Assembly: GCF_030811555.1 (NCBI RefSeq)
Contig: NZ_JAUSQZ010000001.1
Span: 7,313,241 to 7,377,240 of the forward strand
From: Kineosporia succinea
Lineage (GTDB): Bacteria > Actinomycetota > Actinomycetes > Actinomycetales > Kineosporiaceae
Length of the DNA stretch: 64,000 bases
Reading direction: 5' to 3'
Shown in pieces: positions 1 to 64,000 of the stretch; position 1 is the first letter of the stretch, and each line of letters opens with the position of its first letter. The notes beneath the pieces were generated by a model that ran no database searches, had not been told where the DNA came from, and saw only the letters and a program-made list of their open reading frames with translations. The translations under genes and the position numbers were made by a program.

Positions 1-1
1 C

Positions 2-2101
2 GGCCCGCACGGCCTGCGGTTCCAGGAGGAGACCGGCGACCACCTGGGCCTCAACCACAGCGAACCCGCCACCGCGTTCCCCACCGCCGCGGCCACCGGC
101 TCCACCTGGGACCCGGAGCTGCTGCACGAGATGGGCGAGGCACTGGGCCGCGAGTCACGGGCCTTCGGCGTCGACGTGCTGCTCGGGCCGGGCGTCAACA
201 TCAAGCGCTCGCCGCTGTGCGGCCGTAACTTCGAGTACTTCTCCGAGGACCCGGTGCTGGCGGGCGAGCTGGGCGCCGCCTGGGTGAACGGCGTGCAGTC
301 GCAGGGAGTCGGGGCGTCGCTCAAGCACTTCGCCGCGAACAACCAGGAGACCGAGCGCATGCGGGTCAGCGCCGAGGTCGACGAGCGCACGCTGCGCGAG
401 ATCTACCTGCCCGCCTTCGAGCACACCGTGAAGACGGCGAACCCGGCCACGATCATGGCCTCGTACAACAAGATCAACGGCACCTACGTCACCGAGAACA
501 CCTGGCTGCTGGAAGACGTGCTGCGCGGCGAGTGGGGTTTCAAGGGTTACGTGGTGTCGGACTGGGGCGCGGTCGGCAACCCGGCGCGCGGCGTCGCGGG
601 CGGCACCGACCTGACCATGCCGGCCGCCGGCGGTCACGCCGAGGAGGTGCTCGAGGCGGTCAAGGCCGGTGACCTCGACGAGGCCGTCCTCGACCGCGCC
701 GTGTCGCGCCTGCTCACCGTGCACGACCGGCTGCGCGCGGCCCAGAAGCCCGGTGTCACCGTGGATCACGCCGCTCACCACGAGCTGGCGCGCCGGGTGG
801 CGGCCGCCAGCTCGGTGCTGCTGGCCAACAACGGCGTGCTGCCGCTGAGCGCCACCGAGGGCGGCGCCATCGCCGTGATCGGCGAGTTCGCGCGCACCCC
901 GCGGTTCCAGGGGGCGGGCAGCTCGCACATCATCCCGACGCAGCTCGAGCGCGCCCTCGACCGGATCCGGGCCGCGGCGCAGCGAGAGGTCACGTTCTCG
1001 GCGGGGTTCCGGCTCGACGGCACGGTGGACGAGGCCCTGATCGCCGAGGCGGTCGCGGCGGCGAAGGCCGCGGGCACCGTGGTGCTGTTCCTCGGCCTGT
1101 CCGACAAGGAGGAGTCCGAGGGCTTCGACCGCGAGCACCTCGACCTGCCGCCGAACCAGCTGGCGCTGCTCGAGGCGCTCGCCGAGGTTCGCGACGACGT
1201 CGTGGTGGTGCTCAGCAACGGCTCGGTCGTCGACCTCACGCCGGCGATCGGGCGCACCGGGGCGATTCTCGAGACCTGGCTCGGTGGGCAGGCTTCCGGT
1301 GCCGCGACGGCCGACGTGCTGTTCGGGACGGCCGAGCCGGGCGGCCGCCTGGCCGAGACCGTGCCGCTGCGCCTGGCCGACAACCCGTCGTACGTGAACT
1401 GGCCCGGCACCCCGCAGCAGGTGCACTACGGCGAGCGGATCTACGTGGGCTACCGCTGGTACGACCGCACCGACAAGGACGTGGCCTTCCCGTTCGGATT
1501 CGGCCTGTCGTACACCACGTTCGCGATCAGTGACGTGGCGGTGAGCGTGGCCGACCCCGCGCAGGCGAAGGCCGTGGTGACGGCGACCGTGACGAACACC
1601 GGCGAGCGGGCCGGCAGCGAGGTCGTCCAGGTCTACGTCGGTGACCCGAGCGCGTCCGCCGACCGACCCGTCCGTGAACTCAAGGCGTTCGCGAAGGTGA
1701 CGCTGGAGCCCGGCGACCGCACCGTCCTCACTTTCGAGCTGTCGGAGAGGGATTTCGCGTTCTGGGCCGACGGCTGGACGGTCGAGCCGGGCGACTTCGT
1801 GATCGAGGTGGGCACCTCGTCGCGGGACATCGCGGCCACCGAGATCATCACGCTCGACGTGCCGGTCGCGACGGTCGTGCTCGACACCGACTCCACGGTC
1901 GGCGACTGGCTGAAGCACCCCCAGGGCGCTGCCCTGCTGCAGGAGCAGGTCTCGAAGCTGGGGGCCGGTTTCGCGTCGGCGCTGTTCGAGGACGAGGAGG
2001 CCCGGGTGATGATCGAGTCGATGCCGCTGCGCAGCCTGCTCGGCTTCGGCACCGGTGTGAACGGCAAGGCCGTGGTCGGCGAGCTCCTCACCCGCCTCTA
2101 G
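2..2101 (+). CDS. GH3 family beta-glycosidase (5' end outside window)
   Basis: Glycoside hydrolase family 3 enzyme, expected to remove beta-linked glucose or xylose from non-reducing ends. The reading frame is already open at base 2 with GPHGLR, a motif from the start of the GH3 barrel, so the N-terminus lies upstream of the window. The KHFA motif follows, and the nucleophile Asp lies in VVSDWG (codon 560-562). The second alpha/beta domain then follows, and the C-terminus carries a fibronectin III-like domain (from about base 1540). No signal peptide can be judged. It lies 9 bp before a TetR gene and heads a glycan-use locus, so it probably acts on imported oligosaccharides. The exact substrate cannot be read from sequence. 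Confidence 0.93.
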   Translation, partial: GPHGLRFQEETGDHLGLNHSEPATAFPTAAATGSTWDPELLHEMGEALGRESRAFGVDVLLGPGVNIKRSPLCGRNFEYFSEDPVLAGELGAAWVNGVQSQGVGASLKHFAANNQETERMRVSAEVDERTLREIYLPAFEHTVKTANPATIMASYNKINGTYVTENTWLLEDVLRGEWGFKGYVVSDWGAVGNPARGVAGGTDLTMPAAGGHAEEVLEAVKAGDLDEAVLDRAVSRLLTVHDRLRAAQKPGVTVDHAAHHELARRVAAASSVLLANNGVLPLSATEGGAIAVIGEFARTPRFQGAGSSHIIPTQLERALDRIRAAAQREVTFSAGFRLDGTVDEALIAEAVAAAKAAGTVVLFLGLSDKEESEGFDREHLDLPPNQLALLEALAEVRDDVVVVLSNGSVVDLTPAIGRTGAILETWLGGQASGAATADVLFGTAEPGGRLAETVPLRLADNPSYVNWPGTPQQVHYGERIYVGYRWYDRTDKDVAFPFGFGLSYTTFAISDVAVSVADPAQAKAVVTATVTNTGERAGSEVVQVYVGDPSASADRPVRELKAFAKVTLEPGDRTVLTFELSERDFAFWADGWTVEPGDFVIEVGTSSRDIAATEIITLDVPVATVVLDTDSTVGDWLKHPQGAALLQEQVSKLGAGFASALFEDEEARVMIESMPLRSLLGFGTGVNGKAVVGELLTRL

Positions 2102-2110
2102 GCTGGAGAG

Positions 2111-2698
2111 ATGCCGGAAGGGAGCGGGCGGTCGTACCGCCGGGCCAGCGAGCGGCGGGCCGAGGTCATCGAGGCGGCGATCGAGCTGTTCGCCGCGCGT
2201 GGTGTGAGCACCTCACTGCGCAACATCGGTGACGCGATCGGGGTCTCGCACGCGGCACTGCGCTACCACTTCCCCTCCCGCGACGAGTTGCTCGTGGACG
2301 TGTACCGCGCGCACGAGCACTCGTTCGCCGACCCGCTGGAGGCGAACTCGGCGGTGGCCGGGATGCGGGCCAGTGCCGAGCGCAACCGCGGCATCCCGGG
2401 TCTGGTCGAGCTGTACGCGACCCTGACGACGGACGCGTTGCAGGGCGAGGAGCACCCGGTCACCCGGGAGTTCATCACCGAACGCTTCCGTGACCTGCGC
2501 GCCCGGCTGAGGGAGGCGGTCGTCGCCCAGCAGGAGGCCGGTTCGGTGCCGGCCGACCTCGATCCGGGTGACGTGGCCGCACTGATCATCGCGGCCTCCG
2601 ACGGGCTCCAGCTGCAGTGGCTGCTGGAGCCCGGGGCGGTCGACGTGGAGCGTTCGCTGGCGGTGCTCGAGCGACTGCTGCCGGGCATTCGGGAGTGA
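2111..2698 (+). CDS. TetR/AcrR family transcriptional regulator
   Basis: One-domain repressor of 195 residues, the usual TetR length. The N-terminal helix-turn-helix (about residues 12-58) contains SLRNIGDAIGVSHAALRYHF, and a helical ligand domain follows. The ATG is preceded by GGAGAG. The upstream stop codon also forms TAGGCT, a -10-like hexamer 6 nt before the ATG, so the gene could be read both from the GH3 transcript and from its own leaderless promoter. Its position between a GH3 gene and a LacI gene suggests control of the same sugar locus, but no TetR-like operator is evident nearby. Confidence 0.92.
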   Translation: MPEGSGRSYRRASERRAEVIEAAIELFAARGVSTSLRNIGDAIGVSHAALRYHFPSRDELLVDVYRAHEHSFADPLEANSAVAGMRASAERNRGIPGLVELYATLTTDALQGEEHPVTREFITERFRDLRARLREAVVAQQEAGSVPADLDPGDVAALIIAASDGLQLQWLLEPGAVDVERSLAVLERLLPGIRE

Positions 2699-2867
2699 TC
2701 CGGGCGCGGGCGCTCGGCTGCCTCCTGGTTGCTCTCAGCCTGTTATCGCTCCTGCCTCCGGACCGAGTGAACTCCACGAGCCCAGCACGCCCGGTGTTCA
2801 CCCGGTAGCCCCTGTCCCGGCGTCCATTAGCCTGGCCTTCCACTCACCGCCGCAGGAGGCAAGCACC

Positions 2868-3983
2868 GTGGCTTCACGCCGTCGTCCCACGGTTCACGAC
2901 GTGGCGAAACTGGCCGGGGTCTCGATCGCCACCGTGTCGTTCGCGTTCCGGCGGCCCGAGCAGGTGCGCCCCGAGACCCGGGAGTCGGTGCTGCGGGCGG
3001 CCCGGGAGATCGGGTACATCCCCAGCGCCTCGGCCCGTGGGCTGGTGCGCGGCAAGACCGGCGCCCTGGGGCTTCACTCGTACGAGTTCCTGCTGGAGCG
3101 GCCCCTGCACGAGGAGGCGGTCACCGCCGTCTCGCCGGCCCCGTTCGACCTCGCCCAGGACGTCATCCCCTGGGACGGCATGCCCGACGCGCGGCGGGCC
3201 GACATCCGGGCCTTCCCGCTGTACGTCGACGAGGTGCAGCGCGGTTTCGAGCTGGAGGCCCGCCGGCACGGGCGCCCGGTACTGGTCGGGCGCGGCGACC
3301 CGTCGCAGGGCGCGATCACCGAGACCGCCGGGCGGGTGGACGGTCTGGCGATCTTTCCCGGTCGCTCGGCCCGCGCCTCGCTGCAGGAGGTCACGCTGAA
3401 CATGCCGGTGGTGCTGTTCAGCCTGCCCCCGGAGAACGACGGCTACCACCACGTGCTCGCCGACAACCGCGGCGGCATGCGGGATCTCGTGACCCACCTG
3501 GTGACGGCCCACGGCGTGCGCGACCCGCAGTTCGTCGGCGGCACGATCGCCTACGACTACCTCGAGCGGTTCACCGGGTTCCAGGAAGGGCTGCGCGAGC
3601 TGGGCCTGCCGGTGCCGGACGACGTGTGCGACGACGCCGACCTCGGCCGCGGCCCGACCTTCACCGGGGTGCTGCGGCTGGTGCGCGAGAACCGATTGCC
3701 CCCGGCCCTGGTCTGCGCGAGCGACCAGCTGGCGGTGGAGCTGCTCGACCTGCTGCGGCGCGAGGGGGTGTCGGTGCCGGGCGACGTGATCGTCACCGGG
3801 TTCGACGGGATCCTGGCCGGGCTGCTGTCGCAGCCGGCGCTGACCACGGTGCGGCAGCCGATGCAGGCGATGGGACGCGTGGCGGCACAGCTGCTCATGC
3901 TGGACCCGGACGACGCCCCGGAGCGGGGACGCACGGTGACCCTGGCGACGCGGGTGGAACCCCGGGCCAGCTGCGGCTGCTGA
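2868..3983 (+). CDS. LacI family transcriptional regulator
   Basis: Regulator of 371 residues starting at a GTG with AGGAGG 8 nt upstream. The N-terminus has the LacI HTH and hinge (TVHDVAKLAGVSIATVSFAF, residues 8-27). It is followed by a periplasmic-binding-protein-like effector domain ending near GFDGILAGLLSQPALTTVRQ. It stands directly upstream of the lipoprotein/permease operon and shares its direction. The 26-bp palindrome at 4121-4146, with a central CG as is typical of LacI operators, is the obvious candidate target, so it is inferred to be the local repressor relieved by an oligosaccharide. The C-terminus ends in CGC, which is unremarkable. Confidence 0.93.
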   Translation: MASRRRPTVHDVAKLAGVSIATVSFAFRRPEQVRPETRESVLRAAREIGYIPSASARGLVRGKTGALGLHSYEFLLERPLHEEAVTAVSPAPFDLAQDVIPWDGMPDARRADIRAFPLYVDEVQRGFELEARRHGRPVLVGRGDPSQGAITETAGRVDGLAIFPGRSARASLQEVTLNMPVVLFSLPPENDGYHHVLADNRGGMRDLVTHLVTAHGVRDPQFVGGTIAYDYLERFTGFQEGLRELGLPVPDDVCDDADLGRGPTFTGVLRLVRENRLPPALVCASDQLAVELLDLLRREGVSVPGDVIVTGFDGILAGLLSQPALTTVRQPMQAMGRVAAQLLMLDPDDAPERGRTVTLATRVEPRASCGC

Positions 3984-4120
3984 ACGCCCGGGCGCACCGG
4001 TGGGCCGGAACCGGCACCGCTGTCCGTTATCACCACAAAATCCGGCCCCCGGCTGACGTTCTCGCGACACCCGGCCCTGCGCCCCTTTGCGTGACAGCCT
4101 CCCCCGTGCCAGCATGGCCC

Positions 4121-4146
4121 CGTCAATCTAAACGTATAGATTGACG
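4121..4146. promoter_or_regulatory. Palindromic operator upstream of sugar ABC operon
   Basis: Two perfect 10-bp arms, CGTCAATCTA and TAGATTGACG, flank the 6-bp centre AACGTA, which holds the central CG usual in LacI-family sites. The site ends 25 bp before the GTG start of the lipoprotein gene and 137 bp after the LacI stop. It is AT-rich against a GC-rich surround. The best candidate binder is the adjacent LacI protein (2868-3983); the TetR protein is an alternative. Confidence 0.8.
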
Positions 4147-4170
4147 ACTGCGTGTTCGAGGAGGAACAAC

Positions 4171-5439
4171 GTGAAGAGGACGACCACGCTCGGCGCCCTG
4201 GCCATCGTGCTCACGGCGAGCATGACCCTGGCCGGCTGTGGACGCTCCGAGGAGGCCGGCAGCGACAGCCCGGCCGCCGCGTCCACCATCGGCACCGACC
4301 CCGCCACCGGTGACATCACCATCTGGGCGATGGGCACCGAGGGTGAACTGCTGCCGGAGTTCGTGAAGGAGTTCCAGAAGGCCAATCCCGACGTGAACGT
4401 CGAGTTCACGGCGATTCCCTGGGACGCCGCGCACAACAAGATCCAGACCGCGATCGCCGGCGGCAACACGCCCGACCTGGCCATGATGGGCACGACCTGG
4501 ATGGCCGACTTCGCCGACGCGTTCGCCACCGTGCCGACCGACCTGGACACGACCGACTACTTCCCGGGCGCCCTCAGCACCACCGAGAGCGGCGACCGCG
4601 CGGTGGGCCTGCCCTGGTACGTCGACACCCGCGTGCTCTACTACCGCACCGACCTGGCCGAGAAGGCGGGCTGGACCAAGGCTCCCACCACCTGGGACGA
4701 GCTGAAGCAGATGGCCACCGACATGCAGGCGAAGGCCGGCGCCACATTCGGCATCCGCCTGCCCGCCGGCAACGACGCGTTCCAGGGCACGTTGTGGATG
4801 CCCTGGTCGAACGGTGCCGAGATCACCAGCGGCGACAAGTGGACGCTCGACAGCCCCGAGATGGTCGAGGCCTACGAGTACTACCAGAGCTTCTTCACCG
4901 ACAAGATCGCCGACCCGAACGCCGACGTCTCCTCCGGCGCGCAGGAGGCCTCGTTCGTCGACGACAGCACCCCGATGCTCATCGACGGGCCGTTCATGCG
5001 CAGCTCGCTGGCCTCGGTCGGCGGCGACGACTTCGACGAGAAGTACTCGGTGGCGACGCTTCCCGCGCGGAAGAGCTCGGTCTCGTTCAGCGGCGGCGCC
5101 AACCTCGTGGTGTTCAACGACAGCGACAACGCCTCCTCCGCCTGGAAGCTCGCGAAGTGGCTCGGCGAGGCCGGCACCCAGGCGTCGTGGTTCAAGACCT
5201 CCGGTGACCTCCCCGCCGCCCAGGCCGCCTGGGACGAGAAGGAACTCGCCGACGACGAGGACCTGCAGGTCTTCGGCACGCAGCTCGAGACCGCGAAGTC
5301 GCAGCCGATCAGCACCTCCTGGGTGAAGGTCGCCGCCGCCGCCGACCAGGCCCTCGAGCAGATGCGCCGGGGCAGCACCTCGGCCGCCGACGCCCTGAAG
5401 GACCTGCAGTCCAAGGCTGACTCCATCGGACTGGACTGA
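4171..5439 (+). CDS. Carbohydrate ABC transporter substrate-binding lipoprotein
   Basis: Extracellular solute-binding protein family 1 (MalE/CUT1 type). The GTG at 4171 is chosen because GAGGAG precedes it and it yields a clean lipoprotein signal: KR, a hydrophobic stretch, then the lipobox LAGC with the lipidated Cys at residue 23. The mature protein begins with a Ser/Gly/Asp-rich linker and then DITIWAMGTEGELLPEFVKE, typical of sugar binders. It lies 2 bp from the first permease gene. It is expected to sit on the outer face of the membrane and deliver oligosaccharides to the two permeases. An in-frame TTG at 4141 is rejected because it lies inside the operator. Confidence 0.95.
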   Translation: MKRTTTLGALAIVLTASMTLAGCGRSEEAGSDSPAAASTIGTDPATGDITIWAMGTEGELLPEFVKEFQKANPDVNVEFTAIPWDAAHNKIQTAIAGGNTPDLAMMGTTWMADFADAFATVPTDLDTTDYFPGALSTTESGDRAVGLPWYVDTRVLYYRTDLAEKAGWTKAPTTWDELKQMATDMQAKAGATFGIRLPAGNDAFQGTLWMPWSNGAEITSGDKWTLDSPEMVEAYEYYQSFFTDKIADPNADVSSGAQEASFVDDSTPMLIDGPFMRSSLASVGGDDFDEKYSVATLPARKSSVSFSGGANLVVFNDSDNASSAWKLAKWLGEAGTQASWFKTSGDLPAAQAAWDEKELADDEDLQVFGTQLETAKSQPISTSWVKVAAAADQALEQMRRGSTSAADALKDLQSKADSIGLD

Positions 5440-5441
5440 CC

Positions 5442-6326
5442 GTGGGTGCCCGGCTCCGCCGGAAGCAGGCCCTGATCGCGTGGGGCTTCTGCCTCCCGTT
5501 CGTGCTGGTGTTCGGCGTGTTCATGCTCGTGCCGCTGCTCGGGTCGTTCGGCATGTCGTTCACCGACTTCACGGCGCGCGACATCCGGTCGCCGTTCTCG
5601 GTGAACTTCATCGGCCTGCAGCAGTACACCGACCTGTTCGCCGACGCCCGGTTCCGTCAGTCGCTGCTCGTCACCGGGCTGTTCGTGGTCATCGGCATCC
5701 CGCTGACCATGGTGGTGGCGCTCGCCCTGGCCCTGGCCCTGAACTCCGGCTCGGGTCGCATCGTCTCGCTGTTCCGGGTCGGGTTCTACGCCCCGGTGGT
5801 CACCAGCATCGTCGCGGTGTCGGTGGTCTGGCGGTACATCCTGCAGCCGGAAGGCCTGGCCAACCAGGCACTCTCGCTGATCGGGATCCAGGGACCGGAC
5901 TGGCTGAACGACTCCACCTGGGCCCTGCCGTCGCTCATCCTGATGGCCGTCTGGCGCAACGTCGGCACGCTGATGATCATCTTCCTGGCCGGGTTGCAGG
6001 CGGTTCCGACCGACGTGCACGAGGCGGCGATGATGGACGGGGCGGGCGGCTTCCGGCGGCTGATCTCGGTCACGCTGCCGCTGCTGCGCCCGACCCTGCT
6101 GCTGGGTGCCGTGCTGATCTCCGTGGGCTACCTGCAGTTCTTCGAAGAGGCGTTCGTGATGACCAAGGGCGGGCCGCTCGACGCCACCCTGTCGGTGGCC
6201 TACTACACCTACCAGCAGTTCGGTTTCGGTGAGTACGGCATGGCCTCGGCCGCCAGCTACGTGCTGTTCCTGGTGATCGCACTGGTCAGTCTCGTGCAGT
6301 TCCGCGTGCTGCGGTCGCAGGACTGA
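5442..6326 (+). CDS. Sugar ABC transporter permease (MalF/UgpA type)
   Basis: Membrane permease of 294 residues with about six transmembrane helices. The cytoplasmic coupling loop carries the EAA motif near HEAAMMDGAGGFRRLISVTL. The GTG start lies 2 bp after the lipoprotein stop, which indicates translational coupling. It pairs with the next gene to form the heterodimeric channel of a CUT1 importer. No ATP-binding subunit is encoded here, so it probably shares a housekeeping ATPase of the MsiK type, as is common in actinobacteria (inference). Confidence 0.95.
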   Translation: MGARLRRKQALIAWGFCLPFVLVFGVFMLVPLLGSFGMSFTDFTARDIRSPFSVNFIGLQQYTDLFADARFRQSLLVTGLFVVIGIPLTMVVALALALALNSGSGRIVSLFRVGFYAPVVTSIVAVSVVWRYILQPEGLANQALSLIGIQGPDWLNDSTWALPSLILMAVWRNVGTLMIIFLAGLQAVPTDVHEAAMMDGAGGFRRLISVTLPLLRPTLLLGAVLISVGYLQFFEEAFVMTKGGPLDATLSVAYYTYQQFGFGEYGMASAASYVLFLVIALVSLVQFRVLRSQD

Positions 6327-6337
6327 GGGGATCTTTC

Positions 6338-7147
6338 ATGCCTAAGAAGCTCACCTACACCGTTCTGAGCCTGGGCCTCGCCGCCTGGCTCCTGCCCTTT
6401 CTCTGGATGGCCCTGGGCTCGTTCAAGAACCAGGGCGAGATCCTGCGCCGGCCGCCGACCTGGTGGCCCGAGCAGCCCACCGGCGAGAACTACGGCCAGT
6501 GGTTCGGCCCGCTGCACTTCAGCACGTTCTTCACCAACAGCCTGATCGTGGCCGTGCTCACCGTGCTCGGCAACCTGGTGTTCTGCTCGATGGTCGGCTA
6601 CGCGCTGGCCAAGATGGAGTTCCCCGGCAAGAAGCTGCTGTTCGGCCTGGTCATGGTCACCCTGATGGTGCCCGGCGTGGTCACGTTCGTGCCGCTGTTC
6701 GTGATGGTCTCCAAGCTGGGGCTGCTCAACAGCTACGCTGCGCTGATCCTGCCGTTCATCACCGCGCCGCTCGGGGTGTTCCTCATGCGGCAGTTCATCC
6801 TGGGCATCCCCGACGCGCTGCTCGAGGCCGCGCGCATCGACGGCGCCGGCGAGCTGCGGATCTTCGCCCGGATCGTGATGCCGCTGTGCGGGCCACCTCT
6901 GGCCACGCTCGGCATCCTCACGTTCCTCACGTCCTGGAACAACTTCCTCTGGCCGCTGGTGGCCGCGCAGAGCGAGGACCGGTACACGCTGCCGGTCGCG
7001 CTCTCGCTGTACTCCACCGGCCAGAACGCCACCAACTACGGCCTGCTGCTGGCCGGATCGGTGCTCGTGATCGTGCCGATCCTGCTGCTGTTCGTCGCCC
7101 TGCAGCGCTACTTCATCCAGGGCGTCGCGACCACCGGCCTGAAATAA
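6338..7147 (+). CDS. Sugar ABC transporter permease (MalG/UgpE type)
   Basis: Second channel subunit, 269 residues, with six predicted membrane helices and an EAA loop at about residues 165-185 (LLEAARIDGAGELRIFARIV). The N-terminal LPFLWMALGSFKNQGEI matches the MalG-like permease entry. It starts 11 bp after the first permease. Together with 4171-6326 it forms the membrane part of an oligosaccharide importer, and the GH3 and GH43/32-like genes immediately downstream would process the cargo in the cytoplasm. Confidence 0.95.
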   Translation: MPKKLTYTVLSLGLAAWLLPFLWMALGSFKNQGEILRRPPTWWPEQPTGENYGQWFGPLHFSTFFTNSLIVAVLTVLGNLVFCSMVGYALAKMEFPGKKLLFGLVMVTLMVPGVVTFVPLFVMVSKLGLLNSYAALILPFITAPLGVFLMRQFILGIPDALLEAARIDGAGELRIFARIVMPLCGPPLATLGILTFLTSWNNFLWPLVAAQSEDRYTLPVALSLYSTGQNATNYGLLLAGSVLVIVPILLLFVALQRYFIQGVATTGLK

Positions 7148-7162
7148 CCGAGGTAACCACCG

Positions 7163-8989
7163 ATGCGCATCCCCCTGTCCGACGACAACGGCCACCAGTA
7201 CCGCGATCTCAACGGCAACGGCGTGCTCGACCCCTACGAGGACACCCGCCTGTCCCCCGAGGAACGCACCGAGGACCTGCTCGGCCGGCTCAGCCTGGCC
7301 GAGAAGGCCGGGCTGATGTTCCAGACCGTGATCGAGGTCGGCCCCGACGGCGACCTGGTCGAGACGGCCGGGCGCATCAGCAAGTCCCCCACCTCCGAGG
7401 TGGTCACGGGCAAGCACCTGAACCACTTCAACGTGCACCAGATCGCCACCGCCCGGCAGGCCGCCACCTGGAACAACAACCTCCAGGAACTGGCCGAGAC
7501 CACGCCGCACGGTATTCCGGTCACGATCTCGACCGACCCGCGGCACGCGTTCGTCGACAACGCCGGGGTCGCGTTCTCGGCCGGGCCGTTCAGCCAGTGG
7601 CCCGAGGGCCTGGGCCTGGCCGCCCTCGACGACCTCGACGCGGTGCGGCGTTTCGCGGACGTGGCCCGGCAGGAGTACGTGGCCGTGGGCATCCGGGCCG
7701 CCCTGCACCCGCAGATCGACCTGGCCACCGAGCCGCGCTGGGGACGTCAGGCGCAGACGATGGGGCACGACGCGGACCGGGTCTCCGAGTTCACGGCGGC
7801 GTACCTGGAGGGATTCCAGGGGGCTTCGCTGTCGAGCACCAGCGTTGCCTGCACCACCAAGCACTTTCCCGGGGGCGGACCCCAGAAGGACGGGGAGGAC
7901 GCGCATTTCCCGTACGGACGCGAGCAGGTCTACCCGGGTGGGATGTTCGACTACCACCTGAAGCCGTTCCGGGAGGCCATCGCCCGGGGCACGGCCGCGA
8001 TGATGCCGTACTACGGGATGCCGATCGACCTGACCGTGGGCGGCGAGAAGATCGAGGAGGTCGGGTTCGGCTTCAGCCGCCAGATCGTGACCGGTCTGCT
8101 GCGTGAGGAGCTGGGCTACGACGGGGTCGTGGTCACCGACTGGGAGCTCGTCAACGACAACCACGTGGGCGAGCAGGTGCTGCCGGCACGGGCCTGGGGC
8201 GTGGAGTCGCTCACCCCGTCGCAGCGTCTGGCGAAGATCATCGACGCCGGGTGCGACCAGTTCGGTGGTGAGGAATGCACCGATCTGCTGGTCGATCTCG
8301 TGGAGAACGGGGAGGTCTCCGAGGCCCGGCTCGACGAGTCGGTGCGCCGGCTGCTGCTGGTGAAGTTCCGGCTCGGGCTGTTCGACGACCCGTTCGTGGA
8401 CGTGGACGCGGCGGAGCGGATCGTGGGGCGGGCGGACTTCCGGCGCCAGGGGTTCGAGGCCCAGGCCGAGTCCACCACCGTCCTGGTGAACCGGGAGGCG
8501 ACCCTGCCCCTCGCGTCCAGCATTCGCGTCTACAGCGAGAACGTGCGCCCGGAGCAGGTTTCCGAGTGGGCGCAACCGGTCGCCACGCCGGAGCAGGCGG
8601 ACGTGGCCGTGGTGCGGCTCCTGGCCCCGTTCGAGCCGCGCGACGACCTGTTCCTGGAGGCCTGGTTCCACCAGGGCTCGCTCGACTTCCCGCCCGGGCT
8701 GGTGCACCGGCTGTCGCGGATCGCGGAGCACTGCCCGCTCGTCGTGGTCGTGACCCTCGACCGGCCGGCGATTCTCACGCCGCTGGTGCCCTTCGTGTCG
8801 GCCCTCGTCGCCGACTACGGCAGTTCGGACGCGGCGGTGCTGGCGGCCCTGCGGGGCAGGATCGCACCGCGAGGGCGGCTGCCGATCGAGATCCCGCGGT
8901 CGATGGACGCGGTGCGCGCCTCGCGGGCCGATGTTCCCGGTGACACCGAGAACCCGCTTTTCCCGGTGCACTTCGGCCTGACGATCTAG
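7163..8989 (+). CDS. GH3 family beta-glycosidase, cytoplasmic
   Basis: Second GH3 enzyme of the locus, 608 residues, with no signal peptide. The N-terminus DLNGNGVLDPYEDTRLSPEE is followed by the GH3 barrel. It has the KHFPGGG motif (K233, H234) and the nucleophile Asp326 in VVVTDWE, then the alpha/beta sandwich domain ending near RGRLPIEIPRS. It lacks the C-terminal fibronectin-like domain present in the first GH3 protein of the window. SD and spacing (16 bp after the permease stop) put it in the same operon. It is probably a beta-glucosidase or beta-xylosidase acting on the imported sugar. Confidence 0.93.
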   Translation: MRIPLSDDNGHQYRDLNGNGVLDPYEDTRLSPEERTEDLLGRLSLAEKAGLMFQTVIEVGPDGDLVETAGRISKSPTSEVVTGKHLNHFNVHQIATARQAATWNNNLQELAETTPHGIPVTISTDPRHAFVDNAGVAFSAGPFSQWPEGLGLAALDDLDAVRRFADVARQEYVAVGIRAALHPQIDLATEPRWGRQAQTMGHDADRVSEFTAAYLEGFQGASLSSTSVACTTKHFPGGGPQKDGEDAHFPYGREQVYPGGMFDYHLKPFREAIARGTAAMMPYYGMPIDLTVGGEKIEEVGFGFSRQIVTGLLREELGYDGVVVTDWELVNDNHVGEQVLPARAWGVESLTPSQRLAKIIDAGCDQFGGEECTDLLVDLVENGEVSEARLDESVRRLLLVKFRLGLFDDPFVDVDAAERIVGRADFRRQGFEAQAESTTVLVNREATLPLASSIRVYSENVRPEQVSEWAQPVATPEQADVAVVRLLAPFEPRDDLFLEAWFHQGSLDFPPGLVHRLSRIAEHCPLVVVVTLDRPAILTPLVPFVSALVADYGSSDAAVLAALRGRIAPRGRLPIEIPRSMDAVRASRADVPGDTENPLFPVHFGLTI

Positions 8990-8998
8990 GGGATTCCC

Positions 8999-9967
8999 GT
9001 GCTGCAGCTCGACGACCACTGGGTCTGGGACTTCTGGCTCGCCCGTGACATCTCCCCCGGCATCTCCCGGGGCGGGTCGGAACACCACCTGTTCTACCTG
9101 TACGCCCCGAAGTCGCTGGGCTCCGAGCACCGGCGGCACCGCAACGCCCGGATCGGGCACGCGACGTCGCCCGACCTGGTGAACTGGACCGTGCTGCCCG
9201 AGGCCCTGGGGCCCCGGGGCGCGGGGTATTTCGACGAGACGGCCACCTGGACGGGCTGTGTCGTGCGGTCGGGCGACGAGTGGGTGATGTTCTACACCGG
9301 CTCGCGGTTCCTGCACGCCGAGCCCGAGCACGCGAACATCGAGACGATCGGACGCGCGGTCTCGGCCGACCTGAACACCTGGGTTCCCGATCGGGAACCG
9401 GTGCTGGTGGCCGACTCCCGCTGGTACGAGACGCTCGGCGACTCGTCGTGGCCGGAGGAGGCGTGGCGGGATCCGTGGGTGTACCCGGTCGAGGACGGCT
9501 GGGAGATGCTGATCACGGCCCGGGCGCGACCCGGGGCCGGTTTCGGGGACTCCGAGGCCGGGGTGATCGGGCGGGCCTTCTCGGCGGACCTGGTCGCCTG
9601 GGAGGCACGGCCACCCTTGAGCGCTCCGGGCGCGGGGTTCGTGCACCTCGAAGTCCCGCAGCTGGTCACGGTTCTCGGGCGGGAGTTCCTGATCTTCTCC
9701 TGCCCGGCGTCCGGGCTGTCGGGTGCCCGGCTCGGTTCACCCGGGGGGATCTGGTCGGTTCCGGTGCGGGGTGGCGTCCTGGAGCCGGAGGACGCGTCGC
9801 TGCTCCTGGAGGAGCACTGGTACAGCGGGCGGGTGGTCGAGCACGAGGGTTCGGCGAAGCTGCTGGCGTTCGCGAACACCGCTGCGGACGGGACGTTTCC
9901 CGGGGTGATCGGGGATCCGTTCGATCTGGGGATCGGGGTGGACGGCCGGTTGCGCGTGATGGTGTGA
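8999..9967 (+). CDS. GH43/GH32-like five-bladed beta-propeller glycosidase
   Basis: Protein of 322 residues without a signal peptide, starting at a GTG 10 bp after the GH3 gene with AGGGGA as RBS. The N-terminal WVWDFWLARD followed by HHLFYLYAP is the first-blade pattern of GH32/GH43/GH68-type propellers. The sequence WRDPWV holds the RDP triad region, and HLEVPQL is the likely place of the acid Glu. The end of the gene is followed by a hairpin, so it is the last gene of the sugar operon. It may be an arabinofuranosidase, xylosidase or fructosidase; family assignment is firmer than substrate. Confidence 0.8.
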   Translation: MLQLDDHWVWDFWLARDISPGISRGGSEHHLFYLYAPKSLGSEHRRHRNARIGHATSPDLVNWTVLPEALGPRGAGYFDETATWTGCVVRSGDEWVMFYTGSRFLHAEPEHANIETIGRAVSADLNTWVPDREPVLVADSRWYETLGDSSWPEEAWRDPWVYPVEDGWEMLITARARPGAGFGDSEAGVIGRAFSADLVAWEARPPLSAPGAGFVHLEVPQLVTVLGREFLIFSCPASGLSGARLGSPGGIWSVPVRGGVLEPEDASLLLEEHWYSGRVVEHEGSAKLLAFANTAADGTFPGVIGDPFDLGIGVDGRLRVMV

Positions 9968-9972
9968 CGACG

Positions 9973-10013
9973 AGCCGGGGCCCGGCGCCCGTTGCGGCCA
10001 CCGGGCCCTGGTT
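9973..10013. terminator. Bidirectional hairpin between convergent genes
   Basis: A 13-bp stem with two G-T wobbles (9973-9985 pairing with 10001-10013, core GGGCCCGG/CCGGGCCC) and a 15-nt loop. It lies just after the stop of the glycosidase gene and 19 bp before the end of the convergent gene on the minus strand. There is no U-tract, as is usual in high-GC actinobacteria. Confidence 0.6.
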
Positions 10014-10032
10014 CTTCGTGTGGGGCCAGGAC

Positions 10033-10404
10033 CTAGGCGCGCTGCAGGGCGGGCGACGCCAGGTCGACGACGTCGGGCCACTTCTTCAGCGATTCGCCGT
10101 CGGCACGGTCGAGATCGTAGGTGATCCAGGTGGTGTCGTGCTCGCGGCCCTGGGCCTCGATCGTGACGCCGACCCGGCCGTAGGCGCCGAGCACCTCGGC
10201 CACGACGGCCTGGAGGGTCTTGCGCGGGAGGGTCCAGACGCGAGCCTCCTCGTCCCAGCGGGGGGTGCTGCCGGTGGCGGCCAGGCGGTCGCGCAGGTCG
10301 GCGCGGAACGGGGCCCGCACCACCAGGCGACCGGACAGCGGGGCGGTGATGCGAGGCCGGGCGTGGGCCGGGGACGGGCGGTGGTTCAGGAGTGCGGTCT
10401 GCAT
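10033..10404 (-). CDS. Small HARP/helicase-N-like domain protein, function unknown
   Basis: Protein of 123 residues. Its centre reads RLVVRAPFRADLRDRL, then RWDEEARVWTLPRK. This resembles the F-x-RWD-x-x-R-x-W-x-x-P pattern found in HARP-like and helicase-accessory N-terminal domains, which bind nucleic acid. The rest (DTTWITYDLDRADGESLKKW) is unassigned. No catalytic residues can be named. It is preceded by a promoter and a leaderless small ORF ending in two Cys codons (10457-10534), so its expression may be set by translation of that peptide. Family resemblance is by eye only. Confidence 0.65.
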   Translation of the reverse strand: MQTALLNHRPSPAHARPRITAPLSGRLVVRAPFRADLRDRLAATGSTPRWDEEARVWTLPRKTLQAVVAEVLGAYGRVGVTIEAQGREHDTTWITYDLDRADGESLKKWPDVVDLASPALQRA

Positions 10405-10456
10405 GATGTCTTCGCTTTCGGTTCGCGGGGCCGGGATCTTGAAGAAATCCAGAGCC

Positions 10457-10534
10457 TCAGCAACACCGATTGGTCAGAGCCCGGCCGTTGTCCACGTAAC
10501 GGCGGTGGGTGAGCACCAGCTGCGGCGACGGCAT
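10457..10534 (-). CDS. Leaderless 25-aa leader peptide ending in Cys-Cys
   Basis: Small ORF starting with MPSPQLVLTHRRYVD and ending with NRCC before a TGA. Its ATG lies 6 nt after the -10 hexamer TATCGT, so the transcript would begin at or near the ATG (leaderless). The pattern L-T-x-R-R-x-V-D near the middle and tandem Cys codons at the end match the actinobacterial family of cysteine-responsive leader peptides. In that family, ribosome stalling at Cys codons alters expression of the next gene. The next gene on this strand starts 52 nt downstream (10404). The reading is direct; the attenuation role is inferred from the family. Confidence 0.7.
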   Translation of the reverse strand: MPSPQLVLTHRRYVDNGRALTNRCC

Positions 10535-10540
10535 GACTCG

Positions 10541-10569
10541 ACGATAGGCACGACGGGCGGCTTAGTCAA
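10541..10569 (-). promoter_or_regulatory. Promoter for the leader peptide and HARP-like gene
   Basis: On the minus strand TTGACT (-35, 10569-10564) is separated by exactly 17 nt from TATCGT (-10, 10546-10541). The predicted start of transcription is at the ATG of the leader peptide. The -35 overlaps the stop codon of the upstream membrane-protein gene. This is the best -35/-10 match noticed in the window. Confidence 0.65.
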
Positions 10570-11216
10570 CCGATCCGGTCAAGAATGCGTTCCGGCTCGG
10601 GCGCCCGCGGGATCCAGGGGAAGCGCGCGAAGACCGGCATCATCGGGTGCATCAGCGGGCCGATGGCGAAAGTGGCCACCAGGGTGCCGATTCCCAGGTC
10701 GCCGCCGAGCACGGCACCGACGGCCACGACCGAGACCTCGACCACGGTGCGGGCCTTCCAGACCGGCCAGCCGAACCGCTCGACCAGGCCGACCATGAGC
10801 CCGTCGCGGGGGCCGGTGCCGTAGCCGGCGCCGATGTAGCAGGCGGTCGCGACGGCGAGGAGCACCAGGCTGACGGCGAAGAGCAGCACCTTGGCCGCGA
10901 GCGCGTCCGGCTCGGGCACCAGGGCGAGCACCAGGTCGGAGGCGGGGCCGATGACGAGGACGTTGAGCAGGGTGCCGAGGCCGGGCCTCTGGCGCAGCGG
11001 GAACCACAGCAGCAGCACGACGAAGCTGGTCAGGACGGTCAGGGCGCCGAACGACAGGGGCAGCACGTTCTCCAGGCCCTGGGTGAGCACGGACCATGAC
11101 GACACCCCGACCGCGGCGCGGACCATCAGGGCGATGGCGGCGCCGTAGAGGAACAGGCCGATGCCGAGCTGGGTCAGGCGGAGTGCGTGGGCGCGCGTCG
11201 TGGACACTCGTCCCAT
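10566..11216 (-). CDS. YczE/YyaS-like integral membrane protein
   Basis: About 216 residues with five to six hydrophobic segments. The sequence GIGLFLYGAAIALMVRAAVG near the N-terminus and IGAGYGTGPRDGLMVGLVER in the middle are typical of the YczE/YitT-like membrane family; the biochemical function is unknown. The ATG at 11216 is preferred over a GTG at 11261 because the extra residues are not membrane-like and the GTG has no RBS. It is not in an obvious operon; the downstream small-protein gene has its own promoter. Confidence 0.85.
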   Translation of the reverse strand: MGRVSTTRAHALRLTQLGIGLFLYGAAIALMVRAAVGVSSWSVLTQGLENVLPLSFGALTVLTSFVVLLLWFPLRQRPGLGTLLNVLVIGPASDLVLALVPEPDALAAKVLLFAVSLVLLAVATACYIGAGYGTGPRDGLMVGLVERFGWPVWKARTVVEVSVVAVGAVLGGDLGIGTLVATFAIGPLMHPMMPVFARFPWIPRAPEPERILDRIG

Positions 11217-11461
11217 CCTGAGCGCCACTGGCCTGCCCGGCGATAGCCAATTCGCGGGCACTGGCTACGGGCGGTCATGGCGACCACCCACCCACTCACC
11301 GGGCGGGGTCAGGTGACCGGAGCGTCCGCCATCGGCCGGCGGAACCGGAGCGTGAGCGTGGGCGCGCCGATCGAGTGCCGCGGGCCTGCCGGGGACCACC
11401 GCGGGCGCCGCCGGTTCGATGGAACGGGGGGGAAGGACACACGTTGTCAGGAAGGATCATC

Positions 11462-12250
11462 GTGCACACCCTCAAGCGAATCGTCGTTCTCGCCACCGCG
11501 ATGAGTCTGGTGGGCCTGGGCTCGGTCGGAGCCGTCAGCGCCTCCGCGGCGCCTGCGCCCACGGCCGTGACGGGTGCCTCATCGAGCCTCTCACCGGCGC
11601 TCGGTGCTGCGCAGGTGGTGGGGACGTCGAAGGTGGCGAAGGCGGCGAGGATCAAGAAGACGAAGATCGTCGCGCTATCGCCGTTCCGGCCCTCGGGGTA
11701 TCTGAAGAAGGCCTGGAGCAGTGACGTCCGGCCCGGCACCGCGCCGACCGGCGACGGTGGCAGCGACTGCAGCTGGAGTTCGGTGTCGGCGCTGAACGAC
11801 GGTACCTACGAGTGCGTGCCGACCGTGCTCGGGGCGGCGTTCTGCTGGGCCTCGCCGAAGTACCCGGGACGGGTGCTGTGCCTGGAGTCGGCCTGGTCGC
11901 GTCATCTGCGGGACTACCAGGCGTCGAACCTGCCCCGGACGCACGCGCCCAGGCGCGCACAGCCGCTGGCGATGGAGCTGTCGGACGGCAGCCGCTACGA
12001 GCTGAAGACCGGCGGCACCTACCCGGCGCGGCAGGACGGGCTGTTCGGGATGTACCTGTGCGCGAACAAGGTCTGCGCCTCGAAGGACAAGGACCTCGCG
12101 ATCCTGTCGGCCGGTGGGCACGGTGTGAACCGGTCGAGGGCGGTGTGGACCGTGCGGGTCGGCGAGGTCGGTGGCGGGGACGAGACCTTCCCGGCGCCGA
12201 AGCGCTACCAGGTCCGGAAGGCCTGGTTCATCCGCAACGACATCCGCTGA
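11462..12250 (+). CDS. Secreted protein of unknown function
   Basis: 262 residues from a GTG with GAAGGA upstream. A classical signal peptide (VHTLKRIVVLATAM, then a hydrophobic run, cut near ASAAPAP) indicates export. The mature part holds six cysteines in CSW, YECVPT, FCWASP, LCLES, YLCANK and KVCAS, which could form three disulphides. No recognisable domain is seen. The gene ends only 22 bp before a nine-bp tandem repeat block. Frames starting further upstream (from 11375) add a non-signal N-terminus and are rejected. Confidence 0.75.
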   Translation: MHTLKRIVVLATAMSLVGLGSVGAVSASAAPAPTAVTGASSSLSPALGAAQVVGTSKVAKAARIKKTKIVALSPFRPSGYLKKAWSSDVRPGTAPTGDGGSDCSWSSVSALNDGTYECVPTVLGAAFCWASPKYPGRVLCLESAWSRHLRDYQASNLPRTHAPRRAQPLAMELSDGSRYELKTGGTYPARQDGLFGMYLCANKVCASKDKDLAILSAGGHGVNRSRAVWTVRVGEVGGGDETFPAPKRYQVRKAWFIRNDIR

Positions 12251-12272
12251 ACGAGTCGAGCGAGCTGCCCTT

Positions 12273-12344
12273 GGTCGGCCGGGTCGGCCGGGTCGGCCTG
12301 GTCGGCCGGGTCGGCCGGGTCGGCCTGGTCGGCCTGGTCGGCCG
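12273..12344. repeat. Nonanucleotide tandem repeat, 8 copies
   Basis: Eight perfect-phase copies of GGTCGGCCK (K = G or T at position 9), followed by a decayed ninth copy. The block sits between the stop of the secreted-protein gene and the next gene on the same strand. Confidence 0.95.
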
Positions 12345-12422
12345 GGTCACCGGGTCGCCTGCCCGCGGTCGAATCGGGTGCGGGATCATGGACTCTCGTC
12401 CCTGAGCACCGAGAGGTCCCGC

Positions 12423-13490
12423 ATGACGCCGCGTGCACTGCCGCCGAACGCCCCGCAGCCCGGCTCCCGGTTGCTCGACTCGGTCCTCCCGATCGCCGGT
12501 GCCCCGATGGCCGGGGGCCCGACCACCGTGGCGCTGGCGCGGGCGGTCGCGGGGGCGGGCGGGTTCCCGTTCCTGGCCGGCGGGTACCGGACGCCGCAGG
12601 CGCTGGCGGCCGAGATCGACGAGATGCGTTCGTCCGGTGCCCGGTTCGGGGTGAACCTGTTCGTGCCCGCCCGGGACCGCCCCGACCCGAGCGCGTTCGC
12701 CGCCTACGCGGCCGAGCTGGCGCCCGAGGCCGCGCGGTACGGCCTCGAGCTGAACCCGGTCCCGGTCGAGGACGACGACCACTGGCCCGCCAAGATCGCC
12801 CTGCTGGTGCAGCGGCCCGTTCCGGTGGTGTCCCTGACGTTCGGCCTGCCCGACGTCTCCGACATCGCAGCGCTGACGGACGTGGGGACGCGTGTTCTCG
12901 CGTCCGTCACCTCCGTCGGCGAGGCGCGGGCGGCCCGGGACGTGGGGGTGGACGGCCTGGTCGTGCAGGGCACCGGGGCCGGTGGTCACAGCGCCACCCA
13001 CGACCCGGCTCGTCGGCCGGCCCCGATCCCCCTCGACGACCTGGTGCGTCAGGTGATCGCCGAGGTCGGTCTGCCGGTGGTCGCGACCGGAGGGGTGGAC
13101 GGCCCGGACGCCGTCCGCCGCCTCCTCGCCGCCGGCGCCGAGAGCGTCGCCGTCGGCACCCTGCTGATGCTCACCGACGAGGCCGGAACGACCCCGGTCC
13201 ACCGCGCCGCCCTGGCCGACGTCTCCGACCAGGTCGGCGTTTTCCCCGAGACCGTCGTGACCCGGGCGTTCACGGGGAGGCCCGCCCGGGCCCTCCGCAC
13301 GTCCTTCGTCGACCGTCACGGTGAGAAAGCGCCGGTGGCCTACCCCGGCGTCCACCATCTGACCCGGGCTCTGCGCCAGGCCGCCGCACGAGCCGGTGAG
13401 GCCCGGAATGTGCATCTGTGGGCCGGAACCGGCTACCGCAACGCTCTCACCGGCCCCGCTGCCGACGTGGTGCGCCGGCTCAGCACCTGA
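12423..13490 (+). CDS. Nitronate monooxygenase / 2-nitropropane dioxygenase family
   Basis: 356 residues from an ATG preceded by GAGAGG. It is an FMN-binding TIM-barrel protein, with the entry PIAGAPMAGGPTTVALARAV, the mid-barrel FGVNLFVPAR, the GLVVQGTGAGGHS loop carrying the catalytic-type His, and the phosphate-binding VATGGVDGPDAVRRLLAAGA near the end. Family members oxidise alkyl nitronates and propionate 3-nitronate, a detoxification role. It seems to be a single-gene unit. Upstream codons in the same frame run through the nine-bp repeat and are not part of the protein. Confidence 0.9.
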   Translation: MTPRALPPNAPQPGSRLLDSVLPIAGAPMAGGPTTVALARAVAGAGGFPFLAGGYRTPQALAAEIDEMRSSGARFGVNLFVPARDRPDPSAFAAYAAELAPEAARYGLELNPVPVEDDDHWPAKIALLVQRPVPVVSLTFGLPDVSDIAALTDVGTRVLASVTSVGEARAARDVGVDGLVVQGTGAGGHSATHDPARRPAPIPLDDLVRQVIAEVGLPVVATGGVDGPDAVRRLLAAGAESVAVGTLLMLTDEAGTTPVHRAALADVSDQVGVFPETVVTRAFTGRPARALRTSFVDRHGEKAPVAYPGVHHLTRALRQAAARAGEARNVHLWAGTGYRNALTGPAADVVRRLST

Positions 13491-13644
13491 GCGGAGGCTG
13501 TGCGCCCGGCGCCGAATCCGACCTCCGCTCACGCGCCACGCCCCCAGAGGCCCGGCTCCCCGGTCGTCGGCCCCGCGTCGGTTCCGCCTCAGCCCTCCGG
13601 CACGCCTGGTCCGTCCCCGCTCCGCGGCACCCCTGATCCGTCCC

Positions 13645-13728
13645 GGCCCCGAGGGCACCCCTGGGTTGCCCTGGCCCCGAGGGCACCCCTGGATCGCCCT
13701 GGCCCCGAGGGCACCCCTGGTTCGCCGG
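13645..13728. repeat. 28-bp tandem repeat, 3 copies
   Basis: Three 28-bp units each beginning GGCCCCGAGGGCACCCCTGG, in the gap between two convergent genes. A decayed half unit (GGCACCCCTG) lies just before. No gene is supported in 13491-13750. Confidence 0.93.
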
Positions 13729-13750
13729 CGCTGGCGCCGGCGACGTCAGC

Positions 13751-14752
13751 TCAGCGGGTGGCCTCGCCGGTGGTCCCCCGCACGATGAGGCGGGGCTGGG
13801 TGACGATCTCGCGCCGGCTCACCGGACGGTCCTCGATGCGGTCGATGGCCCGGCGCACGGCCGACGCGGTCATCGAGACGGCGTCCTGCCCGACCGTGGT
13901 GAGGTTGATGTAGCCGAGGCGGGCCAGCCGGTCGTCGTCGAAGCCGACGACGCTGAGCTCCCCGGGCACGTCGACGCCCCGGCTCGCGGCGACCTCGAGA
14001 AGGCCGGTGGCGCTGCGGTCGTTGAACATGGTGACGGCGGTGGGCGGGTCGTCGAGGAGGACGCGGGCCGCCGCGGCCCCGTCGACCTCGGACGCTCCCC
14101 CGGTCACCACGCGGATCTCGGACTCCAGGCCGTTGCGGATCATGGCGTCGCGGTAGCCGCGGCGGCGTTCGGCGGCGGCGGGGTTGCGGCCACCGTCGAT
14201 GTGGGCGATCCGGCGGTGGCCGAGCCCGACCAGATGATCGACGGCCAGGTGCAGGCCGAGACGGTCGTCGTTGCGCACCACGTCGACCGCCTTGTGACGC
14301 ACGTTGCGGCTCAGCACCACCACCGGCAACGGACCCGCCAGCGCCGCGATCTCGGCCGCCGGCGCCTGCAGACTCAGCAGCACCAGAGCCTCGCAGCGGT
14401 CGGAGAGCACCCCGGTGACGGCCCGGCGCTCGTCGCGCTGCGGGGTGATGGCACTGAGGGTCAACTCGTAGCCGGCCTCCTCGGCGGCCGTGTACAGACC
14501 CGTGACCAGATCACCGTGAAAGGCGTGCTGCACGCTGAACACCACGCCGAGCAGACGCGTGCGCCCGCTGCGCAGGAGCCGGGCCCCGCGATCGGGCCGG
14601 TAGTTCAGCTCGGCCGCCGCCTCCTTGACGCGTTCGCGAGTGGCGGCACTGGCTCCCGGCGCGTCTCTCATGACGATCGACACCAGCGCCGTGGACACCC
14701 CCGCGTGCGCGGCGACGTCGGCCAGAGTGACCCGGAGGGCTTCGTCGCGCAT
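13751..14752 (-). CDS. LacI family transcriptional regulator
   Basis: 333 residues with the LacI HTH at the N-terminus (TLADVAAHAGVSTALVSIVM, residues 9-28) and an effector-binding domain of the ribose-binding type (VVGFDDDRLARLGYINLTTV near the end). The ATG lies 6 nt after TAGATT, so the mRNA is probably leaderless. It stands downstream of an MFS transporter on the same strand, and twin AACGTT-centred sites lie upstream of that transporter, which makes this protein a candidate regulator of it. The effector is unknown. Confidence 0.92.
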   Translation of the reverse strand: MRDEALRVTLADVAAHAGVSTALVSIVMRDAPGASAATRERVKEAAAELNYRPDRGARLLRSGRTRLLGVVFSVQHAFHGDLVTGLYTAAEEAGYELTLSAITPQRDERRAVTGVLSDRCEALVLLSLQAPAAEIAALAGPLPVVVLSRNVRHKAVDVVRNDDRLGLHLAVDHLVGLGHRRIAHIDGGRNPAAAERRRGYRDAMIRNGLESEIRVVTGGASEVDGAAAARVLLDDPPTAVTMFNDRSATGLLEVAASRGVDVPGELSVVGFDDDRLARLGYINLTTVGQDAVSMTASAVRRAIDRIEDRPVSRREIVTQPRLIVRGTTGEATR

Positions 14753-14758
14753 CCCGCG

Positions 14759-14764
14759 AATCTA
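14759..14764 (-). promoter_or_regulatory. -10 box of the LacI gene (leaderless)
   Basis: TAGATT on the minus strand, 6 nt before the ATG at 14752. No convincing -35 is visible. Confidence 0.5.
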
Positions 14765-15188
14765 CTTCACCCCGTAGCTGCCGCGATCATGCCGAACCTC
14801 CCCGCCACGCCCGCCCCGCACCGTCCCGTCCCAGCCCACCGCCTCGGTACGCCGGACAACCCCCCACGCCACACCACCCTGCACTCACCGCCCGCCACCC
14901 TCAGCGCCTCCGACGCCCGGCACCGACACCCCCGACACCCCCGACACCCCCATCTGTTCCCGGCACCCCCAATGCCCCTGGTGCCTCCAGCAGCCCAGGC
15001 ACCAGGCACCCGAGATCGTGCTGCTTTCGATTATCGATAATCGAAAACACCGGAATCTCGCGGCCGGCCCATACCGGGCCTCGCACCACCCGGACACGAC
15101 AGCCCCGATCGAAACCCGCGCCACCCGCGCCACACGGACCAGGTGAGGGACGGGACCGACGGGCACCCACGCGTCCTCAAGCACGAAC
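14765..15188. other. 424-bp gap without a supported gene
   Basis: Gap between the 3' end of the MFS gene and the LacI gene. It holds three copies of the 9-mer CCGACACCC (14923-14949) and a 22-bp palindrome (15025-15046, listed separately). Open frames here lack RBS and recognisable content. Confidence 0.6.
15025..15046. promoter_or_regulatory. Perfect 22-bp AT-rich palindrome (orphan operator)
   Basis: Perfect dyad with half site TTTCGATTATC and its exact complement, centred on ATCGAT. In DNA this rich in GC, such a site is unlikely by chance and looks like a protein-binding operator. It lies about 270 bp upstream of the LacI start and about 140 bp beyond the MFS stop, with no gene start close by. 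Confidence 0.6.
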
Positions 15189-16406
15189 TCAGGCGGCCGG
15201 GACCATCGCGGCAGCCACCGCCGCGGAACGGCGCTCACGGAAGCTGACCACCGTCAGCACCAGCCCAACCGCTGCCAGCCCGACACCGACCACGGCCGGG
15301 GACAGGTAGCCGAGGCCCTGCGCGATCACGACGCCACCGATCCAGGCTCCGAGGCTGTTGGCGATGTTCATCGACGACTGGCTGACCGCGGCGCCCATCA
15401 GCTGGGCCCCGGGTGCGACCTGGATCAACCGGGCCTGCAGGGCGGGACTCAGGAACATGCTGGTGGCACCGATCACGAAGATGCTCACGAACAGCCCGGA
15501 CGGGGTACGGGCGATCAGCCAGAACAGGGCGCTCGCGGCCAGCACAGCCGCGAAACCGCTGATCAGCGAGGCCTTCAGGTGCCGGTCCGCGGCGAATCCG
15601 CCGAGGGCGTTGCCCACCGTCATGCCGATGCCGGCCGTGGCGAGAACCCAGGGCACGACGGACGCGTCGAGGCCGGCGACCACGGTCGTCACCGGGGAGG
15701 CGTAGGTGTAGATCGCGAGAAAACCGGCGAACCCGACCGAGGCCACGAACGCCACCAGCCAGACCTGACCGGACCGGAGGGCACGGAGTTCGGCCGCGGG
15801 AGAGGCCTTCTCGTCGCGGCCGACCTCGGGGACCAGGGCCAGCACGGCGATCAGGGTGAGGGCGAATGCGGCGGAGACCACGAGGTTGGCGATGCGCCAG
15901 GTACTGACCTGGCCGAGATAGGTGACCGCCGGGACGCCCACCACGTTGGCCACCGTCAGCCCGGCGATGACCAGCGAGAATCCCTTGGCGTGACTGTTCG
16001 GGCCGATCAGCCGGGAGGCCACCAGCCCGGCGGCACCGAAGTAGGCCCCGTGCGGCAGGCCGGCGAGAAACCTTCCGACCAGGGCCAGTTCGAAGGTCGG
16101 CGCCAGGGCCGAGGCGGCCGTCCCGAGCACGAACCAGCCCAGCAGCACCAGGACCAGGCGCTTGCGCGGCATCCGCGCCGACAGCGCCGCGACGGCGGGC
16201 GCCCCCACCACCACGCCGAGCGCATAGGCGCTGATCAGCCAGCCGGCGTGCCCGATGGCCCTCTCGGCGGACTGCGCGTACTCGGGGGCGAGCAGGTCAC
16301 GCGCGACCTCGGGCAGCAGGCCCATGGCGGCGAACTCGGTCAGGCCGATGGCGAAGCCACCCAGGGCCAGGGCGAGCAGGGCAGCATTGCGGCGAAGCGG
16401 ACTCAC
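15189..16406 (-). CDS. MFS transporter, drug:H+ antiporter-like (DHA1)
   Basis: 405 residues with about twelve membrane helices. The N-terminal LALGGFAIGLTEFAAMGLLPEVARDL is characteristic of the DHA1 AraJ/YdhP-type family. The loop between helices 2 and 3 (LSARMPRKRLVLVLL) and VGRFLAGLPHGAYFGAAGLV in helices 4-5 match the family. It is expected to export small hydrophobic compounds or sugars/arabinose-like substrates. Two AACGTT-centred dyads lie 56-95 bp upstream of its ATG, so it is tightly regulated, perhaps by the LacI protein downstream. Confidence 0.93.
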   Translation of the reverse strand: MSPLRRNAALLALALGGFAIGLTEFAAMGLLPEVARDLLAPEYAQSAERAIGHAGWLISAYALGVVVGAPAVAALSARMPRKRLVLVLLGWFVLGTAASALAPTFELALVGRFLAGLPHGAYFGAAGLVASRLIGPNSHAKGFSLVIAGLTVANVVGVPAVTYLGQVSTWRIANLVVSAAFALTLIAVLALVPEVGRDEKASPAAELRALRSGQVWLVAFVASVGFAGFLAIYTYASPVTTVVAGLDASVVPWVLATAGIGMTVGNALGGFAADRHLKASLISGFAAVLAASALFWLIARTPSGLFVSIFVIGATSMFLSPALQARLIQVAPGAQLMGAAVSQSSMNIANSLGAWIGGVVIAQGLGYLSPAVVGVGLAAVGLVLTVVSFRERRSAAVAAAMVPAA

Positions 16407-16461
16407 GGGATCCTCCGGACGAGGGCTGACGGGGCCGCAACACCTTTCGGCACCGCCAGAA

Positions 16462-16501
16462 CTATAACGTTCTAGAGGGCTCTGCGCCTAGAACGTTATA
16501 G
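16462..16501. promoter_or_regulatory. Twin operators upstream of the MFS gene
   Basis: Two 14-bp sites, CTATAACGTTCTAG (16462-16475) and its exact reverse complement (16488-16501), separated by 12 bp. Each is itself nearly palindromic around AACGTT, so this is a pair of operators in mirror orientation with centres 26 bp apart. Candidate binders are LacI- or TetR-family proteins. Confidence 0.8.
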
Positions 16502-16519
16502 CTGACGGAGCGCTATACC

Positions 16520-17575
16520 TCAGCGCGCCACCCAGGACATCAGCCGCCCGCGCGACCAGACGCGTCCCACCGCCTCGGTGCCGACCGTCGCGTGCCCGAA
16601 CACGCCCAGCCCGATGATGCTGTGGCCCGACGCCGGCCGGTCGCCGAACGTCGCGATTCCCGGTGCCACGCCGACCCCCTCGACCGACGCCCAGCCGATC
16701 GGGCGGTGCGTCGCGGCCGCGTCCAGGCAGTTCAGGAACCGCAGCCTCCGCTCGAGCGTGAACCGGTTGAGGGCCCAGGCATTGAGGACGACCGGCACGG
16801 CGTCCGTGGGCACCGCGCGGAACGCCCCGGGCAGGTTCTCGAGCGGGTCACCGCCGATGATCACCCGGTTCTGACCGGCGGCGAGCGCGGTTTCGGGCAG
16901 GAGCGACGGGTCGGGCCGGTCCGGCGGCCGGCACGCCCGCAGCCAGCGGGCGTCGTCCGGGTCACCGAGGTCGAGCGGGGCCTCGTCCAGTCCGATGCGG
17001 GCGACGACCTCGGGCAGCGGTGTCGTCGGGATCGTCCCCGGGCCGACCACGGCGCACTGCGTCCGCACCGCCGACGACGCGTCCCCCAGCGTCTGCCCGT
17101 TGCCGTAGGTGATCCCGGCCCGGTCGACGCCGAGGTTCAGCCCGGCCGAGCACCCGACCTCGACCAGCCCGATCCTGCGCGCCCCGGCCCGGCGCGCCAC
17201 CTCGGCGATCGCCGGGTACAGGACGGCGTGGTGCCCGGTCTCGTCCGGCTTCAGCGTGCGGCGTCCGACGATCTCCACGACGGCCGCGGTCTGCTGCAGC
17301 AGGGTGCCGATCGCGGCGCCGGCGGCGGCTTCGGGGTCCTGCGTGACGTAGGCGGCGGCCAGCTCGGGGGCGTGGCCGGCCAGGGCCCGGTCGTGCAGCG
17401 CGGCCAGGACCAGCGAGAGGTTGCGCCGCCGGGGCGGTGCGGAGTCGATGGCGCGGAGCGCTTCGGGCGAGGCGTTGAACGCGTCCGCGAGGTGCCGGTA
17501 GAGCGGGGAGTCCTGGTGGGCCGGGGCGAGGCGCAGCGAGCGGCCCACGGCCCCCGGCGTCAGCTGCTCGGCCAT
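16520..17575 (-). CDS. DUF2332 family protein
   Basis: 351 residues. The central RRIGLVEVGCSAGLNLGVDR is the hallmark of DUF2332, whose glycine-rich motif resembles a SAM-binding loop; the activity is unknown. The ATG at 17575 is chosen because TATGCT lies 7 nt upstream (leaderless start), while a longer frame to 18112 overlaps a divergent gene. The C-terminus reads GHATVGTEAVGRVWSRGRLM. It lies 18 bp before the twin operators of the MFS gene but is probably not co-transcribed with it. Confidence 0.85.
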   Translation of the reverse strand: MAEQLTPGAVGRSLRLAPAHQDSPLYRHLADAFNASPEALRAIDSAPPRRRNLSLVLAALHDRALAGHAPELAAAYVTQDPEAAAGAAIGTLLQQTAAVVEIVGRRTLKPDETGHHAVLYPAIAEVARRAGARRIGLVEVGCSAGLNLGVDRAGITYGNGQTLGDASSAVRTQCAVVGPGTIPTTPLPEVVARIGLDEAPLDLGDPDDARWLRACRPPDRPDPSLLPETALAAGQNRVIIGGDPLENLPGAFRAVPTDAVPVVLNAWALNRFTLERRLRFLNCLDAAATHRPIGWASVEGVGVAPGIATFGDRPASGHSIIGLGVFGHATVGTEAVGRVWSRGRLMSWVAR

Positions 17576-17725
17576 CACGGCGAGCATAGCGAGCAAGACG
17601 GCTCTCGCCGGTGAAAGACCGTCGAAAACCTGGTCCGTCGACGTGCCCGTCCTCCGGCGCTGAAGTCCGGCTCGTCCCCTGCCGATGGTCGAATCGCCAT
17701 GCGTATCTGATCGGGGGACAGATTC

Positions 17726-18163
17726 ATGGGCGTCAGCCCTGTCACGGACCGCCATGCCCGCAGCCAGTTCTCGCAGCGCGACACCGTCAAGGACCTCTCC
17801 GGCTTCGACGAGGTGCTGCGGTCCGTCGCCACGCAGGCACCCGGCGGCGACCCGTTCGCCCCGCGAGCCCTGACCGGCGCCGAGGGCGATCCGCTCGTCG
17901 GGCATCTCACGCCGTCCGACCGGGCCGCATTCGCGTCGCTCCACGGCGTCACGATCGATCCGGGCGGCGACGTCCTGGTGCCGATCGACATGGACATCGA
18001 CACCGTGCACGCCGTGCTGGCGGCGGCCGGGCAGCTGGCCTCGGACCGGGCCCACGGCCGGGTCACCGACGCCACGCCGACCCTCGACCACATCACCGCG
18101 ATGGTGCGGCACTTCCGCGAGATGATCGCCCAGGAACGGCCCCTGTTCGGCGAGAACGCCTGA
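17726..18163 (+). CDS. Hypothetical acidic protein, 145 aa
   Basis: ATG preceded by CGGGGGA at 8-9 nt. The protein is acidic and without cysteine. It begins MGVSPVTDRHARSQFSQRD and has a hydrophilic N-terminal half. A C-terminal helical part includes DMDIDTVHAVLAAAGQLASD and ITAMVRHFREMIAQE. No family is recognised and no signal or membrane segment is seen. It is flanked by oppositely oriented genes on both sides, so it is probably a monocistron. Codon use (third-position GC) is consistent with a real gene. Confidence 0.65.
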   Translation: MGVSPVTDRHARSQFSQRDTVKDLSGFDEVLRSVATQAPGGDPFAPRALTGAEGDPLVGHLTPSDRAAFASLHGVTIDPGGDVLVPIDMDIDTVHAVLAAAGQLASDRAHGRVTDATPTLDHITAMVRHFREMIAQERPLFGENA

Positions 18164-18169
18164 CGCGGT

Positions 18170-19135
18170 TCAGACCGGCACCTGGAACGTGCGCCGGTAG
18201 CTCGTCGGCGTCACCCCCAGCGCGGCCTGCAGGTGCTTGCGCAGCAGGGTGCCGCTGCCGAACCCCACCTCGTTCGCGATCCGGTCGACCGGCAGGTCAC
18301 TGACCTCCAGCAGATGCCGGGCCAGGTCCACCCGGCGCTGGATCAGCCACTGGTTCGGGCTCATCCCCGTCTCCTCCCGGAACCGCCGGCTGAACGTGCG
18401 CACGCTCATCGCCGCGTGCCCGGCCAGGTCTGGCAGGCTCAGCGGCTCGTCGAGGCGGTTCTGCGCCCACTCCCGGGTGCGCGCCGTCGAGCTGTCCACG
18501 TGCTGCGGCACCGGGTGCTCGATGAACTGCGCCTGGCCGCCCTCGCGCCAGGGCGCCACCACGCACCGCCGGGCCGCCGCGTTCGCCACCCGCGAGCCGT
18601 GGTCCTTGCGCACCAGGTGCAGGCACAGGTCCACGCCCGCCGCCGCCCCGGCACTGGTGACGATCCGCCCGTTGTCCACGAACAGCACGTCTTCGTCCAG
18701 GCTGACGTGCGGGAACAACCGGCGGAAGTCGTCGGCCAGGTGCCAGTGGGTGGTCGCGGTCAGGCCGTCGAGCAGCCCGGCGGCGGCCAGCACGAACGCG
18801 GACGTGCACAGGCTCACGATCCGCGCGGAGTCCGGGATCAGCCGCAGCGCGTTCAGCACCTTCCCGGGCAGCGCCCCCTCGCGCAGCATCGCCGCGGTCG
18901 GCTCCTGCGTGGCCACCACCACCGTCCCGGCCGTGGTCAGGGCCTGCTCGTCGAGGTCGACCAGCACCGAGTAGTCGGCGTTCGTGCGCACCGGACCGCC
19001 CCCGATCGAGCAGGTCACGACCTCGTACAGCCGCTCCCCGGCCTCGTCGAGCGCCTCCCGGAACACCCTCGACGGGATCCCCAGGTCGAACGGGATGACG
19101 TCGTCCAGCACCAGCACGACCACACGATGCACCAT
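18170..19135 (-). CDS. GlxA-type regulator (DJ-1/PfpI plus AraC HTH)
   Basis: 321 residues. The N-terminal half is a DJ-1/PfpI-like domain (VVVLVLDDVIPFDLGIPSRV, then VSLCTSAFVLAAAGLLDG with the nucleophile-elbow Cys). The C-terminal half has two AraC helix-turn-helix motifs (SLPDLAGHAAMSVRTFSRRF and DRIANEVGFGSGTLLRKHLQ). It belongs to the FtrA/GlxA family of activators. The start MVHRVVVLVL (19135) is preferred to 19174 because it opens directly into the first strand and has an AATAAT box 6 nt upstream. The target is unknown; it is divergent from an ECF sigma gene. Confidence 0.92.
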   Translation of the reverse strand: MVHRVVVLVLDDVIPFDLGIPSRVFREALDEAGERLYEVVTCSIGGGPVRTNADYSVLVDLDEQALTTAGTVVVATQEPTAAMLREGALPGKVLNALRLIPDSARIVSLCTSAFVLAAAGLLDGLTATTHWHLADDFRRLFPHVSLDEDVLFVDNGRIVTSAGAAAGVDLCLHLVRKDHGSRVANAAARRCVVAPWREGGQAQFIEHPVPQHVDSSTARTREWAQNRLDEPLSLPDLAGHAAMSVRTFSRRFREETGMSPNQWLIQRRVDLARHLLEVSDLPVDRIANEVGFGSGTLLRKHLQAALGVTPTSYRRTFQVPV

Positions 19136-19247
19136 GGCCCGATTATTACGCACCCTATGCTTCAGGCCAGGCACGGGTCCGGTCGAGGTGCAGGGCCCCC
19201 CGGCTTCACGATCATGGGGACACCGGACGGACGACGAGGGGCTGAGG

Positions 19248-20174
19248 GTGCTCGAACTGGTGAGGGCGGCTCAGCTCGGTGACATGGGCGCGTTCGCGCT
19301 GCTGACCGAGCAGCACCGGGCGTCGCTGCGGGCCACCGCGATCGCGATGCTGGGTTACACCGACGAGGTGGACGACGTGGTGCAGGACGCGCTGCTCACG
19401 GCCCTGCGCACGTTGCCGTCGCTGCGTGACCCGGCGGCGGCCGGGGCCTGGCTGAAGGCGATCGTGCGCAACAACTGCCGGGCCGTGCTGCGCTCGCGCC
19501 GTCCGTTGCCGGTGGCCGAGCCGGAGCCACTGATGCCGTCCTTCGATCCTGGTGCGGAACTCGACCGGGCCCTCGATGCGGCCCTGACCCGTGACTGGGT
19601 GCGGGCCGCGGTGGCCTCCCTGTCGGCGCCCGTGCGCGAGGTGACACTGCTGCGGTACTTCAGCGGGGTGAGCTCGTACCGTCAGATCGGCCAGCTGTGC
19701 GGGATCCCGGCGGCAACCGTCGGCAGCCGGCTGCGCGAGGGGCGGCGCACCCTGGCGGCCCGGCTGCGGGCGACGGCCGGTCAGGTCCAGACCCCGCCCG
19801 ACCCGTGGCACGCGCAGTCGCAGCAGCTGTTCGGCTCGATGGCCGACGGCTCCTTCGCGAGGACGGTCGACGACTGGTACCGGCCCGACGCGTCCGTTCT
19901 CGTCATGGGCATCCTGCGCTCGGACACCAGCATCCTGAAGGACATGCTCGCCTGGACGCTCGGCGCCGGGGTCGGCGTGCGGATGCACGATTCGGCCTCG
20001 AGCCGTGACGTCGTGCTGTGGGAGGCCGATTTCATCAATCCGCCGTCCGACCCGGAGCACTGCCCGCCGACCATGGCGTGCCTGTTCCGGCTCGACGGCG
20101 GGCGGGTGGCGACGATGGGCATCACCTACGGCTCGCAGCCCCGGACCCCCGCGGGTGTACCGTCACCGGCCTGA
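19248..20174 (+). CDS. ECF sigma factor with C-terminal SnoaL-like domain
   Basis: 308 residues from a GTG with GAGGGG about 6 nt upstream. Sigma region 2 (AFALLTEQHRASLRATAIAM, then DEVDDVVQDALLTAL) and region 4 (SYRQIGQLCGIPAATVGSRL) are clear. The last 120 residues form an NTF2/SnoaL-like domain, as in the ECF41/SigJ-like groups where the tail modulates activity. No anti-sigma gene is adjacent; the next gene is a GNAT enzyme. Region 4 is followed by REGRRTLAARL, the expected end of the DNA-binding helix. Confidence 0.88.
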   Translation: MLELVRAAQLGDMGAFALLTEQHRASLRATAIAMLGYTDEVDDVVQDALLTALRTLPSLRDPAAAGAWLKAIVRNNCRAVLRSRRPLPVAEPEPLMPSFDPGAELDRALDAALTRDWVRAAVASLSAPVREVTLLRYFSGVSSYRQIGQLCGIPAATVGSRLREGRRTLAARLRATAGQVQTPPDPWHAQSQQLFGSMADGSFARTVDDWYRPDASVLVMGILRSDTSILKDMLAWTLGAGVGVRMHDSASSRDVVLWEADFINPPSDPEHCPPTMACLFRLDGGRVATMGITYGSQPRTPAGVPSPA

Positions 20175-20239
20175 GGCACGCCTCCCCCAGACCGCACGAC
20201 GAACGCACGATCTCCTCACGACGAAGGTGAAGAACGACG

Positions 20240-20719
20240 ATGACCGGGCTGAGCCTGCGCCCCATGACCCCGGACGAGTTCGTGACCTGGCAGGAGCAGC
20301 TCGCCCGCGACTTCGCCGAGGACAAGGTGACGGCCGGGGCCTGGCCGGCCGACGGCGCCCTCGACCGGGCCCGTCGCTTCAACGCCGAGACCCTGCCGCA
20401 GGGCCTGGACACCCCGCGCATGCTGATGCTGCGGGCCGTGCTCGACGACGGCACACCGGTCGGGCAGGTGTGGATCACCTTCGACCACCCGCGCGGCGCC
20501 GCCGACTGCGCGTTTCTGTACGACATCGAGGTGGACGCGGCGCACCGCGGCCGGGGCCTGGGCCGTGCCCTGCTCGAGGCGGCCGAGCGGACCGTGCGCG
20601 AGCACGGCCTGCCGGCCCTCGAGCTGAACGTGTTCGGCGGGAACGACCGCGCGATCGCCCTGTACCGCTCCGCCGGTTACGCCGTCACGAGCCAGTTGAT
20701 GCGAAAGTCGCTGGACTGA
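20240..20719 (+). CDS. GNAT family N-acetyltransferase
   Basis: 159 residues. The acetyl-CoA loop is present as DIEVDAAHRGRGLGRALLEA (R-G-x-G-L/G), followed by ALELNVFGGNDRAIALYRSAGY, the classical end of a RimI-like GNAT fold. The ATG follows GAAGGTGAAGAACGACG. It lies 65 bp after the sigma gene and could be co-transcribed with it. The acceptor substrate is unknown. Confidence 0.92.
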   Translation: MTGLSLRPMTPDEFVTWQEQLARDFAEDKVTAGAWPADGALDRARRFNAETLPQGLDTPRMLMLRAVLDDGTPVGQVWITFDHPRGAADCAFLYDIEVDAAHRGRGLGRALLEAAERTVREHGLPALELNVFGGNDRAIALYRSAGYAVTSQLMRKSLD

Positions 20720-20731
20720 GCTGAGCCGACA

Positions 20732-21379
20732 TCAGGCGCGCACACTGACCGCCATGCCCGAGCCGAGGGGCAGGTCGACGGTCACGTAGCCGTTCGCCGG
20801 GTCGGACACGTGGTCCATGTACCCGTGCAGCCCGTCGAACGAGCTGTTGTCGGCCACCAGCAGGGCACCGGGAGCCAGCCGGTCCTCCAGCAGGCGCAGC
20901 ACCGGCAGGTACAGGTCCTTCCAGCCGTCGAGCAGCACCACGCCGATCGGGCCGGGCACGTCCTTCAGGGTCTCCAGGGCGTCACCGGCGAGCACCGTCA
21001 CGTGCGCGCCGACCCCGGCCTCGTCGAGGTTGGCGCGGGACGCGGCGATCTTGACCTCGCTGAGCTCCGTGGTGAAGACGTGCCCGGTGCCGTTGTCGGC
21101 GACGGCCGCGGCCAGGTGGATGGTCGAGATGCCGTACGAGGTGCCGAACTCGACCACGGTCTGCGGCCGGGCCCCGCGGGTCAGGGCGTACAGCAGGCGC
21201 CCGCCCTCGGGAGGCACCGGCATGTACCGGTAGGCCGCGGCCTCGGACTTCTCGGCGGTGGTCATCGTGTCGATCCGGCCGGCCAGCGACGGGTCGCGCG
21301 GCCGGCGCTGGGCCTCGTCGGCGAGGCGGTACAGCTTGCCGAGCGTGGCGGCCGTCTGGGCCGAGGTCAAAGTGTTCAT
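20732..21379 (-). CDS. O-methyltransferase (class I, family 3 type)
   Basis: 215 residues with ATG preceded by GGAGAT. The SAM-binding motif I is TVVEFGTSYGISTIHLAAAV. The metal/active-site region VLLDGWKDLYLPVLRLLEDR and GALLVADNSSFDGLHGYMDH fit the catechol/caffeoyl-CoA O-methyltransferase-like family. The adjacent GNAT gene is convergent. Likely substrates are small phenols or secondary metabolites, which cannot be specified. Confidence 0.88.
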   Translation of the reverse strand: MNTLTSAQTAATLGKLYRLADEAQRRPRDPSLAGRIDTMTTAEKSEAAAYRYMPVPPEGGRLLYALTRGARPQTVVEFGTSYGISTIHLAAAVADNGTGHVFTTELSEVKIAASRANLDEAGVGAHVTVLAGDALETLKDVPGPIGVVLLDGWKDLYLPVLRLLEDRLAPGALLVADNSSFDGLHGYMDHVSDPANGYVTVDLPLGSGMAVSVRA

Positions 21380-21460
21380 GATCTCCACCGTAATCCAGCA
21401 CCGGCCGGCTGACTTCTGGCTCGTGCCAAGGCCGGTGCCGGGCGGCAGCAGAGGCCCCCG

Positions 21461-21466
21461 TAGGCT
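21461..21466 (+). promoter_or_regulatory. -10 box of the Gfo/Idh/MocA gene
   Basis: TAGGCT ends 7 nt before the ATG at 21474, consistent with a leaderless transcript. No RBS is visible. Confidence 0.45.
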
Positions 21467-21473
21467 CCGCGTC

Positions 21474-22502
21474 ATGACTTTTCTCCCGACGCCGCGTGAA
21501 CTGTCCACCGCCCCGTCGCTGCGCTGGGGCCTGCTCGGTCCGGGCGGTATCGCCGCGAGCTTCGTCGACGCCGCGCACCGCCACTCGCAGCAGCGTTTCG
21601 TCAACCTCGCCTCGGGCAGCAGCCCGGAGCGCGCCGCCGCGTTCGCGCAGGCGCACGGGGTGACGCGCTCGTCCGCGACCTACGACGAGGTGCTGGCCGA
21701 CCCGGAGGTCGACGCCGTCTACATCGCGACCACGCACGACAGCCACGCCAAGCTGGCGCTGCTGGCGATCGCGGCGGGCAAGCACGTGCTGGTGGAGAAG
21801 CCGATCACGGTCACCCGCGCCGAGGCCGAGCAGGTCCTCGAGGCCGCCCGGGCCGCGAAGGTGTTCGCGATGGAGGCGATGTGGACGCGGTACCTGCCGC
21901 AGTCCGACGTGCTGCGTCAGGTGCTGGAGCGCGGTGACATCGGTGAGGTGCGGTTCGTCTCGGCCGATTTCGGCTTCCCGATGCCCTTCGACGCCTCGCA
22001 CCGGCTGTGGGCGCCGGGCCAGGCCGGCGGTGCGCTGCTCGACGCGGGCGTCTACCCGGTCTCGTTCGTCTCGTCGGTGCTCGGCGCGCCCACCTCGATC
22101 CACACGGTGGGCACGCTCGCCCCGACCGGCGTCGACGAGCAGGCCACGGTGACCCTGGCCTACGCCCAGGCGCAGGGTGTGGCGTTCACGTCGCTGCGCA
22201 GTGCCTCCCCCACCCGCGCCACGGTGATCGGCACGGAGGGCCGCATCGATGTCGAGGGCCCGTTCCTGGCGCCGAGCGCGCTGTCGGTGACGCTGGGCCC
22301 GGGCTTCCCGGCGTCCGCCCTGAGCGCACGGTTCTCGGGCGGCAACGGCCCGCAGGGGTCGGCCGCGCTGTTCTACGAGGCCGATGCGGCGGCCCGGTAC
22401 ATCGGCGAGGGCCGGCTCGAGTCGCCGCTGCACCCGCTCGACGAAGTGGTCTCCGTGGTGGGCATTCTCGAGGACGCACGCAAGCAGCTCGGCGCGCTCT
22501 GA
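21474..22502 (+). CDS. Gfo/Idh/MocA family oxidoreductase
   Basis: 342 residues. The Rossmann motif is LRWGLLGPGGIAASFVDAAH, then DAVYIATTHDSHAKLALLAI, and the EKP motif (HVLVEKPITVTRAEAEQVLE) is the signature of this family, where the Lys helps catalysis. The C-terminal alpha/beta domain ends in HPLDEVVSVVGILEDARKQL. It is an NAD(P)-dependent oxidation/reduction enzyme, probably acting on a sugar or cyclitol. The next hairpin (22516-22547) closes the transcript. Confidence 0.92.
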   Translation: MTFLPTPRELSTAPSLRWGLLGPGGIAASFVDAAHRHSQQRFVNLASGSSPERAAAFAQAHGVTRSSATYDEVLADPEVDAVYIATTHDSHAKLALLAIAAGKHVLVEKPITVTRAEAEQVLEAARAAKVFAMEAMWTRYLPQSDVLRQVLERGDIGEVRFVSADFGFPMPFDASHRLWAPGQAGGALLDAGVYPVSFVSSVLGAPTSIHTVGTLAPTGVDEQATVTLAYAQAQGVAFTSLRSASPTRATVIGTEGRIDVEGPFLAPSALSVTLGPGFPASALSARFSGGNGPQGSAALFYEADAAARYIGEGRLESPLHPLDEVVSVVGILEDARKQLGAL

Positions 22503-22515
22503 TCCGATCCGGTGA

Positions 22516-22547
22516 GGTGAACGGCCTGAAGCGACGGGCCGTTCACC
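22516..22547 (+). terminator. Hairpin after the oxidoreductase gene
   Basis: Perfect 11-bp stem GGTGAACGGCC / GGCCGTTCACC with a 10-nt loop, starting 14 bp after the stop codon. Confidence 0.75.
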
Positions 22548-22632
22548 CCCGGAACCGGTAGAGTTCCCCTCGGTGCGCCGGGAAGTCTGGTCGGCAATTG
22601 GTTCTGTGCTGCCCGGATTCGAGGAGTTTCGT

Positions 22633-23904
22633 ATGCCCCGCCCCGTTCGCGAGCGCCGCTTCCCGCTGTTCGGCCGCTCCCGCCCCGAGTCCCGGCGGAT
22701 CGCCGACATCCTGCGTGAGGAAACCGTCGGCGGGGCCCTGCTGCTCATCGGCACCGTGCTCGCCCTGGTCTGGGTGAACTCGCCCTGGGGCGGGCGGTAC
22801 GAGTCGATGATCCACGCCACCTACGGCCCGGAGTCGCTGCATCTGAACCTGTCGGTCGAGGCCTGGGCCGCCGACGGGCTGCTGGCGATCTTCTTCTTCG
22901 TCGCCGGCCTGGAGCTCAAGCGCGAGTTCGTCGCCGGTGACCTGCGGGACCCGCGCAAGGCCGCCCTGCCGGTGATCGCGGCGGTGGCCGGGATGGTGAC
23001 CCCGGCCGTCGTCTACGTGCTCGTCAACGCCTCCGGCATCGGCTCGGGCGCGGGCGACCTGGGCGGCTGGGCCATCCCGACCGCGACCGACATCGCCTTC
23101 GCCCTGGCCGTTCTCGCGGTGATCGGCAGCCACCTGCCCGCCGCGCTGCGCACCTTCCTGCTCACGCTGGCCGTGGTCGACGACCTGCTCGCCATCGTCA
23201 TCATCGCGATCTTCTTCACCTCCGACCTGAACGTGCTCCCCGCCCTGCTCGCCCTGATCCCCCTGGGCCTGTTCACCGTCTGCGTGCAGCGCCGCATCCG
23301 CTCCGCCTGGCTCCTCTTCCCGCTCGCCGCCCTCACCTGGGGCCTGGTGCACGCGTCGGGCATCCACGCGACCGTGGCCGGGGTGCTGCTGGGCTTCGCG
23401 GTGCCGGTGCTGCGCAGTCAGGCGGCGGGCGGCCCGGACGCCGGGCCCGGCCTGGCCGAGCACTTCGAGCACCGCTTCCGACCGGTCTCGGCCGGCTTCG
23501 CGGTGCCGGTCTTCGCGTTCATGGCGGCCGGCGTCAACATCGGTGGCTGGTCCGGTTTCACCTCGGCGCTCGGCGACCCGATCGCGATCGGGGTGATGGC
23601 CGGCCTGGTGCTGGGCAAGCCGCTCGGCATCTTCGGCGGCACCTTCCTCGCCGCCCGGTTCACCCGCGCCGACCTCGACAGCGACCTGGACTGGATCGAC
23701 GTGTTCGGGGTGGCCGTGCTCGCCGGCATCGGGTTCACCGTCTCGCTGCTCATCGGCGCCCTGGCCTTCGGCTCCGGCAGCGCGGCGGACGACCACGTGA
23801 AGGTCGGGGTGCTGCTCGGCAGCCTGATCGCGGCCGTCCTGGCCACCGTTGTGCTCAGGACACGCGACCGGCACTACCGGCTGCAGACGACCGCGGACGG
23901 CTGA
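22633..23904 (+). CDS. nhaA: Na+/H+ antiporter NhaA
   Basis: 423 residues, about twelve membrane helices. The central pair of aspartates in [20 protein letters not shown] corresponds to Asp163/Asp164 of the E. coli protein, and [20 protein letters not shown] is the helix IV signature. It exchanges cytoplasmic Na+ for external H+. The ATG at 22633 has CGAGGAG upstream. An in-frame GTG at 22573 with TAGAGT 8 nt upstream is an alternative leaderless start that would add 20 residues. The C-terminus reads [13 protein letters not shown]. Confidence 0.95.
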
Positions 23905-23940
23905 GGGACCGCGCCGGAAACGGTCGGGGTGCGGACGGAT

Positions 23941-24399
23941 TCAGGCTCGGACCGTGCGCACGTCGGTCTCGTCGGAGGCCGGGGCCTCGAACCCGGCCCG
24001 GAAACGGTCGAGCAGCTCTGGCGAGACCCGTACCCCGTCCGGCCCGGCGGTGCGGGAGGCCAGGCGGCGCAGCAGCTCGGCCCGGGGCACGTCGAAGTAC
24101 ACGACCTCCACCGCGGCACCCCGGGCCAGGGCCCGGTACTCGTCGCGCATGGCCCGCGACCAGAACGCGTAGTCGACCACCACGTCCCGCCCCGCCCGCA
24201 CCGCCTCGACGAGCTGCTCCCGCTGGCGAGCCACGATCGGGTCGCGAACCGCCTGCGGCAGAGGGTGTTCGGTGTGCCCCAGCTCCCAGGCGGCCACGTC
24301 GACGGAGAGCCGCAGCCAGCCCTCGGACTCCAGCCGCCGGGCGTACGTCGACTTGCCCGAGCCGGCGAGCCCGCAGGTCAGGACCACCCGTGCGGTCAC
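23941..24399 (-). CDS. AAA family small ATP-binding kinase
   Basis: 152 residues. The Walker A loop VLTCGLAGSGKSTYARRLES is near the N-terminus, and ALARGAAVEVVYFDVPRAEL and the downstream LID-like region resemble gluconate-kinase/zeta-toxin-like P-loop kinases. It overlaps the upstream methyltransferase by 4 bp (ATGA), so the two are translationally coupled. The phosphoryl acceptor is not evident. Confidence 0.88.
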   Translation of the reverse strand: MTARVVLTCGLAGSGKSTYARRLESEGWLRLSVDVAAWELGHTEHPLPQAVRDPIVARQREQLVEAVRAGRDVVVDYAFWSRAMRDEYRALARGAAVEVVYFDVPRAELLRRLASRTAGPDGVRVSPELLDRFRAGFEAPASDETDVRTVRA

Positions 24400-25061
24400 C
24401 GCCGGGCCCGCACGGCCAGGGCGATCGGGACCGGCTCGTCACCGGGCTCCTCCACACGCTCGATCGTCAGGCCGGCCGCCGGGAAGGCGTTCAGGTAGTC
24501 GGCCAGCGGAATGTGCCGCACCCCCACGCGACGGCGCAGCCCTTCGGGTTTCCACCAGGCGGCCCGCGAGTGCCAGCCCGCGTCCCGGTAGACCGGGTGC
24601 ACCACGAGCCGGCCGTCGGGTTCGTTCTGCGCCGCCGGGCCGTTGAAACACGGGTGGGCACCGTAGACGACCAGCACCCCGCCGGGTTCCAGCACCCGCG
24701 CGGCCTCGCGCACGACGGCCCCGAAGTCGTCGACGTCGGTGGAGACCCAGACCAGCGCGACCGTCGGAAAGATGCTGTCGGCGAGCGGCAACCGGGCCGC
24801 GTCGGCCCGCACCAGCGGATACGGCCGCCCGGCCGCCAGCCTCAGCTGGTCGGCCGAGCAGTCGAGACCGACCGGCGTCCGGCCGGTGCCGCGGATCGCG
24901 TCGAGGTACTGTCCCGGCCCGCACCCCAGATCAAGACACGGCCCCTGCCCCGGCCCCAGCAACCGGGCCAGGATCCGGGAGCGCCGCGCCGCGGAGTCAC
25001 GGTTGGACTCCGCGTACCAGTCGGCCTGGCCGTCGTACCTGGCGGTGCCCGGCGAGGTCAT
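24396..25061 (-). CDS. Class I SAM-dependent methyltransferase
   Basis: 221 residues. Motif I is PCLDLGCGPGQYLDAIRGTG and motif II is VRADAARLPLADSIFPTVAL, the usual Methyltransf_11 arrangement. EPGGVLVVYGAHPCFNG follows. The ATG lies 6 nt after TAGATT (25073-25068), so the operon probably begins here as a leaderless mRNA and continues into the small kinase gene. The substrate is unknown. Confidence 0.92.
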   Translation of the reverse strand: MTSPGTARYDGQADWYAESNRDSAARRSRILARLLGPGQGPCLDLGCGPGQYLDAIRGTGRTPVGLDCSADQLRLAAGRPYPLVRADAARLPLADSIFPTVALVWVSTDVDDFGAVVREAARVLEPGGVLVVYGAHPCFNGPAAQNEPDGRLVVHPVYRDAGWHSRAAWWKPEGLRRRVGVRHIPLADYLNAFPAAGLTIERVEEPGDEPVPIALAVRARR

Positions 25062-25067
25062 CCACCC

Positions 25068-25073
25068 AATCTA
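25068..25073 (-). promoter_or_regulatory. -10 box of the methyltransferase/kinase pair
   Basis: TAGATT on the minus strand, 6 nt before the ATG at 25061; it defines a leaderless start. Confidence 0.5.
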
Positions 25074-25189
25074 GGCCGACGGGTCGAACCGGGCCAGGGC
25101 GAACCCGGGAACGCGGCCAGGCCCTCCGTCGCCGAGGCCCCGTGATCACGCCCGTCGCCACGTGGTGACCGGCAGCACCAGCACCGGGG

Positions 25190-25966
25190 TCAGCGCTTCC
25201 ACGCGTACGGTGTCACGCTCGAGACCTTCACCAGACCGGAGCGTTCCAGCAGCGGGCGCGAGAACTCGGTGGAGTCGCAGTGGATCAGCGTTCGCCCCGC
25301 CGCCAGGGCGGCGCGGGCCCGGGCCGCCGTGAGCGCACGGTAGACGCCCCGCCCGCGCCAGGCCGTCAGCACGGAACCGCCCCAGAGACCCGCGAACTCA
25401 CTGGCGGGCACCGGATCCAGACGCCCCGCCCCGACGATGCGCCCCTCGGCCTCGGCCACCCACGCCTCGATGGAGGGGTCCAGGCGCATGCGGTGAAGGA
25501 CGAGGTCGGCCATCGCGCCGGACGGCGGGTCGCCGAAGGCCTCGTCGGCGGCCGCGGACATCGCCCGGATCTCGGCCTCGGTGGTGACCCGGCGCACCGT
25601 GACGCCCTGCGGCACCGGCCCACCGGTCGCCAGGACCGCGGCCTCACCGACCATGATCGACTCCGGCCGGGCGGGCTCGAAACCGTTGCGCAGCAGGGCT
25701 TCGTGCAGGCCGGGCGCCGTGTCGTGGGCGCGGGCCTTCCACCTCACCGCCTCGATCGAGGCGTCGGCGCGGAAATGCTCGAGAGCCTCCCCCACCAGCC
25801 TCCCGATCGTGGCCGCGTCGGCACCGCCCAGGTCGCGGTAGGTGACGAAACCGCGGCCGCCGGGGAGCGTCACCAGCCGCAGCGGCCCGAGCCGGACGTC
25901 GGAGACCTGGCCCGGGGTCTCGGACCCGGTGCGCAGCTGGTCGTCGTAGAGCTTCAGGAGATCCAT
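25190..25966 (-). CDS. GNAT family N-acetyltransferase
   Basis: 258 residues beginning MDLLKLYDDQLRTGSETPGQ. There are two weakly related halves. The C-terminal half has the GNAT core: AWVAEAEGRIVGAGRLDPVP, then GGSVLTAWRGRGVYRALTAA with the R-G-R-G-V-Y acetyl-CoA loop. The N-terminal half may be a degenerate GNAT. A longer frame to 26155 is rejected because it runs into the neighbouring gene. It lies 32 bp after the ATP-grasp gene, so the pair is probably one transcript. Confidence 0.88.
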   Translation of the reverse strand: MDLLKLYDDQLRTGSETPGQVSDVRLGPLRLVTLPGGRGFVTYRDLGGADAATIGRLVGEALEHFRADASIEAVRWKARAHDTAPGLHEALLRNGFEPARPESIMVGEAAVLATGGPVPQGVTVRRVTTEAEIRAMSAAADEAFGDPPSGAMADLVLHRMRLDPSIEAWVAEAEGRIVGAGRLDPVPASEFAGLWGGSVLTAWRGRGVYRALTAARARAALAAGRTLIHCDSTEFSRPLLERSGLVKVSSVTPYAWKR

Positions 25967-25998
25967 CGAGGCCAGGCTGTCGCGCGGCCCACCCGTGG

Positions 25999-26826
25999 TC
26001 AAACGGTTTTCGCCGACCGCAGCAGCTCGGTGATCGACGCCTTCATCGCCTCCACGAACGTCTCCCGTTCGTCGTCGCCCACCCGGTCGAGCGACAGGTA
26101 GGGATTGAGATCCTCCAGCTCGACCAGCAGGAGCTCCCCCTCGCGGGTCCGGCACGCGTCCACCCGCTGGATGCCGTGGTCGATGTCGTTCCAGTCGACG
26201 AACCGCTGGGCGAACGCCCGGTCGGCCGGGGTCGGCTCGTAGGGCGTCAGCTCCCAGCGCCGGGCCGGGTCGGGAGCGTACAGGGCGTAGTGCAGGGTGC
26301 GGTCGACGAAGTAGAACGACACCTCGTGCACGAAGTCGATGCGCGGCTGCACCAGGACGCCGTCGTAGTCCAGGGCGCCCAGCTCGTCGCGCCCCACGAA
26401 CCGCAGCCCGTGCGAGTCCGCCCCGAACACCGGCTTCACCACGTACCCGGCCGACTCCGGGAGGCGGACCGCCGCGTCCGGGGTCGTGACCGTCGGGATC
26501 ACCGGGAAACCGGCCGCCGACAGGTCGGGCAGGTACTGCTTGCCGAGCATGTCGGCCTTGCCGGTGAGCTGGGTGAACACGGGGACGCGGGCGGCGAGGG
26601 CCGCGGTGCGGAACCTCGCGTAGGCGGCCGGGTAGTGGATGACCGGCCCGGTGTTGCGCACCACCACGACGTCGAACGCGGGCATCAGGCGCTCGGCGTC
26701 GAGCGGGTGGGCCAGGGCCACGTCGAAACCGTCACGCAGCCGGGCGGACAGAGCGATGTCCTCGTCGCAGTAGCGGCGCCCGCGGGCCTGGTAGGTGAGG
26801 TCGGTCACGTACAGCAGGCGACTCAT
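25999..26826 (-). CDS. ATP-grasp family protein
   Basis: 275 residues without a signal peptide. FTQLTGKADMLGKQYLPDLS followed by GYVVKPVFGADSHGLRFVGR and GVLVQPRIDFVHEVSFYFVD are the ATP-grasp strands, and GELLLVELEDLNPYLSLDRV carries the Mg-binding E-x-N pattern. It is a carboxylate-amine/thiol ligase of the glutathione-synthetase/RimK-like kind; substrates are unknown. The ATG lies 6 nt after TATGGT (26838-26833), so the transcript is probably leaderless. It is divergent from the GH18-like gene 40 bp away. Confidence 0.82.
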   Translation of the reverse strand: MSRLLYVTDLTYQARGRRYCDEDIALSARLRDGFDVALAHPLDAERLMPAFDVVVVRNTGPVIHYPAAYARFRTAALAARVPVFTQLTGKADMLGKQYLPDLSAAGFPVIPTVTTPDAAVRLPESAGYVVKPVFGADSHGLRFVGRDELGALDYDGVLVQPRIDFVHEVSFYFVDRTLHYALYAPDPARRWELTPYEPTPADRAFAQRFVDWNDIDHGIQRVDACRTREGELLLVELEDLNPYLSLDRVGDDERETFVEAMKASITELLRSAKTV

Positions 26827-26832
26827 TCGGTC

Positions 26833-26838
26833 ACCATA
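26833..26838 (-). promoter_or_regulatory. -10 box of the ATP-grasp/GNAT pair
   Basis: TATGGT on the minus strand ending 6 nt before the ATG at 26826. No RBS is present. Confidence 0.5.
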
Positions 26839-26866
26839 CGGGATGTCGTGGGCCATGATTCGGGGC

Positions 26867-27886
26867 ATGAGCGACGAAAACCCCGCACCGCCCCCGAAGA
26901 AGCGGCGCCGGCGGGTGCTGTGGGTCGTCGGAGGGTTGCCGGCCGTCGTGCTCCTGATCGTCACGGGCACCGTCGGCACGTTCATGGCCTACGGCTCCGG
27001 CACGATCGACCGCACGGTGCGCAGCACCGGCAACGACGCCTACTGGCTCGGGCACGCCTGGGTCGACGGGCGCAGGACGCAGGCCGACGTCGACGCCCTG
27101 GCCGCACAGCTCGAGGGCACCGGCATCCGTGACCTGTACGTGCACGCGGGCCCGTACGCGGACGACGGCACGCTGGACGCCGCGAAGCGCCCGAAGGCGT
27201 CGTGGTTCATCGAGGCCGTGCACACCGCGATCCCCGGCGTGCGGGTGCAGGCCTGGCTGGGCAACAAGCTCGGCGACGACCGGCTGGACCTGTCGTCGGA
27301 GCAGTCCCGCGCCAACGTGCTGGCCGGCGTCGACAGCGTGCTGGCCGGCGGGTTCGACGGGGTGCACTTCGACTTCGAGCCCTCGAAGGACGGGAACGAG
27401 GACGTGCTGCGGGTTTTCGAGGCGACCCACGCGAAGACGCAGGCCGCGGGCAGGCTGCTGTCGGTGGCCACTCCCCCGGTCGACCCGCTGCCCGGGGCGC
27501 ACCTGCTGGCCGGTCTCGTTCCCACGCAGTCGCAGTGGAGCACCGGGTACCTGCGCCGGGTGGCGCAGACCGTCGACCAGATCGCCATCATGTCGTACGA
27601 CACCGCGCTGCCCAGCGAACGGGCCTACCGCGGTTACGTGCGCCGGCAGACCGAGGTCGCGCTCGACGTCGTCCCGCCCGACGTCACCCTGATCATCGGT
27701 GCCCCGGCCTACCACGACCGCAAGCTGGTGCGGTACGACTTCGCCGAGACGGTGGCCGCGGCGATCGGCGGGGTGCAGCTGGCCCGGCCCGACCGCCCGG
27801 TGGGGGTGGCGCTGTACGTCGACTTCGACGCCACCACAGGAGACTGGGACGCCTTCCGCCGCGACTGGTCGCCCGGGCAGCCGTGA
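26867..27886 (+). CDS. Membrane-anchored GH18-like glycosidase
   Basis: 339 residues. A short basic N-terminus (KKRRRR) is followed by one membrane segment (VLWVVGGLPAVVLLIVTGTV), placing the rest outside. The catalytic-type strand GGFDGVHFDFEPSKDG matches the GH18 DGxxxDxE pattern with Glu as acid. GIRDLYVHAGPYADDG and DQIAIMSYDTALP are further GH18-like barrel strands. It may be a chitinase-like, peptidoglycan- or glycan-modifying enzyme, or an inactive relative. The stop codon is the first codon of an 18-bp tandem repeat. Confidence 0.8.
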   Translation: MSDENPAPPPKKRRRRVLWVVGGLPAVVLLIVTGTVGTFMAYGSGTIDRTVRSTGNDAYWLGHAWVDGRRTQADVDALAAQLEGTGIRDLYVHAGPYADDGTLDAAKRPKASWFIEAVHTAIPGVRVQAWLGNKLGDDRLDLSSEQSRANVLAGVDSVLAGGFDGVHFDFEPSKDGNEDVLRVFEATHAKTQAAGRLLSVATPPVDPLPGAHLLAGLVPTQSQWSTGYLRRVAQTVDQIAIMSYDTALPSERAYRGYVRRQTEVALDVVPPDVTLIIGAPAYHDRKLVRYDFAETVAAAIGGVQLARPDRPVGVALYVDFDATTGDWDAFRRDWSPGQP

Positions 27887-28065
27887 ATGACTGCCCGGCC
27901 GTGAATGGCTGCCCGGCCGTGGATGGTTGGCCGGCCGTGGATGGTTGGCCGGCCGTGGGTGGTCACCCGGCCGCGGACGGTTGCCCGACGGTGAACGGCC
28001 TTGTGGCAAGCCGCGATTGACAGGCAGCCCGCGATGGACAGGCAGGCCGCGATGGACAGGCAGCC
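27883..28065. repeat. Two adjoining families of 18-bp tandem repeats
   Basis: Six units of the type GTGRATGGYTGCCCGGCC (27883-27990) with a decayed seventh, then three units of CGCGATKGACAGGCAGSC (28012-28065). The first unit contains the stop codon of the GH18-like gene. The block fills the space between two convergent genes, and no conventional terminator is present. Confidence 0.93.
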
Positions 28066-28083
28066 CGGCGCTGACCGGTCGGC

Positions 28084-29106
28084 CTACAGGTAACCCGCCG
28101 TGTAGGTCGCCGTTCTCGACACGATGCTCACCGGGGCGGTGTACTTGCCGGCCACCGCGGTGAGCAGCTGGACCTGGTAGGCGCCGCTCAGCACCGGGGC
28201 CTTGCAGCTGAGCTGCCGGTCGTGCTCGACCATGATGTCGGTGCAGGTCTTCAGTGACGTGATCAGCGTGGTGTTGGCGGTCAGGGTCTGGCCGCCGGGC
28301 ACGAACGCGACCACCGTTCCCGCCGTGTTGCTGAAGGTCTGCGCGTTGAACCCGGCTCCCTGCAGGGTGACGATGTTGCCGGCCACGCCGGTGCCGGTGG
28401 CCGGGACCACGGTGAGCACCTGCACGAAGCTGATCGAGTCGGTGCTCAGCACCGATCCGCCCTCGGCCGTCACGAGCACCTTGAACCCGGTGCCGGCCGC
28501 GTGGGCGGGCACGACGAGCGTCAGTTTCGTCGGGCTCACGTAGGTCACCTTGACCTTGAGCCCGTCGACGGACGCGGTGGTCGTGCGGGTGAAATTGGTT
28601 CCGGTGAGGTTCAGGACGGTGCCGCCGAAGACGGACGCGCGCGCGACCGCCGCCGTCGACTCGGCGAACGTCGTGGCCGTCGGGGGAAGGGCCGTGACGT
28701 ACACCCCGCCGCCCAGCAGGGTCGCCGGGGAGGTGGTGCCGTCGAAGGCGCAGAGCATCCAGCGCCCCGCGGTCAGGCCGGCGGCCGTGGTGGTCTGCAT
28801 CTTGGTCGCCGAGACCACGTTGTACGCGGCGGCGGCCGTGCCCACCGTCGGGTCGGTGCCGCAGGCCGTGCCCGACACGAACCGCACCGCCCTGACCCGC
28901 GAGGTACCGGTGGTGTCGGCGAAGTTCCGGCCCGTGACGGTGATCGAGGTCGAACCGGTGGACGAACCGCTGGCCGGGGACAGCTTGATCGTGGTGGTGG
29001 TGCCGGCCTCGGACGTGGTGCTGACGCCGAGCAGACCACCGAGCGCCAGGGCCAGGACGGCACCCAGACCCAGCGCCCGTCTGACTGACAACTTGGGGGT
29101 GAGCAT
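28084..29106 (-). CDS. Secreted IPT/TIG-repeat protein
   Basis: 340 residues from an ATG with GGAGGAG upstream. A signal peptide is seen (MLTPKLSVRRALGLGAVLAL, cut near SEAGTTT). The mature protein consists of three immunoglobulin-like TIG domains, recognisable by KLSPASGSSTGSTSITVTGRNF, then GGTVLNLTGTNFTRTTT, then ATGTGVAGNIVTLQGAGFN. Such proteins are surface or extracellular adhesins or carbohydrate-binding modules; no enzyme domain is present. It is transcribed alone, toward the GH18-like gene. Confidence 0.85.
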   Translation of the reverse strand: MLTPKLSVRRALGLGAVLALALGGLLGVSTTSEAGTTTTIKLSPASGSSTGSTSITVTGRNFADTTGTSRVRAVRFVSGTACGTDPTVGTAAAAYNVVSATKMQTTTAAGLTAGRWMLCAFDGTTSPATLLGGGVYVTALPPTATTFAESTAAVARASVFGGTVLNLTGTNFTRTTTASVDGLKVKVTYVSPTKLTLVVPAHAAGTGFKVLVTAEGGSVLSTDSISFVQVLTVVPATGTGVAGNIVTLQGAGFNAQTFSNTAGTVVAFVPGGQTLTANTTLITSLKTCTDIMVEHDRQLSCKAPVLSGAYQVQLLTAVAGKYTAPVSIVSRTATYTAGYL

Positions 29107-29191
29107 GCGTCTCCTCCGTGAGACTTCTTCCGGGTTCCTCGTGAACCCCTTGAGCACGGATGTCGACAGCCGGACGGTGCTTCATCAACTC

Positions 29192-29260
29192 CGCAGCGTC
29201 ACTGTCACCCGGTCGGCCCACCCCGGCGGCTGGGCCGACCGACGCGTAGGTGACGCTGCG
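29192..29260 (-). ncRNA. Nested stem-loop in the leader of the TIG-protein gene
   Basis: Outer 11-bp perfect stem (29192-29202 with 29250-29260, CGCAGCGTCAC/GTGACGCTGCG) encloses an inner 11-bp perfect stem (29210-29220 with 29231-29241, CGGTCGGCCCA/TGGGCCGACCG), with internal loops of 7 and 8 nt. It lies 86-154 nt upstream of the ATG on the minus strand. It does not match a riboswitch class that I recognise. It could be a 5' leader control element or a DNA structure between divergent genes. Confidence 0.45.
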
Positions 29261-29458
29261 ACGCCGGCACCCTTCTTCCGTCCCTCCAGCACCTCGCTGC
29301 TCACGAATCCCCCTGGCGCAGAGGGCTAAACCCGGTAGGACTGCAGCACACCTGCACCCGTCGGAACCCGCCCTGCCCCGACCCTTCAACTTTCTTGGCC
29401 AGTAGGTTCCGCGGCGACCACGATGGCCCCACCACTGGTCCGAAACGTGAGGTGCCGC

Positions 29459-29518
29459 ATGGAGATCCTGATCATCCTGCTCGTCGTCTGGATCGGGTTC
29501 CACCTCGTGAGGAAGTGA
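29459..29518 (+). CDS. 19-aa hydrophobic peptide (candidate small membrane protein)
   Basis: MEILIILLVVWIGFHLVRK, preceded by GAGGTG 4 nt before the ATG. The composition (one uninterrupted hydrophobic segment plus a C-terminal Arg-Lys) is that of a single-pass micropeptide. It lies 42 bp before the multicopper oxidase gene on the same strand and might be co-transcribed. Too short for homology; support is the RBS and membrane-like composition only. Confidence 0.35.
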   Translation: MEILIILLVVWIGFHLVRK

Positions 29519-29560
29519 CCCGCCCGCCGGTCCACCGCGACCACCCGGGACACTGGGGGC

Positions 29561-31138
29561 ATGCACCCGCACGCCCCCTCGCGCCGCACCCTGTTCCGCC
29601 TGGCCCTGACCGGTCTCACCGGGGCCGGCGCCCCGCTCCTGCTCACCGGGTGCGGCGGCCGGTCCGAGAACAGCAGTGCGAACGTCAGCACGCAGGGCAG
29701 CGCCGGGCGCCTGCTGCCCAGTGAGGCCCCCCTCCCCGAACCGTTCGGGCGCGCACTGCCCGTCCCGCGCGTCCTCAAGCCGGTTCGCACCGAGCCGGGC
29801 ACCGACTACTACGAGATCACCCAGAAGACCGGAACCGCCCGCATCCTCGACGATCTCGAGACCCCGGTGTGGGGTTACGACGGCACGTTCCCCGGCCCCA
29901 CGATCGTGTCGCAGCGCGGGCGGCGCACCGTGGTCACGCACACCAACGAACTGCCCGTGCCCGTGGTGGTGCACCTGCACGGAGGGCGCGTCGCCGCCGA
30001 CCAGGACGGCTACCCCACCGACTACCTGCACCCGGTCACGGGGCGGGTGGCCGACCACCACGGCGGCGGGCTCAACGGCGCCCAGGGCACACGTGACTAC
30101 GTGTACGACATCGACCAGCCCGCGGCCACCCTCTGGTACCACGACCACCGCATGGATTTCACCGGGCCGGCGGTCTACCGGGGCCTGGCGGGCTTCCACC
30201 TGATCGAGGACGCGTCGGAGGACTCCCTGGGGCTGCCGTCGGGTGAGCGGGACATCCCCCTGATGATCGCGGACCGCTCGTTCGCGGCCGACGGCTCGTT
30301 CCTCTATCCCTCGACCGACCCCTCGCTGACGAAAGTGCCCGGTGTGAGCGCCGATTACATGAGCGGGGTGCTCGGCGACTGCGTGCTGGTGAACGGGGCC
30401 GCGTGGCCGGAGCTCGAGGTGAAGGCGGTGAGGTACCGGTTCCGGATCCTCAACGCCGCCAACGCCCGGCGTTTCCGGCTGCGGCTCGACGACGGCCCGG
30501 AGTTCGTGCAGATCGGCAGCGACCAGGGCCTTCTCGCCGCCCCGGTCACCCGCACGCGTATCGACGTGGCCCAGGGCGAGCGGTTCGACGTGGTGGTGGA
30601 CTTCTCCGGGTACGCCGCCGGCTCGGAGATCACGATGGTCAACGAGCGGGGTGACGGCCCGACGGCCCAGGTGATGCGGTTCGTGGTCACCGGACCCGCC
30701 GGCGACGACAGCCGGGTGCCCGAGAAGCTCGGCGCCGTCGAGGAACTCAGCGGGAGCGACGTGGTGGCGACGCGCTCGTTCACGTTCCGCCGGGGCGGGG
30801 CCAAGGCGCACGGCATGTCGCTGTGGACCGTGAACGGTGAGGCCTTCGACCCGGAGACCGTGCTGGCCACGGTGAAGCTGGGCACGGTGGAGCGGTGGAC
30901 GGTGGTGGCGCAGAACAACGAGCACCCGTTCCACGTGCACCTCGGCGCTTTTCAGGTGCTGGGCAACACCTCGGCCGGGCACGTCGACGAGGGCTGGAAG
31001 GACACCGTGAACCTCGACAACGGCGGACGCGCGGAGCTGCTGGTGCGCTTCGACCGGAACCGGGGTGCGGCGGTGCTGCACTGCCACAACCTGGAACACG
31101 AGGACATGATGATGATGGCGAACTTCGAGATCGTCTGA
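29561..31138 (+). CDS. Multicopper oxidase, exported lipoprotein
   Basis: 525 residues. The N-terminus has basic residues, a hydrophobic run and LLTGCGG, which suggests a Tat-type lipoprotein. Copper ligands are visible: HLHGG (His138, His140), WYHDH in the second segment, HPFHVH, and HCHNLEHEDMM (H507-C508-H509, H513, axial Met518). The methionine tail DMMMM may help oxidise metal ions. The family oxidises phenols, bilirubin or metals (Cu, Mn, Fe) with O2 reduced to water. The substrate here is not known. Confidence 0.95.
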   Translation: MHPHAPSRRTLFRLALTGLTGAGAPLLLTGCGGRSENSSANVSTQGSAGRLLPSEAPLPEPFGRALPVPRVLKPVRTEPGTDYYEITQKTGTARILDDLETPVWGYDGTFPGPTIVSQRGRRTVVTHTNELPVPVVVHLHGGRVAADQDGYPTDYLHPVTGRVADHHGGGLNGAQGTRDYVYDIDQPAATLWYHDHRMDFTGPAVYRGLAGFHLIEDASEDSLGLPSGERDIPLMIADRSFAADGSFLYPSTDPSLTKVPGVSADYMSGVLGDCVLVNGAAWPELEVKAVRYRFRILNAANARRFRLRLDDGPEFVQIGSDQGLLAAPVTRTRIDVAQGERFDVVVDFSGYAAGSEITMVNERGDGPTAQVMRFVVTGPAGDDSRVPEKLGAVEELSGSDVVATRSFTFRRGGAKAHGMSLWTVNGEAFDPETVLATVKLGTVERWTVVAQNNEHPFHVHLGAFQVLGNTSAGHVDEGWKDTVNLDNGGRAELLVRFDRNRGAAVLHCHNLEHEDMMMMANFEIV

Positions 31139-31186
31139 GCGGGGCGGGCCTTGACGGCGCAGCGCACCGCGTGGGCACCATGCCTC

Positions 31187-31354
31187 ATGACCGACAACGC
31201 GAACCTCAAGAGGAACACCGACGACTACGCGGTCAAGGCGGCCGAGGTGGCGGCCAAGCTCAAGCCCGGCACGTACGACGCGGTGCAGGCGCTGGCCCTG
31301 GTGTCGATCGCGAGCAGCCTGGCCCGCATCGCGGATCAGCTCGAGCAGCGCTGA
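31187..31354 (+). CDS. Hypothetical 55-aa protein
   Basis: Begins MTDNANLKRNTDDYAVKAAE and ends in an amphipathic helix (LALVSIASSLARIADQLEQR). It is Ala-rich and predicted helical, with no cysteine or membrane segment. It follows the multicopper oxidase by 48 bp on the same strand. No RBS is strong, and a longer start at 31151 is less likely. The family is unknown; small helical proteins of this kind are often conserved only within an order. Confidence 0.55.
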   Translation: MTDNANLKRNTDDYAVKAAEVAAKLKPGTYDAVQALALVSIASSLARIADQLEQR

Positions 31355-31358
31355 GCGC

Positions 31359-31387
31359 AGGCGGGGGCGCGCCCCGGTGCCCCGCCT
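31359..31387. terminator. Hairpin between convergent genes
   Basis: AGGCGGGG (31359-31366) pairs with CCCCGCCT (31380-31387), enclosing a second small palindrome GGGGCGCGCCCC. It lies between the 55-aa gene and the end of the convergent membrane-protein gene. Confidence 0.5.
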
Positions 31388-31974
31388 CACACGCTCGTGC
31401 GGCCGCTGGGCCGGCCGCTGGGCCGATCGCCGGGCCGATCGCCGGGCCGATCGCCGGGCCGGTCGCCGGGCCGGTCGCCGGTGGGGAGGGTGAGCAGCAG
31501 CCGGTCGAGCACGACGGCCGAGACCCCCCAGATCAGCACGGCGACCAGGTAGTGGCAGTACATCGCCCCGAGATACCCCGGGCCGCCCCAGGCGTTGGTG
31601 GTGAAGTCGGGGGCGAGGCCGCCGACGACCTGCACACCACTGCGCCACAGGTCGTAGGCGTTGAGCAGGAGCAGGAACCCGACGGCGGCCCGGCGCAGGT
31701 GGCCCCCGCACTGCACCGTGGCGGCCAGCCGCCGCACCGCGCGGGAGCGGTACGGGGCGATCAGCACCGCGGCACCCCGGCGGCGCACCTCGAGCAGGGC
31801 CCACAGCCCCGTCACGGCCGTGAGCACGATGAACACCGGCCAGGCGTCGGTGCCCGGCACCTGCCGGTCGGTCGGCGTGCCGGCGGCCAGGTAGAACGGC
31901 ACACCGCTCACGACACCCAGGCCGAACAGGGCAGCGGCGACCGAGACGGCCCTGAGGGAAAGCATTTTGGTCAT
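31387..31974 (-). CDS. Membrane protein of unknown function with GDRP-repeat tail
   Basis: 195 residues from MTKMLSLRAVS (31974), with four hydrophobic segments (AVSVAAALFGLGVVSGVPFY, WPVFIVLTAVTGLWALLEVR, AAVGFLLLLNAYDLW, YCHYLVAVLIWGVSAVVLD). No family is recognised. The C-terminus is low-complexity (GDRP repeats then SGRPSGR), encoded by a perfect 12-bp tandem repeat, and is probably cytoplasmic. A neighbouring two-component system lies divergently upstream; linkage is unproven. Confidence 0.7.
   Translation of the reverse strand: MTKMLSLRAVSVAAALFGLGVVSGVPFYLAAGTPTDRQVPGTDAWPVFIVLTAVTGLWALLEVRRRGAAVLIAPYRSRAVRRLAATVQCGGHLRRAAVGFLLLLNAYDLWRSGVQVVGGLAPDFTTNAWGGPGYLGAMYCHYLVAVLIWGVSAVVLDRLLLTLPTGDRPGDRPGDRPGDRPGDRPSGRPSGRTSV
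31408..31479. repeat. 12-bp in-frame tandem repeat in a C-terminal tail
   Basis: Six 12-bp units of the type GGGCCGRTCGCC, encoding the charged four-residue repeat at the C-terminus of the membrane protein on the minus strand. Confidence 0.9.
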
Positions 31975-32077
31975 GTCCCGAGCCTGCCCGCCGCCCGTCG
32001 CCCGCGCGTCACTCCCCAGGACGAAGCCCGCACGCGGCGTCATTCTCAGGAGTGACGCCGGCCGGCGGATCCTGCTC

Positions 32078-32083
32078 TAGCGT
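32078..32083 (+). promoter_or_regulatory. -10 box of the sensor kinase gene
   Basis: TAGCGT ending 7 nt before the GTG at 32091, which supports that codon as a leaderless start. Confidence 0.4.
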
Positions 32084-32090
32084 GCTGCGG

Positions 32091-33434
32091 GTGGACGTAC
32101 TCATCGCGCTGGGCGCCTTCGCCCTGACCACCCTGCCGGTCCTGGCCGGGCTCGTCGACGGGCACGGTCCGCTCGGGGTGATCGCCGCGCTGGGGCTGCT
32201 CACGGCGGCGCCCCTGGCGTTCCGGCGCCGGTGGCCCCGGGCGGTGACCCTCGTGGTCGTCCTGGCCCTGGTGATCGGCGCGCTGGCCGAGATCCGGTTC
32301 ACGGCGTGGGTCAGCAACGCCGGGCCGGCGCTGGGCGTCGCCGTGTTCACCCTGGCCGAGCGCTACCCGCGCCGGGCCTCGGCCTGGATGGCAGCGGCGG
32401 CCATCGGGGCGGTCACCACGAGCGAGATCGTGGGCTACGTGGTGCATCCCGGCACCGACCAGAACGCCGTGCACCTGCTCATCGGGCCGGCCGGATGGCT
32501 GCTGGGGCGGGCGCTGCGCACCCGACGCGAGGTCGAGGCCCAGCTACGGGCCGAGCGGGCCCGGCGGGAGGCCGAGGCCGAGCGGCGCATCCGGGTCGAA
32601 GAACGGCTCCGGGTCTCGGCCGACGTTCACGACATCGTCTCGCACGCCCTGGCCCTGATCGCCGTGCGGGCGGGGGTCGCGCGGATGGTGCTGCAGCAGC
32701 GTCCCGGCGAGGCCCGCTCCGCGCTCTCCGCGATCGAGGGGGCCAGCCGTACCGCGCTCGATGAGCTGCGTGCCGTGCTCCGCGACGAGTCCCTCGGCGG
32801 TGCCGGGCCCTCGCGGCCGTCGCTCGCCGACGTGCGTCCGCTGGTCGAGTCCACGCGACGCGACGGGCTGCCCGTCGACCTGGTGTTTCCCGACGATCTC
32901 GGGGCCTCTCCCCTGGTCGAGGAGTCGGCGTACCGCATCACCCAGGAAGCACTCACCAACGTGGTGCGGCACGCGGGTGCGGTGGCCACCCGGGTCGAGC
33001 TGTCCGGCGACGGGCGGATCCTGGTGATCGACGTGCTGAACGGCCGGGGGCTGCCGGGCGACGGCTCGCCGGGCAGCGGGCTGGGGCTGGCCGGGATGCG
33101 GCGGCGGGTGGAACTCCACGGTGGTTCGCTCGAGACCGGGGCCACCCACGACGGTGGCTTCCGGGTGAAGGCGACCCTGCCGGCCTCCGGAACCGCTGAG
33201 GAAGGCGTGAGAACCGCGCGCGAGCGCGAGAGAACCGCCGGCCAGCCCACGGGAACCACCGACGAGCGCGAGACAACCGCAGGCGGGCGCGAGAGAACCA
33301 CCGGCCAGCCCACAGGAACCACCGACGAGCGCGAGACAACCGCGCGCGAGCGCGAGAGAACCACCGGCGCGGGCCAGGGCACCGCGGGCGAGCGCGACGT
33401 CACCACAGACGAGCGAGCGGGATCGGCCCAATGA
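32091..33434 (+). CDS. NarL-type sensor histidine kinase with repetitive tail
   Basis: 447 residues. About five N-terminal membrane helices (VDVLIALGAFALTTLPVLAG and following) replace a large sensor domain. The HisKA_3 phosphoacceptor is in RVSADVHDIVSHALALIAVR, and the ATPase end carries EEAYRITQEALTNVVRHAG-like and GLGLAGMRRRVELHGGSLET motifs. A C-terminal tail of about 75 residues has two copies of a 21-residue Arg/Glu/Thr-rich repeat, absent from typical family members. The tail overlaps the response regulator start by 4 bp. The start is uncertain: GTGs at 32052 and 32082 are also in frame. Confidence 0.9.
   Translation: MDVLIALGAFALTTLPVLAGLVDGHGPLGVIAALGLLTAAPLAFRRRWPRAVTLVVVLALVIGALAEIRFTAWVSNAGPALGVAVFTLAERYPRRASAWMAAAAIGAVTTSEIVGYVVHPGTDQNAVHLLIGPAGWLLGRALRTRREVEAQLRAERARREAEAERRIRVEERLRVSADVHDIVSHALALIAVRAGVARMVLQQRPGEARSALSAIEGASRTALDELRAVLRDESLGGAGPSRPSLADVRPLVESTRRDGLPVDLVFPDDLGASPLVEESAYRITQEALTNVVRHAGAVATRVELSGDGRILVIDVLNGRGLPGDGSPGSGLGLAGMRRRVELHGGSLETGATHDGGFRVKATLPASGTAEEGVRTARERERTAGQPTGTTDERETTAGGRERTTGQPTGTTDERETTARERERTTGAGQGTAGERDVTTDERAGSAQ
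33228..33365 (+). repeat. 63-bp in-frame tandem repeat in the kinase tail
   Basis: Two complete 63-bp (21-codon) units beginning GAGAGAACC at 33228 and 33291, with a third partial unit from 33354. Encodes a repetitive charged extension containing GQPTGTTDERETTA. Confidence 0.9.
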
Positions 33435-34108
33435 TCTCGGTGATGCTGGTCGACGACGAGGCGCTGATCCGGGCGGGTCTTCGTGTGCTCATCGAGGCCT
33501 CGGAGGGATTCACGTGCGTGGGTGAAGCCGCTGACGGCGCCACCGCGGTGCGGCAGTGCCGGGCGCTGCGGCCCGACGTCGTGCTCATGGACATCCGCAT
33601 GCCGGGCATGGACGGCCTCGAGGCGACGCGGCACATCAGCGCCGACGCGTCCCTGCTCACGCGGGTGCTGATCGTGACGACGTTCGGCGAGGATCCCCAT
33701 GTCTTCGCCGCGCTTCGCAGCGGGGCCAGCGGTTTCGTGCTCAAGGACACCCCGCCCGAAGACCTGCTCACCGCCGTCGAGGTGGTCGCGGCCGGTGAGT
33801 CGCTGCTGTCGCCCTCGGTCACGACCGGGCTGATCAAGGCGTTCGTGGCCATCCCCGACACGAGGGCCCGTCCCTGGCGCCGGGCGAAGCCCGACGGCCG
33901 GCTCGCCCACCTCACCGACCGCGAGCGGGAGATCCTGCTGCGGGTGGCCGCGGGGCTGTCGAACACCGAGATCGCAGCGGTGCTGACGGTGAGCCTGAAC
34001 ACCGTGAAGACCCATGTGAGCAGGCTTTTGACCAAGCTGGGGTGCCGTGACCGGGCTCAGCTGGTGGTGGTGGCCTACGAGTGTGGGCTCGTGGTCGCCG
34101 GGCAGTGA
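33431..34108 (+). CDS. NarL/LuxR family response regulator
   Basis: 225 residues. The receiver domain has DDE (8-10), the phosphoacceptor Asp54 in VVLMDIRMPGMDG, and Lys in GFVLKDTPPE. The LuxR HTH is at the C-terminus (LTDREREILLRVAAGLSNTE, then SLNTVKTHVSRLLTKLGCRD). The ATG overlaps the kinase stop as ATGA, so the pair is coupled. The receiver-HTH linker holds a basic stretch (RARPWRRAKPDGR). Targets are unknown; its nearest neighbours are the secreted repeat protein and the ddl operon. Confidence 0.95.
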   Translation: MISVMLVDDEALIRAGLRVLIEASEGFTCVGEAADGATAVRQCRALRPDVVLMDIRMPGMDGLEATRHISADASLLTRVLIVTTFGEDPHVFAALRSGASGFVLKDTPPEDLLTAVEVVAAGESLLSPSVTTGLIKAFVAIPDTRARPWRRAKPDGRLAHLTDREREILLRVAAGLSNTEIAAVLTVSLNTVKTHVSRLLTKLGCRDRAQLVVVAYECGLVVAGQ

Positions 34109-34113
34109 TCCGT

Positions 34114-34144
34114 GGCCGCGGGGCCCGGCGAGGGCCCCGCGGCC
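34114..34144. terminator. Strong bidirectional hairpin
   Basis: Perfect 13-bp GC stem GGCCGCGGGGCCC / GGGCCCCGCGGCC with loop GGCGA, placed between the convergent response regulator and secreted-protein genes (6 bp after one stop, 9 bp before the other). Confidence 0.85.
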
Positions 34145-34153
34145 GGAACTGGT

Positions 34154-35002
34154 TCAGCCGATCTTCCAGGCCCCGGCGACCAGGTCCCGGGTGGGTGTCC
34201 AGACCAGGCGCCCCTTCTCGACGTCCTCGTAGGTGAGGGTGACGCTCTGGTGGGTTCCGGCCTTCACGGTGACGGCCTGGGTGGTGACCGGGCGGTGGTC
34301 GCCGCCGTCCGCGTCCTCCCAGATGAACTTCGCCGGCACGACCCTGACGCTCTTCACGGCCTCGACATCGAGCTTCAGCGTGCCCTTTCCGTCGCGGGTG
34401 GTGGCCGAGCGCGGCGTCACCCTGGCCACGACCCGACCGGCCCGGTAGACGCTGACCGTGCTGCCGCGCTGCAGGTAGCTGGCGGGCAGGAGCTCGGCGG
34501 CGCCGTCGACGGCCTTGCCCTCGACCAGCCAGGCGCCGGCCACGGTGTTCTCGTCCGGCACGTAGATGACGTCGCCGTTGCCGACCCCGTCGAAGGCGAT
34601 GGAGACGGTCTTCCTGGTGTTCGCGGCCACGCTGATGCGGCGGTCGGGGTTGGCGGCCTCGTTGTCGCTGCCCTCCTCGTCCTCCCAGATGAACTGGCCG
34701 GCCGTGAACGCGAACGGCTTCTTCGCGTCGACGGTCAGGACGAGCTTGCCCCTGCCCCGGGGGTGCGCGGCCGACGTGACCGTGACGGTCGCCCGGGTCC
34801 GGCCGTCGCGGTAGACCGTGACGGTCTCGCCGCGCTGCACGTACGCCGTCTGGTGCCCGGCCTTCGGGAGAGAGGTGGTGCCCGCGGTCGCCGCCTGCGC
34901 GGTGGGCGCCAGGAACGCGCCGCCCACGAGCATTCCCCCGGCGACCAGCGCCGCTGCGGTCTTCTTCAGCGCTGACTTCTCCTCGTCCGGTGGTGCTCCC
35001 AT
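34154..35002 (-). CDS. Secreted protein with two tandem homologous domains
   Basis: 282 residues if the ATG at 35002 is used. A signal peptide (KKTAAALVAGGMLVGGAFLA, cut near AQAA) precedes two copies of a domain of about 105 residues. Each runs Y-x-QRG-x-TV-x-VYR...FIWED...V-x-AGAW. The repeats differ enough to be an old duplication. The family is unknown. A CTG at 34969, 9 nt after GAGGAG, would give MKKTAAA and a textbook signal peptide, so the true start may be non-canonical. It is divergent from ddl. Confidence 0.72.
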   Translation of the reverse strand: MGAPPDEEKSALKKTAAALVAGGMLVGGAFLAPTAQAATAGTTSLPKAGHQTAYVQRGETVTVYRDGRTRATVTVTSAAHPRGRGKLVLTVDAKKPFAFTAGQFIWEDEEGSDNEAANPDRRISVAANTRKTVSIAFDGVGNGDVIYVPDENTVAGAWLVEGKAVDGAAELLPASYLQRGSTVSVYRAGRVVARVTPRSATTRDGKGTLKLDVEAVKSVRVVPAKFIWEDADGGDHRPVTTQAVTVKAGTHQSVTLTYEDVEKGRLVWTPTRDLVAGAWKIG

Positions 35003-35209
35003 CGCGATCGGGGCGCCGCGCGTGGTCGTCAGACCTCAATATGATCTCCGGACGCGGGTGTACGACCCCTGGGGGATGTCGATCCGCTACGATGGGTGAC
35101 GATTCGGGACGACTCCCCTGTATCGGCCGATCGGCCTAGTCGCGGACATACCGGATATACGTCTCCAGGCTGATGTGGTGAGCTCCCCGCCGCACCAGTG
35201 TTTTCCCTC

Positions 35210-36292
35210 ATGGGAAAGAGCTCACGCAAGATCGCCGTCCTCTTCGGCGGTCCTGGTCCCGAGCACGAGGTCAGCCTCGGTAGCGCCGGGTCGGTCCTGG
35301 CCGAGCTCGACGTCCTCGGCTGGGACGTGCTCGCCGTCGGCATCGGCAAGGACGGCCGCTGGTTCACCGGCCCGGGGTCGCGCGACCTGCTCATCACACT
35401 CGCGGACCCGGAGAAGCTGCCGCTCGGGGTCGCGGCCTCCACCGAGCCCGCCGGGCCGCGCACCACCACGTACCCGGAACCCCCGCCCCGCAGCGCGTTC
35501 GAGGGCTACGACCTGGTGCTGCCCCTGTGCCACGGCCGCTGGGGCGAGGACGGGACCCTGCAGGGACTGCTCGCCACCTACGGCCTGAAGGTCATCGGCT
35601 GCGGTGTCACCTCCTCGGCCGTCTGCTTCGACAAGCAGGTCACCAAGGCCGTGCTGACGGCCGCCGGCATCCCGGTCACGCCGGGCGTCGCGGTGCGCCG
35701 CCGCGCCTGGACGCAGGACCCGGAGGAGACCGGCCGCGTGCTGGCCAAGCAGATCGGTGCCGGCCCCTGGTTCGTCAAGCCCAACCGCAGCGGCTCGAGC
35801 ATCGGCGTCACCGCGGTCGAGCGCGCCGCCGATCTGCCCGCCGCCATCGACGAGGCCCTGCACTGGGACGACGTGGCCCTGGTGGAGGAGTTCGTGCCGC
35901 ATCGCGAACTACTGCTCGGCGTCGTCGGCACCGGCGAGGCGCTGACGGTCTCGCCTCCGCTGGAGGCCATCCAGGCCGGCGAGTTCCTCGACTACACGGA
36001 GAAGTACCGCGGCGGGCAGTTGCGGTTCGACCCGCCCGCCGGGGTCGGCCCCGAGGTGATCGAGCGCGCGCGTCAGCTGGCCACCGAGGCGTTCGAGGCG
36101 CTCGGCTGCGAGGTGTTCGCCCGCGTCGACCTGTTCCTCGACACCCGCGACGGCAGCCTGCTGGTCAACGAGGTCAACACCATCCCGGGGATGACCGCCC
36201 AGAGCGCCTTCGCCCAGCTCATGGCCCAGACCGGGCTTCCCTTCGGCGCCCTGCTCGAAACCCTTCACCAGCTCACGGAAGAAGCCCAGTGA
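35210..36292 (+). CDS. ddl: D-alanine--D-alanine ligase family protein
   Basis: 360 residues. KIAVLFGGPGPEHEVSLGSA is the N-terminal grasp motif, KPNRSGSSIGVTAVERA the ATP-binding strand, and LVNEVNTIPGMTAQSAFAQL the Mg-binding end. The omega-loop reads GEFLDYTEKYRGGQLRF, with Tyr as in D-Ala-D-Ala and D-Ala-D-Ser ligases and not the His of the D-lactate type (VanA). It joins two D-amino acids for the cell-wall precursor. It overlaps murF by 4 bp. The start is ATG 35210 or GTG 35198; neither has a strong RBS. Confidence 0.93.
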   Translation: MGKSSRKIAVLFGGPGPEHEVSLGSAGSVLAELDVLGWDVLAVGIGKDGRWFTGPGSRDLLITLADPEKLPLGVAASTEPAGPRTTTYPEPPPRSAFEGYDLVLPLCHGRWGEDGTLQGLLATYGLKVIGCGVTSSAVCFDKQVTKAVLTAAGIPVTPGVAVRRRAWTQDPEETGRVLAKQIGAGPWFVKPNRSGSSIGVTAVERAADLPAAIDEALHWDDVALVEEFVPHRELLLGVVGTGEALTVSPPLEAIQAGEFLDYTEKYRGGQLRFDPPAGVGPEVIERARQLATEAFEALGCEVFARVDLFLDTRDGSLLVNEVNTIPGMTAQSAFAQLMAQTGLPFGALLETLHQLTEEAQ

Positions 36293-37731
36293 TCCCCCTC
36301 AGCCTCGAGCACATCGCCGTCGCCACCGGCGGGCGGCTCCTCGACGCCGACCCCGAGCACGTCGCCGACAGCCTCGTCGTCGACTCCCGCCAGATCCGGC
36401 CCGGCGCGATCTTCGCCGCGCTGCCCGGTGAGCGGGTCGACGGTGCCCGGTTCGTGACCCAGGTCGTCCGCGAGGGTGCCGCCGTGGTGCTGGTTCCGCG
36501 CGAGCACCCCGACAGCGCCTCGTGGGCCGAGCAGAAGGTCCCGCGTATCGAGGTCGCCGACGTGCAGACCGCGCTGGGGCACGTCGCCCGCGCGGTGCGG
36601 CTGCGCTCGCGCGCCCAGGTCGTGGGGGTCACCGGTTCCTCGGGCAAGACCAGCACCAAGGACATGCTGGCGGCGGTGCTGTCCCCGCACCGGCGCACCG
36701 TGGCCAACGAGAAGTCGTTCAACAACGAGGTCGGGCTGCCGCTGACGCTCTCGCGGATCTCGTCCGACACCCAGATCGCGGTGCTCGAGATGGGCACCGC
36801 CGGCGCCGGCCAGATCGCCGAGCTGTGCGACATCGCGCTGCCCGACGTCGGGGTCGTGACCATCGTCGGGATGTCGCACTTCGAGCAGTTCGGCAACTCC
36901 CAGGACGCGATCGCGGTGGAGAAGTCCGCGCTGGTGCGCGCCCTGCCGCCGGAGGGTCTCGCGGTGCTGAACGCCGACGACGAGCGGGTTCTCGCGATGC
37001 GCCTGCAGGTGGCGTGCCGGGTGCTGACCTACGGCGTGCACAACGAGGACGCGGACGTGCGGGCGACGGGCGTGCGCCTCGACGCCGACGGCCGCCCCTC
37101 GTTCACCCTGCATCTGCCCGAGGGCACCGCCCCCGTCGACCTCCCGGCCACCGGTGAGCACATGGTGGTGAACGCGCTGGCCGCGGCCGCCGTCGCCACC
37201 GGGCTCGGTCTCACGGTCACCGAGATCGCGCAGGGCCTGGCCAGTTTCACCCTGTCGCCGGGCCGGATGCAGACCAGCGAGCGGGCCGACGGCGTGCGCG
37301 TGATCGACGACAGCTACAACGCCAACCCGGTGTCGGTGGAGGCCGGCCTGCGGGCCCTGGTCGCCTCCCGTCGCGAGGGTGGACGTGCGGTCGTGGTGCT
37401 GGGCGAGATGGCGGACCTGGCCGATCTGGCCGACGAGGCGCACCGGGCGATCGGCCGGCTGGCCGCCTCCCTGGGCGTGGACCTGTTCGTCGCGGTCGGT
37501 GCCCGGCCCGAGCTCGCCGCGGCCGCCGCCCGGGAGGCCGGCCTGGAGCACACCCTGGTGCTGGACAAGCCGCAGGAGGTCGCCGCCGCGCTGGCCCCGC
37601 TGCTCGAGCCCGCCGACGTGGTGCTGCTCAAGGGCAGTCGCTCGGCCGGTCTCGAGGTCGCGGCCCAGGCACTGGCGGGGACCACGCCGGAATCGGCCCC
37701 GGAGGAGTCCGGGAAGGTCGGCGCCGCGTGA
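36289..37731 (+). CDS. murF: UDP-MurNAc-tripeptide--D-alanyl-D-alanine ligase (MurF)
   Basis: 480 residues from a GTG that overlaps the ddl stop (GTGA). Mur ligase N-terminal domain (DSRQIRPGAIFAALPGERVD), ATP loop VVGVTGSSGKTSTKDMLAAV, the carbamoylated-Lys region DAIAVEKSALVRALPPEG, and the C-terminal DDSYNANPVSVEAGLRALVA. It adds the dipeptide made by Ddl to UDP-MurNAc-tripeptide in the cytoplasm. The usual actinobacterial murF lies in the dcw cluster between murE and mraY, so this copy next to ddl is probably a paralogue. Confidence 0.93.
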   Translation: MIPLSLEHIAVATGGRLLDADPEHVADSLVVDSRQIRPGAIFAALPGERVDGARFVTQVVREGAAVVLVPREHPDSASWAEQKVPRIEVADVQTALGHVARAVRLRSRAQVVGVTGSSGKTSTKDMLAAVLSPHRRTVANEKSFNNEVGLPLTLSRISSDTQIAVLEMGTAGAGQIAELCDIALPDVGVVTIVGMSHFEQFGNSQDAIAVEKSALVRALPPEGLAVLNADDERVLAMRLQVACRVLTYGVHNEDADVRATGVRLDADGRPSFTLHLPEGTAPVDLPATGEHMVVNALAAAAVATGLGLTVTEIAQGLASFTLSPGRMQTSERADGVRVIDDSYNANPVSVEAGLRALVASRREGGRAVVVLGEMADLADLADEAHRAIGRLAASLGVDLFVAVGARPELAAAAAREAGLEHTLVLDKPQEVAAALAPLLEPADVVLLKGSRSAGLEVAAQALAGTTPESAPEESGKVGAA

Positions 37732-38645
37732 GCACCGAAACGCCCGGCCCGGTCCGGACTCCCGTCACCCACCTGCCGGGCGGCCGCTGGAAGAGCCTCG
37801 CGGTCAAGGACGAGACCCGGCAGAAGTCGGGTGCTTTCAAGTACCGGGGCACCAGCCACCGGGTGGCCGGGCTGCCCCGCGGCACCCGGCTCGTGGCGGC
37901 CTCGACCGGCAACCACGCCTCCGGCCTGGCGGCGGCCTCGGCCGAGGCCGGGCACCGGCTGACCGTGTACGTGCCCGGCACCACCCCCCGCGTCAAGCTC
38001 GACCGGATCACCGGCGCGGGCGCCGAACCGGTGCTGATCGAGGGCGGTTACGACGACTGCGAGCTCGCCGCGCGGCAGGCCGCGCAGGAGACCGGCGCGC
38101 TGTTCGTGCACAGCTTCGACGACGACCTGGTCATCGACGGGCACCGCAGCCTGTTCCGGGAGTGCGAGGAGCAGTTCGGCCTGCCGGACGTGGTTTTCGT
38201 GCCGGTCGGCGGCGGCGGGCTGGTGACGGCGGCGCTGCGCGAGTGGGGCGGCCGGGTGCGGGTGGTCGGCGTCGAGTACGACGGCGCACCGGCCCTGGAG
38301 CGCTCGCTGAGCGACAAGGAACGCGTCACCCTCGACAGCGCGACCGGTATGCCCGAGGGCCTGCTGGTGCGCCGGATCGGCCGGATCGCGTTCGACACCG
38401 CCACCGAGCACGCCCTCGAGGTGCTCACCGTCTCGGACGCCGACCTGCAGGTGTCGATGCGCAAGCTCTGGAGCGACGCGGGGATCCGGGCCGAGGGCGC
38501 CGGGGCCGCGGCCCTGGCCGCCGCGCTGCACCGGGGCATCCCGGAACACCGCGCCCTGTGCGTGGTCTCCGGCGGCAACATCGACGAGGCCACCTGGCGG
38601 CACTGGGTGGAAGGTCCCACCCTCGACCGCGCCGACGCCTCGTAG
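37728..38645 (+). CDS. PLP enzyme of the threonine dehydratase/serine racemase type
   Basis: 305 residues starting at a GTG that overlaps the murF stop (GTGA). PLP-binding Lys38 lies in QKSGAFKYRGTSHRV, the Asn loop is VAASTGNHASGLAAASAEAG, and the phosphate loop is VVFVPVGGGGLVTAALREWG. The fold-type II family includes threonine dehydratase, serine/threo-hydroxyaspartate racemases and related lyases. Placement as the third gene of a ddl-murF operon favours supply or removal of an amino acid used for the peptide stem, for example D-Ser, but the reaction cannot be read from sequence. Confidence 0.88.
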   Translation: MSTETPGPVRTPVTHLPGGRWKSLAVKDETRQKSGAFKYRGTSHRVAGLPRGTRLVAASTGNHASGLAAASAEAGHRLTVYVPGTTPRVKLDRITGAGAEPVLIEGGYDDCELAARQAAQETGALFVHSFDDDLVIDGHRSLFRECEEQFGLPDVVFVPVGGGGLVTAALREWGGRVRVVGVEYDGAPALERSLSDKERVTLDSATGMPEGLLVRRIGRIAFDTATEHALEVLTVSDADLQVSMRKLWSDAGIRAEGAGAAALAAALHRGIPEHRALCVVSGGNIDEATWRHWVEGPTLDRADAS

Positions 38646-38656
38646 TGCGGGCCCGG

Positions 38657-39319
38657 TCAGCGTACCTGCCCGTGCTCCCAGGCCCAGGCCGCGATCTGGA
38701 CCCGGTTGCTGAGGCCGAGCTTGGCCTGCACGTTGGCCAGGTGCGACTTGACCGTGCCGAGGGCGAGGAACAGTTCGTCACCGATCTCGGTGTTGGTGAG
38801 CCCCCGCGCGGCGAGGCGCACGATCTGCATCTCGCGGTCGCTGAGCACGGTCTCGTGCGGTGTGTTCGGGCCGGGCGGGGCGGTCGCCGGCCCGCTCTGG
38901 CGCCGCTGCAGCAGTCTCAGCGTGAGCGAGGGGCTGATCAGCGCGTCCCCGGCCGCGGCGGCACGCACCGCCTCGATCAGCAGGGCCGGCCCAGCGTCCT
39001 TGAGCAGGAATCCGAGGGCGCCGTTGTCGAGGGCGGTGTCGACGAACGCGTCGTCGCCGAACGTCGTGACCACCACGACGCGCATCGGGTCGGGCGCGTC
39101 CGGGCCGGCCAGCAGGCGGGTGACCTCCAGGCCGTCGAGCCCGGGCATCTGGATGTCGACCATCACCACGTCGGGCCGCAGCCGGCGCGCGGCCTCGAGG
39201 GCCTCGACCCCGTCGGCGCACTCGGCGACCACCTCGATGTCCGGATGCGCGCCGAGGATCATCGCGAAACCGGTGCGCACCATCTCCTGGTCGTCGGCGA
39301 CCAGCACCCGGATCGTCAC
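38657..39319 (-). CDS. NarL/LuxR family response regulator
   Basis: 220 residues. The receiver domain has ADD (8-10), Asp55 in VVMVDIQMPGLDG and Lys in LGFLLKDAGPAL. The LuxR HTH is LSDREMQIVRLAARGLTNTE, then ALGTVKSHLANVQAKLGLSN. It is coupled to the preceding kinase by a 4-bp ATGA overlap. It is convergent with the PLP enzyme gene (11 bp gap). It forms the second NarL-type two-component system bordering the ddl operon. Confidence 0.95.
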   Translation of the reverse strand: MTIRVLVADDQEMVRTGFAMILGAHPDIEVVAECADGVEALEAARRLRPDVVMVDIQMPGLDGLEVTRLLAGPDAPDPMRVVVVTTFGDDAFVDTALDNGALGFLLKDAGPALLIEAVRAAAAGDALISPSLTLRLLQRRQSGPATAPPGPNTPHETVLSDREMQIVRLAARGLTNTEIGDELFLALGTVKSHLANVQAKLGLSNRVQIAAWAWEHGQVR

Positions 39320-40608
39320 GGGCTCAGCTCTTTCGCCCGGGCGGGCCGCGCCGGGCGCGCCGGACGGGAGTGCCGCGACGGGCGCCTCGACCAGCCCGAC
39401 CGGGTCGGCCGACCCGACGCCCCGAGTCTCGGTGTCTCCAGCGGGTCCGGCGTCAGGGGCAGCGAGACCTCCACCTGCCAGCCGCCGCCGCTGCGCCCGG
39501 CGCGCACCTTACCACCCAGGGCCTTGGCCCGTTCCCGCAGGCCGATCAGCCCGAACCCGCCACCGGTCGCGGTGTTCCGCGGCGTGCTGCGGGGGCCGTC
39601 ACCGGTCTCGGCCCGGCCGTCGTCGGTGACCACCACGCGCAGGCCCCGCCGGTCGCGGTCGACGCGCACCACGGCCCGGGTGACGTCACGGGCATGACGG
39701 CTGACGTTCGTGAGTGCCTCCTGGATGACCCGCAGCACGGCCTGCCGGTGCACCGGCGGCACGTCGCCGACCTCGACGGTGAGCTGGGTCTTCACACCGG
39801 TGGTGTGCTCGAAACGCTGGGTCAGGGCCTCCAGGTCGGCGGGCCAGTCCGGCCCGCGGCGCGCGGCGGCGACCTCGCCGTCGTCGATGCGCAGCACCGA
39901 GACGATCCGGCGCATCGACTCCAGAGCCTCCACCGACGCGCGTTCGATCTGGTCGAACGCCGCGCGGGCGGCCGGGTCGGGGCCGGTGGTCAGAGCCGCG
40001 GCCTGCGCCATCACCAGGATGCCGGTGACGTGGTGGGCGAGGTCGTCGTGCAGGTCACGGGCGATGTCCTGGCGTTCGGCGGCGAGCACCGCGGCCAGTT
40101 TCCGCTCACCGGTCTCCTCGCTCTCGCGCAGGCTCCAGCCGATGATCACCGAGACCGCGGCGGCGAAGGCCACGAGCGACATGTAGAACGCGCTGTGCGG
40201 GCCGGGTTCCCGCCACGGCACCGCGACCACGGCCAGCACCAGCGCGACCAGGACGGCGCTCTCGGGACGGCCGGTGGAACGGCGGCGCGAGACCAGCACG
40301 ACCAGCACGAGCAGGCTGGCGGCCTCCATCACCGAGAACTGCCCCTCGAGGCCGCCCCAGGCCGAGACCAGCGACAGCGCCCAGGAGGCCAGCGACACCG
40401 TGGCCGAACCCCACAGCAGAGCGCGGCGAGCGTCGTGCCGGGGCCAGACCACCAGCCAGATCGCCGCCACCACCGCGAGCGACGCCGCCACCGCGAGACA
40501 GGTGCCGACCCCGGCCCCACCGACGACCGCGAGCCCGAAGACCACACCGCTCAGACAGCAGACGCAGACCTGGATGCCGATGCGCTGCAGGAAAGAGCTG
40601 CTCATCAT
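39316..40608 (-). CDS. NarL-type sensor histidine kinase
   Basis: 430 residues from the double ATG at 40608. About six membrane helices form the N-terminal half. The HisKA_3 motif is DIARDLHDDLAHHVTGILVM, the ATPase parts are AVLRVIQEALTNVSRHARDV and GFGLIGLRERAKALGGKVRA. The C-terminus is a long basic, Arg/Pro/Ala-rich tail of about 45 residues (SRRPSRHSRPARPARPAR). The ATG overlaps the stop of a 34-aa upstream ORF. The sensed signal is unknown. Confidence 0.93.
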   Translation of the reverse strand: MMSSSFLQRIGIQVCVCCLSGVVFGLAVVGGAGVGTCLAVAASLAVVAAIWLVVWPRHDARRALLWGSATVSLASWALSLVSAWGGLEGQFSVMEAASLLVLVVLVSRRRSTGRPESAVLVALVLAVVAVPWREPGPHSAFYMSLVAFAAAVSVIIGWSLRESEETGERKLAAVLAAERQDIARDLHDDLAHHVTGILVMAQAAALTTGPDPAARAAFDQIERASVEALESMRRIVSVLRIDDGEVAAARRGPDWPADLEALTQRFEHTTGVKTQLTVEVGDVPPVHRQAVLRVIQEALTNVSRHARDVTRAVVRVDRDRRGLRVVVTDDGRAETGDGPRSTPRNTATGGGFGLIGLRERAKALGGKVRAGRSGGGWQVEVSLPLTPDPLETPRLGASGRPTRSGWSRRPSRHSRPARPARPARAKELSP

Positions 40609-40709
40609 GCCCGCCCGGTGCGGTCCGTTCTGACGACCAACCCGCCCGGGCACCAGGACGACCGCGTGGACCTGCGCACATTTCCCTGAGTGACGCCCGT
40701 GCTGCTCAC
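40605..40709 (-). CDS. 34-aa leader ORF coupled to the histidine kinase
   Basis: GTG at 40709 with a very strong RBS (GAGGAGGAG, 5 nt spacing). The peptide begins MSSTGVTQGNVRRSTRSSWC and ends RTDRTGRA. Its TGA overlaps the kinase ATG as ATGA, in a different frame from the kinase. The kinase itself has no comparable RBS, so its translation probably depends on reading this ORF. The peptide is polar and basic with one Cys, unrelated to any family that I know. Confidence 0.6.
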   Translation of the reverse strand: MSSTGVTQGNVRRSTRSSWCPGGLVVRTDRTGRA

Positions 40710-40723
40710 TGTGTCTCCTCCTC

Positions 40724-41200
40724 GGATCCGGAAATCTGTTTGACCGCCGAAGAGCCGATCAATGAGCAGGAACACCCGGTGAGAGCGAACCTGCCCATGG
40801 CCCGGAAGAATACCCAGTGCGACGACGGCCCGAACGCCACTGAGAGCCGGGCGTCCTGCGCCACGGCCGTCCCCGGCCCGACGAGGCACGCCGGGCCCCG
40901 CTCACGCCCCGCCGGACGGCCGGGAGCACCCGACACCGGCCGACCCCGGGCATTCTCGAACACGAGCACCGAAACACGGCCCACGAGTGACCGTCTCACG
41001 AAAGAACCAGGCTTCGGGAGTCAGGCCGCACACCGCCACCCCTCACCACCCGTGATCCGTCCACTACCCGGCGCTCGGTGTTCGAAGAGGCATTTCCTTT
41101 GCGCTGCCTCGCCGCGATCACCGGCCGGAATTCAATGAGCCTGCACCGAGAACCCGGCCGTGATCACGGATCTGCGCGTTCCGCCGCCCAAGTGCGCAGT
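40724..41200. other. Gap of about 480 bp without a supported gene
   Basis: Region upstream of the kinase leader ORF. It has lower GC in places (CCGGAAATCTG, AGGCATTTCCTTTGC), and all open frames have poor codon use, no RBS and no recognisable content. It must hold the kinase promoter, but no clear -10/-35 pair was found. Confidence 0.5.
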
Positions 41201-41911
41201 TCAGCCCGGTACCCTGACCTCGTCCGGACGCCGCTGATCCGGAACCCCCAGCCCTGCCACGCTCGCCGCCCGCAGGCTGGCCGCCGGGTCGCGGCCGTGC
41301 ATCCAGGTCACCACGTCGACCGCCCGCAACGGTGAAACCCGCTGCTCCAGGCCGTTCTCGGCGACCAGGTCACCGGCCCGGCGCCACAGGTCGTCCCGGC
41401 GCAGCGCATCGCGCATCGCCCACCAGTACCCGCCGCTCTCCCGCAGCCCGAACTCGCGGGCGACCACCGCGTCCCACATCGGCACCAGGGACGGACGTTT
41501 GCGCGCCATCAGCTTGCTGGCCACCGTGCGCCCGATGCCGGGATAGGCGCGCAGGGCGCGCCACAGGCGCACGAGCGCGGAACGGTCAGCGGTGAGCAGG
41601 TCGTCGTCCGCGTCGACCAGCGGGAGGGCGACCGGAATCGCGGCCAGGAGGGCGGCGAGGGAACCGGCGTCGGGCTCGAGAATGGCGATCGTGGCGGGCG
41701 CGGGCACCGTGACGGACAGCAGCGTGACGGCCGCGAGATCGGTCGGGGTGAAGCGGAACGGATCGGGGTCGGATCCGCCGAGCGTCTCGAACGCGGCCCC
41801 GGCGTAGTGCGGGACGCCCGTGCCGCCGGTCTCGAAGTAGGCCCGCAGCAGCGACGAGGCGACCGGCTCGTGGCCGGGATGCAGGGGCCAGGGAATCGAC
41901 AGCGCCGCCAT
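41201..41911 (-). CDS. DUF6308-like protein
   Basis: 236 residues. The N-terminus ALSIPWPLHPGHEPVASSLL leads into YFETGGTGVPHYAGAAFETL, and the centre RALRAYPGIGRTVASKLMAR looks like a helix-hairpin-helix-like segment. KRPSLVPMWDAVVAREFGL follows. The arrangement matches the actinobacterial DUF6308 family, with unknown function. No nuclease residues can be named. It is not obviously linked to the neighbouring IclR gene (44 bp away, same strand). Confidence 0.75.
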   Translation of the reverse strand: MAALSIPWPLHPGHEPVASSLLRAYFETGGTGVPHYAGAAFETLGGSDPDPFRFTPTDLAAVTLLSVTVPAPATIAILEPDAGSLAALLAAIPVALPLVDADDDLLTADRSALVRLWRALRAYPGIGRTVASKLMARKRPSLVPMWDAVVAREFGLRESGGYWWAMRDALRRDDLWRRAGDLVAENGLEQRVSPLRAVDVVTWMHGRDPAASLRAASVAGLGVPDQRRPDEVRVPG

Positions 41912-41955
41912 GCCTGGGATCTCGGCCGGCCGCCCGGCGGGCTGAAGGGGGCGCT

Positions 41956-42612
41956 TCAGAAGTCGCGGCGGATGACCTCGGCCGCCTCGGCCAGACGGGT
42001 ACCGATCACGTCGACCTCGGCGACACCACCGGTCAGGTAGACCACGGCGATGGCCGCGGGCGGCTGACCGGGAACGTCGAGCGGCACGGCCACCGACGAC
42101 AGGCCCCGCGTCACCTCGTCGTGGCTGGTCTCGTAGGGCAGCTCCCCCGGCTCCCGGGCGACCAGACGCCGGGTCGCCCGGCCGGGAGCCCCGCGGTCGA
42201 GCGCGTGACGGGTGCCGGGGCGCTGGGCGACCGTGGCCACCGCCGCCCGGGGCTCGACGCTGACCAGGGTGACCACCTCCTGCGCGTCGAGAAGGGTGAC
42301 GAACGCGGTCATCCCGAACTCGTTGGCGATGGCGGTCAGCTCGGGCAGCACCGCGGTCTGCAGGTCGCGGGAGACGTTGCGCGCCAGCGTGGCCAGACCG
42401 GCGCCGAGGGTCAGGTCGCCCGCCGCGTCACGGGCCACCAGGCCGTGCCCCTCGAGCGTGCGCACGATGCGGTAGGTGATCGAGCGGTGCAGCCCGAGCC
42501 GGCTCGCCAGCTCACCGATGGACAGGGGCTCGTCGGCCGCGGCCAGCACCTCGAGGGCGCTGATCCCCCGCGAAAGGGTCTGTAAAGGGGCCTCCGGCCT
42601 GCCGTCCGTCAC
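41956..42612 (-). CDS. IclR family regulator of the homoprotocatechuate cluster
   Basis: 218 residues from a GTG with GGAGGAG upstream (start chosen over 42654 for that reason). The HTH is PLSIGELASRLGLHRSITYR, and the C-terminal effector domain has FVTLLDAQEVVTLVSVEPR and EVTRGLSSVAVPLDVPG. It is divergent from the aromatic monooxygenase, as is usual for catabolic IclR proteins that respond to the pathway substrate. The inverted repeat ATAATCG...CGATTAT at 42675-42699 is the likely site. Confidence 0.92.
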   Translation of the reverse strand: MTDGRPEAPLQTLSRGISALEVLAAADEPLSIGELASRLGLHRSITYRIVRTLEGHGLVARDAAGDLTLGAGLATLARNVSRDLQTAVLPELTAIANEFGMTAFVTLLDAQEVVTLVSVEPRAAVATVAQRPGTRHALDRGAPGRATRRLVAREPGELPYETSHDEVTRGLSSVAVPLDVPGQPPAAIAVVYLTGGVAEVDVIGTRLAEAAEVIRRDF

Positions 42613-42674
42613 CAAAACTCCTCCGAACCCTTGCGCGTGACCTCTCGGAAACATACCGTTCCCGCATCAGGTCA

Positions 42675-42699
42675 ATAATCGGTCTACGCATTCGATTAT
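42675..42699. promoter_or_regulatory. Inverted repeat in the IclR/monooxygenase intergenic region
   Basis: ATAATCG (42675-42681) and CGATTAT (42693-42699), separated by 11 bp, in an AT-rich stretch between the divergent starts at 42612 and 42725. It is a candidate operator for the IclR protein and overlaps a TATAGA -10-like box for the catabolic operon. Confidence 0.6.
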
Positions 42700-42724
42700 A
42701 GAACAAGCCAAAGGCGGCGAGTCG

Positions 42725-44515
42725 ATGCAGTTCCACGACCACGGGTACGTCTCCGGTGACCCCCGGGTCGAGCCCGCTCATCGAGATCCCCGGCCGGAGC
42801 GGCTTCCCGACGAGGTCGACGTGCTGATCGTCGGCGCCGGGCCGGCCGGGCTGGCCGCGTTCGCCCAGCTCGCGCAGTTCCCGGACGTCACCACCCGCCT
42901 GATCGAACGCCGCCCCGGGCGACTTGAGATCGGTCAGGCCGACGGGCTCCAGGCGCGCAGCATCGAATCGTTCCAGGCCTTCGGTTTCGCGAACCGGCTG
43001 ATCGAGGAGGCCTACCGGATCTACTCGATGGCGTTCTGGCGGCCCGACCCGGCCGAGCCGACCCGGATCACCCGCACCAAGCTGGTGCCCGACGACCCGT
43101 CCGGCATCAGCGAGTTCCCGCACCTCATCCTCAATCAGGCCCGGGTGCTGGACTACTTCGCCGAGTTCGCCGCCAACTCCCCCGCCCGGGCCGTGCCCGA
43201 CTACGGGGTCGAGTTCGCCGGGCTCGAGGTGCTCGACGGCGCCGTGCTCGTCACGGTTCTCGACCAGGGCGTCGAGCGGACGGTCCGGGCGAGGTACGTG
43301 CTGGGCTGCGACGGCGCCCGCAGCCAGGTGCGCGAGTCGATCGGCCGCAAGCTCGTCGGCCAGGCCGCCCTGCACGCCTGGGGTGTCATGGATGTGCTGG
43401 CGGACACCGACTTTCCCGACTACCGCACCAAGTGCGCGATCCAGTCGCACGACGGCGGCAACATCCTGCTCATCCCCCGCGAGGGCGGCTACCTGACGCG
43501 GTTCTACGTGGACCTGGGCGAGGTGGCCGAGGACGACGACGGCCGGGTGCGGCACACGCCGCTCGCCGAGATCGTGGCGCGCGCCAACCGGATTCTCGGC
43601 CCGTACACGCTGGACGTGAAAAACGTCCCCTGGTGGAGCGTCTACGAGGTCGGGCACCGGCTGACCGACGCGTTCCACGACGACGACCGGGACCCGAGGG
43701 TCTTCATCACCGGCGACGCCTGCCACACGCACAGCGCGAAAGCCGGTCAGGGCATGAACGTCTCGATCCAGGACGGCTGGAACATCGCCTGGAAGCTCGG
43801 CCACGTGCTCGACGGCCGGGCCCGCCCGGAGCTGCTGCGCACCTACAGCGCCGAGCGGCAGGTGGTGGCGCAGAACCTCATCACGTTCGACAAGGAGTGG
43901 TCGACACTGATGGCCACACCCGCCGAGCAGATGCCCGACCCGGACTACCTCGAGGACTTCTACGTCAAGACCTTCGAGTTCCCTGCCGGTTTCATGACGC
44001 GGTACGAGCCGTCGCCGCTGATCGCCGAGGACACGCACCAGGAGCTGGCCACCGGGTACCCGATCGGCAAGCGCTTCAGGTCCGAGCTCGTGCACCGGGT
44101 CAGCGACACCACCCCCGTGCATCTGGGGCATCACGCCCGGGCCGACGGGCGCTGGCGGGTCTACGTGTTCGCGGACGCGTCGGCACCGGACAGCGGTCCG
44201 GTCACCGATCTCGCGGGCCGGCTGGAAGACCTGAATCCGGCCTGGTTCGATCTCAAAGTGATCTACCAGCAACGTTTCGGCGAGGTCGACCTGCGCCGGG
44301 TGCCCGGCGTGTTCCTGCCCAGGGGCGGGCCGTTCGGGCTCACCGACTGGGAGCGGGTGTATGCGACCGGCGAGGAGCACGACATCTTCGACGACCGCGG
44401 GATCAGCCGCGACGGCGCGATCGTGGTGGTCCGGCCCGACCAGTACGTGGCCCATGTGCTGCCGCTGAACGACTTCGACGCCCTCAGCGCGTTCTTCGCC
44501 GGAATCTTCGTCTGA
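42725..44515 (+). CDS. FAD-dependent aromatic monooxygenase (phenol hydroxylase type)
   Basis: 596 residues. FAD motifs are VDVLIVGAGPAGLAAFAQLA (GxGxxG), LGCDGARSQVRESIG (DG) and VFITGDACHTHSAKAGQGMN (GD). The C-terminal 170 residues fit the thioredoxin-like dimerisation domain of phenol 2-monooxygenase/3-hydroxybenzoate 4-hydroxylase. As first gene of a homoprotocatechuate operon it should hydroxylate a monohydroxyphenylacetate (3- or 4-) to 3,4-dihydroxyphenylacetate. That step is more often done by the unrelated two-component HpaBC. Substrate is inferred from context. Confidence 0.9.
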   Translation: MQFHDHGYVSGDPRVEPAHRDPRPERLPDEVDVLIVGAGPAGLAAFAQLAQFPDVTTRLIERRPGRLEIGQADGLQARSIESFQAFGFANRLIEEAYRIYSMAFWRPDPAEPTRITRTKLVPDDPSGISEFPHLILNQARVLDYFAEFAANSPARAVPDYGVEFAGLEVLDGAVLVTVLDQGVERTVRARYVLGCDGARSQVRESIGRKLVGQAALHAWGVMDVLADTDFPDYRTKCAIQSHDGGNILLIPREGGYLTRFYVDLGEVAEDDDGRVRHTPLAEIVARANRILGPYTLDVKNVPWWSVYEVGHRLTDAFHDDDRDPRVFITGDACHTHSAKAGQGMNVSIQDGWNIAWKLGHVLDGRARPELLRTYSAERQVVAQNLITFDKEWSTLMATPAEQMPDPDYLEDFYVKTFEFPAGFMTRYEPSPLIAEDTHQELATGYPIGKRFRSELVHRVSDTTPVHLGHHARADGRWRVYVFADASAPDSGPVTDLAGRLEDLNPAWFDLKVIYQQRFGEVDLRRVPGVFLPRGGPFGLTDWERVYATGEEHDIFDDRGISRDGAIVVVRPDQYVAHVLPLNDFDALSAFFAGIFV

Positions 44516-44565
44516 GTCGCCCGAACCGCCCGAACCATGTGAACCTTCTGGGACAAGGAGCTTTC

Positions 44566-45351
44566 GTGCTAGAACCCCAGCACATCGAGGCGATCGCCGA
44601 CGAGCTGCTGCAGGCCGACCAGAACCGTTCGACGGTGCCGCTGCTCACCGCCCGGAATCCCGGCATGACCATCGACGACGCCTACGCCGTGCAGGCCCTC
44701 TGGGCCAGACGCCGCACCGAACAGGGTCATCGGGTGGTCGGCCACAAGATCGGCCTGACCTCCAGGGCCATGCAGGCGGCCACCGGCATCACCGAGCCGG
44801 ACTACGGCGTGATCTTCGACGACCAGGTGTACGAGAACGGCGCGACGGTGCCGTTCGACCACTACTCGAACGTGCGCATCGAGGTCGAGCTGGCCTTCGT
44901 CCTCGGCCGGCCGCTCAAGGGCCCGGGCGTCACCCTGTTCGACGTGCTCGACGCCACGACGTACGTGGTGCCGGCCCTGGAGATCCTCAACTCGCACATC
45001 GAGATGAAGAACCGCACGATCGTCGACACGATCAGCGACAACGCCGCGCTCGGCGCGATGGTGCTCGGCGGGCGGCCGGTCGCCGTCGACGCCGTGGACC
45101 TGCGCTGGGTCGGCGCTCTGCTCTACCGCAACCAGACGATCGAGGAGACCGGTGTCGCGGCCGGGGTCCTCAACCACCCGGCGGCGGGAGTGGCCTGGCT
45201 GGCGGGCAAACTCGCGCAGCACGGGGGTTCGCTCGCGGCCGGGGAGATCGTGCTGGCCGGATCGTTCACCCGCCCGATGTGGGTCGAGCGCGGCGACACC
45301 GTGCACGCCGACTACGGACCCCTGGGGGCGATCACGTGCCGTTTCGAGTAG
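44566..45351 (+). CDS. hpaH: 2-oxo-hepta-3-ene-1,7-dioate hydratase
   Basis: 261 residues from a GTG with AAGGAG 5 nt upstream. [20 protein letters not shown] and [20 protein letters not shown] are typical of the MhpD/HpaH hydratase family. [20 protein letters not shown] and [20 protein letters not shown] contribute the metal site (E-x-E and later E). It hydrates 2-oxohept-3-enedioate to the 4-hydroxy compound, the substrate of the aldolase encoded by the overlapping next gene (16-bp overlap). Confidence 0.9.
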
Positions 45352-46112
45352 AGCCTCCCTTCGTCCGGCGGCTCGAGGAGGCCGGACGGCCCCTCATCGG
45401 GATGTGGGTCTGCAGCGGCAGCCCGCTCGTCGCCGAGATCTGCGCGGGCAGCGGCCTGGACTGGCTGCTCCTCGACGCCGAGCACAGCCCCAACGGCCTG
45501 GAATCCCTTCTGGCGCAGTTGCAGGCGATCGGGACCACCCCCACACTGGTGCGTCCTCCGTCCGGCGACCCCGTCGTCCTCAAGCAGTACCTCGACCTCG
45601 GCGCCCAGAACCTGCTGATCCCGATGGTCGACACCGCGGAACAGGCCGCCGAGCTGGTGCGGGCCGTGAGCTACCCGCCCGCCGGGATCCGCGGCGTCGG
45701 CAGCGCGCTGGCCCGGGGGTCGCGCTGGAACCGGATCGAGGGGTACCTGACCCGGGCACGCGACACCATCTCGCTGTTCGTCCAGATCGAAAGTGCCCAG
45801 GCCGTGGCCAATGTCGAGGAGATCACCGCGACCGAGGGGGTGGACGGCGTCTTCGTCGGCCCCTCCGACCTCGCGGCGTCGTTCGGGCTGCTCGGCCGGC
45901 CGAACCACCCGCAGGTGATCGAGGCCGTCGAGACCTGTGTCGCGGTGGCGAACCGGCTCGGCGTCAAGGTCGGGCTCAACGCCTTCGACCCGGTGCTCGC
46001 CCGGCGATACCTGGCCTGCGGTGCCGATTTCGTGCTCGTCGGCGCGGACGTCCAGCTCCTGGCCCGCGGCAGCGAGAACCTGGCCGCCACCTACATCGAG
46101 GAGGTCCCGTGA
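45336..46112 (+). CDS. hpaI: HpcH/HpaI family aldolase
   Basis: 258 residues. MWVCSGSPLVAEICAGSGLD, WLLLDAEHSPNGLESLLAQL, the PQAE-equivalent SLFVQIESAQAVANVEEITA, and GVFVGPSDLAASFGLLGRPN (metal and phosphate region) identify the class II HpaI family. It splits 4-hydroxy-2-oxoheptanedioate into pyruvate and succinate semialdehyde. The GTG start overlaps the end of hpaH, and the stop overlaps the next GTG, so the three genes are coupled. Confidence 0.93.
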   Translation: MPFRVEPPFVRRLEEAGRPLIGMWVCSGSPLVAEICAGSGLDWLLLDAEHSPNGLESLLAQLQAIGTTPTLVRPPSGDPVVLKQYLDLGAQNLLIPMVDTAEQAAELVRAVSYPPAGIRGVGSALARGSRWNRIEGYLTRARDTISLFVQIESAQAVANVEEITATEGVDGVFVGPSDLAASFGLLGRPNHPQVIEAVETCVAVANRLGVKVGLNAFDPVLARRYLACGADFVLVGADVQLLARGSENLAATYIEEVP

Positions 46113-47542
46113 CCGCGCTGCCACGCCCGGGCAAGATCATCGCGCTGCACCTCAACTACCCGTCGCGGGTGGCGCAGCGAGGGCGCAGGCCGGCGTTCCC
46201 GTCGTTCTTCCTCAAACCCCCGTCGTCGGTGAGCGCTTCCGGCGACACGATCGAACGTCCACACGGCACCGAGCTTCTCGCCTACGAGGGGGAGATCGCC
46301 CTGATCATCGGGCGCACCGTGCGCCGGGTGAGCCCGGAAGAGGGCTGGGCGGCCGTCGAGGCAGTCACGGCCGCGAACGACTGGGGCGTCTACGACCTGC
46401 GGGCCGTCGACAAGGGCTCGAACCTGCGCAACAAGGGCGGGGACGGGTTCACGCCGCTCGGGCCCACCGTGATTCCCGCGAGAGACCTCGACCCGGACGG
46501 GCTGCGGGTGCGCACCTGGGTCAACGGCGAGCTCACCCAGGACGACACCACCGCCGATCTGCTGTTCCCCTTCGGGGTTCTCGTCGCCGACCTGTCCCAG
46601 CTGATCACCCTGGAGCCGGGGGACGTGGTGCTCACCGGGACGCCGGCCGGCTCGTCGGTCGCGGTGCCGGGTGACGTGGTCGAGGTGGAGGTCGACGTCC
46701 CGGGCGGGCTCACCACCGGCCGACTGGTCACCCGGGTGGTCGAGGGCACCGTTCCGTTCGCCGACTTCGGGGCCGGACCGACCGTGAACGACCTGCAGCG
46801 GGCCGAGGCCTGGGGGTCGGCCGAAGCCGCCGGGCTGGAGCCGGTTCTCACCGACGAGCTGCGTGGTCTGCTCAACGGGGTGGCCGTGGCGACGCTCAGT
46901 TCCGAACTGCGCAAGCGCGGTTACCCGCACTCCAGCATCGACGGCGTGCACCCGCTGAAACCCGGCACCCGGATGATCGGCACCGCGCGCACCCTGCGCT
47001 TCGTCGCGCACCGGCCCGACCTGTTCACGAGCCACGGCGGCGGGTACAACGCCCAGAAGCGGGCTTTCGACTCGCTGAAACCCGGTGAGGTGCTGGTGAT
47101 CGAGGCCCGCGGTGACGCCACGGCGGGCACGGTCGGCGACGTGCTCGCACTGCGGGCCCAGACCCTCGGTGCCGCCGGCGTCATCACCGACGGCGCCGTG
47201 CGCGACAGCGCGGCGGTCGTCGACATCGGCCTGCCGGTCTTCGCCCAGGGGGCGCACCCGTCCGTGCTCGGGCGCCGGCACGTGCCCTGGGAGGTCGACG
47301 CCACCGTCACCTGCGGCGGCGCGACCGTGCAGCCCGGCGACATCCTGGCCGGCGACGACGACGGGGTGGTGGTGATCCCGCCGCACCTGCTCGACGAGGT
47401 GGCCCGGGCCGCCTCCGAGCAGGAGGCCCAGGACGCCTGGGTCGCCGCCCGCGTCGCCGAGGGCCACCCGGTCGACGGGCTGTTCCCGCCCGACGCCGAA
47501 TGGCTGGCCCGGTACCGCTCGTCCACCCGCCCCGACCTCTGA
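46109..47542 (+). CDS. Fusion of FAH-type isomerase/decarboxylase and RraA-like protein
   Basis: 477 residues. Residues 1-235 are an FAH (HpaG-type) domain: RPHGTELLAYEGEIALIIGR, AANDWGVYDLRAVDKGSNLR and DVVLTGTPAGSSVAVPGDVV. Residues 245-465 are a RraA/HMG-aldolase-like domain: GEVLVIEARGDATAGTVGDV, AAGVITDGAVRDSAAVVDIG and PGDILAGDDDGVVVIPPHLL. HpaG converts 5-carboxymethyl-2-hydroxymuconate-derived oxo-acids by decarboxylation and isomerisation. The RraA fold also supports decarboxylation, so it may supply one of those steps. No separate HpaF isomerase gene is present. The start GTG overlaps the hpaI stop. Confidence 0.9.
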   Translation: MTALPRPGKIIALHLNYPSRVAQRGRRPAFPSFFLKPPSSVSASGDTIERPHGTELLAYEGEIALIIGRTVRRVSPEEGWAAVEAVTAANDWGVYDLRAVDKGSNLRNKGGDGFTPLGPTVIPARDLDPDGLRVRTWVNGELTQDDTTADLLFPFGVLVADLSQLITLEPGDVVLTGTPAGSSVAVPGDVVEVEVDVPGGLTTGRLVTRVVEGTVPFADFGAGPTVNDLQRAEAWGSAEAAGLEPVLTDELRGLLNGVAVATLSSELRKRGYPHSSIDGVHPLKPGTRMIGTARTLRFVAHRPDLFTSHGGGYNAQKRAFDSLKPGEVLVIEARGDATAGTVGDVLALRAQTLGAAGVITDGAVRDSAAVVDIGLPVFAQGAHPSVLGRRHVPWEVDATVTCGGATVQPGDILAGDDDGVVVIPPHLLDEVARAASEQEAQDAWVAARVAEGHPVDGLFPPDAEWLARYRSSTRPDL

Positions 47543-47571
47543 CGCGTCCCCCGTTCTTCGTAAGGAGCGAC

Positions 47572-49065
47572 ATGCCCCAGCCGACACCCGCGGGCCTGCC
47601 CGGGAAGATCCAGCACTTCATCGACGGCCGGTTCGTCGACAGCGTCGACGGCGAGACCTTCGACGTGATCAACCCGACCACCGACGAGGTCTACATCCAG
47701 GCCGCCTCGGGAAAGCAGGCCGACATCGACCTGGCCGTGGCCGCCGCGCGGCGCGCCTTCGACGGGCCGTGGTCGAAGATGCTGCCCCGTGCCCGTTCTC
47801 GCGTGCTGCACACGATCGCCGACCTGATCGAGGGCCAGGACCAGCGCCTGGCCGAGCTCGAGACCTGGGACACCGGGCTGCCGATCACGCAGGCCCTGGG
47901 CCAGGCCCGGCGCGCGGCCGAGAACTTCCGGTTCTTCGCCGACCTGATCGTGGCCCAGCGCGACGACACCTACAAGGTGCCCGGCCGGCAGGTGAACTAC
48001 GTCAACCGCAAGCCCAAGGGTGTGGCCGGGCTGATCACGCCGTGGAACACGCCGTTCATGCTGGAGTCCTGGAAGCTCGCCCCGGCCCTGGCCACCGGCA
48101 ACACGGTGGTGCTGAAACCGGCCGAGTTCACGCCGCTCTCGGCCTCGCTGTGGGCCGGGATCTTCCGCGAGGCCGGTGTTCCCGACGGCGTGTTCAACCT
48201 GGTCAACGGCTTCGGCGAGACCGCCGGCGACGCTCTGGTGAAGCACCCGGACGTACCGCTGATCTCGTTCACCGGTGAGAGCCGCACCGGGCAGCTGATC
48301 TTCGCCAACGCCGCGCCCTTCCTCAAGGGCCTGTCGATGGAGCTGGGCGGCAAGTCCCCGGCCGTCGTCTTCGCCGACGCCGACCTGGAATCAGCGCTCG
48401 ACGCCACGGTTTTCGGGGTCTTCTCGCTGAACGGCGAGCGGTGCACCGCGGGCAGCCGGGTGCTGGTGGAGCGATCGGTCTACGACGAGTTCGTGGCTGC
48501 GTACGCCCGGCGCGCCGCCGCCATCACGGTCGGCGACCCGTCCGACCCGGCCACCGAGGTCGGCGCGCTGGTGCACCCGGAGCACCGCGCGAAGGTCGTC
48601 AGGTACGTCGAGATCGGCAAGGGCGAGGCCCGTCTCGTGGCCGGGGGCGAGCCGATGGAGGGCAACTTCGTGGCGCCGACGGTGTTCGCGGATGTCAGGC
48701 CGCAGGCCCGGATCTTCCAGGAGGAGATCTTCGGCCCGGTCGTCGCGATCACCCCGTTCGACAGCGACGCCGAGGCGCTGGAACTGGCCAACGGGGTGAA
48801 GTACGGCCTGGCCGCGTACATCTGGACCAACGACCTGAAGCGCGCCCACGCGTTCGCGCAGAACGTCGAGGCCGGCATGGTCTGGCTGAACTCGAACAAC
48901 GTGCGTGACCTGCGCACCCCGTTCGGCGGCGTGAAGGCGTCCGGGCTGGGGCACGAGGGCGGCTACCGCTCGATCGACTTCTACACCGACCAGCAGGCGG
49001 TGCACATCTCCCTGAGTGACTCCCACTCGCCCCGTTTCGGCACCTCCTCCACCCCGCAGAAGTGA
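47572..49065 (+). CDS. hpaE: 5-carboxymethyl-2-hydroxymuconate semialdehyde dehydrogenase
   Basis: 497 residues with AAGGAG before the ATG. Aldehyde dehydrogenase signatures: LITPWNTPFMLESWKLAPAL, the catalytic Glu in LKGLSMELGGKSPAVVFADA, and the catalytic Cys in FSLNGERCTAGSRVLVERSV. FGGVKASGLGHEGGYRSIDF closes the fold. Context (directly before the ring-cleavage dioxygenase) assigns it to NAD-dependent oxidation of the semialdehyde formed by HpaD; the family alone does not prove the substrate. Confidence 0.92.
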   Translation: MPQPTPAGLPGKIQHFIDGRFVDSVDGETFDVINPTTDEVYIQAASGKQADIDLAVAAARRAFDGPWSKMLPRARSRVLHTIADLIEGQDQRLAELETWDTGLPITQALGQARRAAENFRFFADLIVAQRDDTYKVPGRQVNYVNRKPKGVAGLITPWNTPFMLESWKLAPALATGNTVVLKPAEFTPLSASLWAGIFREAGVPDGVFNLVNGFGETAGDALVKHPDVPLISFTGESRTGQLIFANAAPFLKGLSMELGGKSPAVVFADADLESALDATVFGVFSLNGERCTAGSRVLVERSVYDEFVAAYARRAAAITVGDPSDPATEVGALVHPEHRAKVVRYVEIGKGEARLVAGGEPMEGNFVAPTVFADVRPQARIFQEEIFGPVVAITPFDSDAEALELANGVKYGLAAYIWTNDLKRAHAFAQNVEAGMVWLNSNNVRDLRTPFGGVKASGLGHEGGYRSIDFYTDQQAVHISLSDSHSPRFGTSSTPQK

Positions 49066-49074
49066 GAACGAGCC

Positions 49075-50148
49075 ATGGCTGAGCGCATCCCCACCCCCAC
49101 CTCCCCCGCACCGGACATCGTGCGCTGTGCCTACCTCGAGCTGGTCGTGACCGACCTGGCGAGGTCGCGGGAGTTCTACGTCGACCTGCTCGGCCTGGTG
49201 GTCACCTGCGAGAGCGACACCGAGATCTACCTGCGCACGTTCGACGAGTTCATCCACCACAACCTGGTGCTGAGGCAGGGGCCGGTGGCGGCCGTGGCCG
49301 CGTTCGCCTACCGGGTGCGCTCCCCCGAGGAACTCGACCGGGCGGTGGACTTCTACACCGAGCTGGGCTGCCGGGTGGAACGGCGCGGTGAGGGGTTCGT
49401 CCGTGGAGTGCGGGACGCGGTGCGGGTGCAGGACCCGATCGGGTTCCCGATCGAGTACTTCTACGAGGTCGAGCACGTGGAGCGCCTGGCCTGGGCCTAC
49501 CACCTCCACAACCCGGGCGCCCTCGTGCGTCTCGACCACTTCAACCAGGTGACCCCCGACGTCCCCCGGGCCGCTGCCCACATGGTCGACCTCGGGTTCC
49601 GGGTCACGGAAGACATCGAGGACGGTGAGGGCACGGTGTACGCGGCGTGGATGCGGCGCAAGCCCACCGTGCACGACACCGCGATGACCGGTGGCGACGG
49701 GCCGCGTATGCACCACGTGGCGTTCGCGACCCACGAGAAGCACAACATCATCGCGATCTGCGACAAGATGGGGGCGCTGCGGATCTCCGACCGGATCGAG
49801 CGGGGACCGGGCCGGCACGGGGTGTCGAACGCGTTCTACCTCTACATCCTCGACCCGGACGGGCACCGCGTGGAGATCTACACCCAGGACTACTGGACGG
49901 GCGACCCGGACAACCCGCTCGTGACCTGGGACGTGCACGACAACCAGCGCCGCGACTGGTGGGGCAACCCGGTCGTGCCCAGCTGGTACACCGAGGCGTC
50001 CCCCGTTTTGGACCTCGACGGCACCGTGGTGCCGCTGACGACCCGCACCGACGACAGCGAGATGTCCGTGACGATCGGGGCCGACGGCTTCTCGTACACG
50101 CGTGAGGGCGATGTCGAAAAGGGTTTCAAGCTGGGGAACCAGCTCTAG
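49075..50148 (+). CDS. hpaD: Homoprotocatechuate 2,3-dioxygenase
   Basis: 357 residues, type I extradiol (VOC fold) enzyme. The three metal ligands fall at His155 (LDHFNQ), His214 (MHHVAF) and Glu267 (HRVEIYT), and the second-sphere His200 (TVHDTA) is present. These positions equal those of the Brevibacterium/Arthrobacter enzyme. It opens 3,4-dihydroxyphenylacetate next to its hydroxyls to give 5-carboxymethyl-2-hydroxymuconate semialdehyde, using Fe(II) or Mn(II). It follows hpaE by 9 bp. Confidence 0.96.
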   Translation: MAERIPTPTSPAPDIVRCAYLELVVTDLARSREFYVDLLGLVVTCESDTEIYLRTFDEFIHHNLVLRQGPVAAVAAFAYRVRSPEELDRAVDFYTELGCRVERRGEGFVRGVRDAVRVQDPIGFPIEYFYEVEHVERLAWAYHLHNPGALVRLDHFNQVTPDVPRAAAHMVDLGFRVTEDIEDGEGTVYAAWMRRKPTVHDTAMTGGDGPRMHHVAFATHEKHNIIAICDKMGALRISDRIERGPGRHGVSNAFYLYILDPDGHRVEIYTQDYWTGDPDNPLVTWDVHDNQRRDWWGNPVVPSWYTEASPVLDLDGTVVPLTTRTDDSEMSVTIGADGFSYTREGDVEKGFKLGNQL

Positions 50149-50176
50149 TCCGGTTACGACGAAAGGGAGGACGACG

Positions 50177-51592
50177 ATGTCCGTCACTGAGGAATCGCTG
50201 CTCGAGCGGGTCACCGACCCGAAGGGCCGGGAGATCTTCGAGCCGGCGACCGGATCGTTGCTGGGCCGCGCGCCCGAGCACACGGTGGACGACCTGGAGC
50301 GGGCGGTGGCCGCGGCGGTGGCCGCCCAGCCGGCCTGGGAGGCACGGGGTCACGAGGAGCGCAGTGCCCGGCTGGTGCGCATCGCCGACCGGATCGACGC
50401 GGCCGCCGAGCCGCTGGCCCGGCTGCTGGCGCGCGAGCAGGGCAAGCCGCTGAACGGGCCGAACGCCCGGTTCGAGGTGGGGGCCTGCTCGGCCTGGCTG
50501 CGGGCGACCGCGGCGACCGTGCTGGAGGACCAGGTGGTGGTCGAGGACGGCCGGCAGGTCTCGACGCTGACCTACAGGCCGGTCGGGGTGGTCGCGGCCG
50601 TGGGGCCGTGGAACTGGCCGCTGATGATCGCGATCTGGCAGATCGCCCCGTCGCTGCGCATGGGCAACACCGTGGTGGTGAAGCCGTCCGAGTTCACCCC
50701 GCTCAGTGTGCTGGCGCTGGTCTCGCTGGCGAACGAGGAGCTGGAGGACGGTGTGCTCACCGCCCTTTCCGGCGACCGGGAGGTGGGTGCCCGGCTGGTG
50801 GCCCACCCGGCGGTGCGCAAGATCATGTTCACCGGGTCGACCGCGACCGGGCGCAAGATCGTGGAGGCGTCCGGCGCGAACCTGGCCCGGCTCACGCTCG
50901 AGCTGGGGGGCAACGACGCCGGGATCGTGCTGCCCGACGCCGACCCGGAAGCCATTGCCCAGGACCTGTTCTGGGGTGCGTTCATCAACACCGGGCAGAC
51001 CTGTGCGGCGCTGAAGCGGTTGTACGTGCACGAGTCCCTTCACGACCGGGTCGTGGACGCGCTGGCCGGGGTCGCGGCGAAAATGCCGCTGGGGGTCTCG
51101 CTCTCGGAGGAGAACGTGCTCGGCCCGGTGCAGAACAGGATGCAGTTCGACATCGTGTCCGGGTTGGTGGAGGACGCCCGGACACGCGGCGCGACGATCG
51201 TCACCGGGGGTGCCCCGGCCACCGAGCTGGGGCCGCTGTTCTACCCGATCACCCTCGTCACCGGCCTGAAGGACGGGGACCCGCTGGTCGACGAGGAGCA
51301 GTTCGGCCCGGCGCTGCCGATCATCAGCTACTCGGACGTGGACGACGCGGTCGCCAGCGCGAACCGGCTCGACGTGGGTCTGGGGGCGTCGGTGTGGAGC
51401 AGTGACCCGGCCGCGGCCCAGGCGGTGGCCGACCGGATCGAGGCGGGCACGGTCTGGATCAACGGTCACGGCGGGGTCCACCCGTTCGCCCCGTTCGGCG
51501 GGGTGAAGAGCTCCGGCTACGGGCTGGAGTTCGGCGTCGAGGGCCTGAAGTCGGTCGCGGTGCCGAAGGTGGTGACGCGCCCGGTCGGGTGA
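50177..51592 (+). CDS. NAD(P)-dependent aldehyde dehydrogenase, probable succinate semialdehyde DH
   Basis: 471 residues from an ATG with GGGAGG upstream. Catalytic Glu in ARLTLELGGNDAGIVLPDAD and catalytic Cys in FINTGQTCAALKRLYVHESL are visible. GVVAAVGPWNWPLMIAIWQI is the NAD-binding region. It is the last gene of the aromatic operon. Since HpaI releases succinate semialdehyde, a semialdehyde dehydrogenase making succinate fits here, completing the route to the TCA cycle. Benzaldehyde or betaine aldehyde activity cannot be excluded by sequence. Confidence 0.87.
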   Translation: MSVTEESLLERVTDPKGREIFEPATGSLLGRAPEHTVDDLERAVAAAVAAQPAWEARGHEERSARLVRIADRIDAAAEPLARLLAREQGKPLNGPNARFEVGACSAWLRATAATVLEDQVVVEDGRQVSTLTYRPVGVVAAVGPWNWPLMIAIWQIAPSLRMGNTVVVKPSEFTPLSVLALVSLANEELEDGVLTALSGDREVGARLVAHPAVRKIMFTGSTATGRKIVEASGANLARLTLELGGNDAGIVLPDADPEAIAQDLFWGAFINTGQTCAALKRLYVHESLHDRVVDALAGVAAKMPLGVSLSEENVLGPVQNRMQFDIVSGLVEDARTRGATIVTGGAPATELGPLFYPITLVTGLKDGDPLVDEEQFGPALPIISYSDVDDAVASANRLDVGLGASVWSSDPAAAQAVADRIEAGTVWINGHGGVHPFAPFGGVKSSGYGLEFGVEGLKSVAVPKVVTRPVG

Positions 51593-51617
51593 GTCCCCCG
51601 GCTCGGCCCGCCGGTTC

Positions 51618-53879
51618 TCAGGGCTGCCGGGGCAGGTCCGCGTTGTCGGCCGAGCGCGGCTGTTCCGGCAGGAACCCGACGCCGCCGGCGGGCGGGCCGA
51701 GGCGGTGCAGCAGGGCCTCGCCCTCGATGTCGAGGTTGGGCAGGGCGCGGTCGAGGGGGCCGGGCAGCCACCACATCGTCGTGCCGACGATGGCCATGAC
51801 GGCCGGGACGATGAGCATGCGCACGAGGAACGCGTCGGCGATCACGCCGACGGCGAGCGCGAAGCCGATGGTCTTGATCATCACGGCGTCGCCGAGCGCG
51901 AAGCCGGCGAAGACGCCGAACATGATGACGGCGGCGGCGGTGACGACCCGGGCGCTGTGGGCGAATCCGTCGATGACGGCCTGGCGGGCCGGCGTGCCGT
52001 GCACGTGGGCCTCGCGCATGCGGGTGACCAGGAAGACCTCGTAGTCCATGGCCAGGCCGAACAGCACGCCGGTGAGCAGCAGCGGGAGGATGAACGCGAC
52101 CGGGGTGGTGACGTCGAGGCCGATCAGGTGGTTGAGCCAGCCCCACTGGAACACCGCGACGGTGGAGCCGAGGGCCACGCCGACGGAGAGCAGGAAGCCG
52201 AGCGCGGCCTTGAGCGGCACCAGGATCGAGCGGAACACCAGGATCAGCAGCACGAAGGCCAGACCCACGACGACGACCAGGTAGAGCGGGAAGACGTCGG
52301 TGAGTTTCTGTGAGATGTCGACGCCGACGGCGGTCTGGCCGGTGACGAGGGCCCGGGCGCCGGTGTCGGCCGGCAGGGAGGCGAGGTCGTCGCGGATGGT
52401 GTCGACGAGGTTCTTGGTGGCGGCGTCCGAGGGTCCGCTCTCCGGGATCACGGTGACGGTCGCGAAGTGCACGGCCTCGAGCTGGGCCGCGAAGGCCGCC
52501 CGGGCCTTGGTCGTCGTGCTGGTGACGGGCGGGACCACGGCGGCCACGTCGTCCTCGATGCCGGAGAGCCGGCTGACCACCGTGGCGACGGCCGCGGCGC
52601 CGTCGGAGGCGTCGAGCGTGTCGACGACGACGATCAGCGGGCCGTTGGCCCCCGGGCCGAAGTTGTCGGAGATCAGGTCGTAGGCGACGCGGTTGTCGCT
52701 GCCGGACGGGGCGGTCGCGTCGTCGGGGATGGCGAGTTCCATCTGGAGCACCGGGATCGAGATCACCGCGGCCACGGCGACGCCCGCGACCAGGGCCGGG
52801 ATCCGGAACCGGCTCACCGCCTCGACCCAGCGCAGACCGTTGGTGCGCACCGAGGCGTCCTCCACGTCCCTCTGCTTGAGGCCCCTGATGCTGCCGCTGA
52901 GCACCCGGCGGCCGGCCAGGCCGAGCAGCGCGGGCAGCAGGGTGAGGGCGATGAGAACGGCCACGGCGACCATGCCGGCGCCGCCCAGGCCCATCTGGGT
53001 GAGGAAGCCGATGCCGGTGACGCTGAGGCCGGCCAGCGCGATGATCACCGTGAGACCGGCGAAAATGACCGCGGAACCGGCGGTTCCGACGGCGGCTCCG
53101 GCCGCGTCCTCCAGTGGACGCCCCTGCCGGACCTCGTGCTGGTAGCGGGACATGATGAACAGGGCGTAGTCGATGCCGACGGCCAGGCCCAGCATCGAGC
53201 CGAGAGCCGGTGTGGTGGAACTCAGTTCGACGAATCCGGTGAGGGTGGTGATGCCGGCGGCACCGATCCCGACGCCGACGATCGCGGTGAGGAGGGGCAT
53301 CCCGGCGGCGACCAGGGAGCCGAAGGTGACGGCCAGCACCACGAGAGCGACGGCGACACCGATGATCTCGGCGGTGGGCGGTTCGGTCTCGGCGGCCAGG
53401 GCGTCACCACCGATCGCGGCGGTGAGACCGGCCTGCCGCAGGGTGGTTCGCGCGTTCTCGAGGGCCGATCTGTCGGCTTCGGTGAGGTCGACCGCGGACT
53501 TGCTGTACGTGATGGTGACGTACCCGACGCGTCCGTTCCCGGAGACCGTGGCCGCGCCGGTGCTCTGCACGTGGTCGGTCTTCGCCGCTGCGAGCGCCCG
53601 CGTGATGACCGCCTGGCTGCCGTCGATCGTCGTGCCCGGCGGCGCCTGGATCACCAGCCGGGCGGTGGCGCCGTCGGGTGAGGCACCGGGGCTGCGCTCC
53701 TCGATGAGGGAGAAGGCGTCGGTGCTCTCCATGCCGTCGAGGGTGAAGTTGTCGTTGGTCTGCCCGGACAGGGTGGCGGCGCCCGCGCCCATGGCGACGA
53801 GGATGAGCAGCCACAGGCCGGCGACCGTCTTGCGGTGCACGAACGACCAGCGGCCGAGGCGGAAGAGGTGCCATGCCAT
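51618..53879 (-). CDS. MMPL family (RND-like) transporter
   Basis: 753 residues, about twelve membrane helices in two repeats. The N-terminus MAWHLFRLGRWSFVHRKTVA leads into the first helix and a large external loop starting NDNFTLDGMESTDAFSLIEE. Repeat signatures are VGIDYALFIMSRYQHEVRQG and LAMDYEVFLVTRMREAHVHG. MMPL proteins move lipids or drugs out using the proton gradient. The C-terminus ends in a Gly/Pro region. AAAGG precedes the ATG. It is convergent with the aromatic operon and not part of it. Confidence 0.93.
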   Translation of the reverse strand: MAWHLFRLGRWSFVHRKTVAGLWLLILVAMGAGAATLSGQTNDNFTLDGMESTDAFSLIEERSPGASPDGATARLVIQAPPGTTIDGSQAVITRALAAAKTDHVQSTGAATVSGNGRVGYVTITYSKSAVDLTEADRSALENARTTLRQAGLTAAIGGDALAAETEPPTAEIIGVAVALVVLAVTFGSLVAAGMPLLTAIVGVGIGAAGITTLTGFVELSSTTPALGSMLGLAVGIDYALFIMSRYQHEVRQGRPLEDAAGAAVGTAGSAVIFAGLTVIIALAGLSVTGIGFLTQMGLGGAGMVAVAVLIALTLLPALLGLAGRRVLSGSIRGLKQRDVEDASVRTNGLRWVEAVSRFRIPALVAGVAVAAVISIPVLQMELAIPDDATAPSGSDNRVAYDLISDNFGPGANGPLIVVVDTLDASDGAAAVATVVSRLSGIEDDVAAVVPPVTSTTTKARAAFAAQLEAVHFATVTVIPESGPSDAATKNLVDTIRDDLASLPADTGARALVTGQTAVGVDISQKLTDVFPLYLVVVVGLAFVLLILVFRSILVPLKAALGFLLSVGVALGSTVAVFQWGWLNHLIGLDVTTPVAFILPLLLTGVLFGLAMDYEVFLVTRMREAHVHGTPARQAVIDGFAHSARVVTAAAVIMFGVFAGFALGDAVMIKTIGFALAVGVIADAFLVRMLIVPAVMAIVGTTMWWLPGPLDRALPNLDIEGEALLHRLGPPAGGVGFLPEQPRSADNADLPRQP

Positions 53880-53931
53880 AGCTGTACCTTTCGGCGGAGG
53901 CCAGGGTCTTCGGCACGACCGGCGGGTAGGT

Positions 53932-55584
53932 TCAGGCGCTGATCCGGTTCCGTCCCCGTGACTTGGCGATGTACAGCTGACGGTCGGCCCGGGCCAGCAG
54001 GTCGTCGGCGGTGTCACCCGGCCGGCGGGTGGTCAGGCCCGCGCTCAGGGTGATGCCGCGGCCGGGGGTGATGTCGTTCCAGTCGTGCTGCTCCACCGCC
54101 AGCCGCAGCTCTTCGACCAGCGGGGCGGCCTGGTGGGTGAGCAGCACCAGGAGCAGTTCCTCGCCGCCGAAGCGGGCGGCGAACGAGCCGTCGTCGGGGG
54201 CCGCGGCCTCGAGCATGCGGGCGATCTGCTGGAGCACGCGGTCGCCGGCCTCGTGCGAGAACCGGTCGTTGACGGACTTGAAGTGGTCGAGGTCGAGCAG
54301 GGCGAGGGTGATCTCGGTGTCGTCGTCATGGAGGAGCTCGGACAGGCGCTCGGTGACGTAGAGGCGGTTGCGCAGCCCGGTGAGCGGGTCGCGGCGGGCC
54401 TCCTCGCGGTAGCGGGCGGCCTCCTCGCGGGCGGTCTGGGTCTCGTAGAGCGCCTGGCGGATCTGGGCCTGGGCCTCGCGCTGGCTCGAGCGCAGCTGCT
54501 GGTCGGCCTCGACGTAGGCGCTGAGCAGCTCGAACGCGGCCCGGTGGTCGCCCAGCGCGGCGCTGAGTTCGGCCTGCTCGCGCAGGATCTCGTTCTTGAC
54601 GCGGGTGTAGCCCTCCTCGATGCAGGCCCGGCGGGCCTGGGCCAGGGTGTCGGCGGCCCGGCGCAGATGTCCCTGGGCGCGCTGGGTGACGGCGACGGTG
54701 AGCAGGTAGTAGGGACGCACGTCGGCGGACTTGAACGGCATGGTGCCGAGCACGGCGACGGCCTGGAGCGCGACCTCGGCCGCGCGGGGCAGGTCGCCGG
54801 CCATCAGGTGGATGCGGGCCACCGTGTCGAGGGAGGCGGCGTCAAGCGGGTGCCCGTAGCGCGCACTCAGGTCGTGCAGGATCTTCACGCTGGCCAGGGC
54901 GTCGTCGGTCTTGCCGTTGAGCAGGGCGTTGTAGGCCCGGTTGTTGGCGACCATCAGGTGCAGCCGGGCGTCGCCCCGGGCCACCTCCTCGGCGCGGGAG
55001 TACCAGAGCATCGCGTCGCTCCAGGACCCCAGGTCGGAGACCAGGTCGGCGGCCTTGTTCAGCACGCGGGCGCGCAGGCGTGGGGGCACGTCGTCGGTGA
55101 AGGCGCCGATGGCATCCATCACGTGCTGCAGCGACGTGGCCTCGTCGCCCAGGTCGTTGTAGACGAAACCGGTGAGCAGACAGGCACGGACGAGGTGCTC
55201 ACCGGTGAGCGGAGCGGCCAGGTCGGTGGCGCGGCTGATGAGGGCGACGGCGGTGGTGAGCTCGCCGGTGCGCTGGTGCGACTCGGCGCGCACGAGGAGG
55301 GCACCGGCAACGATGTCCCGGGCGCCGAGGGTGTGGGCGCGCTGCTCGAGCTCGGCGGCGCGGGTGCGGGCCTGGGTGGGTTCGGAGGAGACCAGGTCGT
55401 TGAGTTCGGCGAGTTCGGCGAGTTCGGCGCGGAGGTCGGGCTGGGCCGGCTCCCCGGGGTTCGGTGCGCCGGGGTTCGGTGCGCCGGGGTTCGGTGCGCC
55501 GGGGATCGCTTCGCCGGGGCGGATGGGGTGGCGGCGGGACGGGAGGGCGGGCACGGTCGTGCCGGATCGCCTCGCCTGGTCCAT
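53932..55584 (-). CDS. TPR-GGDEF diguanylate cyclase
   Basis: 550 residues. A Pro/Ala/Asn-rich N-terminus (PGAPNPG repeats) precedes about seven TPR-like helices (residues 60-370, for example ALLVRAESHQRTGELTTAVA and MLWYSRAEEVARGDARLHLM). A coiled segment (QREAQAQIRQALYETQTARE) follows. The C-terminal GGDEF domain is RDPLTGLRNRLYVTERLSEL, DLDHFKSVNDRFSHEAGD and FAARFGGEELLLVLL (GGEEL, a functional variant). It makes c-di-GMP in the cytosol. No membrane segment is present. MDQARRS (55584) is chosen as start because GGAG precedes it. Confidence 0.88.
   Translation of the reverse strand: MDQARRSGTTVPALPSRRHPIRPGEAIPGAPNPGAPNPGAPNPGEPAQPDLRAELAELAELNDLVSSEPTQARTRAAELEQRAHTLGARDIVAGALLVRAESHQRTGELTTAVALISRATDLAAPLTGEHLVRACLLTGFVYNDLGDEATSLQHVMDAIGAFTDDVPPRLRARVLNKAADLVSDLGSWSDAMLWYSRAEEVARGDARLHLMVANNRAYNALLNGKTDDALASVKILHDLSARYGHPLDAASLDTVARIHLMAGDLPRAAEVALQAVAVLGTMPFKSADVRPYYLLTVAVTQRAQGHLRRAADTLAQARRACIEEGYTRVKNEILREQAELSAALGDHRAAFELLSAYVEADQQLRSSQREAQAQIRQALYETQTAREEAARYREEARRDPLTGLRNRLYVTERLSELLHDDDTEITLALLDLDHFKSVNDRFSHEAGDRVLQQIARMLEAAAPDDGSFAARFGGEELLLVLLTHQAAPLVEELRLAVEQHDWNDITPGRGITLSAGLTTRRPGDTADDLLARADRQLYIAKSRGRNRISA
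55456..55515 (-). repeat. 15-bp in-frame repeat encoding PGAPN
   Basis: Three exact 15-bp units (GGGGTTCGGTGCGCC on the plus strand, 55456-55500) and a fourth altered one. It encodes a short proline-rich linker at the N-terminus of the TPR-GGDEF protein. Confidence 0.9.
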
Positions 55585-55781
55585 CGTCACCGGAGCTCTC
55601 CCGACATTCCCGCCTTCGCCACCGTTGCCTAGCCTTGCAGCTGAGCAACCCCTCTGGGTAGCGATCGCGTTCAATTGTCACGGATGTGCAGCATGGAGTG
55701 ACAGGCGTATTCGGGGGACGGACGGTCGTGCTGTGGGACCGGTGCCGCGCCGACCCGGCCCTTTACCCGTAGCCTTCTCCG

Positions 55782-56282
55782 GTGAGCGAGTCCCAGCCTC
55801 AACTGATCCGTCTCCGTCTGCCCGGCCAGTCCGGCTTCGTCTATCTTCTGCGGCACCACGGCCGCGGCGCCGAGGGGTATCCGGGCGCCGACCAGCTGGA
55901 GACGTCCGAGGGCAAACTCCTCGGCGCCGACAGCCCCGGCCTCCTGCTGCACCAGGCCGGCCTGCCCGACCGTCCCCAGGTACACATGCTGATCATCGAC
56001 CTGCGGCGGGCCCGGCGGGGTCTGACCCGGCCGAGCGACCGGTGGTCCAACCAGGTCCGGGCCGACCTGAAGCAGGCCGACGACCTGTTCTACGACGCCG
56101 CGGCGTCTCTGGCCGACCAGGGCATGGCCGACGCGACGAGCGGCGACACCCCGTTTCACCGCACGTACCAGTATCTCTGGGGCAACGACGTGAAGCTGCT
56201 GCCCCCGGCCGAACGGGTGCGGCTGTGGGACAACCACCTGCAGTGGCTGTTGACCAGCCTGCGGGTGTTCCACCGACACTAG
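55782..56282 (+). CDS. Hypothetical protein, 166 aa
   Basis: GTG start at 55782, 6 nt after TAGCCT, so probably leaderless. The protein is soluble and Arg/Leu/Asp-rich (IRLRLPGQSGFVYLLRHHGR, then QVHMLIIDLRRARRGLTRPS and LWDNHLQWLLTSLRVFHRH). No cysteines or membrane segments. No family is recognised. A strong shared hairpin at 56300-56334 ends the transcript. Codon use agrees with neighbouring genes. Confidence 0.7.
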   Translation: MSESQPQLIRLRLPGQSGFVYLLRHHGRGAEGYPGADQLETSEGKLLGADSPGLLLHQAGLPDRPQVHMLIIDLRRARRGLTRPSDRWSNQVRADLKQADDLFYDAAASLADQGMADATSGDTPFHRTYQYLWGNDVKLLPPAERVRLWDNHLQWLLTSLRVFHRH

Positions 56283-56299
56283 GTCTGACCCTGTCCGAA

Positions 56300-56334
56300 A
56301 GTGCCACCCCCGGAACGGTTCCGGGGGTGGCACT
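56300..56334. terminator. Bidirectional 17-bp hairpin
   Basis: Perfect arms AGTGCCACCCCCGGAAC and its complement with a one-base centre (in practice a 15-bp stem with a 5-nt loop), between convergent genes at 56282 and 56348. Confidence 0.88.
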
Positions 56335-56347
56335 CCACGTCCGGGAC

Positions 56348-58081
56348 CTAGCTGATCTTGACCGACACGACCTTCTGGTAGCCGTTGACGGAGGAGTTCA
56401 GCCGGACCCTGGTGGTGCTGCTGCGTGTGGCGCCCTTGCTGCTCGACACGTCGATCCGGCTGACCAGCGTGTCGTTCGGGGGCGTGCTGCGCAGCTGGGC
56501 CAGCAGCGAGGTCAGGGAGTTCGGCTCCTTCGCGCCGGGCAGGACGCTCGACGCGTCACCGACCGACAGGCTGCCGCTCCAGCCCTTGCTCTTCTTCGGC
56601 ACCGCGACCGTCAGCGGCACCGTGACCTTCTTGCTGGAGTCGCGGTAAACGGACAGCGTCGCGCGCAGCGGGAGCTTCGCACCCGACCTGACCTTCTGGG
56701 TGCCCTTGAGCGCCACCCACCGACCGCTCTTCCTCGTCTCCACCTTCGTGACCCGGTAGGGCTTGTAGGTGGAGGTCACCGTGCCCCTGATCGTGATCCC
56801 GGTGATGTCGACGGTCTCGTACTCCTGCTCGACCAGCGGCACGAGCGTTCCGTAGAGGCTGTCGGCCGCCGCGAAGCCGATGTCCGTGGCGTCGGCGTAG
56901 GTCTCGCTGCGGCTCAGCGAGAACTTCTTGCCGCCGTCACGGGTGCCGGTGATCGTGTACGTCAGCGAGGCCGTGCCGCCGCTCTGCGCGCCGTTGGCCT
57001 TGATGATCGCGCCCATCAGGTGGGTGGCCGCGACGTCACCGGCGACGGGCTGGTAGACGCCCACGGTCTTGCCGGTGAAGGTCTTGCTGCCCTTCTTCAG
57101 TGACGTGGTGATCGGGTAGGTGTGCCGGGGCGTGGTGCCCAGGGTGCTCCGCAGCCCGATCGTGCCGTCGTGCGTGACCGTGCCGACCACACCGCCCGGG
57201 TTACCGACCTTGAACGGGCCGTCGTTGGGGTCGGCCTGCACGTAGACCGCCGTGGCCGGGTGCACGCTGTACTCGGCCTTGCCCACATTGTTGAACGGGT
57301 GCCCGAACGCCACCGCCGTCGTGCCGCACACGTACGTGGTGGTGCCCAGGCCGACGGCCGAGACGTCGCCGTACGACAGCGCGGCGGCGTAGTTCGAGCC
57401 GGCGAAGATCTCCCCCGGCGTCGACTTCGCACGGGCGCTGATGCGCGCCGTGCTGCGGTGCACCGTGGCGCCGCTGGCCTTCGTGATCTCCGACAGGAAG
57501 CGCCCGCCGTTCTTCTGCGCCGCCCCGGTGACGGTGACCGGCACCGGCAGCCGCTCGAAGCCCCTGGCCGCCACCTTCACCGAGACCTCACCGGTCCGGG
57601 CGATGCGCGCGGCCCTCGCCGAGGAGACGGCCACCTTCGGGGTGCCCGCCGTGCCGCCCCGCAGGGCCAGCAGGTCGGCGGCCGGGGTGATGCCGGCGAT
57701 CTTCGACGACGCGGCCAGGCCGTAGGAGACTGACCCGATGAGCTTGCCGTCGGAGGTGTAGACCGGCGACCCGGACATGCCCGCCCACACGCCGCCCGCG
57801 CGCTCGAGTGCGGGCGAGTCGACCTCGGCCATGATCATGTCGACGCCGGGCGCGATGCCGTCGGTGACCCGGCCCAGCACCTCGGCCGTGAATTCCTCGG
57901 CCTGCGTGCCTCTCTCGACCGTGTAGCCGGTGCCCTTCAGCCCGTCGACCACCTGCGCGGTGGGCAGGGCCGTCGGGCAGTTCTTCGCCGCGGCGAAGGA
58001 CGACGTCGCCGGTAGCGCGACGAGCATCCCGGAGACCGCCACCGCGGTGATCAGACCGCCGGCCGCGCGAGATCTGTTCAT
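56348..58081 (-). CDS. Secreted S55 (SpoIVB-like) serine peptidase family protein
   Basis: 577 residues with a signal peptide (MNRSRAAGGLITAVAVSGML, cut near SFAAAKN). The S55 signature is complete: catalytic-type Ser in GVWAGMSGSPVYTSDGKLIG and His in TTAVAFGHPFNNVGKAEYSV. The C-terminal half (SYSYNGRVT-like folds ending in VNGYQKVVSVKIS) is beta-rich and of unknown family. Such proteins in actinobacteria are exported and resemble the sporulation signalling protease SpoIVB. The ATG has GGGGGCAT upstream (AGGGGG). Confidence 0.88.
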   Translation of the reverse strand: MNRSRAAGGLITAVAVSGMLVALPATSSFAAAKNCPTALPTAQVVDGLKGTGYTVERGTQAEEFTAEVLGRVTDGIAPGVDMIMAEVDSPALERAGGVWAGMSGSPVYTSDGKLIGSVSYGLAASSKIAGITPAADLLALRGGTAGTPKVAVSSARAARIARTGEVSVKVAARGFERLPVPVTVTGAAQKNGGRFLSEITKASGATVHRSTARISARAKSTPGEIFAGSNYAAALSYGDVSAVGLGTTTYVCGTTAVAFGHPFNNVGKAEYSVHPATAVYVQADPNDGPFKVGNPGGVVGTVTHDGTIGLRSTLGTTPRHTYPITTSLKKGSKTFTGKTVGVYQPVAGDVAATHLMGAIIKANGAQSGGTASLTYTITGTRDGGKKFSLSRSETYADATDIGFAAADSLYGTLVPLVEQEYETVDITGITIRGTVTSTYKPYRVTKVETRKSGRWVALKGTQKVRSGAKLPLRATLSVYRDSSKKVTVPLTVAVPKKSKGWSGSLSVGDASSVLPGAKEPNSLTSLLAQLRSTPPNDTLVSRIDVSSSKGATRSSTTRVRLNSSVNGYQKVVSVKIS

Positions 58082-58426
58082 AATGCCCCCTGCTGTTCGA
58101 GAACCGCTGCGCCCCGGTAATTCAGGCGCGATCTCGACGGTAGGCGCCCACCCCGTCCCCCATGCGCCGTTTCGTCATTATTACGCCTTTGGTCGCACCT
58201 GCGGACCGTCCGCGAGGATGACTGCCGCCCGAGAGGTCCACCCCAGGGGGGTTGCCCTGCCCTTCATCAGGGTGTATTCGTGGCCGCCCCAGCATCTTTG
58301 GGCAGGTTTCACGGGTGGACGCGCGGACGGCGGCCGCCGTCGCCCCGGCCCGGGTACGTGGAGACGACCGCTCACGTCACACCGCCGGGCGGAGAGTCCG
58401 CGGTCAAGATTGTCGGTGGGGGCCGC
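58082..58426. other. 345-bp region between divergent genes
   Basis: Divergent promoter region of the S55 peptidase and of the small ORF/ligase pair. No gene is supported. It contains TATT/ATTATTACGCC-type AT-rich bits near 58160-58200 but no obvious consensus promoter. Confidence 0.5.
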
Positions 58427-58432
58427 TAGGTT
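58427..58432 (+). promoter_or_regulatory. -10 box of the ligA leader ORF
   Basis: TAGGTT ending 7 nt before the ATG at 58440. This fits a leaderless start of the transcript that continues into ligA. The -35 is weak. Confidence 0.45.
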
Positions 58433-58439
58433 CGCGGGC

Positions 58440-58517
58440 ATGGATCATGAACCCCGTCTCGGTGCTGTGGCCGTCGCCCGTCCCGGCGTTCTTCTCAACG
58501 GCAGGAGCCCTCGATGA
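58440..58517 (+). CDS. 25-aa leader ORF overlapping the ligA start
   Basis: Peptide begins MDHEPRLGAVAVARPGVLL and ends NGRSPR. Its ATG follows TAGGTT by 7 nt (leaderless) and its TGA overlaps the ligA ATG as ATGA, in a different frame. ligA has its own RBS (CAGGAG), which lies inside this ORF. The ORF may couple or modulate ligase translation. No known peptide family. Confidence 0.45.
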   Translation: MDHEPRLGAVAVARPGVLLNGRSPR

Positions 58518-60751
58518 GCCAGACGATCGCGGGGCGCACGCTGTCCCGGCCGGACTACGAGCAGGCGGTCGCGACCGCCCGGGCGGCGTCGACCCAGTAC
58601 TACGGCACCGGTGAGGCGGCCGACGCGGTGGCCGACGAGTCGGCCGAGGTCACGGTTCTCGACGACGCCACCTACGACCAGCTGGTGCGCGACATCGCGG
58701 TCACCGAGGCCGAGCACCCCGAGTGGCAGGTGCAGGCCTCCCCCACGCAGGTGGTCGGCGGGGACGCCGGCGACGTCGAGCACTCCGCGCCGATGCTGAG
58801 TCTCGACAACGTGTTCTCCGCGGCCGAGCTCGCCGACTGGCACGCCGGGCTGAGCAAGCGCCTGGGCCGCGGTCCGCGCTACGTGGCCGAGCCCAAGCTC
58901 GACGGGCTGGCCCTGGCCGCGCGCTACCGGCAGGGCGCGCTGGTGCAGCTGATCACCCGGGGCGACGGCGTGCACGGCGAAGACGTCACCTTCGCGGCGG
59001 CGGCCATCTCCGGCCTGCCCGCGCAGCTCTCGCGGCCGCTCACGCTCGAGGTGCGCGGCGAGGTGATGCTGACCGACGAGCAGTTCGCCGCCGCCAACGA
59101 GCTGCGCCTGGCCAACGCCGACCGGCCGTTCGTCAACCCGCGCAACGGCGTGGCCGGGGCCCTGCGCGGCTCGAAAGACCGCACCTACGTCATCCCCATG
59201 ACGTTCTTCGCCTACCAGGTGCTCGCCCTGCCCGAGACCTACCCGGGCGAGCGGCCCGACGAGTCGCTCGGCTACTCGGCCGCCATCGAGCTGCTCGGTG
59301 AGCTGGGCGTCTCCACCGCCGCCACCTCCCCGGCCCGCATCGCGGTGGCCGACACGATCGAGGCCGTGCAGGAGTACATCGACGAGCTGCTCGCCCGTCG
59401 CGCCGACCTCGGGTTCGGCATCGACGGCGCGGTCGTCAAGGCCGACTCCCCCGCCGACCGCGCGCAGGCCGGCTCGTCGTCGCGGGCGCCGCGCTGGGGC
59501 ATCGCGTTCAAGTTCCCCGCCGACTCGCGCCTCACCACGCTCGAGGAGGTCATCTGGCAGGTCGGCCGCACCGGGGTGATCACGCCCCGGGCTCGCGTGA
59601 AGCCGGTCTTCGTGGGCGGCACCACCGTCACCTACGCCACGCTGCACAACCCCAACGACCTGGCCCGTCAGGGCCTCATGCTCGGCGACACGGTGATGGT
59701 TCTGCGCGCCGGAGAGGTGATTCCGCGCATCGAGGGCGCCGTGGTCTCGGCCCGCACCGGCAGCGAGACGCCGATCGAGGCGCCCGAGGTCTGCCCGAAC
59801 TGCGGCGGCGAGATCGACCGTTCGCAAGAGCGCTGGCGTTGCCGGCGGGGCCGCACCTGCGCCCTGCCGCAGGCGGTGCGCTACGCGGTGGCCCGCGACT
59901 GCTGGGACATCGAGTCCGTCGGCGAGAAGCTGGTGCGCCAGCTGGTCGACACCGGCCTGGTCACCGACGTGGCCGACGTCTTCGCCCTGACGCAAGAGCA
60001 GCTGCTCGAGCTCGACCGCATGGGCCGGACGAGCGCGGCGAAGGTGCTGGGCGAGATCGAGAAGGCCAAGTCGCAGCCGCTGGCGCGCACACTCACCGCG
60101 CTCGGCGTGCGGGGCACGGGCCGCTCGATGAGCCGGCGCATCGCCCGCTGGTTCGGCTCGATGGACGACATCCAGGCCGCCGACGCCGCAGCCCTCGAGG
60201 AGGTCGACGGCATCGGGCCGGAGAAGGCCCCGGTGATCGTGGAAGAGCTGATCGAGCTCGCCCCGGTGATCGAGAAGCTGCGCCGGGCCGGGGTTTCCAT
60301 GGCCGAGCCCGGGGTGCCGGGGCGGGTCGTGGCCGCCGAGCGCGCGGCCGCCGCCGAACGGGCGGCCGAGCGCGCCGCTGCCGCTGCCGCTGGCGACGCG
60401 GAGGCCGATGCTGATGGTGCGGCGGCCACGGCGGTGGGAGCAGTAGATGACGAGGCCGACGCAACGCTGGCCGCGCTGCTCGCCGACCAGCCGCTGACCG
60501 CCGCGAACGGCAAGCCGATGAGCGTGGTCGTGACCGGCAAGATGACCGGCCCGCTCGCGGCGCTGTCGCGCAACGAGATGAACGAGCTGATCGAGCGGGC
60601 GGGCGGCAAGTCCAGTGGCTCGGTGTCCAAGACCACGAGCCTGCTGGTTGCGGCCGAAGGGGGCTCCAGCAAGTACAAGAAGGCCCAGGACCTGGGCATC
60701 ACCATCGAGACCCCGGAGCAGTTCGCCGAACGTCTGAAGAGTCTCCTGTAA
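58514..60751 (+). CDS. ligA: NAD-dependent DNA ligase LigA
   Basis: 745 residues, longer than the usual 670-700. The adenylation Lys128 is in YVAEPKLDGLALAARYRQGA, with TRGDGVHGEDVT, LEVRGEVMLTDEQF, NPRNGVAGALRGS and AFKFPADSRLTT following. The zinc finger has Cys427, Cys430, Cys443, Cys449, the helix-hairpin-helix part follows, and a BRCT domain closes the protein (MSVVVTGKMTGPLAAL, SGSVSKTTSLLVAAE). The N-terminal Ia region has about 18 extra residues (GEAADAVADESAEVTV), and an Ala/Glu-rich linker precedes BRCT. It seals nicks with NAD+. It may be a second, divergent ligA copy. Confidence 0.95.
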   Translation: MSQTIAGRTLSRPDYEQAVATARAASTQYYGTGEAADAVADESAEVTVLDDATYDQLVRDIAVTEAEHPEWQVQASPTQVVGGDAGDVEHSAPMLSLDNVFSAAELADWHAGLSKRLGRGPRYVAEPKLDGLALAARYRQGALVQLITRGDGVHGEDVTFAAAAISGLPAQLSRPLTLEVRGEVMLTDEQFAAANELRLANADRPFVNPRNGVAGALRGSKDRTYVIPMTFFAYQVLALPETYPGERPDESLGYSAAIELLGELGVSTAATSPARIAVADTIEAVQEYIDELLARRADLGFGIDGAVVKADSPADRAQAGSSSRAPRWGIAFKFPADSRLTTLEEVIWQVGRTGVITPRARVKPVFVGGTTVTYATLHNPNDLARQGLMLGDTVMVLRAGEVIPRIEGAVVSARTGSETPIEAPEVCPNCGGEIDRSQERWRCRRGRTCALPQAVRYAVARDCWDIESVGEKLVRQLVDTGLVTDVADVFALTQEQLLELDRMGRTSAAKVLGEIEKAKSQPLARTLTALGVRGTGRSMSRRIARWFGSMDDIQAADAAALEEVDGIGPEKAPVIVEELIELAPVIEKLRRAGVSMAEPGVPGRVVAAERAAAAERAAERAAAAAAGDAEADADGAAATAVGAVDDEADATLAALLADQPLTAANGKPMSVVVTGKMTGPLAALSRNEMNELIERAGGKSSGSVSKTTSLLVAAEGGSSKYKKAQDLGITIETPEQFAERLKSLL

Positions 60752-60773
60752 CGCTCGCCGCCACCGGTCACGC

Positions 60774-60906
60774 GGGCACCGGGCACCGGGCACCGGGCAC
60801 CGGGCACCGGGCACCGGGCACCGGGCACCGGGCACCGGGCACCGGGCACCGGGCACCGGGCACCGGGCACCGGGCACCGGGCACCGGGCACCGGGCACCG
60901 GGCACC
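60774..60906. repeat. Heptanucleotide repeat GGGCACC, 19 perfect copies
   Basis: Nineteen consecutive exact units starting 23 bp after the ligA stop. The unit is not a multiple of three and no gene crosses it. Confidence 0.97.
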
Positions 60907-61040
60907 GAAAAGTCGGGCCCGTCGCTGCACCTGGCCCCAGGAACGGACGTCAACCGAGCCGAGCAACGGAGGGTGGCGAGCCACCAGCCAGCGAGAACAG
61001 AGGCCGTCTCCGGGGCCAGCGCCGGATCCCCACGCCGGTG

Positions 61041-61278
61041 CCATGCCCCACCCCGGTGCCATGCCCCACCCCGGTGCCATGCCCCACCCCGGTGCCGTGC
61101 CCCACCCCGGTGCCGTGCCCCACCCTGGTGCCGTGCCCCACCTCGGTGCCGCCACGCCGATGCCCCCACGCCGGTGCCGCTACCGCCACGCCGGTGCCGC
61201 TACCGCCACGCCGGTGCCGCTACCGCCACGCCGATGCCATCACGCCGGTGCCATCACGCCGGTACCGCTGCCGCCACG
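61041..61278. repeat. 18-bp and 20-bp minisatellite block
   Basis: Six units of the type CCRTGCCCCACCYYGGTG (61041-61148), a short link, then three 20-bp units CCGGTGCCGCTACCGCCACG (61171-61230) and further shortened copies (to 61278). It lies between the ends of ligA and the histidine kinase, with no gene. Confidence 0.93.
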
Positions 61279-61300
61279 CCGGTGCCGAACCCGGGGCCCA

Positions 61301-62872
61301 CTACCCCGGCGACGGCGCCGATCCCGGCACGGTGAAAATCACTGTGGTGCCCGGCCCCTCGCCCGACGATCCCGACGATGCCGCCGGATCGCCGGACCTC
61401 CGCGACTCGACCGCCACCGATCCACCGTGCGCCACCACCACCGCCTCCACGATGGCCAGCCCCAGCCCGGAACCACCCCGGGCCCGGCTACGGCTCTCCT
61501 CGGCCCGCCAGAACCGCTCGAAGAGCCGCGGCACCTGCTCCGCCGGAACGCCCAGTCCGTGATCCCGCACCGAAACCCGCACCGCTCCGTCCTCGCCCGA
61601 CTGCACCGGCACCACCGCGACCTCCACCGCCGTCCCGGCCGGGGTGTGCTGCACTGCGTTCCCCACCAGGTTGCGCAGCACCCGCCGCAACCGCTCGGCA
61701 TCCCCCCGTACCACCGCCGAGCCACCACCTGAGCCACCACCTGAGCCACCAACCGAGCCACCACCCGAGCCACCACCCGCCAGCACATCACCCGCCAGCA
61801 CATCACCCGGCCGCTGCAAGGTGAAGACCCGATCCGCCGCCACCACCCGGGCGTCCTCCAGCACCTCCTCGGCCAGGGCCACCAGGTCGACGTCCTCGAG
61901 ATCCAGCGGCACCTGCGCGTCGAGCCGGGCCAGCAGCGACAGCTCCTCCACCAGCATGCCCATGCGGCCCACCTCGACCTCGACCTTCTCCAACGCGGCC
62001 TGCGTCCCCTCCTCGCCCCGTAAACCGCCCTGCAGGTACAGATCCACCCAGCCACCGATCTTGGTCAGCGGCGTACGCAGCTCGTGCGACGCGTCCGCCA
62101 CGAACGACCGCAGCCGGTCCTCCGCCCGGTCACGCGCCCGAAAGGCCTCGCGCACGGCCGTCGCGACCTGGTCCGTCTCCGTGCTTCCGCCCAGGGGCAC
62201 GGTTTCCGGCCCACCCTCACCCCGCCCGACCCGCTGGACGGCGGACGCCAGGTCGGTCAGCGGCCGCAGCCCCGCCCGCACCACCGCGGCGATCAGCACG
62301 CACAGCACCCCCAGTGCCAGCAGCGCGACCAGCAGCCCGGTGCGCACGAGCCGGTTCACCGTCTCCCGGTCGTCCGCCCGCGAGACGGCCAGCACCACGG
62401 CGTCGATCCGGGTCGGCCCGCCGAGATCGGCCCTCAGCCCGGGAGTATCGACCGCGATGCCGGCCGTGGGCTCACCGTCGTCGAGGAAGACCACCGTTCC
62501 CGGGTCCGGCAGGGTCGCGTCCATGAGCTCCCGCTCGGAAACCCCCGGCAGCCCGGTGGAGAAGCCCGGCTCCCCGCCGACCACCAGGATCAGGCCGGTC
62601 CGGTCACCCAGCAGCGACTCCAGCTGGGGCGTGCCGACCTTCAGGCTGCCCTGGTTGGCCACGTTCAGCGCGACCACCCGCTCGATCTGGTCGTGCACGG
62701 TGTGCAGGCGCCCGGCGACGCGGTCGTCCAGGTAGGCACTCACCGACCAGGCGGTGGCCACCGCGCCGCAGACCAGCACGAGCGCCACTGTCACGAGCAC
62801 CGCGAGCACGATCCGGGCGCGCACACCCCGCCACCACGTCCGCCGTGGCGAAACCCTCACCGAAACCACCAC
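61301..62872 (-). CDS. OmpR-type sensor histidine kinase
   Basis: 523 residues from a GTG. Two membrane helices (about 22-44 and 180-205) flank an external sensor domain of about 130 residues, followed by HAMP. The HisKA phosphoacceptor is in FVADASHELRTPLTKIGGWV, then LRNLVGNAVQHTPAGTAVEV (N box), VSVRDHGLGVPAEQVPRLFE (G1/F) and GSGLGLAIVEAVVVAHGGSV (G2). A Gly/Ser-rich insert lies within the ATPase domain between the GDVLAG and SAVVRG segments. The response regulator gene lies just upstream on the same strand. The start is uncertain because a 35-bp repeat covers it. Confidence 0.92.
   Translation of the reverse strand: MVVSVRVSPRRTWWRGVRARIVLAVLVTVALVLVCGAVATAWSVSAYLDDRVAGRLHTVHDQIERVVALNVANQGSLKVGTPQLESLLGDRTGLILVVGGEPGFSTGLPGVSERELMDATLPDPGTVVFLDDGEPTAGIAVDTPGLRADLGGPTRIDAVVLAVSRADDRETVNRLVRTGLLVALLALGVLCVLIAAVVRAGLRPLTDLASAVQRVGRGEGGPETVPLGGSTETDQVATAVREAFRARDRAEDRLRSFVADASHELRTPLTKIGGWVDLYLQGGLRGEEGTQAALEKVEVEVGRMGMLVEELSLLARLDAQVPLDLEDVDLVALAEEVLEDARVVAADRVFTLQRPGDVLAGDVLAGGGSGGGSVGGSGGGSGGGSAVVRGDAERLRRVLRNLVGNAVQHTPAGTAVEVAVVPVQSGEDGAVRVSVRDHGLGVPAEQVPRLFERFWRAEESRSRARGGSGLGLAIVEAVVVAHGGSVAVESRRSGDPAASSGSSGEGPGTTVIFTVPGSAPSPG
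61719..61808 (-). repeat. 12-bp and 15-bp repeats encoding the Gly-Ser insert
   Basis: Five 12-bp units of GAGCCACCAMCY (61719-61778) and two 15-bp units of GCCAGCACATCACCC (61779-61808), encoding the insert in the kinase ATPase domain. Confidence 0.9.
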
Positions 62873-62935
62873 GTCCGCCGTCGCGAAACCCTCACCGGGA
62901 CCACCACGTCCACCATCGCGAAACCCTCACCGCGA
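62831..62935. repeat. 35-bp tandem repeat across the gene junction
   Basis: Three 35-bp copies with core CCACCACGTCC...GCGAAACCCTCACC. The block spans the stop codon of the response regulator (62927-62929) and the start region of the histidine kinase. Confidence 0.92.
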
Positions 62936-63628
62936 GGGCTCCCGCAGCGAGTACCCGAAACCGCGCACGGTGTGGATGAGGGGCTCGCGCCCGTCGTCGA
63001 GCTTGCGCCGCAGGTTGCTGACGAACCGCTCCACCACCCCCGCGTCCCCACCGAAGTCGTACTGCCAGACGTGCTGCAGGATCTGCGACTTGGAGACGAC
63101 CCGGCCACTGTTCAGCAGCAGGTACCGCAGCAGCCGGAACTCGGTCGGCGAGAGCTGCACCAGATCACCGCCCCGGGTGACGCGGTGGGCGTCCTCGTCG
63201 AGCTCCAGGTCGGCCACCCGCAGCCCCGCAGCCGCACCGGCGACGACGACGGACGCCAGGGAGCGCCGCCGCAGCGCCTCCACCCGCGCCACCACCTCGG
63301 CCACGCTGAACGGCTTGGTCACGTAGTCGTCGGCCCCCAGCCGCAGGCCCCGCACCCGGTCCTCGACCGCGTCCCGCGCCGTCAGCAGCAGCACCGGCAG
63401 CTGGGTGCCCCGCGAGCGCAGCAGCTGCACCAGGTCGAACCCGTCGGCGCCGGGCAGCATCACGTCGAGCACGAGCACGTCGACCTCGCCGGCCGTGATG
63501 ATCCGCAGCGCCCCGGTGACGTCCGCGGCCGCGGTGACCGCGAAGCCCGCGAACTCCAGCGCGGAGGTGAGGAGGTCACGGATGCCGGCGTCGTCGTCCA
63601 CCACGAGGATCCGGTCCGGGCTGCTCAC
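62927..63628 (-). CDS. OmpR family response regulator
   Basis: 233 residues from a GTG. Receiver domain with DDD (11-13), Asp55 in VDVLVLDVMLPGADGFDLVQ and Lys in GADDYVTKPFSVAEVVARVE. The winged-helix effector domain is LSPTEFRLLRYLLLNSGRVV, then VVERFVSNLRRKLDDGREPL and IHTVRGFGYSL. It is the partner of the kinase downstream (54 bp between stop and start). The upstream MMPL gene, divergent from it, is a plausible target. Confidence 0.95.
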   Translation of the reverse strand: MSSPDRILVVDDDAGIRDLLTSALEFAGFAVTAAADVTGALRIITAGEVDVLVLDVMLPGADGFDLVQLLRSRGTQLPVLLLTARDAVEDRVRGLRLGADDYVTKPFSVAEVVARVEALRRRSLASVVVAGAAAGLRVADLELDEDAHRVTRGGDLVQLSPTEFRLLRYLLLNSGRVVSKSQILQHVWQYDFGGDAGVVERFVSNLRRKLDDGREPLIHTVRGFGYSLREPSR

Positions 63629-63803
63629 CGCGTCATCCTGCCATCCGGGCGGGCCGCCGGGCCCGGCCGGCGGGCAATGCCGGGCGAACCGTCAGCAGAC
63701 CGTCAGGTTCCGCGGGGGCCGGGTGCGGGGCAGCCGTCGGGCCGGGGCGATCGGATCGGGTCGGCCGGGCGAGAGCCGCCCGGGCCCTGACCCGAAGGTT
63801 GAC

Positions 63804-64000
63804 ATGGCATCCGCTCTCCATCGTCTCGGCCGGTTCGCCCATCGGCGCCGGCTTCTCGTCCTGACCGTCTGGCTGTTCCTGCTCCTGGTCGTGGCGGGCA
63901 CGGCCGGCAGGCTCGGGCCGAACCTCGACAACGAGTTCACGCTTCCCGGTTCCACCTCCCAGGAGGCCATGGACGACCTCGGTGAGGCCCTGCCCGCCGC
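63804..64000 (+). CDS. MMPL family transporter, 3' end outside window
   Basis: Only the first 65 residues are present. The ATG has GAAGG upstream. HRLGRFAHRRRLLVLTVWLF and the following helix then NEFTLPGSTSQEAMDDLGEA are the N-terminal pattern of MMPL proteins (short cytoplasmic start, one helix, external loop). It is divergent from an OmpR-type two-component system, which may control it. It is distinct from the complete MMPL gene at 51618-53879. Confidence 0.88.
   Translation, partial: MASALHRLGRFAHRRRLLVLTVWLFLLLVVAGTAGRLGPNLDNEFTLPGSTSQEAMDDLGEALPA

Follow-up and report, generated by a model that had tools for sequence, protein, structure and literature searches.

The question raised by this locus is what a D-Ala-D-X ligase, a MurF and a PLP enzyme accomplish when their genes lie together in Kineosporia succinea. 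The window (the whole stretch of DNA analyzed, 64,000 nucleotides in length) carries them next to the genes of a two-component pair:

35210..36292, + strand: ddl, predicted D-Ala-D-X ligase (from Pfam and TIGRFAM matches and the ligase tree)
36289..37731, + strand: murF, predicted dedicated MurF (from the family match, the intact P-loop and the MurF tree)
37728..38645, + strand: gene for a PLP enzyme of the PALP fold (from PF00291, the active-site alignment and the PALP tree)
38657..39319, - strand: GerE/NarL-type response regulator, convergent, retained next to the K. rhizophila operon (80% identity)
39316..40653, - strand: HisKA_3 sensor histidine kinase, convergent, kept there as well (53% identity)

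An earlier reading, made from the sequence alone, took the first three genes to form an operon with 4-bp overlaps, and they do: at both junctions, ddl/murF and murF/PALP, the sequence is GTGA, the start codon lying on the stop codon with 4 bp shared. An alternative in-frame start for ddl, a GTG, lies upstream at 35198. A divergent gene on one side and the convergent regulator on the other bound an interval that holds only these three genes, with no VanX, VanY or VanXY among them, and in the window the PALP stop is separated from the regulator by 11 bases. K. rhizophila has a set in the same order, again with 4-bp overlaps (TTGA and ATGA) and facing the same convergent pair, its three operon proteins being 71, 74 and 76% identical to those of the window. 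The arrangement is therefore more than a matter of chance, since both order and overlaps recur in a second species. The regions upstream of ddl in the two species have no 10-mer in common. No antibiotic gene cluster is apparent in the window's gene list (names judged by eye) or in a Pfam scan of eight neighbors.

The identities first given to the three proteins are upheld by family matches: the ligase (360 amino acids) to PF07478 (171 bits) and TIGR01205 (275 bits, cut-off 246), MurF (480 amino acids) to TIGR01143 (399.5 bits, cut-off 288.6) and the PLP protein (305 amino acids, fold-type II) to PF00291 (201.6 bits, cut-off 35). The omega-loop of the ligase reads T-E-K-Y at residues 263-266, containing the EKY already noticed in the first reading, as compared to IHQE in three VanA proteins from vanHAX loci. 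On this ground a VanA-type D-lactate ligase is rejected, as that reading had also held. The models for other resistance ligases fare poorly: VanG scores 252.8 bits (cut-off 495), D_ala_D_ser 202.4 (cut-off 520) and VanC 160.5 (cut-off 650). By the signatures that could be tested, the window ligase has no D-Ser-type signature, and the available portion of PMC12004154 gave no substrate-recognition residues for the VanC2 ligase. In a ligase tree built without the Ddl rows G012_x, G006_x, G002_parB and G001_parB, the window Ddl occupies a long branch of its own, outside the housekeeping DdlA clade.

The PLP site of the PALP enzyme comprises K38 (the Schiff-base lysine), a tetraglycine loop (GGGG at 161-164) and SGGN at 281-284. 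T60 falls at the position of the racemization base of human serine racemase (Ser84, the hydroxyl base of the re face), where racemases usually have Ser, and S129 falls at position 153 of the human enzyme. Together with its K. rhizophila counterpart and a protein from a Rhodococcus plasmid, the window protein forms a clade of three with tree support of 100/99. All three have Thr at the T60 column, Ser at the S129 column and His at the H139 column, while the 35 comparison enzymes have, respectively, A (30), S (3) or G (2); P (20), A (14) or S (1); and Q (34) or A (1). These counts, like the second PALP tree, exclude the distant rows L021-L024. In human serine racemase, S84T was the sole tested mutant of S84 to retain racemization, reduced about tenfold, and P153S shifts the mouse enzyme towards racemization (PMC6424897). 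T60 and S129 are departures from the dehydratase pattern towards racemases, and the active site looks racemase-like, so far as an alignment can tell. Several considerations weigh against the enzyme being a racemase: the best NCBIfam models are Ser/Thr dehydratases (none above cut-off among the best 25 of 31), dehydratases also come first among sequence matches in PDB, the Thr found at T60 is not the usual racemase residue and costs the human enzyme most of its racemization, and the clade comprises just three proteins, of which one has a long branch, in a tree that included the motif columns. A structure prediction from a two-row alignment was unusable (mean pLDDT 45.9). The enzyme falls in a subfamily linked to Ddl, with an active site resembling that of racemases; the dehydratase models speak against taking it for a serine racemase.

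The link to Ddl extends to a second genus. The best plasmid relative of the PALP protein, on Rhodococcus rhodochrous pGD02.2.2, belongs to a closely packed string of genes, Ddl-PALP-C39-like-VanX-like, so that it directly follows a Ddl-family gene and stands two genes before a VanX-family gene. It shares the clade and motif residues of the window enzyme, but its locus differs in having the VanX-like gene, in showing no MurF in its nine annotated features, and in the far divergence of its Ddl (29% identity to that of the window, with His in the omega-loop). Judged by gene neighborhood, the PALP subfamily is linked to Ddl in two genera. No Ddl, MurF or VanX relative lies within about 1.5 kb of 36 other PALP loci, and of the four plasmid PALP matches whose surroundings were examined (H1, H14, H16 and H18), only H1 has a Ddl beside it. 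Ddl matches H44, H46, H51, H80 and H86 have no annotated PALP nearby, in gene tables that are incomplete; H69 and H70 served for their ligase sequences only. No relative was found among 105 pattern matches in viral contigs, and of 19 phage records, the 15 listed are all below 60% identity.

These results bear on an alternative that I consider unlikely: that the set is a spare or stress-induced D-Ala-D-Ala branch used when the housekeeping enzymes are inhibited, the PALP protein acting as a Ser/Thr dehydratase that alters amino acid pools or clears away an amino acid that interferes. The dehydratase models and the EKY loop, retained as in D-Ala-D-Ala ligases, are what one would expect of such a branch. 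T60 and S129 are not, and the Rhodococcus member of the subfamily sits near a VanX-like peptidase, which would destroy D-Ala-D-Ala.

A precedent for the combination of genes exists. The accessible part of a 2021 survey describes a putative "pdx operon" of Micromonosporales, composed of a PALP-like Ser/Thr dehydratase, a Ddl-like and a VanX-like protein, and its authors suggest, as a proposal only, precursor remodeling like D-Ala-D-Ser (PMC8698665). As far as that part goes, the idea of a PALP enzyme replacing VanH or VanT is already published (PMC8698665). The resemblance, which is by description and not by sequence, lies in a PALP-like and a Ddl-like gene accompanied by a two-component pair; the pdx operon differs in having a VanX-like dipeptidase where the window has MurF, and vanRS-like regulators where the window has the NarL/GerE and HisKA_3 types (PMC8698665, same part). 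Among 394 genomes of the class, PF01427 found matches in 48 (49 rows), and 30 of those rows yielded no pdx operon: none has a PALP match, and the loci with a Ddl neighbor all have VanH and VanA. In 12 genomes of one genus (that of G096), the 8 strong PF01427 matches are all vanHAX and the 11 weaker ones are all VanX-like/Alr/Ddl. VanC/E/G systems share the proposed logic, a racemase giving D-Ser and a ligase making D-Ala-D-Ser, but their racemase, VanT, is of fold-type III, they possess VanXY and have no extra MurF, and the window ligase is far under the VanC and VanG cut-offs. Van ligases accompanied by a MurF gene have been described before, vanI clusters included, in what is available of PMC4229326, and two of eight vanHAX loci examined have one; the window operon resembles these in that respect, but it has neither VanH nor VanX, and its ligase is not of the VanA type. 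What is new here is MurF in the place of VanX, the racemase-like signature and the link to Rhodococcus.

In the MurF tree, the window protein and its K. rhizophila counterpart form a clade of their own, apart from the dcw MurF and outside the clade of two vanHAX MurFs. Ddl and MurF might conceivably have been recruited as amino acid ligases in a pathway to some D-Ala-D-X product other than cell wall (a dipeptide, nucleotide-peptide or polymer). K. rhizophila has, directly after its PALP gene and sharing 4 bp with it, a PGA_cap/CapA-type gene, as such a role might predict, but the fourth gene is missing from the window, where the regulator comes so soon after the PALP stop, and MurF scores well above its family cut-off and has an intact P-loop; I regard the idea as improbable.

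The first reading would have been refuted by a genome with no other ddl or murF, but this one has further copies: three strong Ddl matches and two MurFs above cut-off lie elsewhere in K. succinea. Among six Kineosporia genomes, five of them drafts, the set is present in two, K. succinea and K. rhizophila, and was not found in the remaining four. Given the other copies and this distribution, the set is accessory and not housekeeping and, to judge from the genomes compared, conserved in a second species. That it is simply the housekeeping ddl and murF moved out of the dcw cluster is very improbable: in that cluster mraY comes after murE without an intervening murF, and no MurF of the genome scores higher against TIGR01143 than that of the window, but the module is not found throughout the genus, one genome without it (G003) has a MurF of the 2.508-Mb type as its sole copy, and in the trees the window proteins lie away from the DdlA and the dcw MurF of the family, respectively.

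The answer that I prefer, at about even chances, is that the operon is a van-like cassette, accessory and probably inducible, which alters the peptidoglycan precursor by making and installing D-Ala-D-X, where X is perhaps D-Ser, one candidate. The chemistry, the identity of X, the induction and the role are what I infer, as follows. The PALP enzyme would supply the D-amino acid X, most likely by racemizing an L-amino acid (L-Ser, for example) on the PLP attached to K38, T60 donating the proton from the opposite face. Ddl would couple D-Ala to X, the dedicated MurF would attach D-Ala-D-X to UDP-MurNAc-tripeptide, and the convergent two-component pair would induce these genes in response to some form of envelope stress. 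Counting for the cassette are the synteny in K. rhizophila, the accessory status, the Ddl/VanX context in Rhodococcus, the residues of the PALP clade and the lack of such neighbors at the 36 other PALP loci. Counting against it are the absence of VanX, VanY and VanXY from the operon and of a testable D-Ser-type signature from Ddl. Of the D-Ser module originally proposed, then, the accessory set and the racemase-like PLP site survive, while the missing VanX/VanXY, the low scores with the VanG, VanC and D-Ala-D-Ser models and the better fit to dehydratase models tell against it.

More tentatively, and with some doubt, these loci may represent a new class of van-like cassette, comprising a racemase drawn from the threonine-dehydratase fold, a divergent Ddl and a dedicated MurF (in Rhodococcus, a VanX-like peptidase), and once plasmid-borne. 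It would parallel the pairs VanT/VanC and VanH/VanA, built of other parts. Should the PALP enzyme prove to be a racemase, precursor switching would gain a source of the replacement residue other than VanH (for D-lactate) and VanT (for D-serine), and the speculation attached to the pdx operon would become an enzyme subfamily that can be tested at named residues, with one copy on a Rhodococcus plasmid. In Kineosporia, a soil genus, the repertoires of Ddl and MurF are layered: two Ddl stand in housekeeping-like places, one MurF is divergent and relocated, and the accessory Ddl-MurF sets are two, each separate from the other.

Translation reproduced the positions that the sequence-only reading had given for three adjacent genes, ddl, murF and a PLP gene, together with the 4-bp overlap claimed at each junction (GTGA at both ddl/murF and murF/PLP gene). 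Pfam and NCBIfam are concordant in the family assignments of all three proteins. The operon and the two-component pair that converges on it are as follows.

35210-36292, + strand, ddl (translation, Pfam and NCBIfam)
36289-37731, + strand, murF (translation, Pfam and NCBIfam)
37728-38645, + strand, PLP gene, encoding a protein of the PF00291 fold (PALP) (translation, Pfam and NCBIfam)
38657-39319, - strand, convergent to the operon, response regulator with a GerE domain
39316-40653, - strand, convergent to the operon, HisKA_3 histidine kinase

The PLP stop codon and the end of the convergent pair are 11 bases apart, and a second two-component pair lies upstream of the operon (32052-34108). Divergent from ddl, on the - strand at 34154-35002, is a gene for a secreted-looking protein of 282 amino acids whose two halves resemble each other and which matches no Pfam family.

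Other ddl and murF genes were sought in the Kineosporia succinea genome (G000; 8.07 Mb, single contig), and three other strong Ddl matches and two other MurF matches over cut-off were found. PF07478 gives 11 matches, of which four are strong (at least 164 bits), at 0.58 Mb, 2.36 Mb, 2.44 Mb and in the window. By eye, the 0.58-Mb gene has the DUF3515/ThiL-like neighbourhood of an annotated Tsukamurella record and the 2.44-Mb gene adjoins parB; the 2.36-Mb gene comes after VanX-like and Alr genes. TIGR01143 gives eight matches, three of them over cut-off (window, 2.508 Mb and 2.356 Mb). Across the six genus members the 2.508-Mb type of MurF occurs in six, the 2.356-Mb type in five and the window type in two, with the proviso that all but one of these genomes are drafts, in which absences may be gaps. 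The window ddl-murF-PLP set is therefore accessory. A close relative of its PLP protein is found in two of 58 related genomes (mostly drafts), namely K. succinea itself and Kineosporia rhizophila JCM 9960 (G001; 75% identity), the next best being at E 7e-41 and 40% identity.

The dcw cluster of K. succinea (L029 9374-9550, about 4.664 Mb) runs from murE to mraY with no murF between them (gene names by eye); murF sits there in six of seven other family genomes. The 2.508-Mb MurF (L026 5151-6608), present in all six Kineosporia genomes, is divergent and has several Cys in its C-terminal tail, and genome G010 has one like it (57%). The 2.36-Mb locus (L025 6548-12778; G000:C1 about 2.355-2.362 Mb) is a second accessory set, in which a MurF gene is divergent from genes for VanX-like, Alr, Ddl, histidine kinase and regulator proteins. 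It is found in five of the six Kineosporia genomes, and a further genus, that of G096, has VanX-like/Alr/Ddl in 11 of 12 genomes. Its MurF groups with vanHAX-linked MurFs (93/97), and the P-loop is off consensus in K. succinea alone, four relatives keeping the consensus.

K. rhizophila has the three genes in this order, again with a 4-bp overlap at each junction and with the convergent pair beside them, at identities of 71% (Ddl), 74% (MurF), 76% (PALP), 80% (regulator) and 53% (kinase). The upstream pair has no counterpart of its own within the 19 kb of that genome examined. In K. rhizophila a PGA_cap/CapA-type gene (L059 about 10198-11069), whose start resembles that of a lipoprotein, overlaps the PALP end by 4 bp; no such gene is present in the window. 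A scan of 394 class genomes, with the five best candidates per genome scored, gave a PALP match with an E-value of 1e-48 or lower in K. succinea alone. The Ddl has relatives in 87 of the 394 at an E-value of 1e-62 or lower, and 29 of these loci, the K. succinea one not counted, showed no MurF, PALP or VanX relative in the examined flanks.

NCBIfam ranks dehydratases and threonine ammonia-lyases first for the PLP protein, which falls under every cut-off in the best 25 of 31 matched models, and its PDB matches are best to threonine dehydratases, then to serine dehydratases and serine racemases. The best relative among 378 matched plasmid records (42.5%) is on pGD02.2.2 of Rhodococcus rhodochrous, in a string of genes (L192 3842-7263; adjacent genes separated or overlapping by no more than 7 bases) for Ddl-family (PF07478, 98 bits), PALP, C39-like (weak, under cut-off) and M15/VanX-family peptidase (PF01427, 72 bits) proteins. 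The omega-loop of this plasmid Ddl is EAKH, with His where D-Ala-D-Ala ligases have Tyr. Window, K. rhizophila and Rhodococcus PALPs form one clade in a 38-row tree (ultrafast bootstrap 100, SH-aLRT 99), a clade of three sequences only, one on a long branch flagged as unsure by the program, in a tree whose data included the motif columns discussed below. At 36 other PALP loci no Ddl, MurF or VanX relative was found in flanks of about 1.5 kb.

The motifs STGNH and GH[RT]S are shared by all three clade members and absent from the 35 comparison rows. The three also agree on T60 (elsewhere A 30, G 2, S 3), S129 (P 20, A 14, S 1), H139 (Q 34, A 1) and C111 (A 28, R 3, C 2, S 1, T 1). A separate paralogue in K. 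succinea (L020 1501-2319; G000:C1:705307-706125) aligns end to end with its best match, the very close S. pombe protein 1v71 (361 bits), which I take to be serine racemase; so the genome also encodes a conventional serine-racemase-like enzyme. Through the paralogue, T60 falls at the re-face base position (Ser84 of the human enzyme), H128-S129-F130-D131 at loop positions 152-155 and C111 at the R135 position. This identification of 1v71 fits the PPYD loop that PMC6424897 gives for spSR.

According to a review, racemisation by human serine racemase is lost in S84A, S84D and S84N and kept, with a tenfold loss, in S84T, and mouse enzyme with Ser153 has a racemisation:elimination kcat ratio of 23:1 versus 1:2.3 in the wild type (PMC6424897). 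Alignment and mutant data together suggest that the clade provides a hydroxyl at the position where one is required for racemisation, Thr not being the usual residue, and a loop Ser that favours racemisation. Asp at 155 is also said to favour racemisation (PMC6424897), but it is uninformative here, since 34 of the 35 comparison rows share it and spSR, with its PPYD loop, mostly eliminates. R135 handles acidic substrates, and its replacement by C111 would make aspartate a less likely substrate.

Conserved stretches retained in the window Ddl are E18, KP..SGSS, EKY, ARVD and NEVNT; the omega-loop of VanA proteins from three vanHAX loci reads IHQE in place of EKY. The window Ddl and its K. rhizophila counterpart make up a separate branch (100/100), outside a 13-row clade (99/98) that contains housekeeping DdlA. 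Near the second-substrate site the window Ddl has SAFA, as against S-x-x-P in the other 27 rows, a weak sign because an ordinary Ddl (row G118) likewise has Ala after the Ser. The window MurF, with its P-loop intact, forms a clade with that of K. rhizophila (100/99), separate from dcw, vanHAX-linked and 2.508-type MurFs.

The general idea of precursor remodelling by PALP and Ddl is already in print. A putative pdx operon of Micromonosporales, with PALP-like, Ddl-like and VanX-like genes and a vanRS-like pair, was suggested by its authors to serve D-Ala-D-Ser-like remodelling (PMC8698665); I liken it to the window set from the published description of its genes. The same source has murF next to van genes in varying order and, for 12 Kineosporiales genomes surveyed, vanRSY in Pseudokineococcus as the only van set (PMC8698665), and vanI clusters carry murF (PMC4229326). 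Searches of open-licence literature turned up neither the MurF-containing arrangement nor the active-site argument.

In the proposed mechanism PALP would supply X, the second residue of a D-Ala-D-X dipeptide that Ddl would make and MurF would install. PALP, Ddl and MurF beside a two-component pair mirror, with other parts, the logic of VanH or VanT plus ligase plus VanX, and Rhodococcus pGD02.2.2 has a VanX-like gene in place of the Kineosporia MurF. Speculatively, a peptidase acting on D-Ala-D-Ala could be supplied by the 2.36-Mb locus, and a dedicated MurF may perhaps be needed since the MurF on which the genus relies is very divergent.
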